Source: Litoreibacter ascidiaceicola (GTDB taxonomy: Bacteria > Pseudomonadota > Alphaproteobacteria > Rhodobacterales > Rhodobacteraceae). Taken from it: a DNA stretch of 64,000 bases. This document shows positions 1 to 64,000 of the stretch, in pieces. Position numbers and translations under genes: made by a program. The notes under the pieces are model-generated. The model saw only the letters and a list, made by a program, of their open reading frames with translations, was not told the DNA's origin and did not search any database. The stretch is taken from positions 62,001 through 126,000 of the forward strand of contig NZ_FQUV01000003.1 in the NCBI RefSeq assembly GCF_900129235.1, read 5' to 3'. Position 1 is the first letter of the stretch. Each line of letters opens with the position of its first letter.

Positions 1-1
1 T

Positions 2-2875
2 CTGGAAAATATGCTCGACAGCTGTTTGGGGATGACCCTGATCGCGTTGCCGCAGCAAGAATTAGGCGCGGCGGTGCATCATATCCAACGGATGCAACGG
101 CGCTTTCCTGGACATGTTTTTCTAGGGGCCGTGCCGCGTTATGATGGTTCCGATCAGTTCTATTTCAATGCTTGCGCCAGTTTGTCGTTGAAAACCTCTG
201 CACCCATGGTGGCGGTGGGGGATGTGTTGATGCATCGCGGCAGCCGGAAACAACTGGCTGATGTGCTGACTTGTATGCGGGAGCATCTCACCATCGACCA
301 GATCGGCACCCGCGCCTTGCCTAATTCTGAACGCCGCTTAAAGGGGCATAACGATATGGCCCGTCTGTTCCCCAACCATCCCGCTGCCTTACGCCGAACG
401 CTGGAAATCGCTACGCGATGTGGCTTTTGCTTGAGTGAATTAAGCTACGATTATCCGGATGAAATTTCGATAGAGGAAACGCCGCTGACGAGGCTGGAAC
501 GGCTGGCACATGAAGGACTGAGGCACCGATATCCCGAAGGCGCGACGGAACGGGTCCACAAGCTGATGGAGAAGGAGTTGAAGCTGGTGGCGGAGCTGGG
601 GTTCCCTGCCTATTTTCTGACGGTCTACGACATCGTCCATTACGCACGTTCTGTTGGCATCCTGTGTCAGGGGCGTGGCTCGGCAGCGAATTCCATCCTG
701 TGCTATTTACTGGGGATCACTGACGTGTCCCCTGACCAGATATCTATGGTGTTTGAGCGGTTCGTTTCCAAGTACCGTGGTGAGCCACCGGATATCGACG
801 TGGATTTCGAACATGAGCGGCGCGAAGAAGTGATCCAGTGGATTTATGGAAAATACGGCCGCCACCGTGCGGGGCTATGCGCTACGGTGATTCATTTCCG
901 GTCTCGCGCAGCTATCCGCGAGGTGGGAAAAGTCATGGGGCTGTCTCAAGATGTGACTGCGGGCCTTTCGAGTCAGATATGGGGCATGTCAAACGGCGGG
1001 GCGGACCCAGAACGGATCAAGGAACTTGGCCTTGATCCTACCGATCGTCGTCTTGCGCAAACCATCCGGTTGATCGGGGAGATTATCGGCTTTCCCCGCC
1101 ACTTGTCCCAGCATGTGGGCGGCTTCGTTATCACAAAGGGACGGCTGGACGAGCTGTGCCCTATCGAGAACGCGGCCATGGAAGACCGCACGGTGATCGA
1201 GTGGGACAAGGACGACATCGACACACTGGGTATTCTCAAGGTTGATATATTGGGGCTGGGGATGCTCAGCTGTATCCGCAAGGCCTTTGAGCTGATGGAT
1301 GAACATGAGCACCAGAGGCTTGATATAGCCACGGTGCCACAAGAAGACATCTCAACTTACCAGATGCTGCAAAATGCCGATGCTATAGGTGTGTTTCAGG
1401 TGGAGAGCCGCGCGCAGATGAATTTCCTGCCTCGAATGAAGCCGAAAACTTTCTATGATTTGGTGATTGAGGTCGCCATTGTCCGCCCCGGCCCGATTCA
1501 GGGGGGCATGGTGCAGCCTTATATTCGGCGGCGACAAGGTCTTGAGAAAGCGGAGCCGTTTGGGCCGGCCTTGGAGGAGGTGACGAAGCGGACGCTTGGC
1601 GTGCCGTTGTTTCAGGAGCAAGCGATGCAAATCGCAGTGGTCGGTGCAGGGTTCACGGCGGAGGAGGCTGACCAGTTGCGCCGCTCTATCGCATCGTTCC
1701 GGCGTATGGGGACAATCAGCAAGTTTAAGGAAAAGTTCATCAACGGAATGCTGAAGAACGGCTATAGCCCCGAGGTGGCCGAGCGGTGTTTTGGTCAAGT
1801 CGAGGGTTTTGCCGATTATGGCTTCCCCGAAAGCCATGCCGCCGCCTTCGCCATGCTGGCCTATGTGTCGGCTTGGCTCAAATGCCACCATCCGGCGGTT
1901 TTCGCCTGCGCCTTGCTCAATTCGCAACCTATGGGGTTTTATGCCCCTGCGCAGATCGTGCGTGACGTTCGGGAGCATCAAGTGGAAGTGCGTCCGATTT
2001 GTGTGAATGCCAGCGGTTGGGACAACAGTCTGGAACGCAGGGCAGACGGGGCGCTGGCGTTGCGGTTGGGGTTCCGCCAGATCAAAGGTTTCAAGGAAGA
2101 AGACGCGGGCTGGATCGTGTCTGCGCGGGGCAATGGTTACCGCGACCCAGAGGCCGTTTGGCTGCGTGCCGGTGTGGTGCCTTCGGTGCTGGAGCGGTTG
2201 GCCGAGGCGGATGCGTTCTCTGACATGGGTCTGACGCGGCGCGATGCGCTTTGGCTGGTGAAGGCGATCCGCAGTCAGACCCCGCTTCCGCTGTTCAATG
2301 ATCCGATTGACGGAGAGAGCGTCAACGAGCCGAAGGTGGAACTTCCGGCGATGCATCTGGGCGAAGAAGTGGTGGAGGACTACGTCGCCATGCGGCTGAC
2401 CTTGAAGGCCCATCCGATGGAGCTTTTACGCCCTTCGATGTCCGGTTTGACGCCGCATGATCAGTTGATCACGGCACCGCTACAGCGCACCAGTGTTTGC
2501 GGTCTTGTCATTACCCGTCAACGCCCCGGCACCGCTTCGGGTGTAATCTTCCTGACGTTGGAGGATGAAAGCGGTGTTTCCAATGTTGTTGTCTGGCGTA
2601 AAGTTTATGATCGGTTTCGCCGCATTGTAATGGGAGGGCGGCTTTTGCGTGTGACAGGGTATTTGCAGCGCGAAGGCATTGTCGTGCATTTGATTGCGCA
2701 AGAGATTGAAGACATGTCTTACCGCCTCACCGATCTGGGTCACCCGTTGGAGGCCGCCGTCGGCGTCACGCAACCGCAGGCTGACGATGCCCCACGTCGC
2801 CCGAAGCAACAACCTCGCGCTATGCACCCTCGGGATCAGGCCAAAAGGCTGTTCCCGAGCAGAGATTTTCACTGA
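2..2875 (+). CDS. dnaE2: Error-prone DNA polymerase DnaE2, 5'-truncated by window edge
   Basis: C-family DNA polymerase III alpha-type subunit of the DnaE2/ImuC branch, which performs mutagenic translesion synthesis after DNA damage, classically with ImuA and ImuB. The frame is open from base 2, so the true start lies upstream. DnaE2 proteins are usually about 1,080-1,150 residues and about 957 are present, so most of the N-terminal PHP domain is missing. The palm carries GRGSAANS and PDIDVDFEHERR, which holds the catalytic Asp residues, at about residues 225-265. The helix-hairpin-helix and OB-fold (ITRQRPGTASGVIFLTLEDE) follow near the C-terminus. imuA-imuB would be expected just upstream, outside this window. 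Replicative DnaE1 is unlikely given the short C-terminus. Confidence 0.93.
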   Translation: MENMLDSCLGMTLIALPQQELGAAVHHIQRMQRRFPGHVFLGAVPRYDGSDQFYFNACASLSLKTSAPMVAVGDVLMHRGSRKQLADVLTCMREHLTIDQIGTRALPNSERRLKGHNDMARLFPNHPAALRRTLEIATRCGFCLSELSYDYPDEISIEETPLTRLERLAHEGLRHRYPEGATERVHKLMEKELKLVAELGFPAYFLTVYDIVHYARSVGILCQGRGSAANSILCYLLGITDVSPDQISMVFERFVSKYRGEPPDIDVDFEHERREEVIQWIYGKYGRHRAGLCATVIHFRSRAAIREVGKVMGLSQDVTAGLSSQIWGMSNGGADPERIKELGLDPTDRRLAQTIRLIGEIIGFPRHLSQHVGGFVITKGRLDELCPIENAAMEDRTVIEWDKDDIDTLGILKVDILGLGMLSCIRKAFELMDEHEHQRLDIATVPQEDISTYQMLQNADAIGVFQVESRAQMNFLPRMKPKTFYDLVIEVAIVRPGPIQGGMVQPYIRRRQGLEKAEPFGPALEEVTKRTLGVPLFQEQAMQIAVVGAGFTAEEADQLRRSIASFRRMGTISKFKEKFINGMLKNGYSPEVAERCFGQVEGFADYGFPESHAAAFAMLAYVSAWLKCHHPAVFACALLNSQPMGFYAPAQIVRDVREHQVEVRPICVNASGWDNSLERRADGALALRLGFRQIKGFKEEDAGWIVSARGNGYRDPEAVWLRAGVVPSVLERLAEADAFSDMGLTRRDALWLVKAIRSQTPLPLFNDPIDGESVNEPKVELPAMHLGEEVVEDYVAMRLTLKAHPMELLRPSMSGLTPHDQLITAPLQRTSVCGLVITRQRPGTASGVIFLTLEDESGVSNVVVWRKVYDRFRRIVMGGRLLRVTGYLQREGIVVHLIAQEIEDMSYRLTDLGHPLEAAVGVTQPQADDAPRRPKQQPRAMHPRDQAKRLFPSRDFH

Positions 2876-2888
2876 TCGGCTTGCCGTC

Positions 2889-4049
2889 CTAAATGTTCTC
2901 GAAGATTTCAACCGCCAAGATTGTCGGTAAGTGCCGAACGACCTCTTGCCAGCTTTCGCCTTCGTCGAGGCTGGCAAATACGGACCCGCTATTCGTGCCG
3001 AAATACAGGCCTGCAGGGTCTTGTGTATCGCCTGCCATGGCTTGACGCAGAACTGTGAAAAAGCAGCTTTCTTGAGGAAGCCCGTTTCGCATGGCTTGCC
3101 AGCTGTCCCCACCGTCTTTTGACCGCCAAACGGCAGCCGCAGCATCCGGCGGGAAGCGCCCCGCACTGTCGCCGTTGAGAGGCAGGGTCCAAATCATGTT
3201 CGGATCGCGAGGGTGTATGCGGATTGGAAACCCGAAGGTCGAGGGTAGCCCTGTGGTGATATCATCCCAGCTGCGCCCACCGTCACCAGACCGCCAAACG
3301 CCATGGTGATTTTGCTGGTACAGCAGATCACCTTTCCCCGGTGCTCGCATCATATTATGAACGCAGTGGCCTGTTTCGCCATCACGCGGCGCGGCAGGGT
3401 GATCAACATGAACACACGCCTCCACATTGGACAGGCGGTTGCGCCTTTCCCAAGTCTTACCGCCATCTTCGGTTGCGAAAACGCCAGCGGCTGAAATTCC
3501 GACCCAAAGCTTCTGTGGGTTCTGCGGGTCAGACACGATCGTATGGAGCACCAACCCTGCGGCACCAGGATTCCAGCTTTCCGCGGACTCGTGGTCTGTT
3601 AGCCCCTGAATTGCGGCCCAAGTTTTTCCATCATCCTCGCTCACGAGAAGGTTGGCGGGTTTCGTCCCCGCATAAAGTTTTCCGTGTGCATAGCCCAAAG
3701 ACCAAATCTGAGAGAACTGTTCAGCGAAGGGCAGCGGCGTGTCCGTCCAGCCGATCATTTCCGCGAACTCGGGGTCGTTTGCAGCCCATTCGTCCATCGT
3801 GCCTTTGGTCAATCTGGTGACGTCCCAACTTTCGCCTTCGTCAGTCGAGCACCAGATGCCCGCGCCCGACCACTCACCGCCGCCACCCGCCCAGAGAATC
3901 CCACGTTCGGGGTGGCTGGCTAGGTGGTTAATCGGCCAGCCGTCGCAAAAGGGTCCTTTGACCTTCCAGCCAGATCTATCGGCGCCACCTAACGCCAGGA
4001 AGGCCCCCTTTGTCGTGCCGATAAGGATGGTGACGCCATCAAGTTTCAT
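2889..4049 (-). CDS. BNR/Asp-box repeat (sialidase-fold) protein
   Basis: Beta-propeller protein of 386 residues built from BNR/Asp-box repeats. At least six S/T-x-D-x-G-x-[ST]-W motifs are visible (STDEGESW, SEDDGKTW, TEDGGKTW, SGDGGRSW, SKDGGDSW, SLDEGESW). There is no signal peptide, so it is probably cytoplasmic. Relatives are annotated WD40/YVTN/BNR-like or exo-alpha-sialidase, but nothing here shows a sialidase active site, so the substrate is unknown. The ATG follows an AAGGGGG ribosome-binding site. It is tail-to-tail with dnaE2 (13 bp gap) and lies 180 bp downstream of the broken YeeE gene on the same strand. I see no obvious signal in that 180 bp gap. Confidence 0.8.
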   Translation of the reverse strand: MKLDGVTILIGTTKGAFLALGGADRSGWKVKGPFCDGWPINHLASHPERGILWAGGGGEWSGAGIWCSTDEGESWDVTRLTKGTMDEWAANDPEFAEMIGWTDTPLPFAEQFSQIWSLGYAHGKLYAGTKPANLLVSEDDGKTWAAIQGLTDHESAESWNPGAAGLVLHTIVSDPQNPQKLWVGISAAGVFATEDGGKTWERRNRLSNVEACVHVDHPAAPRDGETGHCVHNMMRAPGKGDLLYQQNHHGVWRSGDGGRSWDDITTGLPSTFGFPIRIHPRDPNMIWTLPLNGDSAGRFPPDAAAAVWRSKDGGDSWQAMRNGLPQESCFFTVLRQAMAGDTQDPAGLYFGTNSGSVFASLDEGESWQEVVRHLPTILAVEIFENI

Positions 4050-4229
4050 GGTTTTTGCCCCCTTGCATCACCCAAAATACCATAAACGTGGCGATCTATA
4101 TAGCGGTCTGGAGAATTCGACGAAACAAACTTGGCGGTGATTTGGTCCGAAAGATATAGTTTCAATCGACGATGTTTTGCACATACCTGAAACGTGACCG
4201 CGCGGTGCATGACTGTACCCAAGGATAGA

Positions 4230-5290
4230 TTAGGAAGACCAAGCGAAACCGGTAATGAGCTGTCGCAACCCAAGGGCTGCCCCAGCGAAGATTGCGGTAA
4301 ACGTGATCGGTGCGCTAAAGGCCAAAACCGAAAACGCCGAGATTCCCTGACCGATGGTGCACCCGACTGCCAAGACAGCGCCGAACCCCATGCACATTGC
4401 TCCGAGAAACTGACGCTTGAGTTCGCGCGGATCATCGCAGGCTTCCCACCTGAAATGCCCCTTGATCAAGCTTCCGCAGAATGCCCCTGTCAAAACGCCA
4501 AACACCGATCCGACGGAAAAAGAGAGACCGCCCCCGCTTGACGTCATTAGGAAGATTAGAGTTTCGCCGAGCGGTGCGGTGCGGTGAAGGTATGGCTGAT
4601 TACGGGTGCTGTGCTGAAACCTGTTGAGGCGACCCATTGTGTTCCAGCCCAGCCGCTTGCGATAGCGAGTCCGGCAAGACAGGCCCATGCGATGGATTTG
4701 GTATCTTTGAGAAAGCTGCGAGAACTCAGTGCAACCAGTCCAATTCCCGAAGTCAGTATCAGGCCAACAAACGCCGTGGACAGGCCGCTTAAGGACGATA
4801 TCAGCCCAGCGTATCCGTGGCTTTCGACTGGAATCGTTGTGCTGTCAATGAACGCAACACGGGCTGCTGCAAACGGGCCTGATAGCATCGCGTAAGCAGA
4901 AATTCCCATCACCAGAACAATCACAAAGGATCGCAGGTCGCCGCCACCAAAACGAGCGAGCGCGCCAAAGCCACAGTTGCCGGCAAGCGACATTCCGTAA
5001 CCAAAAAGAAGCCCACCGACAACGCTGGCTGCAGGAGACCAAGGTGAAATTTGATAGACTGTCTGGGCAAGATCGAGATGTCCCAAGGCCACCAAAGAGA
5101 AGCTCCCTAAGCCTGCTACTGCAACAGCGAGAATCCACATGCGAAGTCTGATCGAACTGCCTTGATAGAGAAAGTCTTCAATTGCGCCCAATGTGCAGAA
5201 GCGTCCCAATCGTGCGGCGAGGCCCAACACCATACCCCCAGCGAACCCAAAAAAGGTTAACAGCCACGCATCTGAGATGTTGTCTAGCAA
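4230..5290 (-). pseudogene. YeeE/YedE-family (TsuA-like) sulfur transporter, frameshifted
   Basis: Membrane protein of the YeeE/YedE family, whose characterised member TsuA imports thiosulfate. Two overlapping frames together make one family member. The N-terminal frame (TTG start at 5290 behind GGGAGG) carries GRFCTLGAIE and LAGNCGFGALARFGGG. The C-terminal frame carries VGCTIGQGISAFSVLAFSAP. They meet at three tandem copies of GCGGT (4571-4585). Removing one copy restores ...HTFTAP-LGETLIF... and gives 352 codons including stop, a normal length. The three conserved Cys-containing motifs are intact. It may be a real inactivation, a phase-variable state or a sequencing error. It lies 44 bp downstream of soxR on the same strand. 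Confidence 0.85.
4571..4585. repeat. Three tandem copies of GCGGT at a frameshift site
   Basis: The pentamer GCGGT occurs three times in a row inside the YeeE/YedE gene. Two copies would keep the reading frame; three shift it. A non-triplet tandem repeat in a coding region is a classic slippage site. Confidence 0.9.
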
Positions 5291-5334
5291 TTGTCCTCCC
5301 CAATGCTCTCACCTAAGAGCCTCGAACACGGGTC

Positions 5335-5691
5335 TTACTTTTTCTGACAGAAAAGGTCGTAGACCACGTCGAGTATCTGAACGGCACGGCGATCTGTCAA
5401 ACTGTAATAGATCGCCTTGCCATCGCGCCGCGGGGATACCAAACCTTCGCTGCGCAGGCGTGAGAGCTGCTGAGATACAGCTGCTTGACGGGCGGATAGT
5501 AATTCTTCCAGCTCGGTCACCGATTTTTCACCAGTGGCGAGATGACACAAAATCATCAGCCGACCTTCGTGACTAATCGCTTTGAGGAAATTTGAGGCCG
5601 TGCAGGCGCTATCCATCATTCTCTCAATGTCTTCGTCGGACATATTCTTGGTTATGACAGGCAGGCTCATGGAACTATCGCTATTCAGCAT
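5335..5691 (-). CDS. soxR: SoxR, ArsR-family (SqrR/BigR-like) persulfide-responsive repressor
   Basis: ArsR/SmtB winged-helix regulator of 118 residues that represses sox genes in thiosulfate oxidisers and releases DNA when its cysteines react with sulfane sulfur. The helix-turn-helix is around ARQAAVSQQLSRLRSEGL (about residues 68-85) and the wing RRDGKAIYYSL follows. Cysteines are C30, C49 (MILCHLA) and C115 (LFCQKK). C49 and C115 are 66 residues apart, the same spacing as the sensing pair C41/C107 of SqrR. It lies between soxS (upstream, 91 bp) and the YeeE gene on the minus strand. Its likely operators are the ATTC-N8-GAAT sites annotated at 6182, 7586, 7638 and 20708. No metal-binding motif typical of ArsR/SmtB sensors is apparent. 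Confidence 0.9.
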   Translation of the reverse strand: MLNSDSSMSLPVITKNMSDEDIERMMDSACTASNFLKAISHEGRLMILCHLATGEKSVTELEELLSARQAAVSQQLSRLRSEGLVSPRRDGKAIYYSLTDRRAVQILDVVYDLFCQKK

Positions 5692-5782
5692 TTTGGAGAT
5701 CCTTTACATGCTGAAAGCTGCATGTGGCAATCCACAGGTCCCAAGAAAATGGGCGCTGCGCTATATCGGTCACCTAGACGGG

Positions 5783-6154
5783 TCACTGATTTGCCTGTGT
5801 TGCATCTGGATGTGCATCAAGCATTTTGCCAAGCAGGAACCAGAAAAATTGATCGCCGGCATAACCCTCTAGTCGCGCCAGCTCCTTGCCACCTTCGACC
5901 AGCACAAAGGTTGGAGTGAAAACGGGTTTCGAGGTGAATACGATATCATCTGGAAGATCACGAAGATCGACACGTCTCAACGGAGCGCGCTGACCTTCAG
6001 TTGTATTTGGGTAAGCTGGAGCAATCTCTTTGTTCCACTGGGCGCACCAATGGCATCCGTCTTGCTCGACCATGACGAGTTGAGCGGCGTTTGCGGAGAT
6101 GGCGAATACTCCTGAGAGCAATGCGCTGAGAAAGTAGAAACGGACAGCGGTCAT
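5783..6154 (-). CDS. soxS: SoxS, periplasmic thioredoxin-like protein
   Basis: Small periplasmic thioredoxin-fold protein that in Paracoccus keeps the Sox system active by reducing SoxY. An N-terminal signal peptide (MTAVRFYFLSALLSGVFAISANAA) is followed by the redox motif CHWC and the cis-Pro region FTPTFVLVEGG. I chose the ATG at 6154, which begins the signal peptide; a longer frame to 6214 adds residues with no export character. It is divergent from soxV, and the 77 bp between them hold a SoxR-type operator. The length (123 residues) suits the family. Confidence 0.88.
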   Translation of the reverse strand: MTAVRFYFLSALLSGVFAISANAAQLVMVEQDGCHWCAQWNKEIAPAYPNTTEGQRAPLRRVDLRDLPDDIVFTSKPVFTPTFVLVEGGKELARLEGYAGDQFFWFLLGKMLDAHPDATQANQ

Positions 6155-6181
6155 AGCGGTTCCAGTTGACCAATTGCTAAA

Positions 6182-6201
6182 ACATACAATAACTTGAATG
6201 T
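6182..6201. promoter_or_regulatory. Predicted SoxR operator between soxS and soxV
   Basis: ACATAC-N8-GAATGT, an inverted repeat with one mismatch to ACATTC-N8-GAATGT. It shares GAATGTGT and an ATACAA...TT core with the site at 7638. It sits in the divergent soxS/soxV promoter region, so one site could control both arms. Confidence 0.72.
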
Positions 6202-6231
6202 GTAATGCATGCAACTGTTGGGACTCCCACC

Positions 6232-6969
6232 ATGTTTGACGTCACTATTCTTGGAGCTTTGGCGGGGGGGCTGATTGTCTTTTTCTCGCCTTGCGTTTTG
6301 CCGATCGTCCCATTCTACTTGAGCTACATGGCGGGTGCGTCGATGTCGGAAATCAGCGCCGAGGGTGAAATGGCCCCAGGTGTCCGTCGGCGCGCATTCC
6401 TTGCATCTGTGATGTTTTCTTTAGGGATCATCACTGTGTTTGTCCTTTTGGGCGCAGCCGCATATGGGTTGAGTCAAACCTTCAGAGGAATGCAGACGGA
6501 GTTTCGCCTGTTCGCTGCTACTGTCGTGCTAATCATGGGGCTGCATTTTCTCGGGGTGTTGCGGATTGGCTTTCTGAACCGCGTTTTCCAGATGGATGCA
6601 GGCGACACGAAAAACATGTCGGTTCTTGGTGCGTATGTCGTCGGATTTGCATTCGCCGCTGGCTGGACCCCGTGCGTTGGTGGTGTTTTGACTGCTGTCG
6701 TGTTCACCGCAAGCACCGAGTCGACTGCATTTGAAGGGTTGCTACTATTACTGGTGTTCGGTTTTGCGATGACGGCACCATTTATGGTCGCCTCTCTCTT
6801 TATCGGGCCATTCTTGCGGTTCGCGTCACGCTTCCGCAAACACCTTCCGAAGGTGGAAAAGGCGATGGGGCTACTCATGATCCTGTTCGCAGCGCTTATT
6901 GCCACCGACAGCGTTAACCGTATCGCAGAATGGATGTTAAATACCTTCCCTGTGTTTCAGGGAATTTAA
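6232..6969 (+). CDS. soxV: SoxV, CcdA/DsbD-like membrane thiol transporter
   Basis: Polytopic inner-membrane protein of 245 residues that passes electrons from cytoplasmic thioredoxin to periplasmic SoxW/SoxS. The two CcdA Cys motifs are present: FSPCVLPIVPF near the N-terminus and GWTPCVGGVL in the middle. About six membrane segments are visible. The start is taken at 6232 (MFDVTILGALAGG) because the first helix begins there; an in-frame ATG at 6205 adds an unlikely hydrophilic leader. It is the first gene of the plus-strand sox operon, with soxW following after 15 bp. Confidence 0.92.
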   Translation: MFDVTILGALAGGLIVFFSPCVLPIVPFYLSYMAGASMSEISAEGEMAPGVRRRAFLASVMFSLGIITVFVLLGAAAYGLSQTFRGMQTEFRLFAATVVLIMGLHFLGVLRIGFLNRVFQMDAGDTKNMSVLGAYVVGFAFAAGWTPCVGGVLTAVVFTASTESTAFEGLLLLLVFGFAMTAPFMVASLFIGPFLRFASRFRKHLPKVEKAMGLLMILFAALIATDSVNRIAEWMLNTFPVFQGI

Positions 6970-6984
6970 GGAGGAGACAAGCAG

Positions 6985-7563
6985 ATGAGACGTATTTGGA
7001 TGGCCGTGACGGCGGTCTTTTTCGCACTACCGTCAGCTGCAGCAGAGCTTGGTGACGATGGTCTGCATAAAACCGATTGGATGCGCGATACGTTCAAAGA
7101 TTTGCGCGAAGACCTTGGCGAGGCCAACGCTGAAGGAAAGCGGTTGGCATTGTTTATGGAGCAAAGGGGCTGCATCTATTGCACCAAGATGCACAAGGAA
7201 GTCTATCCGCGAGAAGATGTGTCCAGCTATATCCGCGAGAACTTCTTCGTTGTTCAGCTAAATCTGCATGGCGACACGGAAGTTACAGATTTTGACGGTG
7301 AGGTCCTCACGGAAAAAGCAGCGGCTCGAAAATGGGGTCTTCTGTTCACCCCATCGATTCTGTTCATGCCCGAGGAGGTCGACGAAGACCAATCGGCCCA
7401 ATCTGCAGCGGTGGCGGTGATGCCGGGAGCTTTCGGCGCAGGCACGACTCTGGATATGTTTACTTGGGTCAACGAAAAGCTGTATTCCCTTGATTCTGAA
7501 GAGGATTTTCAGCGCTATCATGCGCGCCGAATTCAAGAAAGGCAGAACGGATCTACGGACTAA
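6985..7563 (+). CDS. soxW: SoxW, periplasmic thioredoxin
   Basis: Exported thioredoxin-fold protein of 192 residues and partner of SoxV in Sox activation. The signal peptide is MRRIWMAVTAVFFALPSAAA. The redox motif is CIYC (EQRGCIYCTKMHKEVY) and the cis-Pro loop is LLFTPSILFM. A strong AAGGAGGAG site precedes the ATG. An acidic insertion (EEVDEDQSAQS) follows the cis-Pro loop. The 107 bp between it and soxX hold two predicted SoxR operators, so soxX probably has its own promoter. Confidence 0.9.
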   Translation: MRRIWMAVTAVFFALPSAAAELGDDGLHKTDWMRDTFKDLREDLGEANAEGKRLALFMEQRGCIYCTKMHKEVYPREDVSSYIRENFFVVQLNLHGDTEVTDFDGEVLTEKAAARKWGLLFTPSILFMPEEVDEDQSAQSAAVAVMPGAFGAGTTLDMFTWVNEKLYSLDSEEDFQRYHARRIQERQNGSTD

Positions 7564-7585
7564 GACATCCTTTGGCAAAGGTTGT

Positions 7586-7601
7586 ATTCACAAATTCGAA
7601 T
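7586..7601. promoter_or_regulatory. Predicted SoxR operator 1 upstream of soxX
   Basis: Perfect ATTC-N8-GAAT inverted repeat (ATTCACAAATTCGAAT). It lies 52 bp (about five helical turns) centre-to-centre from the second site at 7638-7653, so both face the same side of the helix. Confidence 0.78.
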
Positions 7602-7637
7602 TTACCCTTGCTCGTTCACGAAGGCGTGTCCTATGGT

Positions 7638-7653
7638 ATACAAAAAATTGAAT
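7638..7653. promoter_or_regulatory. Predicted SoxR operator 2 upstream of soxX
   Basis: ATAC-N8-GAAT followed by GTGT, nearly the same as the soxS/soxV site. It ends 17 bp before the soxX start codon and overlaps the leader just upstream of the GGGAGGA ribosome-binding site. Confidence 0.72.
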
Positions 7654-7670
7654 GTGTTACGGGAGGACGC

Positions 7671-8144
7671 ATGAGAATTTCCATACTTACAACGATAGCA
7701 GCCGCTGTCTCAGCCACCGCTTTGGGCGCGGCTGAAATTGCACCTACTGCTGTTAGCTTCGAAGACGGCGCGGTCTCGCAATCGCTGACAGGCGTTGCTG
7801 GTGATCCGGCAAACGGCAGCGAGATTGTCGGGGACAAAGGGCAAGGTAACTGCGTGGCCTGTCATCAGGTTTCAGATCTTGCGGACGTACCTTTCCAAGG
7901 TGAAATCGGCCCTGCACTTGATGGTGCTGGCGATCGTTGGTCCGAAGCTGAGCTTCGCGGCATCGTCGCGAACGCAAAAATCATGTTCGAAGACTCGATG
8001 ATGCCTTCGTTCTACAAGACCGAGGGCTTTATCCGCCCAGGTAACGCCTACACAGGTAAGGCGGCCGACGACACATTCGGCCCGCTTCTTTCTGCTCAGC
8101 AAATCGAAGACGTGGTGGCCTACCTGTCCACTCTCAAAGAATGA
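7671..8144 (+). CDS. soxX: SoxX, monoheme cytochrome c subunit of SoxAX
   Basis: Periplasmic c-type cytochrome of 157 residues that pairs with SoxA to conjugate thiosulfate to SoxY. The signal peptide is MRISILTTIAAAVSATALGAAE. The heme motif is CVACH (residues 61-65), and the Met ligand is expected at M110 or M111 (SMMPSFY). The ATG at 7671 follows GGGAGGA at 7 bp; a longer in-frame start at 7572 would place operator DNA inside the gene and destroy the signal peptide. It is the first structural gene of soxXYZABCDEF. Confidence 0.95.
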   Translation: MRISILTTIAAAVSATALGAAEIAPTAVSFEDGAVSQSLTGVAGDPANGSEIVGDKGQGNCVACHQVSDLADVPFQGEIGPALDGAGDRWSEAELRGIVANAKIMFEDSMMPSFYKTEGFIRPGNAYTGKAADDTFGPLLSAQQIEDVVAYLSTLKE

Positions 8145-8184
8145 TCAATCCTTTTCAAAAGGATAAAGCTCAGGAGCTTAATCA

Positions 8185-8604
8185 ATGAAACTGACAAGAC
8201 GAAACGCCATGGTCATGGGCGCAGGTGCCTTCGTGGCACTGGGCCTGCCGCTACGCGCATCCGCTTCTTTGGCGGATGACGCTATCGCCGCCTTCACAGG
8301 TGGTGCTGAAATGGCAGATTCAGGTATCACCCTGACCGCACCGGAAATCGCTGAGAACGGGAATACTGTTCCGGTCGAGGTGTCCGCGCCGGGCGCTGCC
8401 GAGATTTTGGTTCTGGCCACTGGCAACCCAACCCCAGCAGTCGCGACCTTTAAATTTGGTACGCTGGCTGCATCGCAAACCGCGTCTACTCGCATTCGAC
8501 TCGCGGGTACTCAGGACGTAGTTGCTATCGCTAAAATGCCCGACGGTTCGTTTGCGAAAGCGTCGAGCACGGTCAAAGTCACAATCGGCGGCTGCGGCGG
8601 CTAA
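8185..8604 (+). CDS. soxY: SoxY, sulfur-carrier subunit
   Basis: Carrier protein of 139 residues that binds sulfur intermediates on its swinging C-terminal arm. The arm GGCGG with C137 is intact at the C-terminus. A twin-arginine signal (MKLTRRNAMVMGAGAF) directs folded export, probably as a complex with SoxZ. An AGGAG site precedes the ATG. The Ig-like beta-sandwich domain spans most of the mature protein. Confidence 0.96.
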   Translation: MKLTRRNAMVMGAGAFVALGLPLRASASLADDAIAAFTGGAEMADSGITLTAPEIAENGNTVPVEVSAPGAAEILVLATGNPTPAVATFKFGTLAASQTASTRIRLAGTQDVVAIAKMPDGSFAKASSTVKVTIGGCGG

Positions 8605-8627
8605 GGTATCTCAAGGAGAATTTTAAA

Positions 8628-8957
8628 ATGGCAAAAGGTGTAAAACCCCGCGTCAAGGTGCCTAAGAAGGCAGCTGCTGGCGAAGCTATCACAATCAAGA
8701 CCCTGATCAGCCACAAGATGGAATCCGGTCAACGCAAGGATGACGATGGCAATCTGATCCCACGGTCGATCATCAATCGCTTCACATGTGATTTTAACGG
8801 CGAGAACGTCATCGACGTGACGCTTGAGCCTGCGATTTCGACCAACCCATATCTAGAATTCGCCGCGACCGTACCGGAAGCTGGCGAGTTTAAATTCACT
8901 TGGTATGACGACGACGGCTCTGTCTATGAAGAGAGCAAGAAAATTGCCATTGGCTGA
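8628..8957 (+). CDS. soxZ: SoxZ, partner of SoxY
   Basis: Immunoglobulin-fold partner of SoxY, 109 residues, with no signal peptide of its own; it probably travels with SoxY through Tat. Recognisable family features are MAKGVKPRVKVPKKA, the ISHKMESGQRKDDDGN loop and FKFTWYDDDGSVYEE near the end. It lies 23 bp after soxY. Confidence 0.95.
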   Translation: MAKGVKPRVKVPKKAAAGEAITIKTLISHKMESGQRKDDDGNLIPRSIINRFTCDFNGENVIDVTLEPAISTNPYLEFAATVPEAGEFKFTWYDDDGSVYEESKKIAIG

Positions 8958-8984
8958 GCGTCGCAACATCAGGGAGGGATGAAT

Positions 8985-9839
8985 ATGACCAATCTAAAAG
9001 GAGCGCTGAGCGCCCTAATCATAGCAGGAACTATGGCGTCTGTTGCTGTGGCAGATCCTGTGGATGACACGTTGATCATCAATGGCGAAACAACACTTGT
9101 CACACGCACTAAAGCTCCGGCACATGTGTCGGATGCGCTTGACGAAGTGATGTCGGGCTGGCTGTTTCGCGGGACTGAAACGCGAGCCATGCAGACTGAT
9201 GACTTCGACAACCCCGGCATGATCTTTGTCGAACAAGCCGAAGACGTCTGGAACACAGCTGACGGCTCAGAGGGTAAATCCTGCGCTGACTGTCATGGTG
9301 CATCTTCGGATATGTCCGAGGTCCGCCCAACATTCCCGAAGTGGAACGACGCGGCGGAAGAGGTCTTCACGCTTGAGATGCAGGTCAACGATTGCCGTGA
9401 AAACCGCATGGGTGCCGAGAAGTGGAAGTACAATGGTGGCGAGATGGTCAACATGACCGCATTGCTTGCCTCTGTTTCGCGCGGCAACCCTGTAAACGTG
9501 GCAATCGACGGTCCGGCCCAAGCGGCTTGGGAGCAAGGCAAAGAGTTGTACTACACACGTACCGGGCAGCTCGAACTGTCTTGTGCCAACTGCCACGAGG
9601 ACAGCTATGGTTTGATGATCCGTGCGGATCACCTTAGCCAAGGACAAATCAACGGCTTCCCAACTTACCGTTTGAAAAACACCAAACTGAACTCGATCCA
9701 TGATCGGTTCAAAGGTTGTATCCGCGATACGCGTGCTGAAACCTACAGCCCTGGTAGTCCAGAGTTTGTGGCACTCGAATTGTATGTTGCTTCGCGTGGG
9801 AACGGCTTGTCGGTCGAAGGGCCGTCCGTTCGCAACTAA
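8985..9839 (+). CDS. soxA: SoxA, diheme cytochrome c subunit of SoxAX
   Basis: Catalytic subunit of SoxAX, which forms the disulfide between thiosulfate and the SoxY cysteine. With the start at 8985, hemes attach at CADCH (100-104) and CANCH (200-204). C137 (NDCRENRMG) is the likely thiolate ligand of the first heme, and C245 (GCIRDTRAE) is the active-site cysteine that becomes persulfidated. This is the diheme form of SoxA. I prefer the ATG at 8985 because AGGGAGG is 7 bp upstream; the ATG at 8979 lies directly against it. The signal peptide ends near AVA-DPVDD. Confidence 0.95.
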   Translation: MTNLKGALSALIIAGTMASVAVADPVDDTLIINGETTLVTRTKAPAHVSDALDEVMSGWLFRGTETRAMQTDDFDNPGMIFVEQAEDVWNTADGSEGKSCADCHGASSDMSEVRPTFPKWNDAAEEVFTLEMQVNDCRENRMGAEKWKYNGGEMVNMTALLASVSRGNPVNVAIDGPAQAAWEQGKELYYTRTGQLELSCANCHEDSYGLMIRADHLSQGQINGFPTYRLKNTKLNSIHDRFKGCIRDTRAETYSPGSPEFVALELYVASRGNGLSVEGPSVRN

Positions 9840-9850
9840 GTATCTAGTCT

Positions 9851-9878
9851 GCCCCGTACTGATTGATCAGTACGGGGC
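9851..9878 (+). other. Perfect 12-bp hairpin between soxA and soxB
   Basis: GCCCCGTACTGA, loop TTGA, then the exact complement TCAGTACGGGGC. It starts 11 bp after the soxA stop and is followed by a broken T-rich stretch (ATTCTTCT) rather than a T run. It may act as a partial terminator or an mRNA-stabilising element that makes soxXYZA more abundant than soxBCDEF. Confidence 0.8.
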
Positions 9879-9938
9879 ATTCTTCTCGTCAAAACATTCA
9901 AAAATCAGCATGTATGCTAGGCATAGGGACAACCCCAA

Positions 9939-11636
9939 ATGATTTCACGGCGTGATTTTCTTCAAACAAGCATGGCAGCAAGTGCCATTCTCGGAGCGTC
10001 CAGCTATGGTAATTGGGGGCGTTTGGCCGCGCAGCAATCGCTGACACAAGACCAGTTGTTGCAGTTCGATACGTTTGGCAACGTGTCGTTGATCCACGTG
10101 ACAGACATTCATGCGCAGCTGAAGCCGCTCTATTTCCGCGAGCCTTCCATCAACATTGGTGTGGGTGACAATCGCGGAAAGGTTCCACATGTCACGGGTG
10201 CCGATTTCCGAAAATTGTACGGGGTCGAAGATGGCAGCCCGTCACATTATGCGCTGAGCTCTGGAGATTTCTCGGCGTTAGCTGCTGGGTATGGCCGCGT
10301 TGGTGGCTTGGACCGTGTCGCAACTGTTATCAATCAGATCCGATCTGATCGCCCGGACGCTTTGTTACTGGACGGTGGTGACACGTGGCACGGCTCCTAC
10401 ACCTGTTATCACACGGAAGGCCAAGACATGGTCAACGTGATGAACGCGTTGAAACCCGACGCGATGACCTTCCACTGGGAGTTCACGCTCGGCTCAGACC
10501 GGGTAAACGAAATCGTTGAAGGTCTTCCCTTCGCGGCCCTTGGTCAAAACATCTTTGACGCTGAGTGGGACGAACCTGCGGAGCTGTTCCCGCCTTATAA
10601 GTTCTTTGAGCGTGGCGGTGTGAAAATCGCTGTCATCGGACAAGCCTTCCCTTACATGCCGATCGCGAACCCCGGTTGGATGTTCCCCGAATATGCATTC
10701 GGTATCCGTGATGAGAACATGCAATCTATGGTCGACGAAGTCCGCGCGGCGGGTGCCGAGTTGGTCGTCTGTCTAAGCCATAACGGTTTTGATGTGGACA
10801 AGAAGATGGCTGGCATTGTGACCGGCATCGACGTGATCTTGTCAGGCCACACGCATGACGCCCTACCTGAGCCTGTGTTGGTTGGGGAGACAATCATCGT
10901 AGCATCGGGATCGAACGGAAAATTCGTGTCTCGCGTCGATCTGGACATTCGTGATGGTCGCATGATGGGCTTCCGTCACAAGCTTATCCCGATCTTCTCG
11001 GATGTTATCACGCCGGACGCTGATGTTGCGGCAGTTATCGACGAGCAACGTGCGCCTTACGAGGAGGAACTGTCCGAGGTTATCGGCCAAACTGCGTCGT
11101 TGTTGTACCGTCGTGGCAATTTCAACGGAACGTGGGATGATGTTATCTGCGATGCATTGATCTCGGAGCGCGAAGCAGACATCGCCCTGAGCCCGGGTGT
11201 GCGCTGGGGGCCATCGCTTCTGCCGGGTCAAGACATCACACGTGAGGATATCTGGAACGTCACGTCGATGACCTATGGCGCGGCTTACCGCTCTGAAATG
11301 ACGGGCGAGTTCTTGCATGTGATCATGGAAGATGTGGCCGACAACCTCTTCAACCCCGATCCATATTATCAGCAAGGCGGCGACATGGTCCGCACTGGCG
11401 GGCTTGGTTACCGCATTGATGTGACAAAGCCGCAAGGCGAACGCATTACGGAAATGACGTTGCTGAAAACCGGCGAAATGATTGACCCGGCGAAGACCTA
11501 TCAGGTCGCCGGCTGGGCTTCTGTGAATGAGGGCACCGAGGGTCCTCAGATTTGGGACGTTGTGGAAAACCACATTCGCAAACAAGGCACCGTTACAGTT
11601 GATCCGAACAACAGCGTTCAGGTGGTTGGCGCGTAA
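9939..11636 (+). CDS. soxB: SoxB, thiosulfohydrolase
   Basis: Dimanganese hydrolase of the calcineurin/5'-nucleotidase superfamily that removes the sulfone group from SoxY-bound intermediates as sulfate. Length is 565 residues. A Tat signal (MISRRDFLQTSMAASAILGA) is present. Metal-ligand motifs are HVTDIHAQ (D56, H58), DGGDTWHGS, LSHNGFD and GHTHD. The C-terminal 5'-nucleotidase domain follows from about residue 380. The ribosome-binding site is weak. The 99 bp gap from soxA holds a strong hairpin. Confidence 0.96.
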   Translation: MISRRDFLQTSMAASAILGASSYGNWGRLAAQQSLTQDQLLQFDTFGNVSLIHVTDIHAQLKPLYFREPSINIGVGDNRGKVPHVTGADFRKLYGVEDGSPSHYALSSGDFSALAAGYGRVGGLDRVATVINQIRSDRPDALLLDGGDTWHGSYTCYHTEGQDMVNVMNALKPDAMTFHWEFTLGSDRVNEIVEGLPFAALGQNIFDAEWDEPAELFPPYKFFERGGVKIAVIGQAFPYMPIANPGWMFPEYAFGIRDENMQSMVDEVRAAGAELVVCLSHNGFDVDKKMAGIVTGIDVILSGHTHDALPEPVLVGETIIVASGSNGKFVSRVDLDIRDGRMMGFRHKLIPIFSDVITPDADVAAVIDEQRAPYEEELSEVIGQTASLLYRRGNFNGTWDDVICDALISEREADIALSPGVRWGPSLLPGQDITREDIWNVTSMTYGAAYRSEMTGEFLHVIMEDVADNLFNPDPYYQQGGDMVRTGGLGYRIDVTKPQGERITEMTLLKTGEMIDPAKTYQVAGWASVNEGTEGPQIWDVVENHIRKQGTVTVDPNNSVQVVGA

Positions 11637-11661
11637 GCGACCCAACCAGAAAGGCAAAAAG

Positions 11662-12924
11662 ATGACACAAAAAACGACCGGTAATTCCCGCCGCGCCTTC
11701 CTTAAGGGAGCGGCCCTGACCGGGGTCAGCCTCGCAGCTGGAAAAGCAAGCGCTGCCACACCCGACCCGTTAATCACCGAGGTTCAGCCATGGGCTTCCG
11801 GCCTTGGCGACGGGGTTGATGAAACGCCATATGGGTTGCCGATCCAATTCGAGAGTGACGTGGTCCGCCGGAATGTCGAATGGCTCACCGCTGATACGAT
11901 TAGCTCGATCAACTTCACGCCGATCCATGCGTTGGACGGCACGATCACGCCGCAAGGTTGTGCGTTCGAGCGTCACCATTCGGGCGCAATCGAACTTAAG
12001 AAGGAAGACTACCGCTTGATGATCAACGGCATGGTGGACCGTCCTTTGATCTTTACATATGCCGATTTGGAAAGGTTCCCACGCGAGAACCACGTCTATT
12101 TCTGCGAATGTGCTGCGAATACGGGTATGGAATGGGCAGGGGCCCAGCTGAACGGTGCGCAGTTCACCCACGGTATGATCCACAACATGGAATACACTGG
12201 GGTGCCGCTGCGCACGTTGTTGGAAGAGGCCGGTTACGACACGGCTGGAAAATGGGTTTACGTCGAGGGCGCGGATGCGTCGTCGAATGGGCGCTCCATT
12301 CCGATGGAAAAAGCGCTCGACGATGTATTGGTCGCGTTCAAGGCCAATGGCGAGGCATTGCGTAAGGAACATGGCTACCCTGTGCGCTTGGTCGTTCCCG
12401 GTTGGGAAGGTAACATGTGGGTCAAATGGATCCGCCGTATCGAAGTTTCTGACGCGCCGGTTGAAAGCCGCGAGGAGACATCGAAATACACGGATACGCT
12501 GGAAGACGGCACGTCACGCAAGTGGACATGGGAAATGGACGCGAAGTCCGTTGTCACGTCCCCCAGCCCTCAGTCTCCGATCATGCACGGCAAAGGTCCA
12601 CTTGTGATCACGGGTCTGGCTTGGTCGGGCCGCGGTGCAATCACCCGCGTTGATGTGTCGAAAGACGGCGGCAAGACGTGGGAAACGGCCCGACTCGCAA
12701 AACCCGGAGAGAAAATGGCGCTGACGCGCTTTTATCTCGACACGGATTGGGACGGCGAGGAGATGATGCTCCAGTCGCGCGCGATGGATGATACGGGCTA
12801 TGTTCAACCCACCAAGAGTCAGTTGCGCGAAGTGCGTGGCTTGAACTCGATCTATCACAACAATTGCATCCAGACTTGGTTGGTGCGCTCCAGCGGGGAG
12901 GCGGAAAATGTCGAAGTTTCTTAA
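11662..12924 (+). CDS. soxC: SoxC, molybdopterin subunit of sulfane dehydrogenase
   Basis: Sulfite-oxidase-fold molybdoprotein of 420 residues which, with SoxD, oxidises the outer sulfane sulfur on SoxY and allows full oxidation of thiosulfate to sulfate. The Tat signal is SRRAFLKGAALTG. The molybdenum-binding region is YFCECAANTGMEW (C148/C150; one should be the Mo ligand). The C-terminal dimerisation domain begins near TSPSPQSPIMHGKG. Presence of SoxCD implies no sulfur-globule intermediate. The start at 11662 gives the Tat motif; a longer in-frame extension overlaps soxB. Confidence 0.95.
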   Translation: MTQKTTGNSRRAFLKGAALTGVSLAAGKASAATPDPLITEVQPWASGLGDGVDETPYGLPIQFESDVVRRNVEWLTADTISSINFTPIHALDGTITPQGCAFERHHSGAIELKKEDYRLMINGMVDRPLIFTYADLERFPRENHVYFCECAANTGMEWAGAQLNGAQFTHGMIHNMEYTGVPLRTLLEEAGYDTAGKWVYVEGADASSNGRSIPMEKALDDVLVAFKANGEALRKEHGYPVRLVVPGWEGNMWVKWIRRIEVSDAPVESREETSKYTDTLEDGTSRKWTWEMDAKSVVTSPSPQSPIMHGKGPLVITGLAWSGRGAITRVDVSKDGGKTWETARLAKPGEKMALTRFYLDTDWDGEEMMLQSRAMDDTGYVQPTKSQLREVRGLNSIYHNNCIQTWLVRSSGEAENVEVS

Positions 12925-13957
12925 GGTAGCAACGGCGCTTGCGCTCATTTCAAGCCCGATTGCAGCGGAGACTTTTGGTCTTGGACGCGCTGCCCTGCCG
13001 GAGGAAATCGCGGCGTGGGACAAGGATGTTCGTCCTGACGGTACCGGCTTGCCTGTTGGTTCCGGTGATGTGCTCACCGGTGAAGAGGTGTTCGCGGACC
13101 AATGTGCTGTGTGTCACGGGGACTTCGCCGAAGGTGTCGGAAACTGGCCCAAGCTCGCAGGTGGTGCCGGCACACTGGCTGACGATGATCCATTGAAAAC
13201 TGTCGGCAGCTATTGGCCGTACCTGTCCACCACGTGGGACTATGTGAACCGCTCCATGCCTTTCGGGAATGCGCAAACGCTTGAGCCGGATGAAGTTTAC
13301 GCGATCGTGGCTTACATCTTGTACTCCAACGATTTGGTTGATGATGAATTTGTTCTGTCAAACGAGACATTCGAAGATGTCGTTTTGCCAAACCATGACG
13401 GCTTCATTGTGGATGACCGTATTGAAACGGAGCATTCCAAGTGGATCGGCGAGCCTTGCATGGAGAATTGCAAAGAAGACGTGAAAGTAACCATGCGCGC
13501 CATGGTACTGGACGTCACTCCTGATGAAGGTGGTGACGACGCAACCAGTGCTGAGCCGGAAGCCGTCGAAGAAACCGAGGTGGTAGAAGAAGCCAAGGGT
13601 GAAGAAATCGCAGCGGAAGAAGTGGTAGCGATTGATCCTGAATTGGTAGCCGCAGGTGAGAAAGTCTTCAAAAAATGCAAGGCCTGTCATCAGGTGGGTG
13701 AAGGTGCCAAGAATAAAACAGGTCCGATTTTGAACGGGATCGTTGGTAAAGCCGCGGGTTCTGTGGAGGGGTTCAAGTATTCCAAAGCATTGGTTGCCAA
13801 GGCTGACGAGGGGCTTGTCTGGACCGACGAGACGCTGGCGGAATTTCTCGCGAAACCAAAGTCTTACATCAAAGGTACGAAGATGAGCTTTGCGGGACTT
13901 AGAAAAGAAAAAGACCTAGCGGCGATTACGGCGTATCTTGCCAGTTTAGGAAACTGA
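12908..13957 (+). CDS. soxD: SoxD, diheme cytochrome c subunit of sulfane dehydrogenase
   Basis: Electron-accepting partner of SoxC, 349 residues. The signal peptide is MSKFLKVATALALISSPIAA. Two class I cytochrome c domains carry CAVCH (66-70) and CKACH (about 256-260). They are joined by an acidic, Glu/Val-rich linker (about residues 190-235) with runs such as EAVEETEVVEEAKGEE. The start overlaps soxC by 17 bp, which implies translational coupling for a 1:1 complex. Confidence 0.93.
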   Translation: MSKFLKVATALALISSPIAAETFGLGRAALPEEIAAWDKDVRPDGTGLPVGSGDVLTGEEVFADQCAVCHGDFAEGVGNWPKLAGGAGTLADDDPLKTVGSYWPYLSTTWDYVNRSMPFGNAQTLEPDEVYAIVAYILYSNDLVDDEFVLSNETFEDVVLPNHDGFIVDDRIETEHSKWIGEPCMENCKEDVKVTMRAMVLDVTPDEGGDDATSAEPEAVEETEVVEEAKGEEIAAEEVVAIDPELVAAGEKVFKKCKACHQVGEGAKNKTGPILNGIVGKAAGSVEGFKYSKALVAKADEGLVWTDETLAEFLAKPKSYIKGTKMSFAGLRKEKDLAAITAYLASLGN

Positions 13958-13959
13958 TT

Positions 13960-14664
13960 ATGCGCAGCGCACCGTTTTTGAAGTCAGCCCTAGCAGCAAG
14001 CTTCGTTGCTGGGGCAAGTTTGGCGGAAGAAATCGGTGATGCTGATGCGGGTGAAGCGCTTTTCTCCCAATGCAAGGGATGTCACCAGATTGGTGCCAGT
14101 GCTGAGGATCGCATTGGACCACATCTCAATGGCATCTTCGGTCGCCGCGCAGGTGCCCATGAGGGGTTTGCGTATTCGAAGTCTATGCAGCGTGCAGGTG
14201 TAGACGGCCTTACTTGGACCGCAGAGACGCTAGACGCCTATATCGAGAATCCCCGCGCGCTTGTGTCCAAAACACGGATGAGCTTTCGCGGGATAAAGAA
14301 CCCCGATGACCGAGCAAATCTGATGGCCTACCTCCGGGATTTCTCTGACAACCCGTCAAACCTGCCCGAAGCAGAGCCGACAGCGCGCGCAACAGATCAC
14401 GATCTGGACCCTGAAATTCTAGCGCTTCAGGGCGACCCTGAATATGGTGAGTATCTGTCTAACGAATGTTTGACATGCCATCAGGCCGATGGAAGTGCGG
14501 AGGGCATTCCGTCGATCACTCAATGGCCTGAAGAGGATTTTGTGGTCGCAATGCACGCTTACAAGCGCAAGCTTCGCCCGCATCCCGTGATGCAAATGAT
14601 GGCGGGCCGTTTGAACGACGAAGAAATCGCGGCGCTTGCTGCGTATTTTAAGGACCTCGATTAA
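13960..14664 (+). CDS. soxE: SoxE, periplasmic diheme cytochrome c
   Basis: Soluble diheme c-type cytochrome of 234 residues, the likely electron acceptor from Sox reactions. The signal peptide is MRSAPFLKSALAASFVAGASLA. Hemes attach at CKGCH (38-42) and CLTCH (about 170). The N-terminal half resembles the C-terminal domain of SoxD (GPHLNGIFGRRAG...FAYSKSM) and the second half resembles a c4/flavocytochrome c heme subunit. It begins 2 bp after the soxD stop, and soxF follows. Confidence 0.9.
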   Translation: MRSAPFLKSALAASFVAGASLAEEIGDADAGEALFSQCKGCHQIGASAEDRIGPHLNGIFGRRAGAHEGFAYSKSMQRAGVDGLTWTAETLDAYIENPRALVSKTRMSFRGIKNPDDRANLMAYLRDFSDNPSNLPEAEPTARATDHDLDPEILALQGDPEYGEYLSNECLTCHQADGSAEGIPSITQWPEEDFVVAMHAYKRKLRPHPVMQMMAGRLNDEEIAALAAYFKDLD

Positions 14665-14691
14665 CGGGGCCATTTTCTGGGAGGAAAAAAC

Positions 14692-15960
14692 ATGAAACTA
14701 AACAGACGTATTTTTATGGGGACCAGTGCTGCTGCGATGGCATCACTGAGTTCACCTGCGGTGCTTGCTGATGGTCACGGCAAACCTCGCGTGGTTGTAA
14801 TCGGCGGTGGCGCAGGCGGCGCGACCGTAGCCAAATATCTTGCCAAAGACAGCAAAGGCGAGATCGACGTGACCCTGGTTGAGCCCACGCGCACCTACTT
14901 CACCTGCTTCTTTTCAAATCTGTATCTCGGTGGCTTCAAGGACATTGATGATTTGGGACACACCTACGGAACGCTGGCCGCCAAATATGGCATTAACGTC
15001 GTGCACGATTGGGCTGTGGACGTTGATCGGGACAGCAAAACGGTCACTCTCGCAGGTGGTTCAAAACTACCTTACGACAAAATGGTCTTGAGCCCTGGGA
15101 TCGACTTTGTCGACGGCGCTGTTGAAGGCTGGAGCGTTGCCGCGCAAAACGCGATGCCGCATGCATATAAGGGCGGCTCTCAAACAGAACTTCTCAAAGC
15201 CCAAGTCATGGCGATGCCCGAGGGTGGCACATTTGCGATGGTTGCCCCTCCGAACCCTTATCGATGCCCTCCTGGGCCCTACGAGCGGATTTCGATGGTC
15301 GCGCATGTGTTGAAGGCCAACAATCCAACTGCAAAAATCATTGTGGCTGATCCAAAAGACAAGTTCTCTAAACAAGCCTTGTTCCAAGAAGGGTGGGCAA
15401 ACCACTATGCAGGAATGGTTGATTGGATCGGCTCTGATTTCGGAGGCGGAAATGTTTCCGTTGATCCAAATGCGATGACGGTCACCATTGATGGTGAAGA
15501 AACCAAAGTAGACGCTTGCAACGTAATTCCGGCGATGAAGGCTGGCCGCATTGCGGAGCTTGCGGGTGTCACCGATGGTAATTGGGCACCAGTGAACGCG
15601 GCGGATATGAGCACAAAAGCGGATGCTGATGTCTATGTCCTTGGGGATGCAAGCCAGCAGGGCGACATGCCAAAATCCGGCTTCTCCGCGAATTCCCAAG
15701 CCAAGGTCTGTGCCAATGCAGTGCGCGGGGCGCTTACAGGCTCGAAAGTCTTCCCAGCCAAGTTCTCCAATACGTGCTGGTCGCTGATCGACACTGACGA
15801 TGGTGTGAAGGTCGGCGCTACTTACGAGGCGACCGACGAAAAAATCGCCAAGGTGGATGGCTTCATTTCCGCGACGGGTGAAGATAGCGCGACCCGCAAA
15901 GCGACATACGAAGAATCTGAGGGGTGGTACGCAGGTATCACTGCCGACATGTTCGGCTAA
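14692..15960 (+). CDS. soxF: SoxF, FAD-binding sulfide dehydrogenase (flavocytochrome c subunit)
   Basis: Periplasmic flavoprotein of 422 residues of the FccB family. With a cytochrome such as SoxE it would oxidise sulfide. The Tat signal is MKLNRRIFMGTSAAAMASLSS. The FAD site is VVVIGGGAGGATVA, followed by CFFSNLYLGG with a redox Cys. MVAPPNPYRCPPGPYERISM holds another conserved Cys, and YVLGDASQQG binds flavin. GGGAGG lies 9 bp before the ATG. Confidence 0.93.
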   Translation: MKLNRRIFMGTSAAAMASLSSPAVLADGHGKPRVVVIGGGAGGATVAKYLAKDSKGEIDVTLVEPTRTYFTCFFSNLYLGGFKDIDDLGHTYGTLAAKYGINVVHDWAVDVDRDSKTVTLAGGSKLPYDKMVLSPGIDFVDGAVEGWSVAAQNAMPHAYKGGSQTELLKAQVMAMPEGGTFAMVAPPNPYRCPPGPYERISMVAHVLKANNPTAKIIVADPKDKFSKQALFQEGWANHYAGMVDWIGSDFGGGNVSVDPNAMTVTIDGEETKVDACNVIPAMKAGRIAELAGVTDGNWAPVNAADMSTKADADVYVLGDASQQGDMPKSGFSANSQAKVCANAVRGALTGSKVFPAKFSNTCWSLIDTDDGVKVGATYEATDEKIAKVDGFISATGEDSATRKATYEESEGWYAGITADMFG

Positions 15961-15967
15961 ATCAAGA

Positions 15968-15998
15968 GCGCGGGTATGATCTAAGTCAAGGCCCGCGC
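15968..15998 (+). promoter_or_regulatory. Hairpin containing an FNR-like box upstream of DUF302-hemA
   Basis: A 7-bp stem (GCGCGGG / CCCGCGC) lies just after the soxF stop. Its loop contains ATGAT-CTAA-GTCAA (15976-15989). This differs from the FNR box before ccoG (TTGAT-CTGG-GTCAA) by one base in the half-sites. The stem may end or stabilise the sox transcript, and the box could start oxygen-regulated transcription of hemA. The evidence is suggestive only. Confidence 0.42.
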
Positions 15999-16042
15999 CG
16001 CAAGTTTGTGGTTCGATGAATCACGCGACAGGAGGAACTCTC

Positions 16043-16474
16043 ATGAAGAAACTAGTGATAGCTGGGGCGTTTGCCCTCTTCTCGGCACCAGCATTGGCTG
16101 ATGGCCACGCTGTGACCTATCCGTTCGAGGGTGACTTCGGGGATGCGACATTCGCTGTCGAAAGCGCAATCGTCGGGCGCGGCCTAGTGGTTGATTGGGT
16201 GAGCCATACTGGCGACATGCTCAACCGCACGGCTGAAGATGTCGGCAGTGACGTGAAGCTCTTTGATGGCGCTGACATATTCCAGTTCTGCTCTGCTCAA
16301 TTGTCTCGCAAGGTTATGGAAGCCGATCCGATGAACATCGCGTTCTGCCCGTACGGTATCTTTGTTGCAGATCAACAAGGCGAGGTCATGATTGGCTACA
16401 AGACATTCCCAGAAGGACCGATGCAGGAAGTGCAGGCGCTTTTGGATGAAATTGTGAAAGAGGCTTTGCAGTAA
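16043..16474 (+). CDS. DUF302 domain periplasmic protein
   Basis: Exported protein of 143 residues of the DUF302 family (TT1751-like fold), of unknown biochemical function. The signal peptide is [19 protein letters not shown]. Family features include [22 protein letters not shown] and a core with two Cys (FQFCSAQLS and IAFCPYGIF). The start is set at 16043 behind AGGAGG. DUF302 proteins recur next to sox genes, so a redox or sulfur-related role is an inference. hemA starts 2 bp after its stop, so the two are almost certainly co-transcribed. Confidence 0.82.
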
Positions 16475-16476
16475 CA

Positions 16477-17700
16477 ATGAACTATCAAGACTTCTTTGCC
16501 GCGAGCCTCGATCAATTGCGCGACGACGGGAACTATCGTGTGTTTGCAGAGCTGGAACGCAAATGCGGCGATTTTCCGCATGCCCAAGCGCATGACGGTG
16601 GCGATACCGCACCTGTTACGATCTGGTGTTCGAACGATTACCTTGGCATGGGGCAGCATCCGGCTGTTCTTGAGGCGATGCATGATGCCTTGGACCGTTG
16701 TGGCGCGGGCGCGGGTGGGACGCGAAATATATCCGGAACAACCCATGACCACGTTCAGCTGGAGGCGGAATTGGCCGATCTTCACGGCAAAGAAGATGCG
16801 TTGCTGTTTACATCGGGCTATGTGTCCAACTGGGCCGCGCTTGGCACCCTTGCGGGTAAAATTCCGGGCTGTGTTGTGCTGTCGGATGCGTTGAATCACG
16901 CGTCGATGATCGAAGGCATCCGCCACTCGAAGGCAGAGCGGATGATCTGGAAGCATAATGATTTGAACGATCTGGAGTCCAAACTGGCCTCCCTTCCGTT
17001 GAACCAGCCCAAACTGATTGCGTTCGAAAGCGTCTACTCGATGGACGGAGACATTGCTCCGATCAAAGAGATTTGCGATCTCGCGGACAAATACAACGCT
17101 ATGACCTATCTCGACGAGGTTCACGCAGTTGGCCTTTATGGCCCGCGTGGTGGTGGGATTGCTGAGCGTGAAGGCCTCATGGACCGGATCACCGTTATCG
17201 AAGGTACACTTGGCAAAGCATTTGGCGTTGTCGGTGGTTACATCGCGGCGTCTGCGGATCTGAGTGATTTCGTTCGAAGCTTTGCCAGCGGCTTCATTTT
17301 CACGACCGCGCTCCCTCCGGCCGTTGCAGCAGGTGCGGCGGCCTCGATTCGGCACTTGAAGTCCTCAACTGCTGAGAGAGAAGATCATCAAAGCCGTGTA
17401 ACCGAGGTTCGCGCACGTCTAGACGCGCTTGGGATTCCGCATACGGAAAATCCGAGCCATATTATTCCAGTGATGGTTGGTGACCCGGTGAAGTGCAAAT
17501 ACATCTCTGACCTGCTGCTGCAGGATCATGGAATTTACATTCAGCCGATCAACTATCCAACTGTTCCGAAAGGAACCGAGCGACTGCGGATCACACCCTC
17601 GCCAGTGCACAGCCAAGAGGATGTTGACCGCTTAATTGGTGCTTTGGGAAACCTGTGGTCTCAGTGTGAGCTTGCCCGCATGCCGATGGCGGCGCAGTAA
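16477..17700 (+). CDS. hemA: 5-aminolevulinate synthase
   Basis: PLP enzyme that condenses glycine and succinyl-CoA to 5-aminolevulinate, the first step of heme synthesis in alphaproteobacteria (Shemin pathway). Length is 407 residues, as usual. [30 protein letters not shown] and the PLP lysine in GTLGKAFG (K247) are all intact. It is unusual to find it directly behind sox genes. The product feeds heme to SoxAX, SoxD and SoxE. A second ALAS elsewhere (as with hemA/hemT in Rhodobacter) cannot be judged here. Confidence 0.95.
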
Positions 17701-17752
17701 CTGATATCGCGCGTCCAGTCTTTCTAGCCCTGCGAAAGCAAAGGTAAGGCGA

Positions 17753-18820
17753 ATGCTTGAAAGTTTGATCGACCAATTTGGTGACGGAGGCGTTTTGATG
17801 CTGGCCGGAGCATTGGTTGGCATCATCTTCGGGGCTTCCGCGCAGCATTCCCGATTTTGTCTCAGGGCTGCCAGTGTTGAGTTGTCGGAGGGCGGTTTCG
17901 GGCCCCGCATTTCGATCTGGCTCATCGCCTTCAGTGCAGGTGTCTTGTTTGTGCAGCTGAGCATCGCTGCGGGTATTCTCGATGTATCTCAATCGCGACA
18001 ACTTGCGGCGACTGGCAGTATGTCTGGCGCGATTATTGGTGGTCTGATGTTTGGCTGTGGCATGATCCTTGCGCGCGGGTGTGCAAGCCGGTTGCTAGTC
18101 TTGTCCGCAACGGGAAATTTGCGCGCAATTATCACTGGGCTTGTCCTAACTCTTGTTGCGCAGGCGTCTTTGAGAGGTGCTCTTTCACCCGCACGAGAGG
18201 CTCTTGCAGGACTTTGGCTTGTGCCCGGTGGCGAGGCGCGAAATCTACTGAGCCAGCTGGGCCTGTCGTCGACTATCGCCGCGATCATTGCCGCGGTTGC
18301 CTTAGCCTTCGCGTTCTGGTTGGCCCGGCGCTCTGACGTGCGGAGCAGCCATGCCTTTGCCGCTGCAATCGTTGGTGGCGCTGTTGGGTTGGGGTGGTTG
18401 TTCACTTACGCGATATCTCAAGCCTCTTTCGAAGTTGTCGCCATTTCTTCCGTCACCTTCACGGGCCCGTCGACCGATACACTGATGGGGTTGGTCAATA
18501 GCACGGAACTGCCGCTTGGTTTTGGAGTAGGCTTGGTGCCGGGGGTTTTCGTTGGGGCGATGACTATGGCCATACTAACCCGCGAGGCCCACATTGAACG
18601 GTTCGGGCCGGACACGCCGATGGAGCGTTATCTGGCTGGAGCGACCTTGATGGGGTTCGGAAGCATGCTCGCAGGTGGTTGCGCCGTTGGTGCTGGTATG
18701 TCGGGAGGCGCGGTCTTCGCGATTACCGCGTGGGTAGCTGTGTTCTTCATGTGGGTCGGCGCAATGGCGACCCACCTTTTGATGGGCCGCATATCGCGCC
18801 GTGCTGCTGTTGCAGCCTAA
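17753..18820 (+). CDS. YeeE/YedE-family (TsuA-like) sulfur-compound transporter
   Basis: Intact polytopic membrane protein of 355 residues. Family Cys motifs are SRFCLRAA, FGCGMILARGCASR and AGGCAVGAGMSGG, corresponding to the conserved cysteines that relay thiosulfate in TsuA. Its location at the end of the sox operon (52 bp after hemA) suggests movement of thiosulfate or sulfane sulfur across the inner membrane. It differs from the broken homologue at 4230-5290, so the two are not a recent duplication. Confidence 0.85.
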   Translation: MLESLIDQFGDGGVLMLAGALVGIIFGASAQHSRFCLRAASVELSEGGFGPRISIWLIAFSAGVLFVQLSIAAGILDVSQSRQLAATGSMSGAIIGGLMFGCGMILARGCASRLLVLSATGNLRAIITGLVLTLVAQASLRGALSPAREALAGLWLVPGGEARNLLSQLGLSSTIAAIIAAVALAFAFWLARRSDVRSSHAFAAAIVGGAVGLGWLFTYAISQASFEVVAISSVTFTGPSTDTLMGLVNSTELPLGFGVGLVPGVFVGAMTMAILTREAHIERFGPDTPMERYLAGATLMGFGSMLAGGCAVGAGMSGGAVFAITAWVAVFFMWVGAMATHLLMGRISRRAAVAA

Positions 18821-18831
18821 GGCTTTTTATT
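18814..18831 (+). terminator. Short terminator-like hairpin after the YeeE gene
   Basis: AGCC-TAA-GGCT followed by TTTTTATT; the loop is the stop codon. The stem is only 4 bp, so this is a weak candidate between two convergent genes. Confidence 0.35.
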
Positions 18832-19774
18832 CGAACTCCATTTGCTCGAAAACGCGACCGGCATTCTTGGTTGCAAGCTCTTCGAACGTATCGAGATTGG
18901 TATAGGGTGACTGGTCGACATAATACGCCTCCGCAAGACCCCCGCCGTTCTCGATCAATTCACCGACTTCACCACGCAAATATTCCAGATAGCCTTTGGT
19001 ATAGCGGCGCACTTGATCCATGTTGGTGGGGTGGCCATGACCCGGTATGACGTAGGTCGCGCCAAGGGGTTCGAATTCGGTGTCCCACGTCTCCAACCAG
19101 TCAGCGGTATATGTGTCCTCGAAAATGGGCAGCATCCGTTCGTGGAAGGCCATGTCACCGGCGATGACCAAGCTTTGCTCCGGCAGCCAAATCACGATAT
19201 CGCCCGGACTGTGAGCAGGGCCAAGATAACGGGCTTCGATGTGGAAATTGCCCATGTCGACAATATATTCGTCTTCAAAGGTTACTGTGGGGCCTTGCAC
19301 TTTTGTGCCTTCAGCCTTGTCGCGATTATACCGCTTCATACCATCTAGAATGGACCCGCCATATTCCTCGACCACATCGGCAGCTTCTTGGTGGGCGACC
19401 ACGGGAACACCTTGTTCGGTCCAATAATTGTTACCGAGCACGGCATGTCCCTGTCCATTCTCGTTGAACACCAGTTTGACGGGTTGGTCGGTTATCGCGC
19501 GGATTTCGTCATGGAGCGCCTTGGCTAGCGAATAAGCAGCCCCACCGTTCACCACAACCACGCCATCGCCCGTAATGATAAAGCTCAGGTTGTTGTTATG
19601 GCCGGAGTTTTCGTAAGTCGGCGGAGCGGTGGCTCCGATGGCAGAAAAAACGCCGGGAATCACTTCGACGGGCATATCGTAGAGAAGGGAGTTTGGATAT
19701 TTGTCCGCGATGTCTTCGCTTGCATGCGCCGCGCCTGAGCACGCAAAAACGGCGAGTAAAAGTGAATTCCTCAT
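18827..19774 (-). CDS. Periplasmic metallo-beta-lactamase-fold protein (SoxH-like) with degenerate metal motif
   Basis: Exported MBL-fold protein of 315 residues with signal peptide MRNSLLLAVFACSGAAHA. Length and context match SoxH of Paracoccus, whose exact role is unsettled and which is not required for thiosulfate oxidation. The usual THxHxDH motif reads NENGQGH (104-110), so the first two His and the Asp are lost, while the later ligands AHSPGD, IAGDMAFH and PGHGHPT remain. Its start overlaps the stop of the upstream MBL gene (TAATG), so the pair is co-transcribed. The C-terminus is convergent with the YeeE gene. Confidence 0.82.
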   Translation of the reverse strand: MRNSLLLAVFACSGAAHASEDIADKYPNSLLYDMPVEVIPGVFSAIGATAPPTYENSGHNNNLSFIITGDGVVVVNGGAAYSLAKALHDEIRAITDQPVKLVFNENGQGHAVLGNNYWTEQGVPVVAHQEAADVVEEYGGSILDGMKRYNRDKAEGTKVQGPTVTFEDEYIVDMGNFHIEARYLGPAHSPGDIVIWLPEQSLVIAGDMAFHERMLPIFEDTYTADWLETWDTEFEPLGATYVIPGHGHPTNMDQVRRYTKGYLEYLRGEVGELIENGGGLAEAYYVDQSPYTNLDTFEELATKNAGRVFEQMEFE

Positions 19775-20691
19775 TACATGTCCTCGGTTATGAAGCGATA
19801 TCCGGTGTCCTGACGTTCGACTTGCCCGATACCACCATTCGGAAGATGGAAGCCGAGTAAGGTGATCTTGTCATGAGACAGCTTGTCGAGCAGGCGTGCT
19901 CGGGTAACAGCGCCCAAGTCCGGATCCTGATCGGATCCGCTTGGCCAGTCTGGCCGGGCGAATGCGATGTGATGGTTGCCAATAGCGTCCCCACCGATAA
20001 GGAGCGCTTCGCTCCCCGAGCGGACTTCGAACGACATATGGCCGGGTGTGTGGCCAAAACTGGCATGCGCCATGATGCCGGGCAAAACCTCTTCACCGTC
20101 GCCGAAAAATGTCATGCGGTCTTCGATCGCTTCAAGCCTGCGCGCAGCTCCCACCGCGAAGGACGCGCGGGCCTCTCCGATGGTGTTAACGGTCTCGGGG
20201 TCGGTCCAGTAATCCCATTCAGTTTGCCCCATCATGTGTTCGGCTTCTGTGAACACAGGGTCATCAAAATCGTCAAGAACGCCCCAAAGGTGATCGGGGT
20301 GGCCATGTGTGAATACCAGATTCGTTATATCATCCGGCGTGACACCGATCGCATCGAGGCTATCAATCAAGGCACCCGCAGACGGCATGAACCCGTCACC
20401 AGAGCCTGCATCGAATAAAACCACACGGTCGTCGTAGCGTAGGAGGGTGACGTTGCAAGGTGGCTCGACTTGGTTCTTTGAGATGTTCAGGGGGGTGATG
20501 ATGCTATCGACTTCCTCCTTTGGAAGCCCGTCAAAGTACATTGCGCCGGGCAAAACCAGATTGCCATCACTAACGCTTAGAATTTCCATGTCTCCGATTC
20601 TGGCTGACGTGGATGCCAAGGAAGTGCGAGGAAGTCCGCATGCGACAACTCCTCCGAGTCCGGCAATAAGTAGTCTGCGGTTAATATCCAT
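19774..20691 (-). CDS. Tat-exported metallo-beta-lactamase-fold hydrolase (SoxG/SoxH-type)
   Basis: MBL-fold hydrolase of 305 residues with an intact zinc site: HGHPDH in VFTHGHPDHLWG, FGHTPGHMSF, GGDAIGN and GFHLP. The Tat-like signal is NRRLLIAGLGGVVACGL. I chose the ATG at 20691 (GGAG 7 bp upstream); a longer start at 20709 lies inside the predicted SoxR operator. Paracoccus soxG and soxH encode proteins of this size and type beside soxF, so this pair may be their equivalents. The substrate is unknown. Confidence 0.82.
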   Translation of the reverse strand: MDINRRLLIAGLGGVVACGLPRTSLASTSARIGDMEILSVSDGNLVLPGAMYFDGLPKEEVDSIITPLNISKNQVEPPCNVTLLRYDDRVVLFDAGSGDGFMPSAGALIDSLDAIGVTPDDITNLVFTHGHPDHLWGVLDDFDDPVFTEAEHMMGQTEWDYWTDPETVNTIGEARASFAVGAARRLEAIEDRMTFFGDGEEVLPGIMAHASFGHTPGHMSFEVRSGSEALLIGGDAIGNHHIAFARPDWPSGSDQDPDLGAVTRARLLDKLSHDKITLLGFHLPNGGIGQVERQDTGYRFITEDM

Positions 20692-20707
20692 CGGGCGCTC
20701 CACATCC

Positions 20708-20723
20708 ATTCCGTTTGCTGAAT
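20708..20723. promoter_or_regulatory. Predicted SoxR operator upstream of the metallo-beta-lactamase pair
   Basis: Perfect ATTC-N8-GAAT (minus strand ATTCAGCAAACGGAAT), 17 bp before the preferred start codon of the Tat-MBL gene. On the minus strand a possible promoter TTGCAA-N18-CATATT overlaps it. The site ties this pair to the sox regulon. Confidence 0.7.
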
Positions 20724-20753
20724 ATGAGCGCGCTAGAGGGAGTATTGCAAGGC

Positions 20754-22541
20754 TTAACCGCTACGAAGGGTTCCACAGCATTCTTCCGCTACGCGCGCAG
20801 CTTCGAACTGGGTGAGGAAAACTTGCCCGGTCAATTCGTCGAGGAAGTGGGATTTCTCAAGCCGGTCCATAACTGGACCCTTCACTTCGGAGAGGTGCAG
20901 CTTTACGTCCATTTCATCGAGACGTTTGTTGATCGCCTCCAAGGACTCCAGCGCGCTGAAGTCGATTTCATTGATCGCCGAACATTGCAGGATCACATGC
21001 CGAATGTCCGGATCACCCGCGACCCGGTTTTGAATGCTGTCTTCTAGAAAGCGTGCGTTTGCAAAGTACAGGCTTTCGTCAACGCGTAACGTAACCACTT
21101 TGGGATGGGTTTTGACACTGTGCCTTAACACATTGCGGAAGTGCTCGGTTCCGCGGACAAGACCGACCTCGGCTATATGGGGGCGCGAAGACTTGTAAAG
21201 GTGAAGCAGTATGGACAGGCCGACGCCTGCAGATACGCCTGCTTCAACACCAAGAGTTAAAGTGAGCAAGATAGTGATAAGTACTGCGGCGAAATCAGCC
21301 TTTGAATAGGCCCAGCTTCGCTTGAGGATGCTGAAATCAACCAAGCTTAACACGGCGACAATGATTGTTGCTGCGAGCGTTGCTTTGGGAAGAAAGAAGA
21401 TAAGCGGGGTCAGCGCGACTGCCGCAATCGCTAGACCGACAGCTGTGAAGGCCCCGGCCGCAGGGGTTTCAGCACCTGCATCGAAGTTCACGACGGATCG
21501 TGAAAAGCCGCCAGTTACCGGAAAGCCACCAGTAAGTGAAGCGGCCACGTTCGCGGCACCAAGACCGATCAATTCCTGGTCGGGATCAATGCGTTGGCGC
21601 TTTTTCGCGGCAAGCGTCTGAGCTACGGAAATGGATTCAACAAATCCGATGATGGAGATCAGAAATGCGGGCAACAACAATTGCCGGATAAGCTCGGGTG
21701 AGAACGCAGGGAAAGTGAGTGGTGGAAGACTTTGCGGCACTTCACCCACGATTTTCACACCCTGCTTATCAAGACCGAAGACCCAAACTGCTAAGGTCGT
21801 TAAAACCACAACCAGCACCGGGCCAGCTTTGGTCGCGGCATCAGCGAGGGCCGGACTTACTCCAGCGCGTCTTAGCGTCGGCTTGAGACCTTTTCGAACC
21901 CAGAACAAGAAACCTGTGGCCAATACACCGATGAGCAATGTGATCCAGTTTGTATCCGGCAGGTGCTTAAACAAGGACATAACCAAATCAAGTAGGTTGT
22001 GACCTTCGGCGTTAATACCAAGAATGTGTTTCAATTGGCTGGCGGCGATTATGATGCCGGATGCGGTAATGAACCCGGCGATGACCGGGTGTGACAGGAA
22101 GTTTGCGATGAACCCTAGGCGGAACAGCCCCATGCCAAGCAAGATAAGCCCTGACAGGCCCGCAAGTAACAGAGCGGCAGCGGCGTAGCCCGCCGTTCCC
22201 TGCTCAACGATATTCCCGAGCGCGGCTGCGGTCATGAGTGAAACGACGGCCACCGGTCCCACCGCCAAGGCGCGGCTTGTCCCAAAGATCGCGTATAGAA
22301 TGATAGGCGCGATGGAGGCGTAAAGCCCTGCCTCGGGTGGTAACCCTGCTAGCAAGGCGTAGGCCAAGGACTGAGGGATCAGCATTATTGTGACGATCAA
22401 CGCCGCAAGCAGATCGTTTGAAAGGATCGTGCGGTCATATTCGCGCGCCCAAGTTAGGGCAGGAACATATTGGCTAAATCGATTTTGCATTGGCTGCCAG
22501 TCGGGTAATTGCCGCCACCGGTCGCGTGGTGGGGGCGTCAT
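20754..22541 (-). CDS. SulP-family anion permease with STAS domain
   Basis: Inner-membrane SLC26/SulP transporter of 595 residues. The N-terminal membrane domain (about residues 25-430) includes LIPQSLAYALLAGLPPEAGLYAS and the GGFPVTGGFSRS re-entrant motif, which are typical of sulfate permeases. A cytoplasmic STAS domain follows (about 450-560; VILQCSAINEIDFSALESL). It begins 2 bp downstream of the SQR fusion stop, so it is the last gene of the sulfide operon. Export or exchange of sulfate or sulfite produced by SQR/PDO is the likely role; bicarbonate is an alternative SulP substrate. Confidence 0.88.
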   Translation of the reverse strand: MTPPPRDRWRQLPDWQPMQNRFSQYVPALTWAREYDRTILSNDLLAALIVTIMLIPQSLAYALLAGLPPEAGLYASIAPIILYAIFGTSRALAVGPVAVVSLMTAAALGNIVEQGTAGYAAAALLLAGLSGLILLGMGLFRLGFIANFLSHPVIAGFITASGIIIAASQLKHILGINAEGHNLLDLVMSLFKHLPDTNWITLLIGVLATGFLFWVRKGLKPTLRRAGVSPALADAATKAGPVLVVVLTTLAVWVFGLDKQGVKIVGEVPQSLPPLTFPAFSPELIRQLLLPAFLISIIGFVESISVAQTLAAKKRQRIDPDQELIGLGAANVAASLTGGFPVTGGFSRSVVNFDAGAETPAAGAFTAVGLAIAAVALTPLIFFLPKATLAATIIVAVLSLVDFSILKRSWAYSKADFAAVLITILLTLTLGVEAGVSAGVGLSILLHLYKSSRPHIAEVGLVRGTEHFRNVLRHSVKTHPKVVTLRVDESLYFANARFLEDSIQNRVAGDPDIRHVILQCSAINEIDFSALESLEAINKRLDEMDVKLHLSEVKGPVMDRLEKSHFLDELTGQVFLTQFEAARVAEECCGTLRSG

Positions 22542-22543
22542 GT

Positions 22544-24217
22544 CTAGTTCGCAGTGACTTTTTCAGGCTTGGCCATCCATTCCCGACCGCGCAGCATAGC
22601 TTTCCAATAGATCGGAGGAAGCATCTTTTCTTTCAGGAACCACGCAGCTCGGGAAGGTTTGGTGCCATCAATAAAAATCTTCGGGAAACTCGGTAGCATA
22701 GTGCCGCCATACCCGAACTCTGCTAGAATGATCTTTCCGCGCTCGACAGTCAGCGGGCAGGACCCATAGCCGTTATATTGCGCGACCGGTGCTCGCCCCT
22801 CAATGTCGGCAATAAGGTTCTCTGCTACGATCGGAGCCTGAATGCGTGCGGCCGCAGCGGTTTTTGCATTTGGAGCGTTCATCACGTCGCCCAGCGACCA
22901 GACATTGTCATAAGTTTTGTGCCGTAATGTGGCCTGATCCACGTCGACCCAACCGGCGTCATCAGCAAGAGGGGAGACGCGGATGAAGTCAGGAGCAACT
23001 TGAGGCGGGCATACATGCATCATATCGAATTCCATTTCGATACGCTCGACAGGAGTCTCCGGTTTTGACACATCGAACCACGCTTTCTTTGCCGCGCCAT
23101 CTACCGCTACAAGATTGTGGAAGAAGTTGAGCGATGCGTCGTACTTCTTCACGTACTTTTCCAACGCTGGAACATAGTCTTTTACCCCGAACAGCACGCC
23201 ACCGGCATTGTTGAACTGGATGTCGATGTCTTTTAGCACGCCTCGGCGAAACCATGCGTCGCCGGATAGGTACATTGCCTTCTGCGGTGCGCCTGCACAT
23301 TTGATTGGCATCGGGGGCTGCGTAAAGATCGCGCGGCCTTCGTTCATTTGCTGAACAAGCTCCCAAGTATAAGGGGCGAGGTCGTAGCGGTAGTTGGACG
23401 TGACGCCATTTTTCCCCAAAGTCTCGACCAGACCTTCGACACGGTTCCAATCAAGCTTGAGGCCAGGGCAAACGATCAGGCGCTCGTATTTCACGACACG
23501 ACAACCATCAAGAATGACGGCGTTGTCCTGCGGCTCAAACGCGGCCACGGCGGCCTTGATCCAATGAACGCCGCGTGGGATCAGAGACCCCATTGTTTTC
23601 GCAGTGTCTGGCGCATCAAAAATGCCGCCGCCAACCATTGTCCAACCAGGTTGGTAATAGTGGATGTCGGCAGGGTCGATGATTGCGATGTTCAGGTCCG
23701 GCTTGCGGGATCGAAGGCTGGAAGCGGCGGCGATACCCGCCGCACCAGCACCTACGATCACCACATCATATGTAGCGTCTGCGCGGTCAGTCGGGGTTTT
23801 CCCGCCATTGACGATACGGCGCACAACTCCGCCCATATCATAACCTGCAGATTTTGTTGCCGCCAGAATATCCGCGACGCTGAGAACATCCGCTTTGGCC
23901 AATGACCACAAAGTAGCCGAGCGTGTGCCGGAGCGGCAATACGCGAGCGTTGGTCCGGGCAGTTCGCTCAGAGCTTTGTCGAATGCCTGCGCATCGTCAT
24001 CGCTGACTTTGCCGGATATGATTGGGATATAACGGGCTTCCAAGCCTAACTTGGCAGCCGCTGCGGAAACTTCTTCAAAGGAGGGTTGGTCAGCTCCCTC
24101 ACCATCGGGACGATTGCAGATGATCGAGCGGAAGCCGTAGTCCTTTATCGATTGAATCTCTTCTGGTGTGATTTGTGGGCTGACCGATACGCCTGCCGTC
24201 AGTGCTTTGATATCCAT
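22544..24217 (-). CDS. DUF442 sulfurtransferase-like domain fused to sulfide:quinone oxidoreductase
   Basis: Bifunctional protein of 557 residues. Residues 1-110 are a DUF442/TIGR01244 domain with loop CRSGTR (94-99), a Cx4R spacing like the rhodanese active loop and unlike Cx5R phosphatases. Residues 150-557 are an SQR of the mitochondrial SQOR type: FAD site VIVGAGAAG, KCAGAPQK with C307, and YGSCPL with C487. The 180-residue spacing between these Cys is close to the 178 of the human C201/C379 pair. No signal peptide is present. It probably oxidises sulfide to persulfide, hands sulfur to the N-terminal domain and passes electrons to ubiquinone. Confidence 0.9.
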   Translation of the reverse strand: MDIKALTAGVSVSPQITPEEIQSIKDYGFRSIICNRPDGEGADQPSFEEVSAAAAKLGLEARYIPIISGKVSDDDAQAFDKALSELPGPTLAYCRSGTRSATLWSLAKADVLSVADILAATKSAGYDMGGVVRRIVNGGKTPTDRADATYDVVIVGAGAAGIAAASSLRSRKPDLNIAIIDPADIHYYQPGWTMVGGGIFDAPDTAKTMGSLIPRGVHWIKAAVAAFEPQDNAVILDGCRVVKYERLIVCPGLKLDWNRVEGLVETLGKNGVTSNYRYDLAPYTWELVQQMNEGRAIFTQPPMPIKCAGAPQKAMYLSGDAWFRRGVLKDIDIQFNNAGGVLFGVKDYVPALEKYVKKYDASLNFFHNLVAVDGAAKKAWFDVSKPETPVERIEMEFDMMHVCPPQVAPDFIRVSPLADDAGWVDVDQATLRHKTYDNVWSLGDVMNAPNAKTAAAARIQAPIVAENLIADIEGRAPVAQYNGYGSCPLTVERGKIILAEFGYGGTMLPSFPKIFIDGTKPSRAAWFLKEKMLPPIYWKAMLRGREWMAKPEKVTAN

Positions 24218-24244
24218 AGGGAAGCCCGTTCTATTTGTTGTTGC

Positions 24245-25126
24245 TCAAAGCTTGTTTACAGGGACTTTGAGCATTGGATTGCCGTCCTTGTCGGTCGGCA
24301 CTTCACCGGCGCGCATATTCACTTGAAGGGAAGGGATAATCAGCTTTGGCATGTCGAGCTGTGCATCGCGTTCTGTGCGAAACTTGATGAATTCTTCTCG
24401 TGATTTGCCACCGCCAACATGGATGTTGTCGGCTTTTTGCTCAGCCACCGTGGTTTCCCATTCGATGGCGCGGCCATTCGGCCCATAGTCGTGACACATG
24501 AACAGGCGCATTTCATCGGGCAAAGACAGGACCTTCTGGATGCTGTCATAAAGCTCGCCAGCGTCTCCGCCGGGGAAATCCGCACGCGCAGAGCCACCGT
24601 CAGGCATGAATAACGTGTCACCTGCGAAAGCAGCATCCCCCATCACATGCACCATACAAGCTGGCGTATGGCCTGGGGTGAACATTGCAAAGCCTTGCAT
24701 GCTGCCCACCATGTAGGTGTCACCATCTTTGAACAGCGCATCGAATTGAGACCCGTCGCGTTGGAATTCAGTGCCTTCGTTGAAAACCTTTCCGAAGGTT
24801 TCCTGCACAATCATGATCTTTTCGCCGACACCAATCTTGCCGCCAAGTTTGCTTTGAATGTAGGGCGCGGCACTCAGGTGGTCTGCATGGACATGAGTCT
24901 CAATGATCCAGTCCAAGGTAAGGCCTTGCGAAGTGATTTCTTCAATCAGCTTATCGGCATGGTCATATGTAATTCGACCGGCGGCGTAGTCGATATCCAT
25001 CACGCTGTCGATAATCGCACAATGTGTGCTGGAAGGATCCCGAACGATATAGCTGATCGTGTTTGTGGCCTCGTCGAAATGAGCCGATACGACTGGCGTG
25101 ACGTTCATGTTCACAGGGTAGGTCAT
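24245..25126 (-). CDS. MBL-fold persulfide dioxygenase-like protein (ETHE1/Blh type)
   Basis: Cytoplasmic metallo-beta-lactamase-fold protein of 293 residues. It resembles persulfide dioxygenases, which oxidise glutathione persulfide to sulfite with a mononuclear iron. Ligand motifs are ETHVHADHLSAA, PGHTPACMVHVM, FAGDTLF and CHDYGPNG. In Agrobacterium the related Blh is fused to a DUF442 domain; here that domain sits on the neighbouring SQR instead. The gene lies 27 bp upstream of the SQR gene in the same operon and should consume its product. The C-terminus (LIIPSLQVNMRAGEVP) is typical of the family. Confidence 0.87.
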   Translation of the reverse strand: MTYPVNMNVTPVVSAHFDEATNTISYIVRDPSSTHCAIIDSVMDIDYAAGRITYDHADKLIEEITSQGLTLDWIIETHVHADHLSAAPYIQSKLGGKIGVGEKIMIVQETFGKVFNEGTEFQRDGSQFDALFKDGDTYMVGSMQGFAMFTPGHTPACMVHVMGDAAFAGDTLFMPDGGSARADFPGGDAGELYDSIQKVLSLPDEMRLFMCHDYGPNGRAIEWETTVAEQKADNIHVGGGKSREEFIKFRTERDAQLDMPKLIIPSLQVNMRAGEVPTDKDGNPMLKVPVNKL

Positions 25127-25149
25127 GAGGTGTCTCCTTAGATTAGCGC

Positions 25150-25584
25150 TTAGGCTGCGGCTGCACGTGAAGCAGCAAACCGCTGCAATGCCTTCGCGGC
25201 GAAGATGCCAGCGAGTAGAGCTACGGTAAAAATGATTACTTCTGAGCGACCTGTCCCAAGTGCAGGCAGCGCGCCGCCGGGGCAGAAACCAGCGATCCCC
25301 CAGCCAACCCCGAACAGCGCTGAGCCACCGATTAGCGGTAGATCAAGATCGCTTCTTGTCGGGAGCTTGAAAGAAGTCTCAAATGTCGGAGCCGGACGGC
25401 GTAGGACAAACCGATATCCGATGAATGTGACGATCAACGCTCCACCCATCACAAATATCAGGCTAGGGTCCCAAGTGCCCGCGATGTCGAAAAAATTGAG
25501 AACTTTGGCAGGGTTTGCCATGCCGGATATCGAGATGCCGATACCGAAGATCAGACCGCTGATGTAACTTGCAATCAGGCGCAT
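25150..25584 (-). CDS. YeeE/YedE-type half-transporter, DUF6691 (PmpB-like)
   Basis: Membrane protein of 144 residues with about four hydrophobic segments. SGMANPAKVLNFFDIAG near the N-terminus and GWGIAGFCPGGALPALGTGR mark the DUF6691 half of the two-gene YeeE/YedE transporters, called PmpB in the Agrobacterium/Xylella bigR operons. The conserved Cys is in FCPGGA. It starts 3 bp after the partner gene, so the two likely form a heteromer carrying sulfur compounds. Confidence 0.82.
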   Translation of the reverse strand: MRLIASYISGLIFGIGISISGMANPAKVLNFFDIAGTWDPSLIFVMGGALIVTFIGYRFVLRRPAPTFETSFKLPTRSDLDLPLIGGSALFGVGWGIAGFCPGGALPALGTGRSEVIIFTVALLAGIFAAKALQRFAASRAAAA

Positions 25585-25587
25585 TTC

Positions 25588-26019
25588 TCAGGCTCCCAAA
25601 ACATGGCGTACAATGTAAACAGTGATGCCGGTCATCACCATGAATGTGACGGTAGCTGCAATGGAGCGAGGCGATAGCCGTGCCATTCCGCAGACTCCAT
25701 GGCCGGATGTACATCCGGATCCAAAGGTCACGCCGATGCCTACAATGAAGCCTCCGACCGCCAACATTGTAGTTGAAACGGGAACCTGAATCTCCGGCAT
25801 TTGTCCCGTTGTCAGCATTACCACGACGGGTCCGGAAACCATTCCGAGGAGTATAGCGGCCCGCCAGCTGAAGTCGGCGGCGCTGGAAGGTGAGAGCAAA
25901 CCAGCCAGAATGCCAGTCGCCCCCATGATACGGCCAAGAGTGGCCATAAGCAAAATGGAGGCGGCACCAATTAGGATGCCGCCGCCAAGGGATTGCCAAG
26001 GGGTAAATACTGTATCCAC
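25588..26019 (-). CDS. YeeE/YedE-type half-transporter (PmpA-like)
   Basis: Membrane protein of 143 residues, the first half of the two-part YeeE/YedE system. GVTFGSGCTSGHGVCGMARLSPRS carries the two conserved Cys. I set a GTG start at 26019 (VDTVFTPWQSLGGG), 2 bp beyond the DUF2892 stop with AAGG upstream. The longer frame to 26067 would overlap DUF2892 and adds an unusual hydrophilic leader. Confidence 0.83.
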   Translation of the reverse strand: MDTVFTPWQSLGGGILIGAASILLMATLGRIMGATGILAGLLSPSSAADFSWRAAILLGMVSGPVVVMLTTGQMPEIQVPVSTTMLAVGGFIVGIGVTFGSGCTSGHGVCGMARLSPRSIAATVTFMVMTGITVYIVRHVLGA

Positions 26020-26021
26020 AG

Positions 26022-26234
26022 TTATGCCTTGCAGGTCTTGATGCCGAAGATCGAGTAAAGCGGGCACGTGCGGGCTAACGACGTGACCAGCATTACGACA
26101 CCAGCAATCACCGCGATGACGGTGACGATTGTGGAATTGAAGAGGGCCATGCCGCTAACGAATGGTGCGGCGAGCAAAACGACGCCCAAAACGAAGCGAA
26201 ACACGCGATCGATGTTGCCAACATTTGTAGTCAT
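26022..26234 (-). CDS. DUF2892 (YgaP transmembrane-like) protein
   Basis: Small membrane protein of 70 residues: MTTNVGNIDRVFRFVLG, two hydrophobic helices and the ending TCPLYSIFGIKTCKA with two Cys. This matches the DUF2892 domain, which forms the membrane anchor of the rhodanese YgaP. Here it stands alone, first in the sulfide operon. A trans partnership with a sulfurtransferase such as the DUF442-SQR is an inference. Confidence 0.87.
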   Translation of the reverse strand: MTTNVGNIDRVFRFVLGVVLLAAPFVSGMALFNSTIVTVIAVIAGVVMLVTSLARTCPLYSIFGIKTCKA

Positions 26235-26262
26235 TGGTCAGACTCCTGTATTTATCTATGAT

Positions 26263-26304
26263 CGTGTTAACGGCTTGTGACCGTGCTAACAGTGACAATG
26301 TCAC
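26263..26304. promoter_or_regulatory. Direct and inverted repeats upstream of the sulfide operon
   Basis: A direct repeat CGTGtTAAC / CGTGcTAAC (26263-26271 and 26282-26290, 19 bp apart) is followed by the palindrome GTGAC-AAT-GTCAC (26292-26304). These fill the 85 bp between the Crp/Fnr gene and DUF2892. They are candidate binding sites for the adjacent Crp/Fnr regulator, though the 3-bp spacer of the palindrome is not that of a classical CRP or FNR box. Confidence 0.5.
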
Positions 26305-26319
26305 ATAGACGCGAATAAC

Positions 26320-26997
26320 TCAGTCTCTCGCTGCAAGTTTTTCGAGCTGCGCCCGGTCCAGAATTTTTACCGTACCGCGAGATTGCTCTACCCATGCTCG
26401 ACGCTGGAACTCTTGCAGCTGTCGCGAGATGACCTCGCGCGCGGTACCCAGTTCAACCGATAGCTTTTGGTGCGTTGTCGATATTTGATCTCTGCCTTTC
26501 GACAGCTCAATCAATTTGTGAGCGAGCCGGACGTCCATGCGTTGAAACGCGACCTCATCAATCATCAGGAAGAGGTCGGTTATGCGCTTGGAAAAAGCCG
26601 CAAAGACGAAGTTGCGAAATGATGGTGATTGAGCGACCAGATCATCAAAAACCTGACGCGGGACGGCGGCTGCTCTGACCGCGGACTCCGCGATGCCTTC
26701 CGCCGAATAGTCGTCATATGCGAGCAAACATGCGGTCGTTAAAACGCAGCTTTCGCCTGCATTAATGCGGTAGAGGACGATTTCGTGACCGGTCTCGGAT
26801 ACCTGCTGCACTCTTACTGTGCCACTCAGTAAGAATAGCATGTTTTCGGGTGACTTTCCGGGGCCGAAAATCACGGTCGTTTCAGGCATGCTGACTACGG
26901 TGCTACGTTGCAGAAGCAGCTTCTTGGTCGTCGGTTCAAGCCTTGAAAGACCCGGGAAGCGCTCGACCCATTCGGTATCTATTTCCTCCGGGTTCAT
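26320..26997 (-). CDS. Crp/Fnr-family transcriptional regulator
   Basis: Regulator of 225 residues: N-terminal cyclic-nucleotide-binding-type domain (to about 120), dimer helix, and C-terminal helix-turn-helix (LSVELGTAREVISRQLQEFQRR, about 175-200). It lacks the N-terminal Cys cluster of FNR but has C84 and C90 in GESCVLTTACLL, which could sense thiol or sulfane sulfur. This is a suggestion, not a demonstration. It lies immediately upstream of the sulfide operon on the same strand and is the obvious candidate regulator. manC ends 31 bp upstream. Confidence 0.87.
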   Translation of the reverse strand: MNPEEIDTEWVERFPGLSRLEPTTKKLLLQRSTVVSMPETTVIFGPGKSPENMLFLLSGTVRVQQVSETGHEIVLYRINAGESCVLTTACLLAYDDYSAEGIAESAVRAAAVPRQVFDDLVAQSPSFRNFVFAAFSKRITDLFLMIDEVAFQRMDVRLAHKLIELSKGRDQISTTHQKLSVELGTAREVISRQLQEFQRRAWVEQSRGTVKILDRAQLEKLAARD

Positions 26998-27028
26998 CGC
27001 GTTTCCTTAATATTTTTCAGTGTGATAA

Positions 27029-28477
27029 TCAGCCCTTCGCGCCTTGGCCACGGGCATATATATCTTCATAGCGGATGATATCATCTTCGCCCAGATAGCT
27101 GCCTGTTTGAACTTCGATCAAGACCATCGGCACGTCGCCCGGGTTTTCCATCCGATGAATAGCACCTAAGGGAATGTATACAGATTGGTTTTCCTCGACG
27201 AGTTGAACCAGCTTGTCGATGGTCACTTTGGCAATCCCTTCAACCACGATCCAATGCTCTGCGCGGTGCTTATGACTTTGTAAAGATAGCACCGCACCCG
27301 GATTCACGACGATGCGCTTTACTTGAAAACGACTTCCGGTTCCGAGGCTTTCGAACCACCCCCATGGACGGTAGTCACGAGGTAAGGTTTCCGCCTGCGG
27401 AGCATCATCGGCTTTGAGCGCTGCGACAGCATTTTTGACGTCCTGAGCGCGATCTTTGTGGGCGACCAACACGGCGTCTGGCATCGCCACTGCAATGATA
27501 TCCTTAAGACCGATACCTATCAGAGCTTGTTTGCTGTCTTCCGCCCGCAGCAAGGTGTTTTCGCACTCGATTGCAGTTGCAGGGCCGTTGGTCACAACTC
27601 CGGTCGCATCAGGCCCGGATTCGCGCCACACCGCGTCCCAACCTCCAAGGTCGGACCATGCGCCGCCAAAAGGGATTACACTAAGGTTGTCGGCTTTTTC
27701 CATTACAGCATAGTCGATAGACTCGCTTTCCAGATTATTCCAAGGCGCTTCAGCAAGCCGTGTGAAGCCAATATCACTCTGTGCATTGGAGACGGCCGAG
27801 CGAACTCCGGCGAGCATTTTCGGTGCATGTGCTTCGAAGGCCGCAATCAACGTGGTGGTTGAAAACAAGAAAATTCCAGCGTTCCAGAGATGCTGACCGT
27901 CGTGCAACATCGCTTCGGCGGTTGCTAAATTCGGCTTCTCGACGAAGGCTTTGAGCGGCTGTACAATAGGATCAAAGTCGCCAGATGGTGTGGACGTCAA
28001 CTCCAACCACCCGTATCCGGTTTCTGGACGGTCGGGCCGAATTCCAAACGTCACCAAATCCCCGTCAATCGCGGCGGGAACGGCAGCTTGCACAACGTCC
28101 CTGAAGCGCTTGGCATCTGGAATAACGTGGTCCGAGGGCGCAACAAGCATCAGCGCACCCGGTGTTATGGCATCCAGCGTCAGTGCACCTGCAAGGATAG
28201 CAGGAGCGGTATTGCGCCCCTCCGGTTCGATAATAATGGCCTGCGGGGAATGACCTACATCTGCAAGTTGTTCTTTGACGATGAACCGGAAATCGGCGCC
28301 GGTCACAACCATTGGCGCTGCAAACCCGTCGCCGGCCAAGCGAATTGCCGAAGATTGAAAGAGACTTTGTGCCCCGGTCAACTGAGCGAATTGTTTGGGA
28401 TAGCTTTTGCGGGACAGTGGCCAAAGCCGAGTGCCAGACCCTCCGCAAAGAAGAAGCGGGTGAACAACCTGAGCCAT
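27029..28477 (-). CDS. manC: Mannose-1-phosphate guanylyltransferase / mannose-6-phosphate isomerase
   Basis: Bifunctional enzyme of 482 residues that makes GDP-mannose. The nucleotidyltransferase domain (residues 1-290) begins VHPLLLCGGSGTRLWPLSRKSYPKQF, the pyrophosphorylase signature. A C-terminal cupin domain (about 350-480) has RPWGWFESL, SLQSHKHRAEHW and YIPLGAIHRMENPG. Its start overlaps the ColD stop by 1 bp (TAATG). It is last in the four-gene GDP-sugar operon and supplies the substrate for Gmd. Confidence 0.93.
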   Translation of the reverse strand: MAQVVHPLLLCGGSGTRLWPLSRKSYPKQFAQLTGAQSLFQSSAIRLAGDGFAAPMVVTGADFRFIVKEQLADVGHSPQAIIIEPEGRNTAPAILAGALTLDAITPGALMLVAPSDHVIPDAKRFRDVVQAAVPAAIDGDLVTFGIRPDRPETGYGWLELTSTPSGDFDPIVQPLKAFVEKPNLATAEAMLHDGQHLWNAGIFLFSTTTLIAAFEAHAPKMLAGVRSAVSNAQSDIGFTRLAEAPWNNLESESIDYAVMEKADNLSVIPFGGAWSDLGGWDAVWRESGPDATGVVTNGPATAIECENTLLRAEDSKQALIGIGLKDIIAVAMPDAVLVAHKDRAQDVKNAVAALKADDAPQAETLPRDYRPWGWFESLGTGSRFQVKRIVVNPGAVLSLQSHKHRAEHWIVVEGIAKVTIDKLVQLVEENQSVYIPLGAIHRMENPGDVPMVLIEVQTGSYLGEDDIIRYEDIYARGQGAKG

Positions 28478-29649
28478 TAGACTGTCACCTCTGCAAGGGC
28501 TTCCACTGCGTCGCGAATTGGGAAATGATGATTTCCAATAAACAGCCCGTTTTGGTCTAGGTAATTGGCGTTTTTCAAATCGCCATGCACCTCATAGTTG
28601 AAATATTTCAGAACTTCGTTCTTGGCAAAATTGCCCGTTACAATTGGCCGGCACTCAAAGCCCGCACTTGTAAGGGCAGCGATGGCCTGTTTTCGCGTGA
28701 TATTTGCGCTTTCTCTTACGATCAAGCTAAAGCCGAACCAACTGCTTTCTCCGATCTCTTTTTGGATAGAGAAAACAGGATGATCGAGCATCTTGTCCTG
28801 AAAGACTGCTGCATTTTTGCGGCGGCCTTCGATTAGACCGGGAAGCTTCCGAAGCTGGGCTTGCCCCAAGGCCCCAGACATTTCTAAGGGGCGGAGGTTG
28901 TAACCCGGCAAAACAAACTTGAACGATTCTTCAAACGGGTCATCGCTTTTGGTGCCGGTTAGAGTGTTCTCTTTGGGAAGATTGCGTGTCCAGCCATGGG
29001 CGCGCAAGGAAAGCATAATATGGTACAACGCCTCGTCGTCAGTGACCACCAATCCGCCCTCCATGGTCGAAATATGGTGTGAAAAGAAGGACGAGTAGCT
29101 GCCCATCACCCCGAAGGTTCCGGCTTGCTTGCCTCCCAGGGTTGCCCCCATGGACTCGCAATTGTCCTCGATCATGACGATACCACGCCCTGCGGTGATC
29201 TCTTCAAGGCGATGGAAGTCGTTGGGATTCCCTAACAAATTTACAACCATAAGGGCGCGGGTCCTATCGGTGATGGCATCCGCGAGCGCATCAAGGTCGT
29301 AGTTTAAGGTCTCGGCATCAATATCGACGAATTTCAGTTTCAATCCATATTGTTGGAGCGGGAAGTAGGTGGTGCTCCACGACACTGCCGGCACGATGAT
29401 TTCATCGCCAGCGCTAAGCTTCAAATCAGGGTTCTGGCTATAGAACAGCGCGGCAACCATCAGCAGGTTTGCCGACGAGCCGGAGTTGACCATAACCGCG
29501 TATTTCGACCCGAAGTGCGCTGCAAACTGCTTTTCAAAAGTCGCAACTTCGTCACCCATGGAGAAGCGATCAGATGCTATGACACGTTGGAGAGCGTCCT
29601 GCTCATCTTGATCCCACGAGGAAGTTGCCAAAGGATATTTGAAACTCAT
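28477..29649 (-). CDS. colD: GDP-4-keto-6-deoxy-D-mannose 3-dehydratase (ColD-like)
   Basis: PLP-dependent DegT/DnrJ/EryC1/StrS-fold enzyme of 390 residues. The Schiff-base lysine of the aminotransferases is replaced by His: FFSHHISTMEGG with H191 at the lysine position. This is the hallmark of ColD, the 3-deoxygenating enzyme of colitose synthesis (H188 in E. coli ColD). There is no Fe-S Cys cluster as in RfbH/E1. The gene lies between the epimerase and manC genes, with 4-bp and 1-bp overlaps. A perosamine synthase (amino transfer) is less likely because the Lys is missing. Confidence 0.82.
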   Translation of the reverse strand: MSFKYPLATSSWDQDEQDALQRVIASDRFSMGDEVATFEKQFAAHFGSKYAVMVNSGSSANLLMVAALFYSQNPDLKLSAGDEIIVPAVSWSTTYFPLQQYGLKLKFVDIDAETLNYDLDALADAITDRTRALMVVNLLGNPNDFHRLEEITAGRGIVMIEDNCESMGATLGGKQAGTFGVMGSYSSFFSHHISTMEGGLVVTDDEALYHIMLSLRAHGWTRNLPKENTLTGTKSDDPFEESFKFVLPGYNLRPLEMSGALGQAQLRKLPGLIEGRRKNAAVFQDKMLDHPVFSIQKEIGESSWFGFSLIVRESANITRKQAIAALTSAGFECRPIVTGNFAKNEVLKYFNYEVHGDLKNANYLDQNGLFIGNHHFPIRDAVEALAEVTV

Positions 29650-30581
29650 GAGGTGTGGTTCTCCAGAAAAAAGGTGTAGGTTTTGGCAATGCCATCAGCA
29701 AGCGATGTAGATGCCCGCCAGCCCCAACTGTCGGCACGTTCAGTTGAACAGAGCTTTTGTTTCATCCCAACAGGTTTGGACAGATCATGGGTAAACGTGC
29801 CGCCCCAATCGAGAACGTTTGCAACAGTTTGGTAATAGTCGTTAATCGAGTGATCAAAGCCTAACCCTGTATTCATGAGGTCCGGGAGCGTTTCCATTTC
29901 TTCCGAGGCCTTCAGGATGGCTAGAGCAAGATCACCCGCATACATGAACTCCCTCCGCGCGGTCCCATCTCCCCAGATTTCCACCTCGTTGACGCCGTTG
30001 TTCTTGGCGTCATGCACTTTACGGATGATCGCAGGAAGAAGGTGTGACTTTTCGGGGTGGAAGTTGTCGTAAGGCCCGTAGAGATTGCAGGGGATCAGTG
30101 TCTTATATTGGAGTTCCGGCCTTTGCTTGCGAATGTATTCACACAGCCGCAGTGCCGCAATTTTTGCGATCGCGTAGCCCTCGTTGGTGGGTTCCAATTC
30201 GCCGGTCAGAACCATATCTTCGCAGAGCGGATTTTCGGCTCCTCGCGGGTAGATGCAGGTTGAGGCAAGGTTTAATAGCTCGGGAACATTGGCCTCATAA
30301 GCTCCCATGATCAGATTTCGACCAATGGCGAGGTTTTTATCCAGAAACCCAACCGGATCGGCCATGTTGGCTTGAATGCCTCCGACCTTGCCCGCCGCGT
30401 GGATAATCAAATCCGGTTTCGTGTCTTGAATATAGACCCGCACATCGTCGGCGTTGGTTAGGTCCAATTGGCGGCTTGTCGGATGATCAATCCGCAAATC
30501 ACCCGCTGCTTCAAGCAGGTTGCGACCGACCATGCCACCGCCACCTGTAAGCAGGATGCGTTTCTGATGGAGTGGAGCCAC
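29646..30581 (-). CDS. GDP-sugar epimerase/reductase (ColC / GDP-fucose synthase family)
   Basis: Short-chain dehydrogenase-type protein of 311 residues. The NADP-binding site is ILLTGGGGMVGRNLLEA, with HAAGKVGGIQANMADP and the YxxxK pair in GYAIAKIAALRLCEY. The family includes GDP-L-fucose synthase (Fcl) and GDP-L-colitose synthase (ColC). The neighbouring ColD-like enzyme favours the ColC reaction (C5 epimerisation plus 4-keto reduction of the 3,6-dideoxy sugar), but sequence alone does not separate the two. It has a GTG start overlapping the gmd stop (TAGTG). Confidence 0.8.
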   Translation of the reverse strand: MAPLHQKRILLTGGGGMVGRNLLEAAGDLRIDHPTSRQLDLTNADDVRVYIQDTKPDLIIHAAGKVGGIQANMADPVGFLDKNLAIGRNLIMGAYEANVPELLNLASTCIYPRGAENPLCEDMVLTGELEPTNEGYAIAKIAALRLCEYIRKQRPELQYKTLIPCNLYGPYDNFHPEKSHLLPAIIRKVHDAKNNGVNEVEIWGDGTARREFMYAGDLALAILKASEEMETLPDLMNTGLGFDHSINDYYQTVANVLDWGGTFTHDLSKPVGMKQKLCSTERADSWGWRASTSLADGIAKTYTFFLENHTS

Positions 30582-31687
30582 TAAGCTTTCTGCCCGGCCT
30601 CATGGGCCTTCATGACAACCGCTCGTCGTGCTTCTTTAAGATCTTCTTCCACCATTTCGGCACACATTTTTTGTACCGAGATTTCAGGTGTCCATCCAAG
30701 TTCGCGTTTAGCTTTGGCAGGGTCGCCAAGAAGAGTTTCGACTTCTGCAGGGCGGAAGTAGCGAGGATCAATTCGCAGCACGACATCTCCAACCTTTAGA
30801 CCTGGCGCTTTGTCACCCTCAATCGCGGCAATAGACGCTGTTTCATCAATGCCTTCACCTTCAAAGCAAAGCTTTAGTCCAAGATGCTCGGCTGACCAGA
30901 TAATGAATTGGCGAACCGAATACTGCTTGCCCGTTGCGATTACAAAATCATCCGGCTTGTCCTGCTGCAACATCATCCATTGCATGCGAACATAGTCTTT
31001 CGCGTGTCCCCAATCTCGCAACGCATCGATATTGCCCATGTAGAGGCAGTCTTCCAACCCTTGGGCGATATTCGCCAATCCGCGGGTGATCTTGCGCGTC
31101 ACGAAAGTTTCTCCGCGTCGCGGGCTTTCGTGGTTAAACAAGATACCGTTACAAGCATACATTCCGTAGGCTTCACGATAATTTACCGTGATCCAATACG
31201 CATACATCTTGGCTACAGCATAGGGGCTGCGAGGATGGAAAGGTGTTGTCTCGGTTTGCGGGGTTTCTTGGACCAAACCGTATAGCTCCGAGGTCGACGC
31301 CTGATAGAACTTGGTCTTCTTTTCCAAGCCCAAAAACCGAATTGCTTCCAGCAGACGTAGCGTGCCCATGGCATCCACATCCGCTGTGTATTCAGGTGCC
31401 TCAAAACTGACTGCGACGTGGGATTGAGCACCGAGATTATACACCTCGTCAGGTCTAACCTCCGAGATTATGCGCGTCAGGTTCGAGCTGTCCGTCAGGT
31501 CGCCGTAGTGCAAAATAAACTTGGCATTATCGATATGCGGGTCTTGGTAGATGTGATCGACACGTTGAGTGTTAAACGAAGAGGCGCGCCGCTTGATGCC
31601 ATGAACCTCATAACCCTTTTCGAGCAAAAACTCCGCTAAATAGGAGCCGTCCTGTCCGGTGACGCCGGTGATGAGGGCTTTTCTCAC
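30581..31687 (-). CDS. gmd: GDP-mannose 4,6-dehydratase
   Basis: Converts GDP-mannose to GDP-4-keto-6-deoxymannose. Length is 368 residues. Signatures are [34 protein letters not shown], the active-site region [11 protein letters not shown], the [10 protein letters not shown] YxxxK pair and [16 protein letters not shown]. It is first in the gmd-epimerase-colD-manC operon. Its promoter should lie in the 334 bp gap upstream. Confidence 0.95.
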
Positions 31688-32021
31688 GATGCTATTCCCA
31701 ATGCCTGTTGCAGGTTAGGTCTTGCCATAGTGGCGCGGTGAAATCCAGCGATGTCGGTTCATTTCTGCCGCAATGAAAAGGCCATGAATGGCTCAGTTGA
31801 GCATTCAGGGCTAACCGCAGGAACCGGCTTCATGATTGAAGGTCTATCTTCATGTGTCGAACAGCAGAGCGGAAGCACGCAGTTAGACATTACCCCGAGC
31901 AGCACTGCCCAGCCAACAGGATTCGCAGAAAAATTGAGAATGGTATCCATACATCGTTGTGCCACTTTCCTCTGATGCTGCGGCGTGGCAGGGTGATGCA
32001 AATGCAGTCAAGGGGACCAAG
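31688..32021. other. Intergenic region between gmd and a stand-alone RAM gene
   Basis: 334 bp between divergent genes. It must hold the gmd operon promoter and that of the small Lrp-like gene. I find no clear -10/-35 pair, terminator or repeat. An open frame on the minus strand (31759-31950) lacks a ribosome-binding site and was not accepted. Confidence 0.5.
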
Positions 32022-32258
32022 ATGAATTGCGTATTCGTCCAGATAAGATGCAAGCCGGGGCAGGGCTATAAAGTTGCGGAAGAAATCGTTCTTAGGGAGT
32101 TCCATTCCGAGCTGTATTCGACGTCAGGCGCATTTGACCTGTTGCTCAAGATATACGTGCCGGAAGGTGATGATGTTGGCCAGTTCATCAACGACAACCT
32201 GCTAAGTATTGCAGGGATAGAGCGCACGTTGACCACATTGACCTTCAAAGCTTTCTAG
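32022..32258 (+). CDS. Stand-alone Lrp/AsnC ligand-binding (RAM) domain protein
   Basis: Protein of 78 residues containing only the effector-binding RAM domain of Lrp/AsnC regulators. It has CVFVQIRCKPGQGYKVAEEI, the STSGAFDLLLKIYV strand and IAGIERTLTTLTF. The DNA-binding helix-turn-helix is absent. Such short proteins exist in archaea and bacteria and may modulate full-length Lrp proteins. The start at 32022 follows AGGGGA; an in-frame extension to 31959 has no site. Its stop abuts the hemN stop tail-to-tail. Confidence 0.85.
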   Translation: MNCVFVQIRCKPGQGYKVAEEIVLREFHSELYSTSGAFDLLLKIYVPEGDDVGQFINDNLLSIAGIERTLTTLTFKAF

Positions 32259-33608
32259 TCAAATCGTCAAAGAGTGCCTGTTAGACGGGGTCTGATAGGT
32301 ATCAAGATCCTTGGCCATTAGTCGCGATAGCGCGGGTTCTGACAAAATTAGGGCGTCAGGGCTAAGTGTGCACACATCTGCATAATTTCTGTGCAGCTCT
32401 GCAGCCATGCTCTCCACCTTGGATTGCTTCACTCCAGCGCGCTGCGCGATTGAGGAGAAATCGATAGCAAAGCGACACATGAGATCTTCGATCAACTGAG
32501 ACCGCAATTTGTCATCGGATGTCATAACGTGACCGCTGGTCGTGGCTAATCGTCCTGCGGTTATCGCTGTGGCGTAGTCACTCGTGGCCGAGGCGTTTTG
32601 TGTATAGCCATCTGGGAAACTCGAGATCGAGGAGGCGCCGATGCCGATTGTCACTTCGGCCTGATCATCGGTGTATCCTTGAAAGTTACGACGTAGTATT
32701 CCGTTCAGTGACGCATTTAGCAAGCCGTCACCGGGGCGGGCAAAGTGGTCAATTCCTACAGCGTCATAACCGGCAGCCCCAATGAGCTGGGAGGCCATGT
32801 GGAACAGCGCGTAGCGGGTCGGTCCATCGGGCAAATGATCCTCTGGAATAAGGACCTGACGTTTTGCGGCCCAAGGAACATGCGCATACCCGTATAATGC
32901 AAGCCTGTTCGGCGATAAATCCAACGCCTTGGCAACTGTGTCGGTCAAGCTGTCGGCGGTTTGGAATGGCAGCCCGTAAAGGATGTCGAGATCAAGGTGC
33001 TTCACTCCGACATCTCTCAACGCCCCGGCTACACATTTGGTGTCCTCAAAGCTCTGGGCGCGGCCAATGGCGGATTGAACATGCGGGTCAAAATCTTGAA
33101 TTCCTATGCTGGCGCGTGTCAGGCCAGCCGCGCCCAACGCTATAATCTTCTCGGCATCGAGCAGGTTTGGATCGACCTCAACCGAAAATTCTGGGCCATC
33201 TGAAAGGGAAAAGTTCTTGTCAATTTCATCTGCCAGCTCGCGAATCATCGCAGCCGGTAGGATCGTAGGCGTTCCACCACCCCAATGAATCTTATTTAAT
33301 CGAACACCGGCGGGCAGGCTATTGGCAACCATCGCAAGTTCGGATTTGAGCATATCCAAGTAGCCACGCAAAGGAGCATCCGTCTTGGTGCCTTGGGTTC
33401 GATAGGCGCAGAACCAGCACAAACTGCGGCAGAATGGTATATGCACGTATAGCGAGACTTTTGCGCCTTCAGGCACTTGTTCTAGCCAGCTTGCCATCTT
33501 AGCGGGGCCGACATCGGCGTTGAAATGCTGCGCAGTTGGATAGCTGGCATATCGCGGCGCGCGGGATGTAAACAGGCCGTAGCGGCGAAGAGTTTCGTGC
33601 TGTGTCAT
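32259..33608 (-). CDS. hemN: Oxygen-independent coproporphyrinogen III oxidase
   Basis: Radical SAM enzyme of 449 residues that decarboxylates coproporphyrinogen III when oxygen is scarce. The cluster motif is in HIPFCRSLCWFCAYRT (CxxxCxxC), and the region WGGGTPTIL and SIGIQDFDPHVQ fit HemN rather than the HemW type. The C-terminal HemN domain is present. It is divergent from fnrL with a perfect FNR box between them, as in other Rhodobacteraceae, so low oxygen probably induces it. Confidence 0.93.
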   Translation of the reverse strand: MTQHETLRRYGLFTSRAPRYASYPTAQHFNADVGPAKMASWLEQVPEGAKVSLYVHIPFCRSLCWFCAYRTQGTKTDAPLRGYLDMLKSELAMVANSLPAGVRLNKIHWGGGTPTILPAAMIRELADEIDKNFSLSDGPEFSVEVDPNLLDAEKIIALGAAGLTRASIGIQDFDPHVQSAIGRAQSFEDTKCVAGALRDVGVKHLDLDILYGLPFQTADSLTDTVAKALDLSPNRLALYGYAHVPWAAKRQVLIPEDHLPDGPTRYALFHMASQLIGAAGYDAVGIDHFARPGDGLLNASLNGILRRNFQGYTDDQAEVTIGIGASSISSFPDGYTQNASATSDYATAITAGRLATTSGHVMTSDDKLRSQLIEDLMCRFAIDFSSIAQRAGVKQSKVESMAAELHRNYADVCTLSPDALILSEPALSRLMAKDLDTYQTPSNRHSLTI

Positions 33609-33643
33609 ACTGACCTAAATGATCTGATAATGGTCAGCAAACC

Positions 33644-33657
33644 TTGATCCTGATCAA
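33644..33657. promoter_or_regulatory. Perfect FNR box between hemN and fnrL
   Basis: TTGAT-CCTG-ATCAA, an exact match to the FNR consensus TTGAT-N4-ATCAA. It lies 36 bp from the hemN start codon and 23 bp from the fnrL start, consistent with activation of hemN and autoregulation of fnrL. Confidence 0.92.
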
Positions 33658-33679
33658 GTTCTCAATCATGTAAGACAGC

Positions 33680-34408
33680 ATGACCCAAATAGACCTGAGC
33701 CCTAAGACCTGCGCCAACTGTCCTATCCGGCCGAGAGCTATCTGCTCTCGCTGTACGGCTGACGAACTGATGGAGCTGGACAAGATCAAGTTTTACAAGA
33801 CCTATCCGGCCGGGGCTTCCGTTGTGCTAATGGGTGATCCCATGACTTTTGTCGCGTCAGTGGTGTCAGGCGTGGCGACTCTGTCGCGTTCGATGATTGA
33901 CGGGCGCATGCAGATGGTAGGGCTATTGCTGCCGTCGGACTTCATTGGCCGCCCGGGGCGCGACAAGGCTTCTTATGACGTTACTGCCGTGTCAGAACTC
34001 ACGCTTTGCCACTTCCATAAGAAACCTTTCGAAAAAGTAACGCATGCGACTCCACACGTTCAGGAACGACTGGTCGAAATCGCGCTCGATGAACTGGATG
34101 CTGCGCGTGAATGGATGTTGCTTCTTGGACGCAAAACCGCGCGCGAGAAGATCGCAAGTTTCCTGCTCATTTGTGCGCGTCGGCTGGGTCGAAAAGAAGG
34201 CGAGAGCCTCCATCTGGAACTTCCACTTACCCGAGACGCCATGTCGGACTATTTAGGTCTGACTATTGAAACGGTGAGCCGTCAAATGGCAGCGCTGAAG
34301 CGCGACGGAGTGTTGCTCTTAGAGGGCACGCGTAAAGTGAAGATTCCGGACTTTAGCCGCCTGCTTGATGAAGCCGGTGATGACAGCGATGGCGCCACTC
34401 TTTCCTGA
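33680..34408 (+). CDS. fnrL: FnrL, oxygen-sensing Fe-S transcriptional regulator
   Basis: Crp/Fnr protein of 242 residues. N-terminal Cys C11, C14, C22 and C25 plus C110 provide ligands for an oxygen-labile [4Fe-4S] cluster. The helix-turn-helix is LTRDAMSDYLGLTIETVSRQMAALKRDGVL (about 192-221), with E..SR contacts matching TTGAT half-sites. Likely targets in this window are hemN/fnrL, ccoN and ccoG. It lies directly upstream of ccoNOQP. Confidence 0.93.
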   Translation: MTQIDLSPKTCANCPIRPRAICSRCTADELMELDKIKFYKTYPAGASVVLMGDPMTFVASVVSGVATLSRSMIDGRMQMVGLLLPSDFIGRPGRDKASYDVTAVSELTLCHFHKKPFEKVTHATPHVQERLVEIALDELDAAREWMLLLGRKTAREKIASFLLICARRLGRKEGESLHLELPLTRDAMSDYLGLTIETVSRQMAALKRDGVLLLEGTRKVKIPDFSRLLDEAGDDSDGATLS

Positions 34409-34412
34409 GCAG

Positions 34413-34433
34413 CGGATTTCTTCGGAATTTTTT
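34413..34433 (+). terminator. Weak terminator-like hairpin after fnrL
   Basis: A short stem closed by a C(TTCG)G loop, followed by TTTTTTG. The stem has a mismatch and wobble pairs, so confidence is low. Confidence 0.35.
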
Positions 34434-34512
34434 GTTTAATTGCGGATGTGCGGTGGCGTAGGCCCGCATTGCTGGCATAAACATGTTTCAGTTGGGCCGC
34501 TTTATGAAGCCT

Positions 34513-34526
34513 TTGACATATATCAA
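34513..34526. promoter_or_regulatory. FNR box upstream of ccoN
   Basis: TTGAC-ATAT-ATCAA, one mismatch to TTGAT-N4-ATCAA, 93 bp before the ccoN start. A TATAAT follows at 34539-34544, 20 bp after the overlapping TTGACA. That spacing suits activator-dependent rather than constitutive transcription. Confidence 0.82.
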
Positions 34527-34619
34527 GGTTCAACTCCCTATAATTCGGCATTTCCTGCCATGCCGAGGTAGGGGGGATTCTCTTTGCGAGCGGTCAGGAA
34601 TGAACGGAACGGGTGAAAA

Positions 34620-36224
34620 ATGCTTAATTATATCAAGCTAATACTGCTAGGAGGCGTCATATTGTTTGCCGCTCTTGCAGCAAACTGGGCGCATGACTTG
34701 GCTTACCAAGTACACGCACTTTTGATTCTTGTGGTTGGGATTGTCATGTTTGTTTGGGTGCTTCGGCATACAGATGAGCCTGTAGCTGTCTCAGCCGGAG
34801 AGGCAGCGGGCTATATGGATGGTCCAGTGCGCTACGGGATCGTCGCAACGGCCTTTTGGGGTGTTACGGGGTTCCTGGTCGGCACGTTCATTGCTTTCCA
34901 ACTCGCATTTCCCGTTCTGAATTTTGACTGGGCCCAGCCATATGCCAACTTTGGGCGCCTTCGCCCCTTGCATACCTCTGCGGTAATCTTCGCGTTTGGT
35001 GGCAATGGCCTGATCGCTACGTCGTTTTACATCGTGCAGCGCACGTCGGCGCAGCGGCTTTGGGGTGGCAACCTCGCTTGGTTCGTCTTCTGGGGCTACA
35101 ACCTGTTCATCGTACTGGCGGCAACGGGCTACCTTCTGGGTTCCACGCAGTCGAAAGAATACGCTGAGCCTGAATGGTATGTAGACATTTGGCTTACCAT
35201 CGTGTGGGTCGCCTATCTGGCGGTGTTCCTTGGCACGATCTTGACCCGAAAAGAGCGCCACATCTACGTGGCCAACTGGTTCTTCCTATCTTTCATCGTG
35301 ACGATCGCGATGCTGCATTTAGTTAACAACCTGTCGATCCCGGTTTCCATCTGGGGATCTAAATCGGTTCAGGTGTTCTCGGGTGTGCAAGATGCCATGA
35401 CGCAGTGGTGGTACGGTCACAACGCCGTTGGGTTCTTCCTGACTGCGGGCTTCCTCGGCATGATGTACTACTTCGTGCCAAAGCAGGCAGGTCGTCCGGT
35501 TTATTCTTACAAGCTGTCGATTATCCACTTCTGGGCGCTGATCTTCCTTTATATCTGGGCCGGCCCTCACCACCTGCATTACACAGCTCTGCCTGACTGG
35601 GCGTCGACGCTGGGTATGGTGTTCTCGATCGTCCTGTGGATGCCGTCTTGGGGTGGCATGATCAACGGTCTGATGACGCTGCAAGGCGCTTGGGATAAAC
35701 TTCGCACGGACCCGATTATCCGTTTGATGGTGGCCTCGCTCGCTTTTTACGGCATGTCGACCTTCGAAGGCCCAATGATGTCGATCCGCGCAGTGAACTC
35801 GCTGTCGCACTATACGGATTGGACCATCGGTCACGTGCACTCTGGCGCACTTGGCTGGAACGGTATGATCACATTTGCAGCGATCTATTTCCTGACACCA
35901 AAACTTTGGGGACGTGAGAAGATGTATTCAATCTCGGCCATCAACACACACTTCTGGTTGGCGACCATCGGTATCGTGCTCTACGCATCGTCGATGTGGG
36001 TCAGCGGTATTATGGAAGGCCTTATGTGGCGTGAAGTCGATAGCCAAGGCTTCCTGGTGAACAGCTTCGCAGACACAGTGTCCGCCAAGTATCCGATGTA
36101 TGTGGTTCGCGGACTGGGTGGGGTTTTGTATCTCGCCGGGGGGCTGATCATGGTCTGGAATATGTGGATGACCATTCGCGGAGGCGCTTCGGTGAAGGCC
36201 CCTGTTGGCGTGGCTGCGGAATAA
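34620..36224 (+). CDS. ccoN: cbb3-type cytochrome c oxidase subunit I
   Basis: Catalytic heme-copper subunit of the high-affinity terminal oxidase, 534 residues with about 12-14 membrane helices. Metal-ligand regions are [15 protein letters not shown] (low-spin heme His), [25 protein letters not shown] (CuB His and the cross-linked Tyr region), [13 protein letters not shown] and [17 protein letters not shown]-type sequence near the C-terminus. It is first in ccoNOQP and preceded by an FNR box. Confidence 0.96.
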
Positions 36225-36235
36225 GGAGCGGACAA

Positions 36236-36994
36236 ATGACATCTGAACAAACAGAACCGAAGAAAAAACGCACCTTCCTGGATCGCCACGCCACTCTGGA
36301 ACGCAGCGGTACATTGCTTCTCGTCGCCTCCTTGCTTGTGGTGAGTGTCGGCGGCATCGTCGAAATCGCACCCTTGTTCTATCTTGAGAACACGATCGAG
36401 GATGTTGAGGGCATGCGCCCTTACTCCCCGCTGGAACTTGCAGGGCGTGACATCTATGTGCGGGAGGGCTGCTACGTTTGCCACTCGCAGATGATCCGCC
36501 CGATGCGTGACGAAGTGGAGCGCTACGGTCACTACTCGCTGGCAGCGGAGTCTCAATATGACCATCCGTTCCAATGGGGCTCGAAGCGTACCGGGCCTGA
36601 CGTTGCTCGTGTCGGTGGTCGCTATTCCGACGAGTGGCATGTGGACCACCTGAGTGATCCGCAATCAGTGGTTCCTGAATCCGTTATGCCGAAATATGCG
36701 TTCCTTAGCGACGTTATGGTTGATGGAAAGTACATTCAGGCGACCATGAAAACACACCGGTTTGTCGGCGTGCCTTATTCTGACGAGATGATCGAAACAG
36801 CGCAGGCTGACTTCCTCGCTCAGTCGGACCCGGATGCGGATTGGGACGGTTTGCTAGAGCGGTATCCAGGCGCGCAAACGCGCAACTTCGATGGGGCTGC
36901 CGGGGTGTCCGAGATGGACGCACTGATATCCTATCTGCAAATGCTCGGCACGTTGGTAGATTTTTCTACCTTCACGCCCGATGCATCTCGCTAG
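36236..36994 (+). CDS. ccoO: cbb3-type cytochrome c oxidase subunit II (monoheme cytochrome c)
   Basis: Membrane-anchored monoheme cytochrome c of 252 residues. An N-terminal helix ([24 protein letters not shown]) is followed by [14 protein letters not shown] with heme Cys at C79 and C82. The start at 36236 lies after AAGGAGCGG; a longer in-frame extension overlaps ccoN. Confidence 0.95.
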
Positions 36995-37007
36995 GGGGGA
37001 GGGAGTG

Positions 37008-37217
37008 ATGGATACCTATTCCTTCATGCGACAATTGGCAGACAGCTGGGTGCTGCTCGCCATGTTCGCATTCTTCTTCGGAGTGATCCTTTGGGCGTTT
37101 CGCCCGGGGTCACGCAAGATGCATGATGACATCAGCCAAGCACCTTTTCGCAACGAGGACCGTCCCGCACTGGACGACAAGGATGCCGCTCTACTGAAAG
37201 GCCAAGACAATGGATGA
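37008..37217 (+). CDS. ccoQ: cbb3-type oxidase subunit CcoQ (FixQ)
   Basis: Small single-helix subunit of 69 residues (MDTYSFMRQLADSWVLLAMFAFFFGVILWAFRPGSRK), which stabilises the cbb3 complex. The polar C-terminal tail (EDRPALDDKD) is typical. GGGAGGGAG lies close before the ATG. It overlaps ccoP by 8 bp. Confidence 0.93.
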   Translation: MDTYSFMRQLADSWVLLAMFAFFFGVILWAFRPGSRKMHDDISQAPFRNEDRPALDDKDAALLKGQDNG

Positions 37218-38073
37218 GCCAAGATATGACGAGGCTACAAAAACCTACACCACCGGCCATTCTTATGACGGTATCGAAGAGCTGAACACACCACTACCTA
37301 GATGGTGGCTATGGTCGCTTTACGCGACGATCGTGTGGGCGGTGATTTACTCAATCGCGTACCCTGCATGGCCTTTGGTGTCTTCAGCGACAGCGGGGTT
37401 CTTAGGCTACTCGACCCGCGCTGAAGTGGCGGCCGAAATTGCTCGTGTAGAAGAGGCAAATTCGGACCTTAACTCTCAGTTGGCGGCAATCGACCTGACC
37501 ACGTTGAAAGACAACGAGTCGCTGCATCAATTCGCAGTGTCTGCAGGTGCTTCGGTCTTTGCAAACAACTGTTCACAGTGCCACGGATCTGGCGCGGCTG
37601 GTGCAGTCGGATATCCAAACTTGCTGGATGATGACTGGCTATGGGGCGGTGACATCGAAGCGATTGCTCTAACTGTTCGTCACGGTATCAGAAACGAACA
37701 AGACGAGGATGCTCGTTATTCCGAAATGCCCGCCTTTGGCGAGCAATTGGAGAAAGACGAAATCGCCGCGCTGGTTGCCTATGTTCAATCTCTGTCGGGC
37801 CTGGATCACGATACTGCTCTGATCGAACAAGGCACCGAGCTGTTTGCCGACAACTGTACTGCCTGTCACGGTGACGAAGCCATGGGGGACCGCGATCAAG
37901 GTGCGCCAAACTTAACCGATTCCGTGTGGCTCTATGGAAGCTCTGACGAGGTTCTGACAGAGACCATCACCAACGCACGCTTTGGTGTTATGCCGCCCTG
38001 GTCTCCTCGGCTGTCTGATGCGCAAGTGAACGCGGTGGCGGCTTACGTGCACCAGAAAGGTGGCGGCGAGTAG
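37210..38073 (+). CDS. ccoP: cbb3-type cytochrome c oxidase subunit III (diheme cytochrome c)
   Basis: Diheme cytochrome c subunit of 287 residues which receives electrons from soluble cytochromes. The N-terminal helix is RWWLWSLYATIVWAVIYSIAYPAWP. Hemes attach at CSQCH (121-125) and CTACH (about 217). The usual N-terminal signature YDGIEELNTPLPRWW is present. It is the last gene of ccoNOQP, with a terminator about 120 bp downstream. Confidence 0.95.
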   Translation: MDEPRYDEATKTYTTGHSYDGIEELNTPLPRWWLWSLYATIVWAVIYSIAYPAWPLVSSATAGFLGYSTRAEVAAEIARVEEANSDLNSQLAAIDLTTLKDNESLHQFAVSAGASVFANNCSQCHGSGAAGAVGYPNLLDDDWLWGGDIEAIALTVRHGIRNEQDEDARYSEMPAFGEQLEKDEIAALVAYVQSLSGLDHDTALIEQGTELFADNCTACHGDEAMGDRDQGAPNLTDSVWLYGSSDEVLTETITNARFGVMPPWSPRLSDAQVNAVAAYVHQKGGGE

Positions 38074-38189
38074 CGCGCTGCTAACATATTCATATGCGAC
38101 TTCGGGAAGAGCTCGGACTTAGCATGTGATCCCCGCCCTTAAGCCACCTGTTCGCGCATTGGGCTTGGGGTGCGGGGGCAATCCACGAG

Positions 38190-38226
38190 AAGACCCGCTG
38201 GGCATTTGTCTGGCGGGCCTTTTGTT
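38190..38226 (+). terminator. Rho-independent terminator after ccoNOQP
   Basis: AGACCCGC ... GCGGGCCT stem (with one mismatch) followed by TTTTGTTATTTTG. It lies between convergent ccoP and rsgA and could serve the ccoNOQP transcript. The preceding 115 bp hold nothing I recognise. Confidence 0.72.
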
Positions 38227-38234
38227 ATTTTGAA

Positions 38235-39311
38235 CTAGTTCTTTTTCTTCTTTTGAGCATTGCGAACCATCTTGCCAAAAGCTTTGTCCTTCGATCGCCG
38301 TTCAGCCAGCGTCGCTGAATTGTGCAAATCTTCTGCAACAAGTTTTTGCCATCGGGCCAGTCGCGTTGCGTCAACTTCACCGCGTTCAACCGCGGCCAGT
38401 ATCGCGCAACCAGGTTCAACTGTGTGTTTGCAGTCGTTGAATTTACATTGAGCACCCAGCTCATCCAGATCCGAGAACATTTCGGCCAAGCCGGAAGCCG
38501 CGTCTGTGAGTTGCAGTTCCCGCATTCCGGGCGTGTCCAGAACGGCGCAGCCGGAGGCGAGGAAATATAACTGCCGCCGCGTCGTGGTGTGGCGGCCACG
38601 GGCGTCGTCTTCACGGACTTCTTGCGTCGCGATTGCGTCGTCACCCGCCAACGCGTTGGTCAGGGTGGACTTGCCGACGCCAGACGACCCGAGGAATGCG
38701 ACTGTCTGCCCAGGTTTGCACCAGTCGGCGAGTTTCATTTGCGGCTCCGCGCTTTTGGCGTTGAGAGCCACGACGGGCACAAAAGGTGAGATCGCCTCTG
38801 CCTGCGCGATATAGGTTTCTGGGGCGTCGCATTTGTCGACCTTTGTCAGAATGATCACCGGTGTAACGTCGGCCTCGAAGGCAAGTGCGATAAACCTCTC
38901 AATACGTGCCACGTTGAAGTCGTCGTTGCAGGAGGACACAATGAAGGTGGTATCCAGATTGGCGGCAATTAACTGCACTCCAAGCGTTTTACCGGGGGCC
39001 CTACGTTTGATCAGGCTCTTTCGGTCCAGCACCTCACTGGCAGATGGCAGTTCACGATTGAGAAGAAGCCAGTCACCGACAGTTGCATCTGGCCCATGCG
39101 GAATGTGCATATCGATGCCGTCTCCGCGCGCCTGAAGCCCGTTGCGGTGAACCTCTGTGACACGAAGCGGAGGCGTCTCCTCGATCTGCTCTACGCTGAC
39201 TTGTTGGGCAAAGAATTGTTGCCAGCCGAGTTGAGCAAGTGGCGAGAGGGGAGCGACGCGGCGATCCGGGTCGGTGTCGGTGGGAAGAAATTGAGAATAG
39301 TCCCGAGTCAT
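38235..39311 (-). CDS. rsgA: Small ribosomal subunit biogenesis GTPase RsgA
   Basis: Circularly permuted GTPase of 358 residues that assists 30S maturation. The order is OB-fold, then G4 (LTKVDKCD), G1 (GSSGVGKSTL), G3 (DTPGMRE) and the C-terminal zinc knuckle CKFNDCKHTVEPGCAI (three Cys and one His). A basic tail, KMVRNAQKKKKN, ends the protein. It lies between the two cco operons but is on the opposite strand, so it is an unrelated insertion in that order. Confidence 0.93.
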   Translation of the reverse strand: MTRDYSQFLPTDTDPDRRVAPLSPLAQLGWQQFFAQQVSVEQIEETPPLRVTEVHRNGLQARGDGIDMHIPHGPDATVGDWLLLNRELPSASEVLDRKSLIKRRAPGKTLGVQLIAANLDTTFIVSSCNDDFNVARIERFIALAFEADVTPVIILTKVDKCDAPETYIAQAEAISPFVPVVALNAKSAEPQMKLADWCKPGQTVAFLGSSGVGKSTLTNALAGDDAIATQEVREDDARGRHTTTRRQLYFLASGCAVLDTPGMRELQLTDAASGLAEMFSDLDELGAQCKFNDCKHTVEPGCAILAAVERGEVDATRLARWQKLVAEDLHNSATLAERRSKDKAFGKMVRNAQKKKKN

Positions 39312-39632
39312 GGAGTTCTACTTTCATGTACCGGCTTCGGGCAAAGCCCGGCCGTGAGTTATAGTGCTTTGGATGATGCGCATAGCCTCTGGATGCTGGA
39401 CAAACTCCAACAAGCCACTGGATCGGCTTAGGTTTACATCGGGAACTTGGTGCTCCCCACTTTAACGGGACATAAAATCTCCATGCTGATGGGCTTGTTT
39501 ATCACGATTGCGTTCTTCGATCTAGCTGCCGTTGATGTCGCAGTTTGCTGATTGATCTGGGTCAAGGACCTAGAAGTGCTATGCTTGCACATACACACTG
39601 CGAACAGAGTCAAAATTCCGGACGAGTCTACT
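39312..39632. other. Intergenic region between rsgA and ccoG
   Basis: 321 bp between divergent genes. The only clear element is the FNR box at 39552-39565. A CGGGC-AAA-GCCCG mini-hairpin (about 39343-39355) lies near the rsgA end. No other gene is supportable. Confidence 0.6.
39552..39565. promoter_or_regulatory. FNR box upstream of ccoG
   Basis: TTGAT-CTGG-GTCAA, one mismatch to the consensus, 67 bp before the ccoG start. It gives ccoGHIS the same oxygen control as ccoNOQP. Confidence 0.82.
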
Positions 39633-41054
39633 ATGAACAATGCTGAGAACCCTCCTTCACTATATGCAGCGCAAGAGCCGATCTTCCCGCGCAAAGTCTC
39701 GGGCTTTTTCCGCACATTCAAGTGGTGGATCATGGCCGTTACCTTGGGCATTTACTATCTGACGCCCTGGATCCGTTGGGATCGCGGCCCGAATTTGCCA
39801 GACCAAGCCGTGTTGATCGATCTGGCAGGTCGTCGCTTTTATTTCTTCTGGATCGAGATTTGGCCGCACGAGTTTTACTTCGTTGCTGGTCTTCTCATCA
39901 TGGCTGGCCTTGGCCTGTTCTTGTTCACGTCGGCCTTGGGACGTGTTTGGTGTGGCTACACCTGCCCGCAGACCGTCTGGACTGATCTGTTTATTCTTGT
40001 TGAGCGCTGGATAGAAGGCGACCGGAACGCGCGTGTACGCCTCTGGCGTGCAAAGTGGGATGCGCACAAGTGGCGCTTGCGGATGACCAAGTGGCTGGTT
40101 TGGCTAATGATTGCGATCGCGACAGGCGGTGCTTGGGTGTTTTATTTCACTGATGCGCCGCAATTGGCCGTCGATCTTGTGACGCTCAATGCCCACCCTG
40201 TGGCCTATGCAACTATTGCTGCCTTGACTGCGACAACCTTCGTTTTTGGCGGGTTCATGCGTGAGCAGGTTTGCATTTACATGTGCCCGTGGCCGCGCAT
40301 TCAGGGCGCAATGATGGACGAAGACACGATTACGGTCGGTTATCGCGAGTGGCGCGGTGAGCCACGTGGCAAAAAGCACGAAGGCACAACCGGCGACTGT
40401 ATCGACTGTATGGCCTGCGTGAACGTCTGCCCGATGGGGATCGACATTCGCGATGGCCAGCAGATGGAGTGTATCACCTGTGCGCTTTGTATTGATGCCT
40501 GCGACGACATCATGGAGAAAATCGGCAAGGAGCGTGGCCTGATTGACTACCTTGCGCTTTCGGATGAGCCGCTTGAGCGTGGCGGTGGCAAAGCAAAACC
40601 CGTTTGGAAGCACATCTTGCGTCCGCGCACATTGGTCTACACTTTCTTGTGGTCAACGATCGGCTTGGGTTTGCTTTTTGCGCTGTTTATCCGCGCCGAG
40701 ATCGACATGACAGTTTCGCCAGTCCGAAACCCGACTTATGTGACGATGTCCGATGGTTCGATCCGCAACGCCTATGACATTCGTTTGCGCAACAAACATG
40801 GTGATGATCGCGAATTCCACATGTCTCTGACGTCGGAAGAAGTATTGATTATCGACTTGGAAGGGACCGATTTGGTTAATGTTGTGGTTCCAGCAAACGA
40901 GACAAAGCTGCAGCGGGTGTATGTTACCGCGCGTCGCGGCGACCCTAGCGCTACTGCGGCACGCACCGATTTGCGTTTTTGGGTTGAAGACGTAGTCTCC
41001 GGAGAGCGCGCGTATACCAATACTGTGTTTAACGGGAAGGCAGCCGACCAATGA
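39633..41054 (+). CDS. ccoG: cbb3 oxidase accessory ferredoxin-type protein CcoG (RdxA/FixG)
   Basis: Membrane protein of 473 residues with two 4Fe-4S binding motifs, CIDCMACVNVCPMGID and CITCALCIDACD. It has membrane helices and a C-terminal Ig-like FixG domain. CcoG is implicated in reducing Cu(II) during CuB-centre assembly. GYTCPQTVW holds a further conserved Cys. The start at 39633 (MNNAENPPSLYAAQEPIFPRK) fits the family; an upstream TTG frame begins inside the FNR box and was rejected. Confidence 0.93.
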   Translation: MNNAENPPSLYAAQEPIFPRKVSGFFRTFKWWIMAVTLGIYYLTPWIRWDRGPNLPDQAVLIDLAGRRFYFFWIEIWPHEFYFVAGLLIMAGLGLFLFTSALGRVWCGYTCPQTVWTDLFILVERWIEGDRNARVRLWRAKWDAHKWRLRMTKWLVWLMIAIATGGAWVFYFTDAPQLAVDLVTLNAHPVAYATIAALTATTFVFGGFMREQVCIYMCPWPRIQGAMMDEDTITVGYREWRGEPRGKKHEGTTGDCIDCMACVNVCPMGIDIRDGQQMECITCALCIDACDDIMEKIGKERGLIDYLALSDEPLERGGGKAKPVWKHILRPRTLVYTFLWSTIGLGLLFALFIRAEIDMTVSPVRNPTYVTMSDGSIRNAYDIRLRNKHGDDREFHMSLTSEEVLIIDLEGTDLVNVVVPANETKLQRVYVTARRGDPSATAARTDLRFWVEDVVSGERAYTNTVFNGKAADQ

Positions 41055-41503
41055 GCCGCGAGATCAAAGGTATTCATGTCTTCGCAATGTTTGCGGTGGG
41101 GTTCAGCATCATTATTGGTGTGAACTTGACCCTCGCCACCCAAGCCATTCGGACCTTTCCGGGGCTTGAGACGAAAAACTCATATGTGGCGAGCCAGAGT
41201 TTCGATGCACGTCGTAGCGCACAGCTTGCTTTGGGGTGGGACGTGAAGGCCGGGTACGCTGACGGAATACTGCGCCTTGAGATCAAAGATACGCGTGGTC
41301 CCGTCGACCCCTCGTTGATCGACGCTACGCTTGGTCGAGCTACCAATGTCAGTCAGGATCAAACCCCTGCATTCCGCTTCGACGGAGAGGCGCATCTGGC
41401 GGCCGCCGATCTGGCCCCGGGAAACTGGAACCTGCGCATGAAGGCAATTGCAAAGGATGGAACCGTATTCGAGCAACGGATTCCATTTCTGGTCGCTGAA
41501 TGA
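41051..41503 (+). CDS. ccoH: cbb3 oxidase assembly protein CcoH (FixH)
   Basis: Protein of 150 residues with one N-terminal membrane helix (VFAMFAVGFSIIIGVNLTLA) and a periplasmic FixH domain containing SYVASQSFDARR and LAPGNWNLRMKA. It is needed for stable cbb3 assembly. It overlaps ccoG and ccoI by 4 bp at each end (ATGA). Confidence 0.9.
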   Translation: MSREIKGIHVFAMFAVGFSIIIGVNLTLATQAIRTFPGLETKNSYVASQSFDARRSAQLALGWDVKAGYADGILRLEIKDTRGPVDPSLIDATLGRATNVSQDQTPAFRFDGEAHLAAADLAPGNWNLRMKAIAKDGTVFEQRIPFLVAE

Positions 41504-43659
41504 GCGTAATGAGTTGCCCAGGTTGCGCGGGCGCTCCGCTCGCGGAAGAGGCCGCGCGTAGGTCTCCGACGTCCTCGGCTGGCGATACGATATCGTTGTC
41601 GTTGCCCGGGATCCATTGTGCCGCCTGCGTGTCGGGGGTGGAACGTGGCCTGGCAAAACTACCTGATGTGCTTGATGCCCGCGTAAACCTGAGCTTGAAG
41701 CGCGTGACAGTTCTGACGCGTGGGGATGCAGACGAAGATCATCTGATTGGTGCCTTGTTGGCCTTGGGTTTCGAAGCACTGCCGCTAGACAGTGATACCT
41801 TGCGTGCAGGGGAAGGTGACCCAGCAGGGCGTGCGTTGCTGCTGCGCTTGGCGGTTGCAGGCTTCGCCATGATGAACGTCATGATCTTGTCGGTAGCAGT
41901 TTGGGCGGGCGCTGCTGACGCGACGCGGCAGCTATTCCACTGGATTTCCGCGGTCATCGCCTTGCCTGCTGTGGCTTATGCTGCGCGACCGTTTTTTGTT
42001 TCGGCTTTGTCCGTATTGCGGGTTGGTCGGGTCAATATGGAAGTTCCGATTTCCCTCGCGATCCTACTTGCCAGCGGGCTGTCGCTTTACGAGACGATGG
42101 CGGGCGGTGAGAACGCTTATTTTGATGCGGCTTTGTCGCTGACCTTCTTCTTACTGATCGGGCGCTATCTGGATCACCGCACGCGTGCGGCGGCACGATC
42201 AGCCGCACAGGAACTTGCGGCACTGGAAGTGCCCTCGGCCACCTGCATTCGCGAGGGTCAGCCGGTACGTGTCAAAGCTGCCGAAATCGTGGTCGGAGAC
42301 CTTGTTCAGGTGCCCGCAGGTGGGCGCGTACCAGTTGATGGCGTGATTGACACTGGTCGTTCCCAAATGGATCGCTCTTTGTTGACGGGCGAAAGCCTAC
42401 CGGTCGCAGCGCAGGTTGGCGCTAAAGTCGTCTCTGGTGAAGTAAACTTGTCAAACCCGCTAATCATACGCGCGACTGCCGTGGGTCAGGACACTACTCT
42501 GCGCCGCATGGCCGAGATGGTCGCTGTGGCCGAGAGTGGACGCTCACATTATACGCCCTTGGCTGATCGTGCAGCACAGCTTTATGCGCCGCTGGTGCAC
42601 GGGGTCGCTGCGTTGGCATTTATTGGCTGGTTTGTTGCAACCGGTGACGTGCGCTATTCCCTCAATATCGCGATTGCGACGTTGATCATAACTTGCCCCT
42701 GTGCTTTGGGGCTGGCCGTTCCTGCGGTGACCACTGCGGCGTCGGGGAGCTTGTTTCGCAAGGGCCTGCTAATCAAATCCGCAACTGCGTTGGAACGTCT
42801 CGCGGAAGTCGATGCAGTAGTTTTCGACAAAACCGGAACGCTAACCGACGGCACGCCTATCCTCGATGACTTGCAGAGCCTTTCGGTCGAAGACCGCGCT
42901 GCCGCTTTGGCGTTGAGCCAATCTTCGGACCACCCTGTTTCGCGTCTTCTGGCGTCCGCATTGGAGGGTATGCAAACAACACCGTCAGCTTTGAAAGAAA
43001 TCCATGAGATTGCGGGTGACGGTGTCGAAGGTCTGGATGGTGAGGTGCGTGTTCGGCTAGGAAAATCAAGAACAGCTACGGGTGGGACGGTCTTCCAACG
43101 TGGCAAAGGCCCAGAGCAGACTTTGCGCATCGACGAAGCCCTTCGCCCCGGAGCTCAAGAGTTGGTTTCAAAGCTGCAATCACAAGGTTTGGACGTAGAA
43201 CTTTTGTCTGGTGACACCGAATTCGCGGCAACCAAGCTTGGCGCACGTTTGGGCTTGAAAGACTCTAGAGGTGCCATGCTGCCCGCGGACAAGATCGCAC
43301 ATCTCGCCGCGCTTCAAGAACGCGGCAAGCGTGTTTTGATGGTGGGGGACGGGCTTAATGATATGGGGGCGATGGCTCAGGCATTCGTGTCGATCTCGCC
43401 AGCGTCCGGCGTTGATGCTACGCGGGCGTCTTCCGATATTGTTCTGCTCGGCCGTTCTCTTGCACCAGTGATGGACGCACTCAAAGTGTCCCGAAGTGCC
43501 CGCGCTCGAATTCGTGAGAACTTCGGGATTGCGATTTGCTACAATTCTGTGGCCGTCCCGCTTGCCGTTCTGGGCTATGCCAGCCCCTTGATGGCGGCGT
43601 TGGCGATGTCGAGCTCCTCTATCCTCGTAATCCTAAACGCGTTAAGGGTTCGAGCATGA
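41500..43659 (+). CDS. ccoI: Copper-translocating P1B-type ATPase CcoI (FixI)
   Basis: Exports copper for the cbb3 CuB site. Length is 719 residues. An N-terminal heavy-metal domain has GIHCAACVSGVE; the extra MSCPGCAGAP at the start is typical of CcoI. The ion-path motif is CPC in ITCPCALGLA, followed by DKTGTLTDG (phosphorylated Asp) and the GDGLNDMGAM hinge. LTGESLPV marks the actuator domain. It is translationally coupled to ccoH and ccoS. Confidence 0.95.
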   Translation: MSVMSCPGCAGAPLAEEAARRSPTSSAGDTISLSLPGIHCAACVSGVERGLAKLPDVLDARVNLSLKRVTVLTRGDADEDHLIGALLALGFEALPLDSDTLRAGEGDPAGRALLLRLAVAGFAMMNVMILSVAVWAGAADATRQLFHWISAVIALPAVAYAARPFFVSALSVLRVGRVNMEVPISLAILLASGLSLYETMAGGENAYFDAALSLTFFLLIGRYLDHRTRAAARSAAQELAALEVPSATCIREGQPVRVKAAEIVVGDLVQVPAGGRVPVDGVIDTGRSQMDRSLLTGESLPVAAQVGAKVVSGEVNLSNPLIIRATAVGQDTTLRRMAEMVAVAESGRSHYTPLADRAAQLYAPLVHGVAALAFIGWFVATGDVRYSLNIAIATLIITCPCALGLAVPAVTTAASGSLFRKGLLIKSATALERLAEVDAVVFDKTGTLTDGTPILDDLQSLSVEDRAAALALSQSSDHPVSRLLASALEGMQTTPSALKEIHEIAGDGVEGLDGEVRVRLGKSRTATGGTVFQRGKGPEQTLRIDEALRPGAQELVSKLQSQGLDVELLSGDTEFAATKLGARLGLKDSRGAMLPADKIAHLAALQERGKRVLMVGDGLNDMGAMAQAFVSISPASGVDATRASSDIVLLGRSLAPVMDALKVSRSARARIRENFGIAICYNSVAVPLAVLGYASPLMAALAMSSSSILVILNALRVRA

Positions 43660-43811
43660 ATGTGCTTGTGATCCTTATACCTGTGTCGCTGATCCTTGGC
43701 GGGATGGGTATCGTGGCGTTTCTTTGGACCGTGAGACACAATCAGTACGAGGATATCGAGGGCGATGCCGCACGCATCCTGTTTGACGATGAAGACGAGC
43801 CTAACTCGTAA
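43656..43811 (+). CDS. ccoS: cbb3 oxidase maturation protein CcoS
   Basis: Single-helix protein of 51 residues (MNVLVILIPVSLILGGMGIVAFLWTVRHNQYEDIEGDAARIL), a CcoS required for cofactor insertion into cbb3 oxidase. FLWTVRHNQYEDIEG is the family signature. It overlaps ccoI by 4 bp, and its last 11 bp overlap the convergent MATE gene. Confidence 0.93.
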   Translation: MNVLVILIPVSLILGGMGIVAFLWTVRHNQYEDIEGDAARILFDDEDEPNS

Positions 43812-45159
43812 GGCCACCGATCTTCTGGTCTGCGATGCGCTTTGTGACGACTAGTGCTATGATCCAGCCAGTTGCCACCGCCGTGGCTATGCCAATCCAG
43901 ACGCCCCAAACGTCCATGCCGACCAACCCGACATATACCCAGATGAAAAATGCGACGCCGAAGCCTTGGCGGTACACGCTGATCCAAAGTGTCCAAACCG
44001 GACGTTTAAGGGCTTGGAGAAACGAGTTGATGGCAAAGAGCATCATGTAGATCGGGAAGATAAACCCGTCGATCCTTAGGTAGCTTACACCGATACGCAC
44101 GACCTCCGGATCATCGTTGAACAATGCCACGACATACGGGGATGCGAACCAGAGGATGGGAAAGGCTGCAAAGGTCATCACGAACCCCAGCTTCCAGCAG
44201 AAGAAGAGAGCTTCCCGCACGCGGTCGAATTGCTCCGCTCCGTAGTTCTGCGCAGCAATTGGCAAAAGCGCGCCCGTCATGCCCAGAACAGGCAAAAGTA
44301 GTATTTGCTCCACCCTAAGTGCGACGCCGTAAGCGGCGATTGCTTCAGCGCCGAAGCCTTTCAGCGCGAATTGCACAACAAAGCCGGAGACGAACATGAC
44401 CATGATGGCGGTGGTCGTGGGTAACATCTGCTCGGTGATCTCGCGATAGCTTGCCAGATTTGGTTTGAGCCAGCTGAGTTGAAACCCTTCCATGATCCGG
44501 CGACCCAATACCTGATACAAAATCCAGATCATTACCCCTGTTTGGCTTAATATAGTGGCCACAGCGATGCCGCTTAGCCCCATCCCGGGAATGATGCCGG
44601 GGATGCCATAGATCAACAACGGGTTGAGGCCGATATTGGCCAAAAACGCCACCATCATCGCGCGTTGCATCGACACCGTGTCACCATGTGCTTGCAGAAT
44701 GCCGTTCGCCCCGTAGGCGAGCAGAAAACCGGGGAGCGCAAGAATGAGCCACAGAAAGTAGGTGGTGGCCGCGTCGCGGTACTCCCCCGGCTCCGAGACC
44801 AGTGCGATGACGCTCGGCCCGGCAAAAACGGCCCCGATCATGAGCAACACAACTGCGATGATACCGAAACCAATACCTTGAGACGCTAGTTTCCGCGCCG
44901 CATCGTCGTCCTTTTTGCCTCGGGCATTTCCAACAAGGGCGCTCATGGCCGAACCGAGGCCAAAACCTACCGACATGGTTATGAAAAATGCCTGAAATCC
45001 GATCGCCAAGCCCGCCTGCGCCTGCGTTGATATCTGGCCAGCGAAGTAGACGTCGACCACATTGTAGAGGGTGCTGAACAACATGCCCAAGGCGGCTGGC
45101 ACTGCTAGCGTGTTGAAATGGCTCGCGATGGAGCCTTCTGTCAGGTCAATGTCGCGCAT
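43801..45159 (-). CDS. MATE-family efflux transporter
   Basis: Twelve-helix multidrug/toxin extrusion protein of 452 residues. Internal repeats are visible: LAVPAALGMLFSTLYNVVDVYFAGQ in the first half and EQMLPTTTAIMVMFVSGFVVQFALKGFGAEAIAAYG in the second. The substrate cannot be read from sequence. Its 3' end overlaps ccoS by 11 bp on the opposite strand. It is divergent from gnd, with 98 bp between them. Confidence 0.9.
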   Translation of the reverse strand: MRDIDLTEGSIASHFNTLAVPAALGMLFSTLYNVVDVYFAGQISTQAQAGLAIGFQAFFITMSVGFGLGSAMSALVGNARGKKDDDAARKLASQGIGFGIIAVVLLMIGAVFAGPSVIALVSEPGEYRDAATTYFLWLILALPGFLLAYGANGILQAHGDTVSMQRAMMVAFLANIGLNPLLIYGIPGIIPGMGLSGIAVATILSQTGVMIWILYQVLGRRIMEGFQLSWLKPNLASYREITEQMLPTTTAIMVMFVSGFVVQFALKGFGAEAIAAYGVALRVEQILLLPVLGMTGALLPIAAQNYGAEQFDRVREALFFCWKLGFVMTFAAFPILWFASPYVVALFNDDPEVVRIGVSYLRIDGFIFPIYMMLFAINSFLQALKRPVWTLWISVYRQGFGVAFFIWVYVGLVGMDVWGVWIGIATAVATGWIIALVVTKRIADQKIGGLTS

Positions 45160-45257
45160 GAAAACTCCTGCTTGTCCTGACCGGCATATCAGAGATGAGT
45201 TTGACCCTTCAGGTCGTTAGCGATAACAGATGAAGGCAGACTGGGGAGAACTTTGCA

Positions 45258-46664
45258 ATGTCGAAATCTGAAATTGGCTTGATCGGACTTGGTACAATGG
45301 GGGCAATGTTGTCCCTCAATATTGCGGAGAAGGGGTTCGCTATTTCGGTGTTCAACCGGACGACATCCCGCACCTCAGAATTCCACGCTGAAGCGGGTGA
45401 ACTTGCCGAACAGATCACACCTTGCGACACCCTTGAGGACTTGGTGGCGTCCATTGCAGAGCCGCGCGCTATCATATTGATGGTCCCTGCCGGCCGGGCC
45501 GTGGATGAACAGATCGCGGCGCTTCGCCCATTGCTGGGCAAGGATGATTTGATCATAGACGCAGGAAACGCCAACTTCCGCGATACAGAGGCACGCGCGG
45601 CCCAAGCCGAGGCCGATGGCGTCCCTTTCCTTGGCATTGGGGTGTCCGGTGGTGAAGAAGGTGCCCGCCATGGCCCGTCCATCATGGGTGGTGGGCGCAA
45701 GAAGGCTTGGGATCAGGTCTCCTATATCCTCACTGCGATTGCCGCCGATTACGAAGGTACCGCTTGCGCCACGTGGATGGGGCAGGGCGGCGCGGGTCAC
45801 TTTGTAAAGGCAGTTCATAACGGCATCGAATATGCCGATATGCAAATGATCGCGGAGATCTACGGGATATTGCGTGACGGGCAGGGGGCAGACGCTGCAA
45901 CTTGTGCCGAGGCGTTTGATACGTGGAACAAGGGGCCATTGCAATCTTACCTAATCGAGATTTCGGGCAAGGTCGCTGCCGCCACAGATCCGGCGACTGG
46001 GAATGCAGTGCTCGACATCATTCTGGACCGTGCCGGGCAAAAGGGTACCGGTCGCTGGACGGTGATTGAGGCGCAGCATCTGGGTGCTCCAATACCAGTG
46101 ATTGAAGCTGCGGTTGCTGCGCGCAACCTGTCCGCGATGAAATCGGAGCGCGAACGCGGGGAGGCGACCTTCGGCGCCGCCCCTGTGCCGCTTCCCGCTG
46201 GTGCGCTTGGTCGTGACGATCTGGAGCAGGCGCTGATCGCGGGAAAGATTATGTGCTATGCGCAGGGCTTCCATTTGCTAAACTCCGCAAGCGCAGAGTT
46301 CGGGTGGAACTTGCCCATGCCGGAAATCGCGCGCGTTTGGCGCGAAGGCTGTATCATTCGATCAACCATGCTCAATGATATGGCCGAGGCATTGACCGCC
46401 GCGCCTCAAGACAACCTGATGTTCGCACCTTTCTTTGCCAAGATGATCGACGAAAACACACCAGCGCTACGCAAGGTTGTGGCAATTGCTGTGTCGCACG
46501 GGTTGCAAGTGCCTGCCTTGGCGGCAGGGCTCAGCTACTATGATGCTATGCGCACCGGTCGCTCGACCGCCAATATGATTCAGGCGCAGCGTGATTTCTT
46601 CGGAGCGCATAGTTTCGAGCGTGTCGACAAGGAGGGGGCGCATCACGGCCCTTGGGGCTCCTAA
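45258..46664 (+). CDS. gnd: 6-phosphogluconate dehydrogenase, decarboxylating
   Basis: Oxidative pentose-phosphate enzyme of 468 residues that converts 6-phosphogluconate to ribulose 5-phosphate with NADP+. IGLIGLGTMGAMLSLNIAEKG is the nucleotide-binding site. ISVSGGEEGARHGPSIM-type sequence, the catalytic Lys in GGAGHFVKAVHNGIEYADMQ and the C-terminal RTGRSTANMIQAQRDFFGAHSFER tail are all present. Confidence 0.95.
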   Translation: MSKSEIGLIGLGTMGAMLSLNIAEKGFAISVFNRTTSRTSEFHAEAGELAEQITPCDTLEDLVASIAEPRAIILMVPAGRAVDEQIAALRPLLGKDDLIIDAGNANFRDTEARAAQAEADGVPFLGIGVSGGEEGARHGPSIMGGGRKKAWDQVSYILTAIAADYEGTACATWMGQGGAGHFVKAVHNGIEYADMQMIAEIYGILRDGQGADAATCAEAFDTWNKGPLQSYLIEISGKVAAATDPATGNAVLDIILDRAGQKGTGRWTVIEAQHLGAPIPVIEAAVAARNLSAMKSERERGEATFGAAPVPLPAGALGRDDLEQALIAGKIMCYAQGFHLLNSASAEFGWNLPMPEIARVWREGCIIRSTMLNDMAEALTAAPQDNLMFAPFFAKMIDENTPALRKVVAIAVSHGLQVPALAAGLSYYDAMRTGRSTANMIQAQRDFFGAHSFERVDKEGAHHGPWGS

Positions 46665-47233
46665 CGAGCGAGCTTTTTAACCTCATCATGGCGCGGGCAG
46701 GTTACGAGATGGTCGTTGATTAGACCGCAAGCCTGCGCGAACGCGTAGACGATTGTCGGGCCGCAAAACTTGAAACCTTCTTTTTTCAAGTCTTTTGAGA
46801 TTTGGGTGCTAAGTGGCGTGAAACCAGGCACGTCACTCAGGCTGCGGAAATCGTTTTGCAGCGGCTTGCCGTCGAAATATTTCCACAGAAAAGTGTCGAA
46901 ACCCTCGCGCTGCTCAATCTTTTGCCATGCTCGGGCATTTCCGATGGTGGCTTCGATTTTCCCTCTATGTCGCACAATGCCTGTGTTTTGCAGTAGACGT
47001 TCCACATCAGTGTCGCCCCATCCTGCGATGATATTTGGATCAAAGCCCTCAAATGCATCCCGAAAGGCGTCGCGTTTTTTCAAAATGGTGATCCAGCTTA
47101 GCCCGGCTTGAAACCCGTCTAGAATCAGTTTCTCCCACAGCGCGCGACTGTCATATTCCGGTACGCCCCATTCTGTGTCGTGGTAATCGACATAGATTTC
47201 TTCTGTGCCACACCAACCGCAACGATCATTCAT
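46661..47233 (-). CDS. tag: DNA-3-methyladenine glycosylase I
   Basis: Base-excision repair enzyme removing 3-methyladenine. Length is 190 residues from the ATG at 47233 (MNDRCGWCG, with AGGTGA upstream); a TTG-started extension to 47263 is less likely. HDTEWGVPEYDSRALWEKLILDGFQAGLSW and FKFCGPTIVYAFAQACGLINDH are family signatures. Zinc ligands are at C5 and C8 of the N-terminus and H/C near the end. Its stop overlaps the gnd stop. Confidence 0.93.
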   Translation of the reverse strand: MNDRCGWCGTEEIYVDYHDTEWGVPEYDSRALWEKLILDGFQAGLSWITILKKRDAFRDAFEGFDPNIIAGWGDTDVERLLQNTGIVRHRGKIEATIGNARAWQKIEQREGFDTFLWKYFDGKPLQNDFRSLSDVPGFTPLSTQISKDLKKEGFKFCGPTIVYAFAQACGLINDHLVTCPRHDEVKKLAR

Positions 47234-47369
47234 AGTTTTCACCTGTATTCCAAGGGCTTCCAAGATTGAATCGTTGTTTACTCTAATTGGAACAAAATTG
47301 GAACATTAACCCGCGTTTAAGGCCGAAGCTCCTAGATGGATCAAACCGGAAATCACTGTAGAACGCGTT

Positions 47370-48197
47370 ATGACATTTGATCCAAACTCAGAAGACAGCC
47401 CTTTGTCTGCCGCGATTTCACAACGTGACGTGCATGTTCTGGATATGGTCCGAGCCGCATTACGCAAAAAAGATGTCTTGCTCGCTTACCAACCGGTGGT
47501 GCAGGGCGCAGATACGAAAAGGATCGCATTTTACGAAGGTCTAATCCGGGTGCTTGATGAAACAGGGCGGATCATTCCTGCAAAAGAGTTCATCGAAACA
47601 ATTGAGGCGCGGGAAGAAGGGCGGCTCATTGACTGTTTGGCGGTGGAATTGGGCGTGGAAAGCCTGGTGAAAGAACCGCGGCTGAGACTCTCAATCAATA
47701 TGTCGCCCAGATCTATCGGACATCCTCAGTGGGAAACTGCGTTGGAACGCGGCTTGCTAAGTGATCCAACCATTGGCGAGCGGCTCATCATCGAGATTAC
47801 CGAATCATCTGCTCTTCTGATGCCCGATCTGGTTTCGGATTTTATGATGCGTATGCAGCGACGGGGGGTTTCCTTTGCGCTTGACGATTTTGGTGCGGGC
47901 TATACTGCGTTCCGGCACTTCAAGGATTTCTATTTCGATCTGGTTAAGATCGACACGTCTTTTGCACGCAACATCGATGTTGATAGCGACAATCAGGTTT
48001 TGATGCAGGCCTTGGTCTCCATTGCTCAACAGTTTGACATGTTCACGGTCGCAGAAGGTATAGAGCGCCCGCAAGAGGCTGAATATCTTAGGGAAATCGG
48101 AATTGACTGCCTTCAAGGCTATCTGTTTGGTGTTCCATCTGTGTCGAAGCCTTGGGAAAAGGACGCAAGTGCCGAAAGACGCGCTCTGTTAAGATAG
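47370..48197 (+). CDS. EAL-domain cyclic-di-GMP phosphodiesterase
   Basis: Single-domain EAL protein of 275 residues with no GGDEF, sensor or membrane segment. The ExLxR motif (YEGLIRV), the NMSPRS Asn, EITESS, the DDFGAGYTAFRHF metal-binding Asp pair, LVKIDTSF (Lys), VAEGIE (Glu) and QGYLFG are all present, so it should be active. Expected output is lowering of c-di-GMP and a shift towards motility. The 136 bp upstream hold no clear operator. Confidence 0.9.
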   Translation: MTFDPNSEDSPLSAAISQRDVHVLDMVRAALRKKDVLLAYQPVVQGADTKRIAFYEGLIRVLDETGRIIPAKEFIETIEAREEGRLIDCLAVELGVESLVKEPRLRLSINMSPRSIGHPQWETALERGLLSDPTIGERLIIEITESSALLMPDLVSDFMMRMQRRGVSFALDDFGAGYTAFRHFKDFYFDLVKIDTSFARNIDVDSDNQVLMQALVSIAQQFDMFTVAEGIERPQEAEYLREIGIDCLQGYLFGVPSVSKPWEKDASAERRALLR

Positions 48198-48363
48198 TGG
48201 GCGATGGTCGACAATCTGTTGGAGCAAGACCTTGTTTCTCGCCGCAATGTGAGACACCCTGTCCAATCGTATACCCTACGTAAGCCAGTTAAATGCTTCG
48301 CCATACACGGTCGGTTATATCCAGTGCTCTGGGCAGCAGAGACACGCCGATCGCAGGAAAGGA

Positions 48364-49545
48364 ATGTCCATGACCAATGTCGTAATCGCCTCAGCAGCCC
48401 GCACCGCTGTAGGTAGCTTCCTAGGCTCGTTTGCCAATACTCCGGCCCATGATCTGGGAACCGCTGTTATCGAAGCCGTTGTAGAGCGGGCCGGCGTCGA
48501 TAAAGGTGAAGTCTCAGAAACCATTCTGGGCCAGGTTCTCACCGCAGGCCAAGGGCAAAACCCTGCCCGTCAGGCTCATATCAACGCAGGTCTTCCGCAA
48601 GAAAGCTCCGCTTGGGGGATCAACCAAGTGTGTGGCTCCGGCCTTCGTGCGGTGGCACTTGGCGCGCAGCACATCATGCTGGGCGACGCTGAGATTGTCG
48701 TTGCAGGTGGCCAAGAGAACATGTCCATGAGCGGCCACGTCGCGAACTTGCGCCAAGGCCAGAAGATGGGCGACATGCAGTACATCGATAGCATGATCCG
48801 TGACGGTCTATGGGATGCTTTCAACGGCTATCACATGGGCCAAACCGCCGAAAATGTCGCCAACCAATGGCAAATCAGCCGCGAGATGCAGGATGAATTT
48901 GCAGTCGCCTCCCAGAACAAAGCCGAGGCTGCGCAGAAGGCTGGTAAGTTTGCCGACGAGATTGCCGCGTTTACAATTAAAACCCGCAAGGGGGATGTGA
49001 CCGTCGATCAGGATGAATACATCCGCCATGGCGCAACTATGGAAGCGATGGCGAAATTGCGCCCTGCTTTCACCAAAGATGGTTCGGTCACAGCTGCAAA
49101 CGCATCGGGTCTGAATGATGGTGCTGCAGCGACACTCCTGATGAGTGCCGAAAACGCCGAGAAGCGCGGTTTGCAGCCGTTGGCACGTATTGCCAGCTAT
49201 GCGACTGCTGGGCTAGATCCGTCCATCATGGGCGTTGGGCCGATTTATGCCTCCCGCAAGGCTCTCGAGAAAGCAGGCTGGAAAGCTTCAGATCTTGATC
49301 TCGTTGAGGCGAACGAAGCCTTCGCGGCGCAAGCTTGCGCGGTGAATAAGGACATGGGCTGGGATCCGGCGATTGTGAACGTCAACGGTGGCGCTATCGC
49401 TATCGGCCATCCGATTGGTGCCTCTGGTTGTCGTGTGTTGAACACTTTGCTGTTCGAGATGCAGCGCCGCGACGCCAAAAAAGGCCTCGCGACTTTGTGC
49501 ATCGGTGGCGGCATGGGTGTCGCGGTCTGCGTCGAACGCGACTGA
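48364..49545 (+). CDS. phaA: Acetyl-CoA acetyltransferase (beta-ketothiolase)
   Basis: Biosynthetic thiolase of 393 residues that condenses two acetyl-CoA, the first step to polyhydroxybutyrate. The nucleophile is C90 ([10 protein letters not shown]). GHPIGASG supplies the His, and [14 protein letters not shown] the second Cys. AGGA lies 5 bp before 48364; an ATG at 48370 is an alternative start. phaB follows after 85 bp. The 166 bp upstream show nothing definite. Confidence 0.94.
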
Positions 49546-49557
49546 TACAGAAAACAG

Positions 49558-49582
49558 GGTTGCGCACGAAAATTGCGCAACC
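49558..49582 (+). other. Hairpin between phaA and phaB
   Basis: GGTTGCGCA, 7-nt loop, TGCGCAACC: a perfect 9-bp stem 12 bp after the phaA stop. Only a weak T-rich stretch follows, so it is a partial terminator or an mRNA-stability element rather than a strong end. Confidence 0.72.
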
Positions 49583-49630
49583 TATTCTGATTTAGACATA
49601 ATATTATTACCTGATTTAGGAGGAATCACC

Positions 49631-50356
49631 ATGTCCCGTGTTGCACTTGTTACCGGAGGATCGCGCGGAATCGGCGCGGCAATCTCCAAGGCTCTAAAAT
49701 CTGCTGGCTACTCCGTTGCTGCGACCTACGCTGGCAATGACGAGAAGGCCGCCGCATTCACTGCCGAAACTGGCATCAAGACTTACAAATGGGACGTGGC
49801 TGATTACGAAGCCTGCACCGCTGGAATTGCACAAGTCGAAGCTGACTTAGGCCCAGTAGAGGTTTTGGTGAACAACGCCGGCATCACCCGCGATGCGCCC
49901 TTCCACAAGATGACGCCACAGCAATGGTCAGAAGTGATGAACACCAACCTTTCGGGCGTGTTCAACATGAGCCACCCCGTCTGGCCCGGTATGCGTGAAC
50001 GTAAGTTTGGGCGGATCATCACCATTAGCTCGATCAATGGCCAGAAGGGCCAGTTCGCTCAAGCCAATTACGCAGCTGCGAAGGCTGGCGATATCGGTTT
50101 CACAAAGGCTCTTGCTCAGGAAGGTGCCCGCGCTGGCATCACCGTAAACGTGATTTGTCCGGGTTATATCAATACCGAGATGATGAGCACGATTCCTGAA
50201 AAGGTGATGAACGAAGTGATCCTGCCGCAAATTCCTGTTGGCCGTTTGGGTGAACCTGAAGAAATTGCGCGCACTGTGGTCTTCCTTGCCTCTGATGATG
50301 CAGGTTTCATTACCGGCTCGACAGTTTCTGCCAATGGTGGCCAATACATGGCTTGA
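49631..50356 (+). CDS. phaB: Acetoacetyl-CoA reductase
   Basis: NADPH-dependent SDR of 241 residues that makes (R)-3-hydroxybutyryl-CoA for polyhydroxybutyrate. The cofactor site is TGGSRGIGAAI, with NNAG, the Ser/Tyr/Lys triad in ITISSINGQKGQFAQANYAAAKAG, and a tail ITGSTVSANGGQYM. The start at 49631 follows GGAGGAATC; the in-frame extension to 49505 overlaps phaA. A polymerase (phaC) is not in this window. Confidence 0.95.
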   Translation: MSRVALVTGGSRGIGAAISKALKSAGYSVAATYAGNDEKAAAFTAETGIKTYKWDVADYEACTAGIAQVEADLGPVEVLVNNAGITRDAPFHKMTPQQWSEVMNTNLSGVFNMSHPVWPGMRERKFGRIITISSINGQKGQFAQANYAAAKAGDIGFTKALAQEGARAGITVNVICPGYINTEMMSTIPEKVMNEVILPQIPVGRLGEPEEIARTVVFLASDDAGFITGSTVSANGGQYMA

Positions 50357-50376
50357 TCCACGCTTGTTGATCAACA

Positions 50377-50411
50377 GGAGGGCCAGTGCATTATGCGCTG
50401 GCCCTTTTTTT
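50377..50411 (+). terminator. Strong rho-independent terminator after phaAB
   Basis: GGGCCAG ... CTGGCCC with an inner GCA-TTA-TGC continuation and seven T residues directly after. It lies 20 bp beyond the phaB stop. Confidence 0.93.
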
Positions 50412-50666
50412 GATCGCTTAGCCTTAGCTTCGCCCCCTCAGGTTAGATACAAAGCGCGGAATAGTATGAAAGAACCTCGCAAACGCGTCCGCGCGTTCTT
50501 TGTGGGCGCGTTTGTGAGCGGCGATGATGTGCTGGCTTAAGTGTGTCTCGATCATGGGGTGTTCCAGTTCTATCCTGAATAACTTAACTGAAACTCTTAT
50601 GCTTTCTTTAGGTTAAGGCCACAAACTAGACTTTCTATTCATTCAGTTTAGTATTACTTGAGTGAG
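50412..50666. other. Intergenic region upstream of the LysR gene
   Basis: 255 bp without a supportable gene. It holds an inverted repeat CTTAAC-N23-GTTAAG (50583-50617), about 50 bp before the LysR start, which could be an autoregulatory site. A 24-codon open frame (50466-50540) has no supporting evidence. Confidence 0.4.
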
Positions 50667-51608
50667 ATGAGCGACAGGCTTCCCCCACTATCTGCATTGC
50701 GCGCCTTTGAGGCAGCAGCGCGACATATGAGTTTCTCGCGTGCAGCGGATGAGTTGAACGTGACCCCAGCAGCACTTAGTTTTCAAATAAAGTCGCTTGA
50801 AGAGCATCTTGGGGTGCTCGTGTTCCGCAGGCTAAACCGCGCGGTAGAACTCACCGAGGAGGGGCAGTTGCTCGCCCCCGGTGTGTCTGATGGTTTTGAC
50901 GCATTGCAATCTGCATGGCGCGCTGTGAAGCGAAGGTTGAACAGTGCAACCCTGACGGTGACCGCTGGGCCAGCCTTTACCGCAAAATGGCTCGCCCCGA
51001 AGCTGTTCAGCTTCGCCAAAGAGAATCCTGACATTGAGCTTCGGTTCTCCGCTGGCCTCGGGTTGGTTGATTTTGCCCGTGATGACGTGGATGTCGCCAT
51101 TCGCTTTGGTCAGGAATTTGATCCGCTGTTGTACTCTAGGACGTTGATAGACGAGTGGATGGCGCCAATGATGTCGCCGGAACTTGCCAAGAACGTGACC
51201 GAGGTGGCCGACTTGCAAAGGATGACATTGCTTCATCAAGAAGACATTGATTTTCTCAAGCCACCTGCGAATTGGCGCGCATATTTTGCCGCTGCGGAGG
51301 TTCCATATATCGAGGAGCACGGGCCACGATTTTCTCAGGCGGATCATGCTGTGGATGCAGCCTTGGCTGGTGGTGGTGTTGTGTTGGGTAGGCTGTCTTT
51401 GGCGGCGACGTATTTGGGGGATGGTCGGTTGGTCATGCCAATCCGTCATCGGTTGCCTACCGGCGCGAGTTACCGAATTGTTTGCCCTAAAGGACAGGAA
51501 GCACGGCCGCAGGTGGCACGCTTCATCGAGTGGGTTGTACGGGAGATTGCAGGAATGGACACGGTTGCGCAGGACGCTCGGTTTTTGCTCAGGCAACCTG
51601 ATGAGTAA
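50667..51608 (+). CDS. LysR-family transcriptional regulator (GcvA-like)
   Basis: Regulator of 313 residues. The winged helix is at the N-terminus (PLSALRAFEAAARHMSFSRAADELNVTPAALSFQIKSLE), followed by a periplasmic-binding-protein-like effector domain. LGVLVFRRLNRAVELTEEG and the effector domain resemble GcvA-type regulators. I chose the ATG at 50667; a TTG at 50658 is possible and neither has a good ribosome-binding site. It overlaps the EamA gene by 8 bp, so it may regulate that transporter. Confidence 0.87.
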   Translation: MSDRLPPLSALRAFEAAARHMSFSRAADELNVTPAALSFQIKSLEEHLGVLVFRRLNRAVELTEEGQLLAPGVSDGFDALQSAWRAVKRRLNSATLTVTAGPAFTAKWLAPKLFSFAKENPDIELRFSAGLGLVDFARDDVDVAIRFGQEFDPLLYSRTLIDEWMAPMMSPELAKNVTEVADLQRMTLLHQEDIDFLKPPANWRAYFAAAEVPYIEEHGPRFSQADHAVDAALAGGGVVLGRLSLAATYLGDGRLVMPIRHRLPTGASYRIVCPKGQEARPQVARFIEWVVREIAGMDTVAQDARFLLRQPDE

Positions 51609-52467
51609 ATCCTTGGCGACGACGATTGGATTTGGGGCCGTGTTGCTTTGGTCCTTGCTGGCATTGCTGACTGTGGGATCGGACCCGATACCTCCTTTTC
51701 AGCTTAGCGCTATGGCTTTCTTGATAGGCGGGCTGGTCGGCCTCGGGTTTTCACTTAAGCGCGGACATCTCTTTCGGACGCTCAGGTCCGTTCCGGTTTT
51801 GGCTTGGGTGCTTGGGATTGGCGGGCTCTTTGGTTACCACGCATTGTACTTTTCGGCTCTAAGGCTGGCTCCAGCCGCTGAAGCAGGGCTTATCGCGTAT
51901 CTCTGGCCGCTGTTGATTGTAATTTTCTCTGGCCTGCTCCCCGATGAAAAGCTGAAACCGCTGCATGTATTGGGTGCGATCGTTTCCTTCACTGGAGCGG
52001 CACTTATTGTGGCGCGGGGCGGGGCGGGGTTTCAGTGGGCCTATGTGCCCGGGTATTTGCTGGCGGTTTTGTGTGCCTTAACTTGGTCGGGCTATTCCGT
52101 TGTATCACGGCGTTTTCGTGCAGTGCCGACCGAAGTTGTCACATTTTTTTGCCTAGCCACTGCAATTCTGTCGGGTCTTGCACATTTGATCTTCGAGCAA
52201 ACAGTTTTGCCGAGCGGTGCCATCACATGGCTGTCGATCGCAGGGCTCGGATTGGGGCCCGTTGGTTTGGCATTTTACTTGTGGGATGTTGGCGTCAAGC
52301 AGGGCGACATCCAGTTGCTTGGCACTGCATCCTATGCGGCGCCGCTGTTCTCTACTTGTATCTTGATCGTAGCAGGGTATGCCCAAGCGACGGCAGTTTT
52401 ATTGCTCGCGGCCGGACTGATTACGGCCGGAGCGGGGCTTGCCGCGCTTGGGTCACGAAAATCCTAA
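51601..52467 (+). CDS. EamA-family (DMT superfamily) transporter
   Basis: Ten-helix drug/metabolite transporter of 288 residues with two EamA repeats: GAVLLWSLLALLTVGSDPIPPFQLSAMAFLIGG and YLLAVLCALTWSGYSVVSRRF. Members export amino acids or other metabolites, but the substrate here is unknown. It is translationally coupled to the LysR gene. The start at 51601 is set because the first helix begins there. Confidence 0.87.
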   Translation: MSKSLATTIGFGAVLLWSLLALLTVGSDPIPPFQLSAMAFLIGGLVGLGFSLKRGHLFRTLRSVPVLAWVLGIGGLFGYHALYFSALRLAPAAEAGLIAYLWPLLIVIFSGLLPDEKLKPLHVLGAIVSFTGAALIVARGGAGFQWAYVPGYLLAVLCALTWSGYSVVSRRFRAVPTEVVTFFCLATAILSGLAHLIFEQTVLPSGAITWLSIAGLGLGPVGLAFYLWDVGVKQGDIQLLGTASYAAPLFSTCILIVAGYAQATAVLLLAAGLITAGAGLAALGSRKS

Positions 52468-52628
52468 TCAGCGAATTTCGAAATTTCCTCTTTCAATCGC
52501 AGCTTTTGCTTTTTCAGTTCAACGACAGTCAGGTCGTCTGAGCCTGGGCTTCTTTGTGCTTCTTCCACTCGTTGGGACAATGCATCGTGTTTGCGCTTCA
52601 GCTCAGAAACGTGAGAACTGATCGTCAT
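52464..52628 (-). CDS. YdcH-family (DUF465) small protein
   Basis: Coiled-coil protein of 54 residues, MTISSHVSELKRKHDALSQR at the start and LKKQKLRLKEEISKFAD at the end. This is the DUF465/YdcH pattern of two helices with a short loop and Lys/Glu-rich heptads. AAGGAG lies 8 bp before the ATG at 52628; another ATG at 52634 is too close. Its stop overlaps the EamA stop by 3 bp. The function of the family is unknown. Confidence 0.87.
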   Translation of the reverse strand: MTISSHVSELKRKHDALSQRVEEAQRSPGSDDLTVVELKKQKLRLKEEISKFAD

Positions 52629-52723
52629 GGGCATAACTCCTTTTTGTGTGGTTTAGATCTTCATTGCATCACATTAAAAAGCCCAAGTCACGCAAATGCG
52701 TCGCGGCATTGCAGCGATTGCTT

Positions 52724-53473
52724 CTAAAATTTTAGTGAGCATCCGTTGCGTAAAATATCGGTGGCAGCTTGCGAGTAGTCATCACCATCCTGATTGTGCT
52801 GCAACCCATCGTGCAGAACCAACGGGTTATGGAGTATTGTCTTTGCGGCACGCCCTTTTTGCGCTCGCAGCAAAACCCGCCCGGCAGGCTTACCCGTTCG
52901 CGCAACGATTGGCTTGATTTCGATTAGACCTGCCCGAGAATTGAGCATCTCAATAAGGTCTCCAAGCCGGTCGATAAGATGAATGACGCTGACGCACCCC
53001 TTTGGACCGGCCCGTCGCAGGGCCGTGTCGACCCATACAGAAAGTGGAGTGTGTTCACGCAAAGCAGTGTCTCGGCCTTCATCTGGCGAAGCTGTGCCGG
53101 GGCCGTAATATGGAGGGTTCAGGATAACATGATCGAAACTGCGGTTGCGAAGATCAGCCGGGAGTTGGGCGAGATCTGCGTCGACAACCTCCATTTCAAA
53201 GCCGGCTTCGGCGGCGTTGCGGCGGGCCAGTTCAGCATAAGCGGGTTGCAACTCGATGCCACTTAGCCGGGCTTCAACCCGCGTACGCAAGCAGATGGAG
53301 GCGGTGCCCACACCGCACCCCAGCTCCAGCACGGTTTGCCCGGGTTTTGCAGGGCAGGACGCGGCAAGAAGCACGGGATCAGTGGCGGCGCGGTATCCTT
53401 TGCGCGGCTGCCATAAATGCAATTTTCCACCCAGAAAAGCATCATGCGTAAGCTCGTCAGAAGCAAATCCCAT
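52724..53473 (-). CDS. SAM-dependent methyltransferase (TrmN6-like)
   Basis: Class I methyltransferase of 249 residues. The SAM site is VLELGCGVGTASICL and the N6-adenine type catalytic motif NPPYYG (about residue 118) suggests methylation of a nucleic-acid base. The closest described family is tRNA1(Val) adenine-37 N6-methyltransferase (YfiC/TrmN6), beginning THDAFLGGKLHLWQPRKGYRAATD. It lies 6 bp downstream of the DUF2007 gene. Confidence 0.83.
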   Translation of the reverse strand: MGFASDELTHDAFLGGKLHLWQPRKGYRAATDPVLLAASCPAKPGQTVLELGCGVGTASICLRTRVEARLSGIELQPAYAELARRNAAEAGFEMEVVDADLAQLPADLRNRSFDHVILNPPYYGPGTASPDEGRDTALREHTPLSVWVDTALRRAGPKGCVSVIHLIDRLGDLIEMLNSRAGLIEIKPIVARTGKPAGRVLLRAQKGRAAKTILHNPLVLHDGLQHNQDGDDYSQAATDILRNGCSLKF

Positions 53474-53479
53474 AGGTCG

Positions 53480-53695
53480 TCAGTCGCTCAGATGAATGTC
53501 ATTGTCACGTAGGATCGCTCGCGCCAAGAACAGGTCCTGCTCCCGAACCATCAAGCGGCGCGGCAATATGCCAACGGAGCCTTCAAGAACACTCATGTGG
53601 ACGTCCATTTCGAACACGCCTATATCTTCTCCTGATAAAAGAGCTTTAGAGAAGGCTATGATTGTGGGATCGTTGCTGCGCAAAAGCTCTTTCAT
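53480..53695 (-). CDS. DUF2007 domain protein
   Basis: Protein of 71 residues, MKELLRSNDPTIIAFSKALLSGEDIGVF..., the DUF2007 (putative signal-transducing, GlnB-like fold) family. The function is unknown. It is divergent from the polyprenyl synthase gene across 57 bp and is probably co-transcribed with the methyltransferase. Confidence 0.87.
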   Translation of the reverse strand: MKELLRSNDPTIIAFSKALLSGEDIGVFEMDVHMSVLEGSVGILPRRLMVREQDLFLARAILRDNDIHLSD

Positions 53696-53752
53696 GAGAT
53701 AGAGTTAACGACAGGCCAGCACGTTTGTCGAGAGACGAGGCAGAACGAGATA

Positions 53753-54754
53753 ATGAGTTTGGATACCCCCTCTGTTAAGCCCCATGACCGCCTTAAGGGC
53801 GCTTTGGCATATGATCTCGACGCTGTTGGGGAGTTGATCCGCACACGCATGGCGTCAGAGCACGCCCCGCGTATCCCAGAGGTTACAGCGCATCTTGTTG
53901 ATGCAGGCGGCAAGCGTGTCCGGCCGATGCTTACGCTGGCAGCGGCCCGGTTGTGTGGTTACGGCGGCCCGTATCATATTCATCTTGCCGCAACGGTGGA
54001 GTTCATTCACACAGCGACGCTTTTGCATGACGACGTTGTTGATGGCAGTGAACAACGCCGTGGGCGACCTGCGGCTAATCTGCTTTGGGATAACAAGTCT
54101 TCGGTTCTGGTCGGGGATTACCTGTTCGCGCGGTCGTTTCAGCTGATGACGGAAGCGGGCAGGTTGGACGTCTTGAAAGTGCTTTCTAATGCGTCGGCTG
54201 TGATTGCAGAAGGCGAAGTGCTTCAGTTGACTGCCGCCCAAAACTTGGCAACGACCGAAGATATTTACCTGCAGGTGGTGCGAGGCAAAACCGCTGCGCT
54301 CTTCTCGGCCGCAACACAGGTTGGCGGGATGATCGCCGACGCCCCAGATGAGGTCGTTCAGGCCTTGTACACATATGGTGATGCGCTGGGTATCAGCTTC
54401 CAAATTGCCGATGATATTTTGGACTTTGCCGGTGACACCGCGAAGACGGGCAAGAATGTTGGCGACGATTTTCGCGAGCGGAAGCTGACCTTGCCTCTCA
54501 TCAAATTGATTGCATCCGGTGGCGATGCAGATCGCGATTTCTGGGTCCGCACGATTGAAAAAGGAAAGCAACAAGACGGCGATCTTGATCACGTGCTGAC
54601 GCTTTTCGAAAAGCACGGGGCATTGGACGCGGCACGTGAAGACGCTTTGGCTTGGTCTGCTAAGGCAAAAACGGCCCTTGATGCGGTTCCGCAGGGGGAT
54701 TTGACGGATATGCTTCGTGATTTGGCCGATTACGTGGTGTCACGTCTCGACTAG
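53753..54754 (+). CDS. Long-chain polyprenyl diphosphate synthase
   Basis: Trans-prenyltransferase of 333 residues that makes the ubiquinone side chain (C40-C50). The first Asp-rich motif is LLHDDVVDGSEQRRGRPA and the second is QIADDILDFAGD. Chain length (octaprenyl or decaprenyl) cannot be fixed by eye; ubiquinone-10 is usual in this group. ispE lies convergent 5 bp away, so two isoprenoid steps are adjacent. Confidence 0.92.
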   Translation: MSLDTPSVKPHDRLKGALAYDLDAVGELIRTRMASEHAPRIPEVTAHLVDAGGKRVRPMLTLAAARLCGYGGPYHIHLAATVEFIHTATLLHDDVVDGSEQRRGRPAANLLWDNKSSVLVGDYLFARSFQLMTEAGRLDVLKVLSNASAVIAEGEVLQLTAAQNLATTEDIYLQVVRGKTAALFSAATQVGGMIADAPDEVVQALYTYGDALGISFQIADDILDFAGDTAKTGKNVGDDFRERKLTLPLIKLIASGGDADRDFWVRTIEKGKQQDGDLDHVLTLFEKHGALDAAREDALAWSAKAKTALDAVPQGDLTDMLRDLADYVVSRLD

Positions 54755-54759
54755 GTCCG

Positions 54760-55608
54760 TCACGCGCCGAGAGCACAGGGTTTCACCCACCAGTCCGGAT
54801 GTTCACGGCTGATTTGTAATGCGGCGTACCGAGCGGTTTCAGCGCTTGGGAACACTCCAAAACAAGTCGCTCCGGAACCGGACATCCGAGCTAACTGACA
54901 ATTCTTAGTATCCCAAAGCGCCGATAAGACGTTCTCAATCATCGGTGCGATAGACACGGCTGCGTCCTGCATGTCATTTCGTTGGTGTCGCAGCCAAGTT
55001 ATAAACCTTGTCTGATCAATGAAGTTGGAAGGTATCATTCTCATTGAAGCGTTGTTTTTGGATGAAATGGCTTTGAAAACTGCGGGTGTAGACACTTCAA
55101 CGCGGGGATTTACAAGTACCGCATCCAGCGCAGGCAAGTCTGGCATGAACTCAATTTTTTCACCGATACCTGACATTCGCGCGGTTTGCGAAAATAGGCA
55201 GATCGGGACATCTGCCCCCAACTTTGCGACATGCGCGAAGGTTTCGCTGCCCGGCACGGCATCCGGTAAACCCCACAGCTTCGACAAGCCACGGTAGGCA
55301 GCAGCGGCATCTGCTGTTCCGCCTCCGATACCAGAGGCGACCGGAAGAATTTTCGTTAGATGAATGTGCGCAGATTTCTGTGGGTCGATTAGGTGAGCGG
55401 CAGATAAGACGGAATTGCCGTCGGTGGGGATCGCGCCGCTTTCGGGCCCATCAATGGTAAGGGATAATGCATCAGCGGGCTCAAACGTCAGGTGATCACC
55501 CACCGAGGCAAACATCACCAAACTGTCTAGCAAATGGTATCCGTTCGCGCTTTGCCCGGTGACGTGAAGCGTCAGGTTCACCTTTGCTGGAGCGAACTGC
55601 TCTAGCAT
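54760..55608 (-). CDS. ispE: 4-diphosphocytidyl-2-C-methyl-D-erythritol kinase
   Basis: GHMP kinase of the MEP isoprenoid pathway, 282 residues. FAPAKVNLTLHVTGQSANGYHLLDSL is the N-terminal signature, ILPVASGIGGGTADAAA the ATP-binding loop and MSGSGATCFGVF the third motif. Its start overlaps the stop of the TPR gene (ATGA), so they are co-transcribed. Confidence 0.94.
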   Translation of the reverse strand: MLEQFAPAKVNLTLHVTGQSANGYHLLDSLVMFASVGDHLTFEPADALSLTIDGPESGAIPTDGNSVLSAAHLIDPQKSAHIHLTKILPVASGIGGGTADAAAAYRGLSKLWGLPDAVPGSETFAHVAKLGADVPICLFSQTARMSGIGEKIEFMPDLPALDAVLVNPRVEVSTPAVFKAISSKNNASMRMIPSNFIDQTRFITWLRHQRNDMQDAAVSIAPMIENVLSALWDTKNCQLARMSGSGATCFGVFPSAETARYAALQISREHPDWWVKPCALGA

Positions 55609-57317
55609 CAGTCGTTCGCGGTTTGCGTCGTTCCGGCTTTGGCTTCGTCTTCCAGTACAGCTGTCAGCCCGCGGGAGAGTTTCTCGCGAATACGCTCAGC
55701 TTCTGCTTCTTCCGGCTTAAAGGACAAGGCGCGTTTCCACTGGAATTCTGCCTCACGTTCGCGGCCAACCTTCCAATAGACATCGCCCAGATGGTCATTG
55801 ACGATTGGATCAACGGGTAGAAGCTCAACTGCGCGCTCCATCGGAGCCACGGCTTCTTCAAAGCGACCAAGCCTGTAGAATATCCATCCAAGGCTGTCCG
55901 TGATGTAGCCGCTATCGGGGCTTTCCTTCACGGCTGTCTGGATCATTTGAAGCGCTTCATCGAGCTTGATGCGTTGCTCGACCAGCGAGTAGCCAAGGTA
56001 GTTCAGAATGTCAGGCTGGTTCGGGGATAGCTCCAGAGCCGTGCGGAAATCGCGCTCCATTCCAACCAAATCACCCATACGTTCTTTTACGATCCCGCGT
56101 GCATACATGATGCGCCAGTTGCTGCGGTTCCCGATGCCATTGAGGTCCAACGCGCGTGAGTATGCAGCCACAGACCCTTCGTTTTGTTCCGTTCTGCTAA
56201 GGATATCGCCAAGCGTTGAATGGACCATAGCAATGTCGCCATGTGATTTGGACAACGCCGTCAGCACTTCGACTGACGCGTCTTTGCGGTCATCAGAATA
56301 AAGCGCATTGGCGCGGCCGATTTCGGCCAGCACATAGGCTGGGGAACTCGCGTCCAAAGAGGCATAGGCTTCCGTTGCCAGGTCGAACTGACCCATCCCC
56401 TCCAGAATTTCTGCAGCCATCAAAACTGCCGGAGCGTGATCAGGGCGGATGTGTTGCGCCATTCGTACATAAAGCAGAACATGCTCTGGAGCTGCGCGAC
56501 CGTCGAGCACCGCAGACAAGTTGAAGTAGACTTCCGCGATACCCTCGCTCGCATTGCTTACAAAGTCATAGTTGACCACGTCGTCAGCTTCGAGGCGTGC
56601 TTTCAGGGATTCCAGTTCGGCGCTGAAACCGTTCGCGGTCGTAACGTTCAATAGCTCGATTGCATCGCTCCGGCGCTCTAGCTGTGCAAGTATCTGGGCG
56701 TGAGCTTCAATTCCGCGTGGGCTAAGAATTAGAGGTCCAAATTCTTTGCCTGACAGGATGTTATCGGCACCTTCGAAATCACCCACGGAAGCGAGCGCCA
56801 GAGCGTTATGATAGTGGGAAAATGAAGCGAAGTCTTCGGTTTCGGCTACTTTCGCAAAGGCATCTGTCGCGTCTGACATTTTGCCTTGGCCGAGCAAGGC
56901 CCATGCTCTTGTTAAACCGCCGAGAAGCGGAGCAAGCCCCGTGGTTTCCGGGCTTTCTTCGGATGCGCGGTCGAAATCGCCGTTCGCAACGGCGACGGTG
57001 TCCAGAACAAGGTCGACAATTTGGTTCCGCCCGCCAGCTGCTTCGTGTTCCAAAGCGATCACTGTTGCGCCGTTAATATCACCCTTGCCGATCATCGCGA
57101 TGATGGCACTTTCCTTAAGCAGGAGGTTGTGTGGTTCAGCCGCGACTGCGCGGCGGTAATAGCGCGCAGCCTCGCTGTAGTCGAAGGAGATCGTCGCCTG
57201 ACGTGCGGCAAGATATGGCCCAGCCAACCCGAGTTCGGCTGCAATGGCTGGTGCAGTGCTAGCGGCCAGTGACAGTAAAAGCCCCGCTACGCGGCGTTGT
57301 ATACGAGTCTTGATCAT
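55608..57317 (-). CDS. Exported TPR-repeat protein
   Basis: Protein of 569 residues with a likely signal peptide (MIKTRIQRRVAGLLLSLAASTAPAIA) and many tetratricopeptide repeats, clearest in the C-terminal third (NYLGYSLVEQRIKLDEALQMIQTAVKESPDSGYITDSLGWIFYRLGRFEEAVA). It probably acts as a protein-interaction scaffold in the periplasm. The start at 57317 suits the signal peptide; a GTG at 57347 is possible. The partner is unknown. Confidence 0.83.
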   Translation of the reverse strand: MIKTRIQRRVAGLLLSLAASTAPAIAAELGLAGPYLAARQATISFDYSEAARYYRRAVAAEPHNLLLKESAIIAMIGKGDINGATVIALEHEAAGGRNQIVDLVLDTVAVANGDFDRASEESPETTGLAPLLGGLTRAWALLGQGKMSDATDAFAKVAETEDFASFSHYHNALALASVGDFEGADNILSGKEFGPLILSPRGIEAHAQILAQLERRSDAIELLNVTTANGFSAELESLKARLEADDVVNYDFVSNASEGIAEVYFNLSAVLDGRAAPEHVLLYVRMAQHIRPDHAPAVLMAAEILEGMGQFDLATEAYASLDASSPAYVLAEIGRANALYSDDRKDASVEVLTALSKSHGDIAMVHSTLGDILSRTEQNEGSVAAYSRALDLNGIGNRSNWRIMYARGIVKERMGDLVGMERDFRTALELSPNQPDILNYLGYSLVEQRIKLDEALQMIQTAVKESPDSGYITDSLGWIFYRLGRFEEAVAPMERAVELLPVDPIVNDHLGDVYWKVGREREAEFQWKRALSFKPEEAEAERIREKLSRGLTAVLEDEAKAGTTQTAND

Positions 57318-57397
57318 ATTAGTCGGGCCCAATTCTTCTTGCGTCACCTAGAGAAATAGGTGCGCGAAGAGGGGTTGTCCATGACGCGTTTGGTAAC

Positions 57398-57428
57398 AAT
57401 GGCGCGGGGTGTCTCCCGCCGCGCCATT
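57398..57428. terminator. Stable hairpin downstream of the ETF-QO gene
   Basis: AATGGCGCGG, 11-nt loop, CCGCGCCATT: a perfect 10-bp stem 6 bp after the ETF-QO stop (minus strand). It lacks a clear T run, so termination may be partial or Rho-assisted. Confidence 0.55.
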
Positions 57429-57434
57429 AGATCG

Positions 57435-59069
57435 TCACATGTTTGGATAGTTTGGCCCATCACCACCTTGCGGCGTGGTCCACACAATGTTCTGCGACGG
57501 GTCTTTGATATCGCAAGTTTTGCAGTGAACGCAGTTCTGGAAGTTGATGACGAAATTGTTGTCGACCACCTCATACACACCTGCCGGGCAGTAGCGTTGC
57601 GCGGGCTCGGCATATTGCGGCAAATTTACCGAGATTGGGATACTGTCATCAATCAGTTTCAAATGCGCGGGCTGGCTTTCTTCGTGGTTGGTGAACGAGA
57701 ATGCCACGTTGGTCAGCCGGTCAAAGGACAGCTTGCCGTCAGGTTTGGGGTAGTCGATTGGCTTGAAATCGGCCGCTTTGCCAGTGGCTTCGGCGTCGGA
57801 TTTTCCGTGCTTCAAGTTCAGCGGTGAGGTGCCGAAGATGTTGTTGCACCACATATCCGCCCCGCCGATCGCCAACGATGCGGTTAGGCCGTAGTTTGAC
57901 CACAACGGCTTCACGTTGCGCACGCGCTTCAGGTCTTTGCCAATTGCGCCGGTTCGCACTTCGGTGTCGTAACCGTCCAATGTGTCACCCGAACGGCCCG
58001 CGCCGATGGCTTCAAAGGCCGCTTCTGCTGCGGCTTTGCCAGACAGCATCGCATTGTGGTTGCCCTTGATCCGCGGCACGTTGACCATACCAGCGGAGCA
58101 ACCCAGCAAAGCGCCACCCGGGAATGCGGTTTTGGGCAAGGACTGCCAGCCGCCTTCGGTGATTGCGCGCGCGCCATAAGCCACGCGTTTACCGCCTTCA
58201 AGAAGCTCGGCCAACATGGGGTGATGCTTGAACCGTTGGAACTCCATGTAGGGGAATAGATGCGGGTTTTCATAGTTCAGGTGCACCACGAAGCCCACGT
58301 AAACTTGGTTGTTGTCGAGGTGGTAGATGAATGATCCACCGCCCGCATTCTTGCCCAAAGGCCAGCCCATTGTGTGGGTCACGGTGCCTTCTTTGTGCTT
58401 GGCTGGGTCGATCTCCCAGATCTCTTTCATGCCGAGGCCATATTTTTGGGGGCTCGCGTCTTTGGCCAAATCGAATTTCTCGATCACCTGTTTGGACAGC
58501 GACCCCCGGACACCCTCCGACAGGAAAACGTACTTGCCGTGCAATTCCATACCCGGCTCGGTGTTTTCGCCATAGGAGCCGTCGGCTTCCAGTCCGAAGA
58601 CGCCAGCCACGACGCCCTTCACTTCGCCATTCTCGCCATAGACGATGTCGGAACACGCCATGCCGGGGAAGATTTCTACGCCCATACCTTCGGCCTGCTC
58701 GGCCATCCAGCGGCAGACATTGGCCATGGAGACGATGTAGGTGCCGTGATTGCTCATCAGTGGGGGCATCACGAAGTTGGGAATGCGGACCTGACCGGCC
58801 TCGCCCAGCATATAGAAATTGTCCGATGTCACGGGCACGTTGATCGGGGCATCCATATTGCGCCAATCTGGCAGCAGCGCATCAAGACCCGAAGGGTCCA
58901 AAACCGCGCCGGATAGGATATGCGCACCGACCTCGGAGCCTTTTTCCAAGACAACGACATTGAGGTCGGCGTCCAGCTGTTTCAGGCGGATGGCAGCGCT
59001 TAGACCGGCAGGACCGGCCCCCACGATTACCACATCGTATTCCATGCTTTCGCGTTCAATCTCGGCCAT
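57435..59069 (-). CDS. Electron transfer flavoprotein-ubiquinone oxidoreductase
   Basis: Passes electrons from ETF (fatty-acid and amino-acid oxidation) to ubiquinone. Length is 544 residues. The FAD site is VVIVGAGPAGLSAAIRLKQL. C-terminal [4Fe-4S] Cys are in RYCPAGVYEV and NCVHCKTCDIKDP. A GAGAGGAATTG site precedes the ATG. It is membrane-associated, with no signal peptide. Confidence 0.95.
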   Translation of the reverse strand: MAEIERESMEYDVVIVGAGPAGLSAAIRLKQLDADLNVVVLEKGSEVGAHILSGAVLDPSGLDALLPDWRNMDAPINVPVTSDNFYMLGEAGQVRIPNFVMPPLMSNHGTYIVSMANVCRWMAEQAEGMGVEIFPGMACSDIVYGENGEVKGVVAGVFGLEADGSYGENTEPGMELHGKYVFLSEGVRGSLSKQVIEKFDLAKDASPQKYGLGMKEIWEIDPAKHKEGTVTHTMGWPLGKNAGGGSFIYHLDNNQVYVGFVVHLNYENPHLFPYMEFQRFKHHPMLAELLEGGKRVAYGARAITEGGWQSLPKTAFPGGALLGCSAGMVNVPRIKGNHNAMLSGKAAAEAAFEAIGAGRSGDTLDGYDTEVRTGAIGKDLKRVRNVKPLWSNYGLTASLAIGGADMWCNNIFGTSPLNLKHGKSDAEATGKAADFKPIDYPKPDGKLSFDRLTNVAFSFTNHEESQPAHLKLIDDSIPISVNLPQYAEPAQRYCPAGVYEVVDNNFVINFQNCVHCKTCDIKDPSQNIVWTTPQGGDGPNYPNM

Positions 59070-59135
59070 GTGTCAATTCCTCTCGCAACGCCCCTGCGGG
59101 ACGGGTTCGCAACTTTGTTAGCTTTAAACCTTCAA

Positions 59136-60104
59136 TCAAGCAGGAATGTAAGTGGCAATTGCGACGTTGCGTCGCCGTAGCACGGCCCAGAGTGCGGTTA
59201 CGGCAATAATCGACACATATCCGTCAACAGCATAGTGCCAGCCGTGATAGACCGATGCGAACATGATCATTGCAGCAAAGAGCACGCCGAAAGGTGCCAG
59301 AGCACGCGACCTTTCCCAAAGATATAGCAGCGTGACGGCTGCCAGACCGACATGGACCGACGGGAAAGCAGAGATGCCGGAGCCAACACTTTGACCCCCA
59401 TCAGAATAAAATTGCCAAAGGTTGTCCTGCACGCGCCCTAAGGCCGACGCGGCAATTCCGCTGCTCTCTAGTGCTGCTGTCAAATCTGCAAAGCGCGTGC
59501 CGCCAATCAGGCGATCATAATAGACCGGACCCGCAGAACTGCCCAACATTGCCATCACGTTTCCTAGGCCGATCCAAGATATAACATAGAGGATCATGAA
59601 GCGCTTGGATCGTTCTGTGTCGGTATCCGTGAGCGCGATAAAGGCTGGCAGAAAGACAGCAGGCAGAAACCAGACCATAAAATACAGGACAACGATGACT
59701 GAAGGCGGCACGAATGTCGCAACCAAGTGCGTGATCCGCCAAGGGTCGACGCCAAAATGTAGTGCTGCGTCTAGGTCTGCAAAGAGCGGGTCTGCGTAAA
59801 ATGGCTGAATGTAAGGGATAGAAGTTTTGACCAGCGAGAAGGCCATGGAAAAGATAAGGCATCCAAGCAATGCGTAGATTGTCGGAACTATTCGTGCGCG
59901 GACACCATATTTTCGGGTCAGATAGAGCGACCCGGCAAGGAAGATGCCCAAGATTGGCATCCATTCAGCAAATGACTTTAGCAGGTAAAAGGATGTGCGA
60001 ACCGCGCCCAGTAGCAACGCGGCAGGCTGTTCACGCATAGCAAAAACCAACGCCACGGCGCAGGCGAAATATGCCAATGAAAACAGTAAGTAGTGTCGCA
60101 TCAT
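59136..60104 (-). CDS. PAP2-superfamily membrane phosphatase/phosphotransferase
   Basis: Polytopic protein of 322 residues. The PAP2 motifs are SGISAFPSVHVGLAAV and YHGWHYAVDGYVS (SxxxxH and GxxHxxxD-type), as in the inositol-phosphotransferase (Aur1/Ipt1-like) branch of the superfamily. It probably acts on a lipid phosphate at the inner membrane. A second Met at residue 2 is an equally possible start. A 148 bp gap to DUF2834 holds nothing I recognise. Confidence 0.82.
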   Translation of the reverse strand: MMRHYLLFSLAYFACAVALVFAMREQPAALLLGAVRTSFYLLKSFAEWMPILGIFLAGSLYLTRKYGVRARIVPTIYALLGCLIFSMAFSLVKTSIPYIQPFYADPLFADLDAALHFGVDPWRITHLVATFVPPSVIVVLYFMVWFLPAVFLPAFIALTDTDTERSKRFMILYVISWIGLGNVMAMLGSSAGPVYYDRLIGGTRFADLTAALESSGIAASALGRVQDNLWQFYSDGGQSVGSGISAFPSVHVGLAAVTLLYLWERSRALAPFGVLFAAMIMFASVYHGWHYAVDGYVSIIAVTALWAVLRRRNVAIATYIPA

Positions 60105-60252
60105 ATCGTAGGCCCCCTAAGCCCTTTGGCGCAATTTGCCGTGCTCATTGGGCGAAAATAAGGAAAATGCAGGGTTATCGGGGGGCCTCGGACCTTTCCG
60201 ACGATAAGGTAATGAGCTACATCGCCGCTCAACTGGTACAGGAGCTACCGCG

Positions 60253-60570
60253 ATGTCTGTGTTGCGAATGATCTATCTTGCCCTTGCGATTTGGGGGGCG
60301 ATCCACCCGATGTATTACTTTATGAAGTGGTTTTCCGAACACGGTTTTTCGTTGGGGTTGATGGTTGAAGCATGGCATGCAAATGCCGCATCGTCTGGCT
60401 TGGTTTGGGATCTCACGATCGCCGCGATAGCGCTGACCGTCTGGATCATTGCCGAGGTTTCTGTGCGCAGAAATTGGCTGACCTTGGTTGCGATCCCGGC
60501 GACATTCTGTATCGGTGTGTCCTGCGGCTTGCCGCTCTATTTATTTTTGCGCACAAGGCCGCTCGACTGA
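60253..60570 (+). CDS. DUF2834 membrane protein
   Basis: Small membrane protein of 105 residues with three hydrophobic segments (MIYLALAIWGAIHPMYYFMKWF..., LVWDLTIAAIALTVWIIAEV, FCIGVSCGLPLYLFL). This matches DUF2834, function unknown. CAGGAG precedes the ATG. Its TGA overlaps the lysA ATG (TGATG), so the two are co-transcribed. Confidence 0.83.
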   Translation: MSVLRMIYLALAIWGAIHPMYYFMKWFSEHGFSLGLMVEAWHANAASSGLVWDLTIAAIALTVWIIAEVSVRRNWLTLVAIPATFCIGVSCGLPLYLFLRTRPLD

Positions 60571-61835
60571 TGGACCATTTTCTTTACCGCGACGGCAATC
60601 TGCATGCCGAAGATGTCGCCATTGCTGATATCGCCGCGCAAGTAGGCGCGCCGTTCTACGTTTATTCCAGCGCGACACTGACGCGCCATTTCCGCTTGTT
60701 TGACGAAGCACTGGATTGGGCTGACCATCTGGTCTGCTACGCGATGAAAGCGAACTCCAATCAGGCGGTTTTGAAGCTTTTGGGTGACCTTGGCGCAGGC
60801 ATGGATGTCGTGTCCGGCGGTGAATATATGCGGGCCAAAGCTGCAGGCATTCCGGGTGAGCGCATCGTATTTTCAGGGGTTGGCAAAACGCGTGCTGAAA
60901 TGCGTTTGGCGCTAGAGGGTGGCATTCGCCAGTTCAATATCGAGAGCGAACCAGAGATGCAGGCGCTGTCAGAAGTTGCCTCTTCGATGGGGGTCACCGT
61001 GCCGGTCACCATTCGGGTAAACCCTGATGTGGACGCGAAAACCCATGAGAAAATTGCGACAGGAAAATCAGAAAACAAGTTCGGCATCCCGATTTCGCGG
61101 GCTAAAGAAGTCTATGCTGCGGCGGCTGCCTTGCCGGGCTTGGAGGTGATCGGGATCGACGTGCATATTGGCAGCCAGCTTACCCAGCTGGAGCCGTTTG
61201 GTCAGGCGTTTGAAAAAGTTGCCGAACTAACAAAGCTCTTGCGCGCTGAAGGTCACGATATTCGACGTCTTGATCTGGGTGGCGGATTGGGCATCCCCTA
61301 TGAGCGCTCCAATGATGCACCGCCTTTGCCGCAGGAATTCGGGCAACTTGCGCAGGACAAAGTCGGGCATCTGGGGTGCGAAATCGAGATTGAACCAGGG
61401 CGCTTGATTGCCGGAAATGCGGGCCTTTTGGTGTCGGAGGTCATTTACGTCAAAGAAGGCGCAGACCGCCAATTCATGATCATAGACGCGGCGATGAACG
61501 ATCTGATCCGGCCAGCGATGTATGGTGCATATCACGATATCGTTCCGGTGATCGAGCCAGCTGCGGGTGTCGAGCAGGTAAAATACGATATTGTCGGGCC
61601 CATTTGTGAAAGTGGCGATACGTTCGCCAAGCAACGCATGATGCCGCCTGTTGCGGCAGGCGATTTGGTGGCCTTCCGGTCGGCAGGTGCTTATGGTGCC
61701 GTTATGGCATCCGAGTACAACTCTAGGCCACTTATCCCCGAGGTTTTGGTCCATGAAGATCAATTCGCCGTCATTCGGGAGCGTCCGACCTTTGACGAGA
61801 TGATAAATCGGGATACCATTCCTTCGTGGCTTTGA
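60570..61835 (+). CDS. lysA: Diaminopimelate decarboxylase
   Basis: PLP enzyme of the alanine-racemase fold that makes L-lysine from meso-diaminopimelate. Length is 421 residues from the ATG at 60570. The PLP lysine is in CYAMKANSNQAVL, followed by DVHIGSQLT, DLGGGLGIPYE and the CESGDTF cysteine. Earlier in-frame starts overlap DUF2834 and lack support. Confidence 0.94.
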   Translation: MDHFLYRDGNLHAEDVAIADIAAQVGAPFYVYSSATLTRHFRLFDEALDWADHLVCYAMKANSNQAVLKLLGDLGAGMDVVSGGEYMRAKAAGIPGERIVFSGVGKTRAEMRLALEGGIRQFNIESEPEMQALSEVASSMGVTVPVTIRVNPDVDAKTHEKIATGKSENKFGIPISRAKEVYAAAAALPGLEVIGIDVHIGSQLTQLEPFGQAFEKVAELTKLLRAEGHDIRRLDLGGGLGIPYERSNDAPPLPQEFGQLAQDKVGHLGCEIEIEPGRLIAGNAGLLVSEVIYVKEGADRQFMIIDAAMNDLIRPAMYGAYHDIVPVIEPAAGVEQVKYDIVGPICESGDTFAKQRMMPPVAAGDLVAFRSAGAYGAVMASEYNSRPLIPEVLVHEDQFAVIRERPTFDEMINRDTIPSWL

Positions 61836-61869
61836 CGCTATGGTGCGTCGGGCCCAACGGGATGACTTG

Positions 61870-64000
61870 ATGAGCAAGCCTGACACCGAGCTAGACCTTT
61901 CTGCACTGACGTGGCCCACACGGTTTACGTTGCTGGGCCTTTGGGCTGAGCGCATCACGCATGCGTTCTGGCCACTTTGGACCGTTCTGTTTTTTGGTGT
62001 CGTTGTACTAATATTTGTAGGCGGTGCTTCCCTGCCAATGTGGGCGTTGTGGACGCTTGCCCTGACGGCGACGTTCGGTTTTGGCGCTTCGCTCTACTAT
62101 GCATGGAAAAAATTTCGGGTTCCAACATGGGCGGACGCGCTGAACCGGATCGACCGCACGATGCCGGGACGATCTGTTACTGCGGCTCTTGATACACAAG
62201 CGCTTGGCGGCAGCGATGCCGCGTCGCAGGCAATTTGGCAGGCACACAAGGCAAAAATGCAGGCCCGATTGGCTGAAGCTGAGGCCGTGTCACCGGATTT
62301 GCGCGTGTCCGCGCAAGACCCCTATGCAATGCGCTATGTCGCGTTGCTGTTGCTGGTAACAACTCTCGGGTTCGGAAGTCTTTTGCGATCGGGTTCGCTG
62401 GATGATCTGACGCCGGGCGGTTTAGGGAAGGCCGTGGCTGCAGGTCCAGCTTGGGAAATCTGGATTGAGCCGCCAAGCTATACTGGGAAGCCCAGCCTTT
62501 ACTTGAACGACGTAAAGGTCTCCAGTTTGACGGTGCCGAAGGGCAGCGACCTGACGGTGCGGCTGTACGGTCAGGTCGGAAGTCTGACGCTTTCCGAGAC
62601 TGTATCAGGCGTTGAGCAGCCGGAAACGGAAGAGCAAAAAACTGCGTTCAGCAGAGTAATCGAGAACGACGGTATCATCCGTATAGAAGGCGATGGCGAA
62701 GCAGAATGGACAATCACGGCCCAGACGGACGAGCCGCCGATTGTTGCAGCGGGGGCTGAGGTCTCTCGGCAAATCAATGGCGAGATGGAATTGCCCTTTA
62801 CTGCATCCGATGACTACGGCGTGGAGCGCGGAACCGCGACGATATCGCTGGATTTGGCCGAAGTTGATCGCCGTTACGGATTGGTCGTTGACCCGGAGCC
62901 GCAAGAAGCAATCGTTCTTGATTTACCGATGCCGTATTCCGGCGGCAGAGAAAACTTCGATGAAATACTAATCGAGAACCTGTCAGAGCATCCATGGGCC
63001 AATTTACCGGTTAAGATCGATTTGTCCGTCATAGATGCGTCGGAGCAATCCAGCGCGCCGGCGTCCGTCAAGGCGGAACTTCCGGGGCGGCGCTTTTTCC
63101 AACCCATCGCCAAAGCATTGGTGGAGCAACGTCGTGATCTTCTCTGGTCCCGCGAGAATGCGGGGCGAATTAGCCAGCTTCTTAGAACGATTACCTACGA
63201 CCCAGAGGGGTTTTTTCCCAGCGAGGTCGCATATCTGACCGTTCGCATGGCGATCACGCGGTTGGAACTGGCGACAGAGTTCGGGATCACCGACGAGAAG
63301 CAGACCGAAATCGCTGATATGTTATGGCAAGCTGCCACGCTGCTTGAAGACGGGCGGCTTTCCGACGCCTTAGAACGCCTGAAGCGCGCGCAGGAGCGGC
63401 TTTCCGATGCGATGAAGGACGGTGCGACAAGCGAGGAAATCGCCGAGCTGATGCAAGAACTCAGTGAGGCCATGCAGCAATATATGGAGCAGCTAGCGCA
63501 AGAGGGGCAGGATGGTGAGCCCCAGCAACAAGCGCAGGGCGACTCGCAAGAAGTTACGGATGATCAACTCCAAGAGATGCTCGACGAAATTCAGCGTCTG
63601 ATGGAAGAAGGCAAAATGGCCGAGGCGCAGGCCTTGCTCGACCAGTTGATGGAAATGATGAAGAACATGCAGGTTGCCGAAGGTCAGAGTGGCGAAGGCC
63701 AGCAAGGTCCGGGCCAACAGGCGATGGAGGGTCTTCAAGACACGCTACGTGAACAGCAAGGCCTAAGCGATGAGGCGTTTCGTGACCTTCAAGAACAATT
63801 CAACCCCGGTGCGCAGGCCGGCGAAAGCGAAGGCAATGAGGGGCGCAATGGCGGGCAGGGCCGCGGGCAGAGCCATGATGGCCAAGGTGGACGGCAAGGT
63901 GAACAGGAAGGCGAGCAAGGCCAAGGGAACCAGCAATCCGAGGGCCAGCAGCCCGGTGAAGGCAGTGAGCGGTCATTGGCGGATCGTCAGCAAGCGTTGC
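61870..64000 (+). CDS. TIGR02302/DUF4175 family membrane protein, 3'-truncated by window edge
   Basis: Large protein with two N-terminal membrane segments (WPLWTVLFFGVVVLIFVGG and a second around YVALLLLVTTLGF). A long extracytoplasmic region follows and ends in a low-complexity Gln/Gly/Glu-rich stretch (from about residue 535: repeated EGQ, QGP, GQG). About 710 residues are present and it continues beyond base 64000. This is the DUF4175/TIGR02302 family of alphaproteobacteria, function unknown. The start at 61870 follows GGGATGA; an in-frame ATG at 61840 has no site. lysA is 34 bp upstream. Confidence 0.87.
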   Translation, partial: MSKPDTELDLSALTWPTRFTLLGLWAERITHAFWPLWTVLFFGVVVLIFVGGASLPMWALWTLALTATFGFGASLYYAWKKFRVPTWADALNRIDRTMPGRSVTAALDTQALGGSDAASQAIWQAHKAKMQARLAEAEAVSPDLRVSAQDPYAMRYVALLLLVTTLGFGSLLRSGSLDDLTPGGLGKAVAAGPAWEIWIEPPSYTGKPSLYLNDVKVSSLTVPKGSDLTVRLYGQVGSLTLSETVSGVEQPETEEQKTAFSRVIENDGIIRIEGDGEAEWTITAQTDEPPIVAAGAEVSRQINGEMELPFTASDDYGVERGTATISLDLAEVDRRYGLVVDPEPQEAIVLDLPMPYSGGRENFDEILIENLSEHPWANLPVKIDLSVIDASEQSSAPASVKAELPGRRFFQPIAKALVEQRRDLLWSRENAGRISQLLRTITYDPEGFFPSEVAYLTVRMAITRLELATEFGITDEKQTEIADMLWQAATLLEDGRLSDALERLKRAQERLSDAMKDGATSEEIAELMQELSEAMQQYMEQLAQEGQDGEPQQQAQGDSQEVTDDQLQEMLDEIQRLMEEGKMAEAQALLDQLMEMMKNMQVAEGQSGEGQQGPGQQAMEGLQDTLREQQGLSDEAFRDLQEQFNPGAQAGESEGNEGRNGGQGRGQSHDGQGGRQGEQEGEQGQGNQQSEGQQPGEGSERSLADRQQAL

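Follow-up and report, generated by a model that had tools for sequence, protein, structure and literature searches.

A split soxT gene in the sox cluster of Litoreibacter ascidiaceicola, most likely the product of a one-unit pentamer duplication

Introduction

The window, i.e., the whole stretch of 64,000 nucleotides of Litoreibacter ascidiaceicola DNA that was analysed here, contains a transporter gene next to soxR whose two parts lie in different reading frames and meet at a short pentamer repeat. This raises the question of what the break is: an ordinary inactivating mutation, an error of the sequence, a reversible switch, or an unusual arrangement that still yields a working protein. An earlier interpretation, made from the sequence alone and referred to as the sequence-only reading in the following, had proposed that the pentamer might act as a phase-variation switch for thiosulfate uptake.

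Our analysis instead favours a simpler answer. The gene is soxT of a complete Sox (thiosulfate-oxidation) cluster, and it was probably inactivated very recently by a tandem duplication of one repeat unit, i.e., it would be an ordinary loss-of-function allele.

Results

The split gene and its surroundings

Window positions 4230-5290 hold the gene of SoxT, a sox-linked transporter of the YeeE/YedE family, whose coding sequence is divided over two frames that are out of phase. The main features are listed in Table 1. The gene starts with the TTG at 5290, preceded by GGGGAGGACAA, which by inspection resembles a ribosome-binding stretch, and its original stop is located at 4230. A single full-length frame of ~350 aa is absent; instead, we find one frame of 244 aa, closed by a TAA at 4558-4556, and one of 152 aa, which is open as far as about 4844. 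The gene family named in the sequence-only reading is correct: Pfam's Sulf_transp model (PF04143) matches both halves far above its cut-off of 27 bits (98 and 101 bits), covering profile positions 2-211 and 206-309, respectively. Its statement that the three cysteine motifs are undamaged also holds, i.e., Cys32, Cys106, and Cys309 (numbering of the sister species) are all encoded, though split over the two frames.

The frame shifts at about residue 238, where three full GCGGT units (forward strand) occupy positions 4571-4585. Pentamers with three units are observed twice in the window, whereas third-order Markov simulations give 0.13 on average; these simulations are codon-blind and thus under-count such repeats. 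The second one (GCGGG) is found 47 kb from the soxT tract and served as a control; its unit count is the same in L. halocynthiae.

Table 1. Coordinates of the features discussed, given as positions of the window.
Feature	Start	End	Strand	Remarks
soxT (YeeE/YedE family transporter), frame-broken	4230	5290	-	PF04143 on both halves; 92% DNA identity to the intact L. halocynthiae ortholog
soxT upstream frame, 244 aa	4556	5290	-	N-terminal part as far as the junction, then several residues in the shifted frame and TAA
soxT downstream frame, 152 aa	4230	4688	-	C-terminal third with Cys309
Pentamer tract, 3.2 perfect copies of ACCGC (GCGGT on +)	4571	4586	-	the frame breaks here; the sister species has one copy fewer
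soxR, ArsR-family repressor, 118 aa, intact	5335	5691	-	Cys49 and Cys115 conserved in relatives
soxS-like thioredoxin, intact	5783	6214	-	weak Pfam match below cut-off; homologs at the same place in Paracoccus and relatives
soxV-W-X-Y-Z-A-B-C-D region	6205	13957	+	frames intact; complete Sox system
Second YeeE-family gene, intact, full-length (355 aa)	17753	18820	+	~31% identical to SoxT
Control pentamer, 3.2 copies of GCGGG	52014	52029	+	lies within an open, transporter-like gene; same count in the sister species

The neighbouring gene is the ArsR-family soxR that had been recognised before, and it adjoins a complete set of sox genes. NCBIfam equivalog models identify SoxX, Y, Z, A, B, and C with scores above cut-off, while SoxR, S, V, W, A, and B match homologs in the sox region of Paracoccus denitrificans; we infer SoxD from its position and its cytochrome domain. 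A decay of the whole sox cluster is rejected, since the other sox frames are intact. On its other side, soxT adjoins a gene for a protein with BNR/sortilin-like repeats (window 2889-4049), which is found beside soxT in only 3 of 80 relatives, all of them Litoreibacter (3-kb flanks).

The genome holds two other full-length YeeE genes. Both are only about 30% identical to SoxT, and judged by this sequence divergence they are not expected to substitute for it. A half-size, PmpA-like YeeE gene is located at window positions 25636-26025 and covers PF04143 positions 168-306. Close to it are MBL-fold, SulP, and sulfide:quinone-reductase-like genes (named by eye from their sequence). Together, these genes would make up another cluster for sulfur handling, which is located about 20 kb away from soxT.

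Comparison with relatives

The nearest relative, L. halocynthiae (DSM 29467), carries a soxT ortholog with 92% DNA identity over the gene. Besides substitutions, its sole difference to the window is one ACCGC unit fewer: it has two units, reads ...SHTFTAPLGETLIF... and encodes SoxT in a single frame of 351 codons plus stop. This corroborates the earlier claim that the pentamer causes the frame break. Among the 80 nearest relatives from a GTDB-derived collection, soxT passes the junction in one frame and encodes the whole protein in every case (80/80), and soxR is found upstream on the same strand in 75/80. The ortholog is likewise intact in 7/7 other genomes of the genus that carry soxT. No expanded or variable-length tract was seen in the relatives examined, and a search of plasmids gave distant matches only (Paracoccus, Ciceribacter, Ruegeria).

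Given the two units and intact frame of the sister species and the intact genes of the relatives, the third unit is derived and private to the window genome. The sequence-only reading had taken two units in all reads and all relatives as a sign of an assembly or base-call error. This expectation is borne out by half: no relative examined has an expanded tract, but such a pattern points to a private mutation or an error and not specifically to an error.

We also compared the junction DNA itself. By inspection, it is CACCGCCCCGC-like, CACCGCACCGT-like, or CACCGTCCCGC-like in other Litoreibacter, with interrupted versions of the tract in L. meonggei, L. arenae, and L. albidus; only the sister species shares the two-unit precursor. 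This variety shows that the two units arose by accident from the codons for Thr-Ala-Pro and do not represent a tract that is kept.

Age of the break

Before the break, soxT differs from the sister species at 62 positions, with 8 amino acids changed over 234 codons; after it, there are 14 differences over 112 codons and no amino-acid change. When polarised with L. meonggei, 19 synonymous and 3 nonsynonymous changes fall on the window lineage and 30 and 5, respectively, on that of the sister. That is, no nonsynonymous excess is found that would indicate relaxed selection on soxT after the lesion. Together with the 112 codons without amino-acid change, this argues for a recent break, in line with the sequence-only reading. 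The missing relaxation is what either recency or a sequence error would produce.

A rough Poisson estimate limits the age. If the gene had been unselected for at least 1/10 of the window lineage, the probability of observing at most 3 nonsynonymous changes would be about 0.03 or less. Counted from the split of the two species, the break would thus date to roughly the final 10% of the lineage or less, or not be real, whereby this rough bound is based on few substitutions, a single outgroup of about 74% identity, and uneven change between the halves. The unevenness concerns the C half (window 4230-4570), for which 0 polarised changes are found on the window lineage versus 13 on that of L. halocynthiae (Fisher p 0.0008 against the N half). 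It weakens any inference from the C half alone and is possibly due to recombination.

Sequence error as the source of the third unit

A sequencing or assembly artefact, be it at the base-call, assembly, or culture level, would mean that the strain in fact carries two units and that its soxT is intact. Both the restriction of the expanded tract to this one genome among all relatives examined and the lack of any trace of relaxed selection are what an artefact would leave behind, but we regard it as unlikely. The quality of the surrounding sequence argues against it. The window can be aligned to L. halocynthiae over its entire 64 kb, with 93.4% identity and 19 gap openings, and the additional 5 bp in soxT are the only frame-disrupting coding indel found in this co-linear alignment. 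All other non-triplet gaps are compensated by a neighbouring gap, are intergenic, or are located upstream of or at gene starts. A generally poor assembly is therefore rejected, as no other disrupted frame was found in the 64 kb. Given the otherwise undisrupted coding frames and the equal count of the control pentamer in an independent genome, the local sequence looks sound, which lowers the chance of an error but does not remove it. Furthermore, the clean duplication of a whole unit at an existing two-unit repeat is what true slippage produces and not a typical short-read error.

Phase variation

If the pentamer were a contingency tract, soxT would be on with two and off with three units within a population. 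Gain or loss of one unit indeed changes the frame of soxT, and short pentamers are capable of such switching: in Haemophilus, hsdM with (GACGA)4 switches at high rate and a gene of the hmg locus shows 2 vs 3 TCAGC units (PMC2651432). Since pentamers of 2-4 units are phase-variable there, tract length alone does not decide against a switch, even though work on Campylobacter has set five units as the cut-off for phase variation by pentanucleotides (PMC6321876), and soxT has only three.

Other observations speak against a switch. The tract is not maintained among relatives, as the interrupted versions show, its two-unit precursor follows from the Thr-Ala-Pro codons, and the second three-unit pentamer of the window is unchanged in the sister species. 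In addition, SoxT is a transporter of the cytoplasmic membrane, i.e., neither a surface nor a restriction gene. With no variable or expanded tract in relatives and a precursor shared only with the sister, the switch proposed by the sequence-only reading is not supported, and we consider phase variation highly improbable. Similarly little credit is given to a related idea, namely that reversible slippage at the codon-constrained two-unit repeat might let this marine Litoreibacter toggle SoxT and thereby SoxR signalling, such that thiosulfate oxidation would change heritably and at low frequency from inducible to locked-off and back.

Unrelated lesions in other soxT genes of the family also speak against a switch. 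We surveyed 247 genomes of the family, 155 of which have a SoxT match; among the matches listed, the window's own gene is the only split one. In G198:C1 (L149), the sox-linked soxT at locus positions 4200-5150 carries an in-frame TGA at the otherwise invariant Cys283 codon. In G234:C44 (L150), the sox-linked soxT at 4637-3681 has two in-frame TGA at conserved Trp codons, while the rest looks intact. Both genes are adjoined by soxR, soxS, soxV, and soxW matches. SelA is absent from both genomes, and selenocysteine at the Cys283 codon of G198 is rejected on this ground. The TGA of G198 is thus probably a nonsense mutation, and those of G234 are likely nonsense mutations, too, rather than TGA recoded to Trp. 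Such sporadic loss by differing lesions fits a gene that the cell can do without on rich medium and that is inactivated in the ordinary way.

A functional split gene

The least probable explanation is that the split soxT still works, either by programmed frameshifting or by re-initiation that yields two associating halves like PmpA/PmpB. The family has such natural half-size proteins, which may pair (PMC11582611), an in-phase ATG (starting at 4547) follows 8 bases past the TAA and would give a C-terminal piece of 105 aa, and the C half is perfectly conserved with respect to the sister species; however, this conservation is equally explained by recency, and inspection of the sequence ahead of the restart ATG reveals no evident ribosome-binding site. 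Also, the C piece covers the profile only from about position 206-211 onwards and thus lacks the first part of a PmpA-like half, since most natural PmpA-like proteins of the genus start at about 165-181. Programmed frameshifting is rejected, given that the frame overlap has no X_XXY_YYZ slippery heptamer and soxT no homopolymer above six.

Discussion

Proposed history and effect on the Sox system

We thus return to the recent one-unit duplication as the preferred reading, which builds on the observed additional unit, its derived and private state, its recency, and the intact neighbours. The ancestral Thr-Ala-Pro codons would already have held two ACCGC copies, to which slipped-strand replication may have added a third one (+5 bp). 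The resulting frame shift at about residue 238 would end translation a few residues later and remove the C-terminal third of SoxT with its third conserved cysteine, presumably at the cost of function. The only switch-like property of this allele would be a chance reversion by the same slippage.

When the intact ortholog is modelled (pLDDT 77.7 and pTM 0.80, with low confidence precisely at 226-256), the break is placed in the stretch that follows the long central helix 197-223. The product would therefore keep Cys32 and Cys106 but lack the C-terminal helices and Cys309. For SoxT1B of Hyphomicrobium denitrificans, thiosulfate oxidation was lost upon Cys-to-Ser exchange of any one of the three conserved cysteines (PMC11582611). 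SoxT1B mutants do not oxidise thiosulfate because they transcribe the sox genes at a low level only, except when soxR is missing as well (PMC11582611). The authors propose or assume the same signal-import role of SoxT, which releases SoxR, for alphaproteobacteria with complete periplasmic Sox systems (PMC11582611). Thiosulfate uptake, i.e., the role suggested by the sequence-only reading, is in this light probably not the main one. By analogy to SoxT1B, loss of SoxT would abolish the import of the sulfur signal, intact SoxR would not be released, and the sox genes would stay uninduced. That is, we predict that the sox operon is no longer inducible while SoxR is intact. Among titles and abstracts on Litoreibacter and thiosulfate, none clearly addresses thiosulfate oxidation by the genus.

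Should the break be real, nature has provided a loss-of-function mutant of soxT in which both soxR and the sox operon are intact. It could be used to test whether SoxT imports the signal where the Sox system is complete; this role has been shown by experiment in Hyphomicrobium (truncated Sox) and is assumed for others (PMC11582611). Otherwise, the finding calls for caution: missing thiosulfate oxidation of this strain, if observed, would not represent its species.

Comparison with known systems

The window gene resembles SoxT1B and SoxT2 (PMC11582611) in being sox-linked beside soxR and soxS, in its length of ~350 aa, and in its three conserved cysteines, but it differs from them in being frame-broken (at about residue 238). 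The sox-linked SoxT of P. denitrificans is 48% identical to the window SoxT and shows the same gene order. It has been placed in SoxT2 (PMC11582611); the window SoxT may belong to either SoxT1 or SoxT2. TsuA/YeeE of Spirochaeta thermophila (PDB 6LEO) belongs to the same family (E 1.5e-13) with aligned conserved cysteines. However, TsuA is a thiosulfate importer, whereas SoxT of full-Sox bacteria is the proposed carrier of a regulatory signal.

With the GACGA tract of hsdM and the TCAGC tract of the hmg locus of Haemophilus (PMC2651432), soxT shares a pentamer within the coding sequence whose unit number sets the frame. In contrast, the Haemophilus loci differ from strain to strain and serve restriction or the build-up of surface structures, while variation of the soxT tract is confined to the window genome. 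We found nothing that sets soxT apart from an ordinary slippage frameshift pseudogene, i.e., an extra unit at a short direct repeat that is private to one genome, within a gene that is otherwise under selection. As for a recent pseudogene of this type, the change is derived, lineage-private, and frame-disrupting, and the relatives are intact. Its cause is most likely a one-unit slippage duplication and less likely a sequence error. The break of soxT is of an ordinary kind and of modest use, namely for testing the model of SoxT-SoxR signalling in a natural setting.
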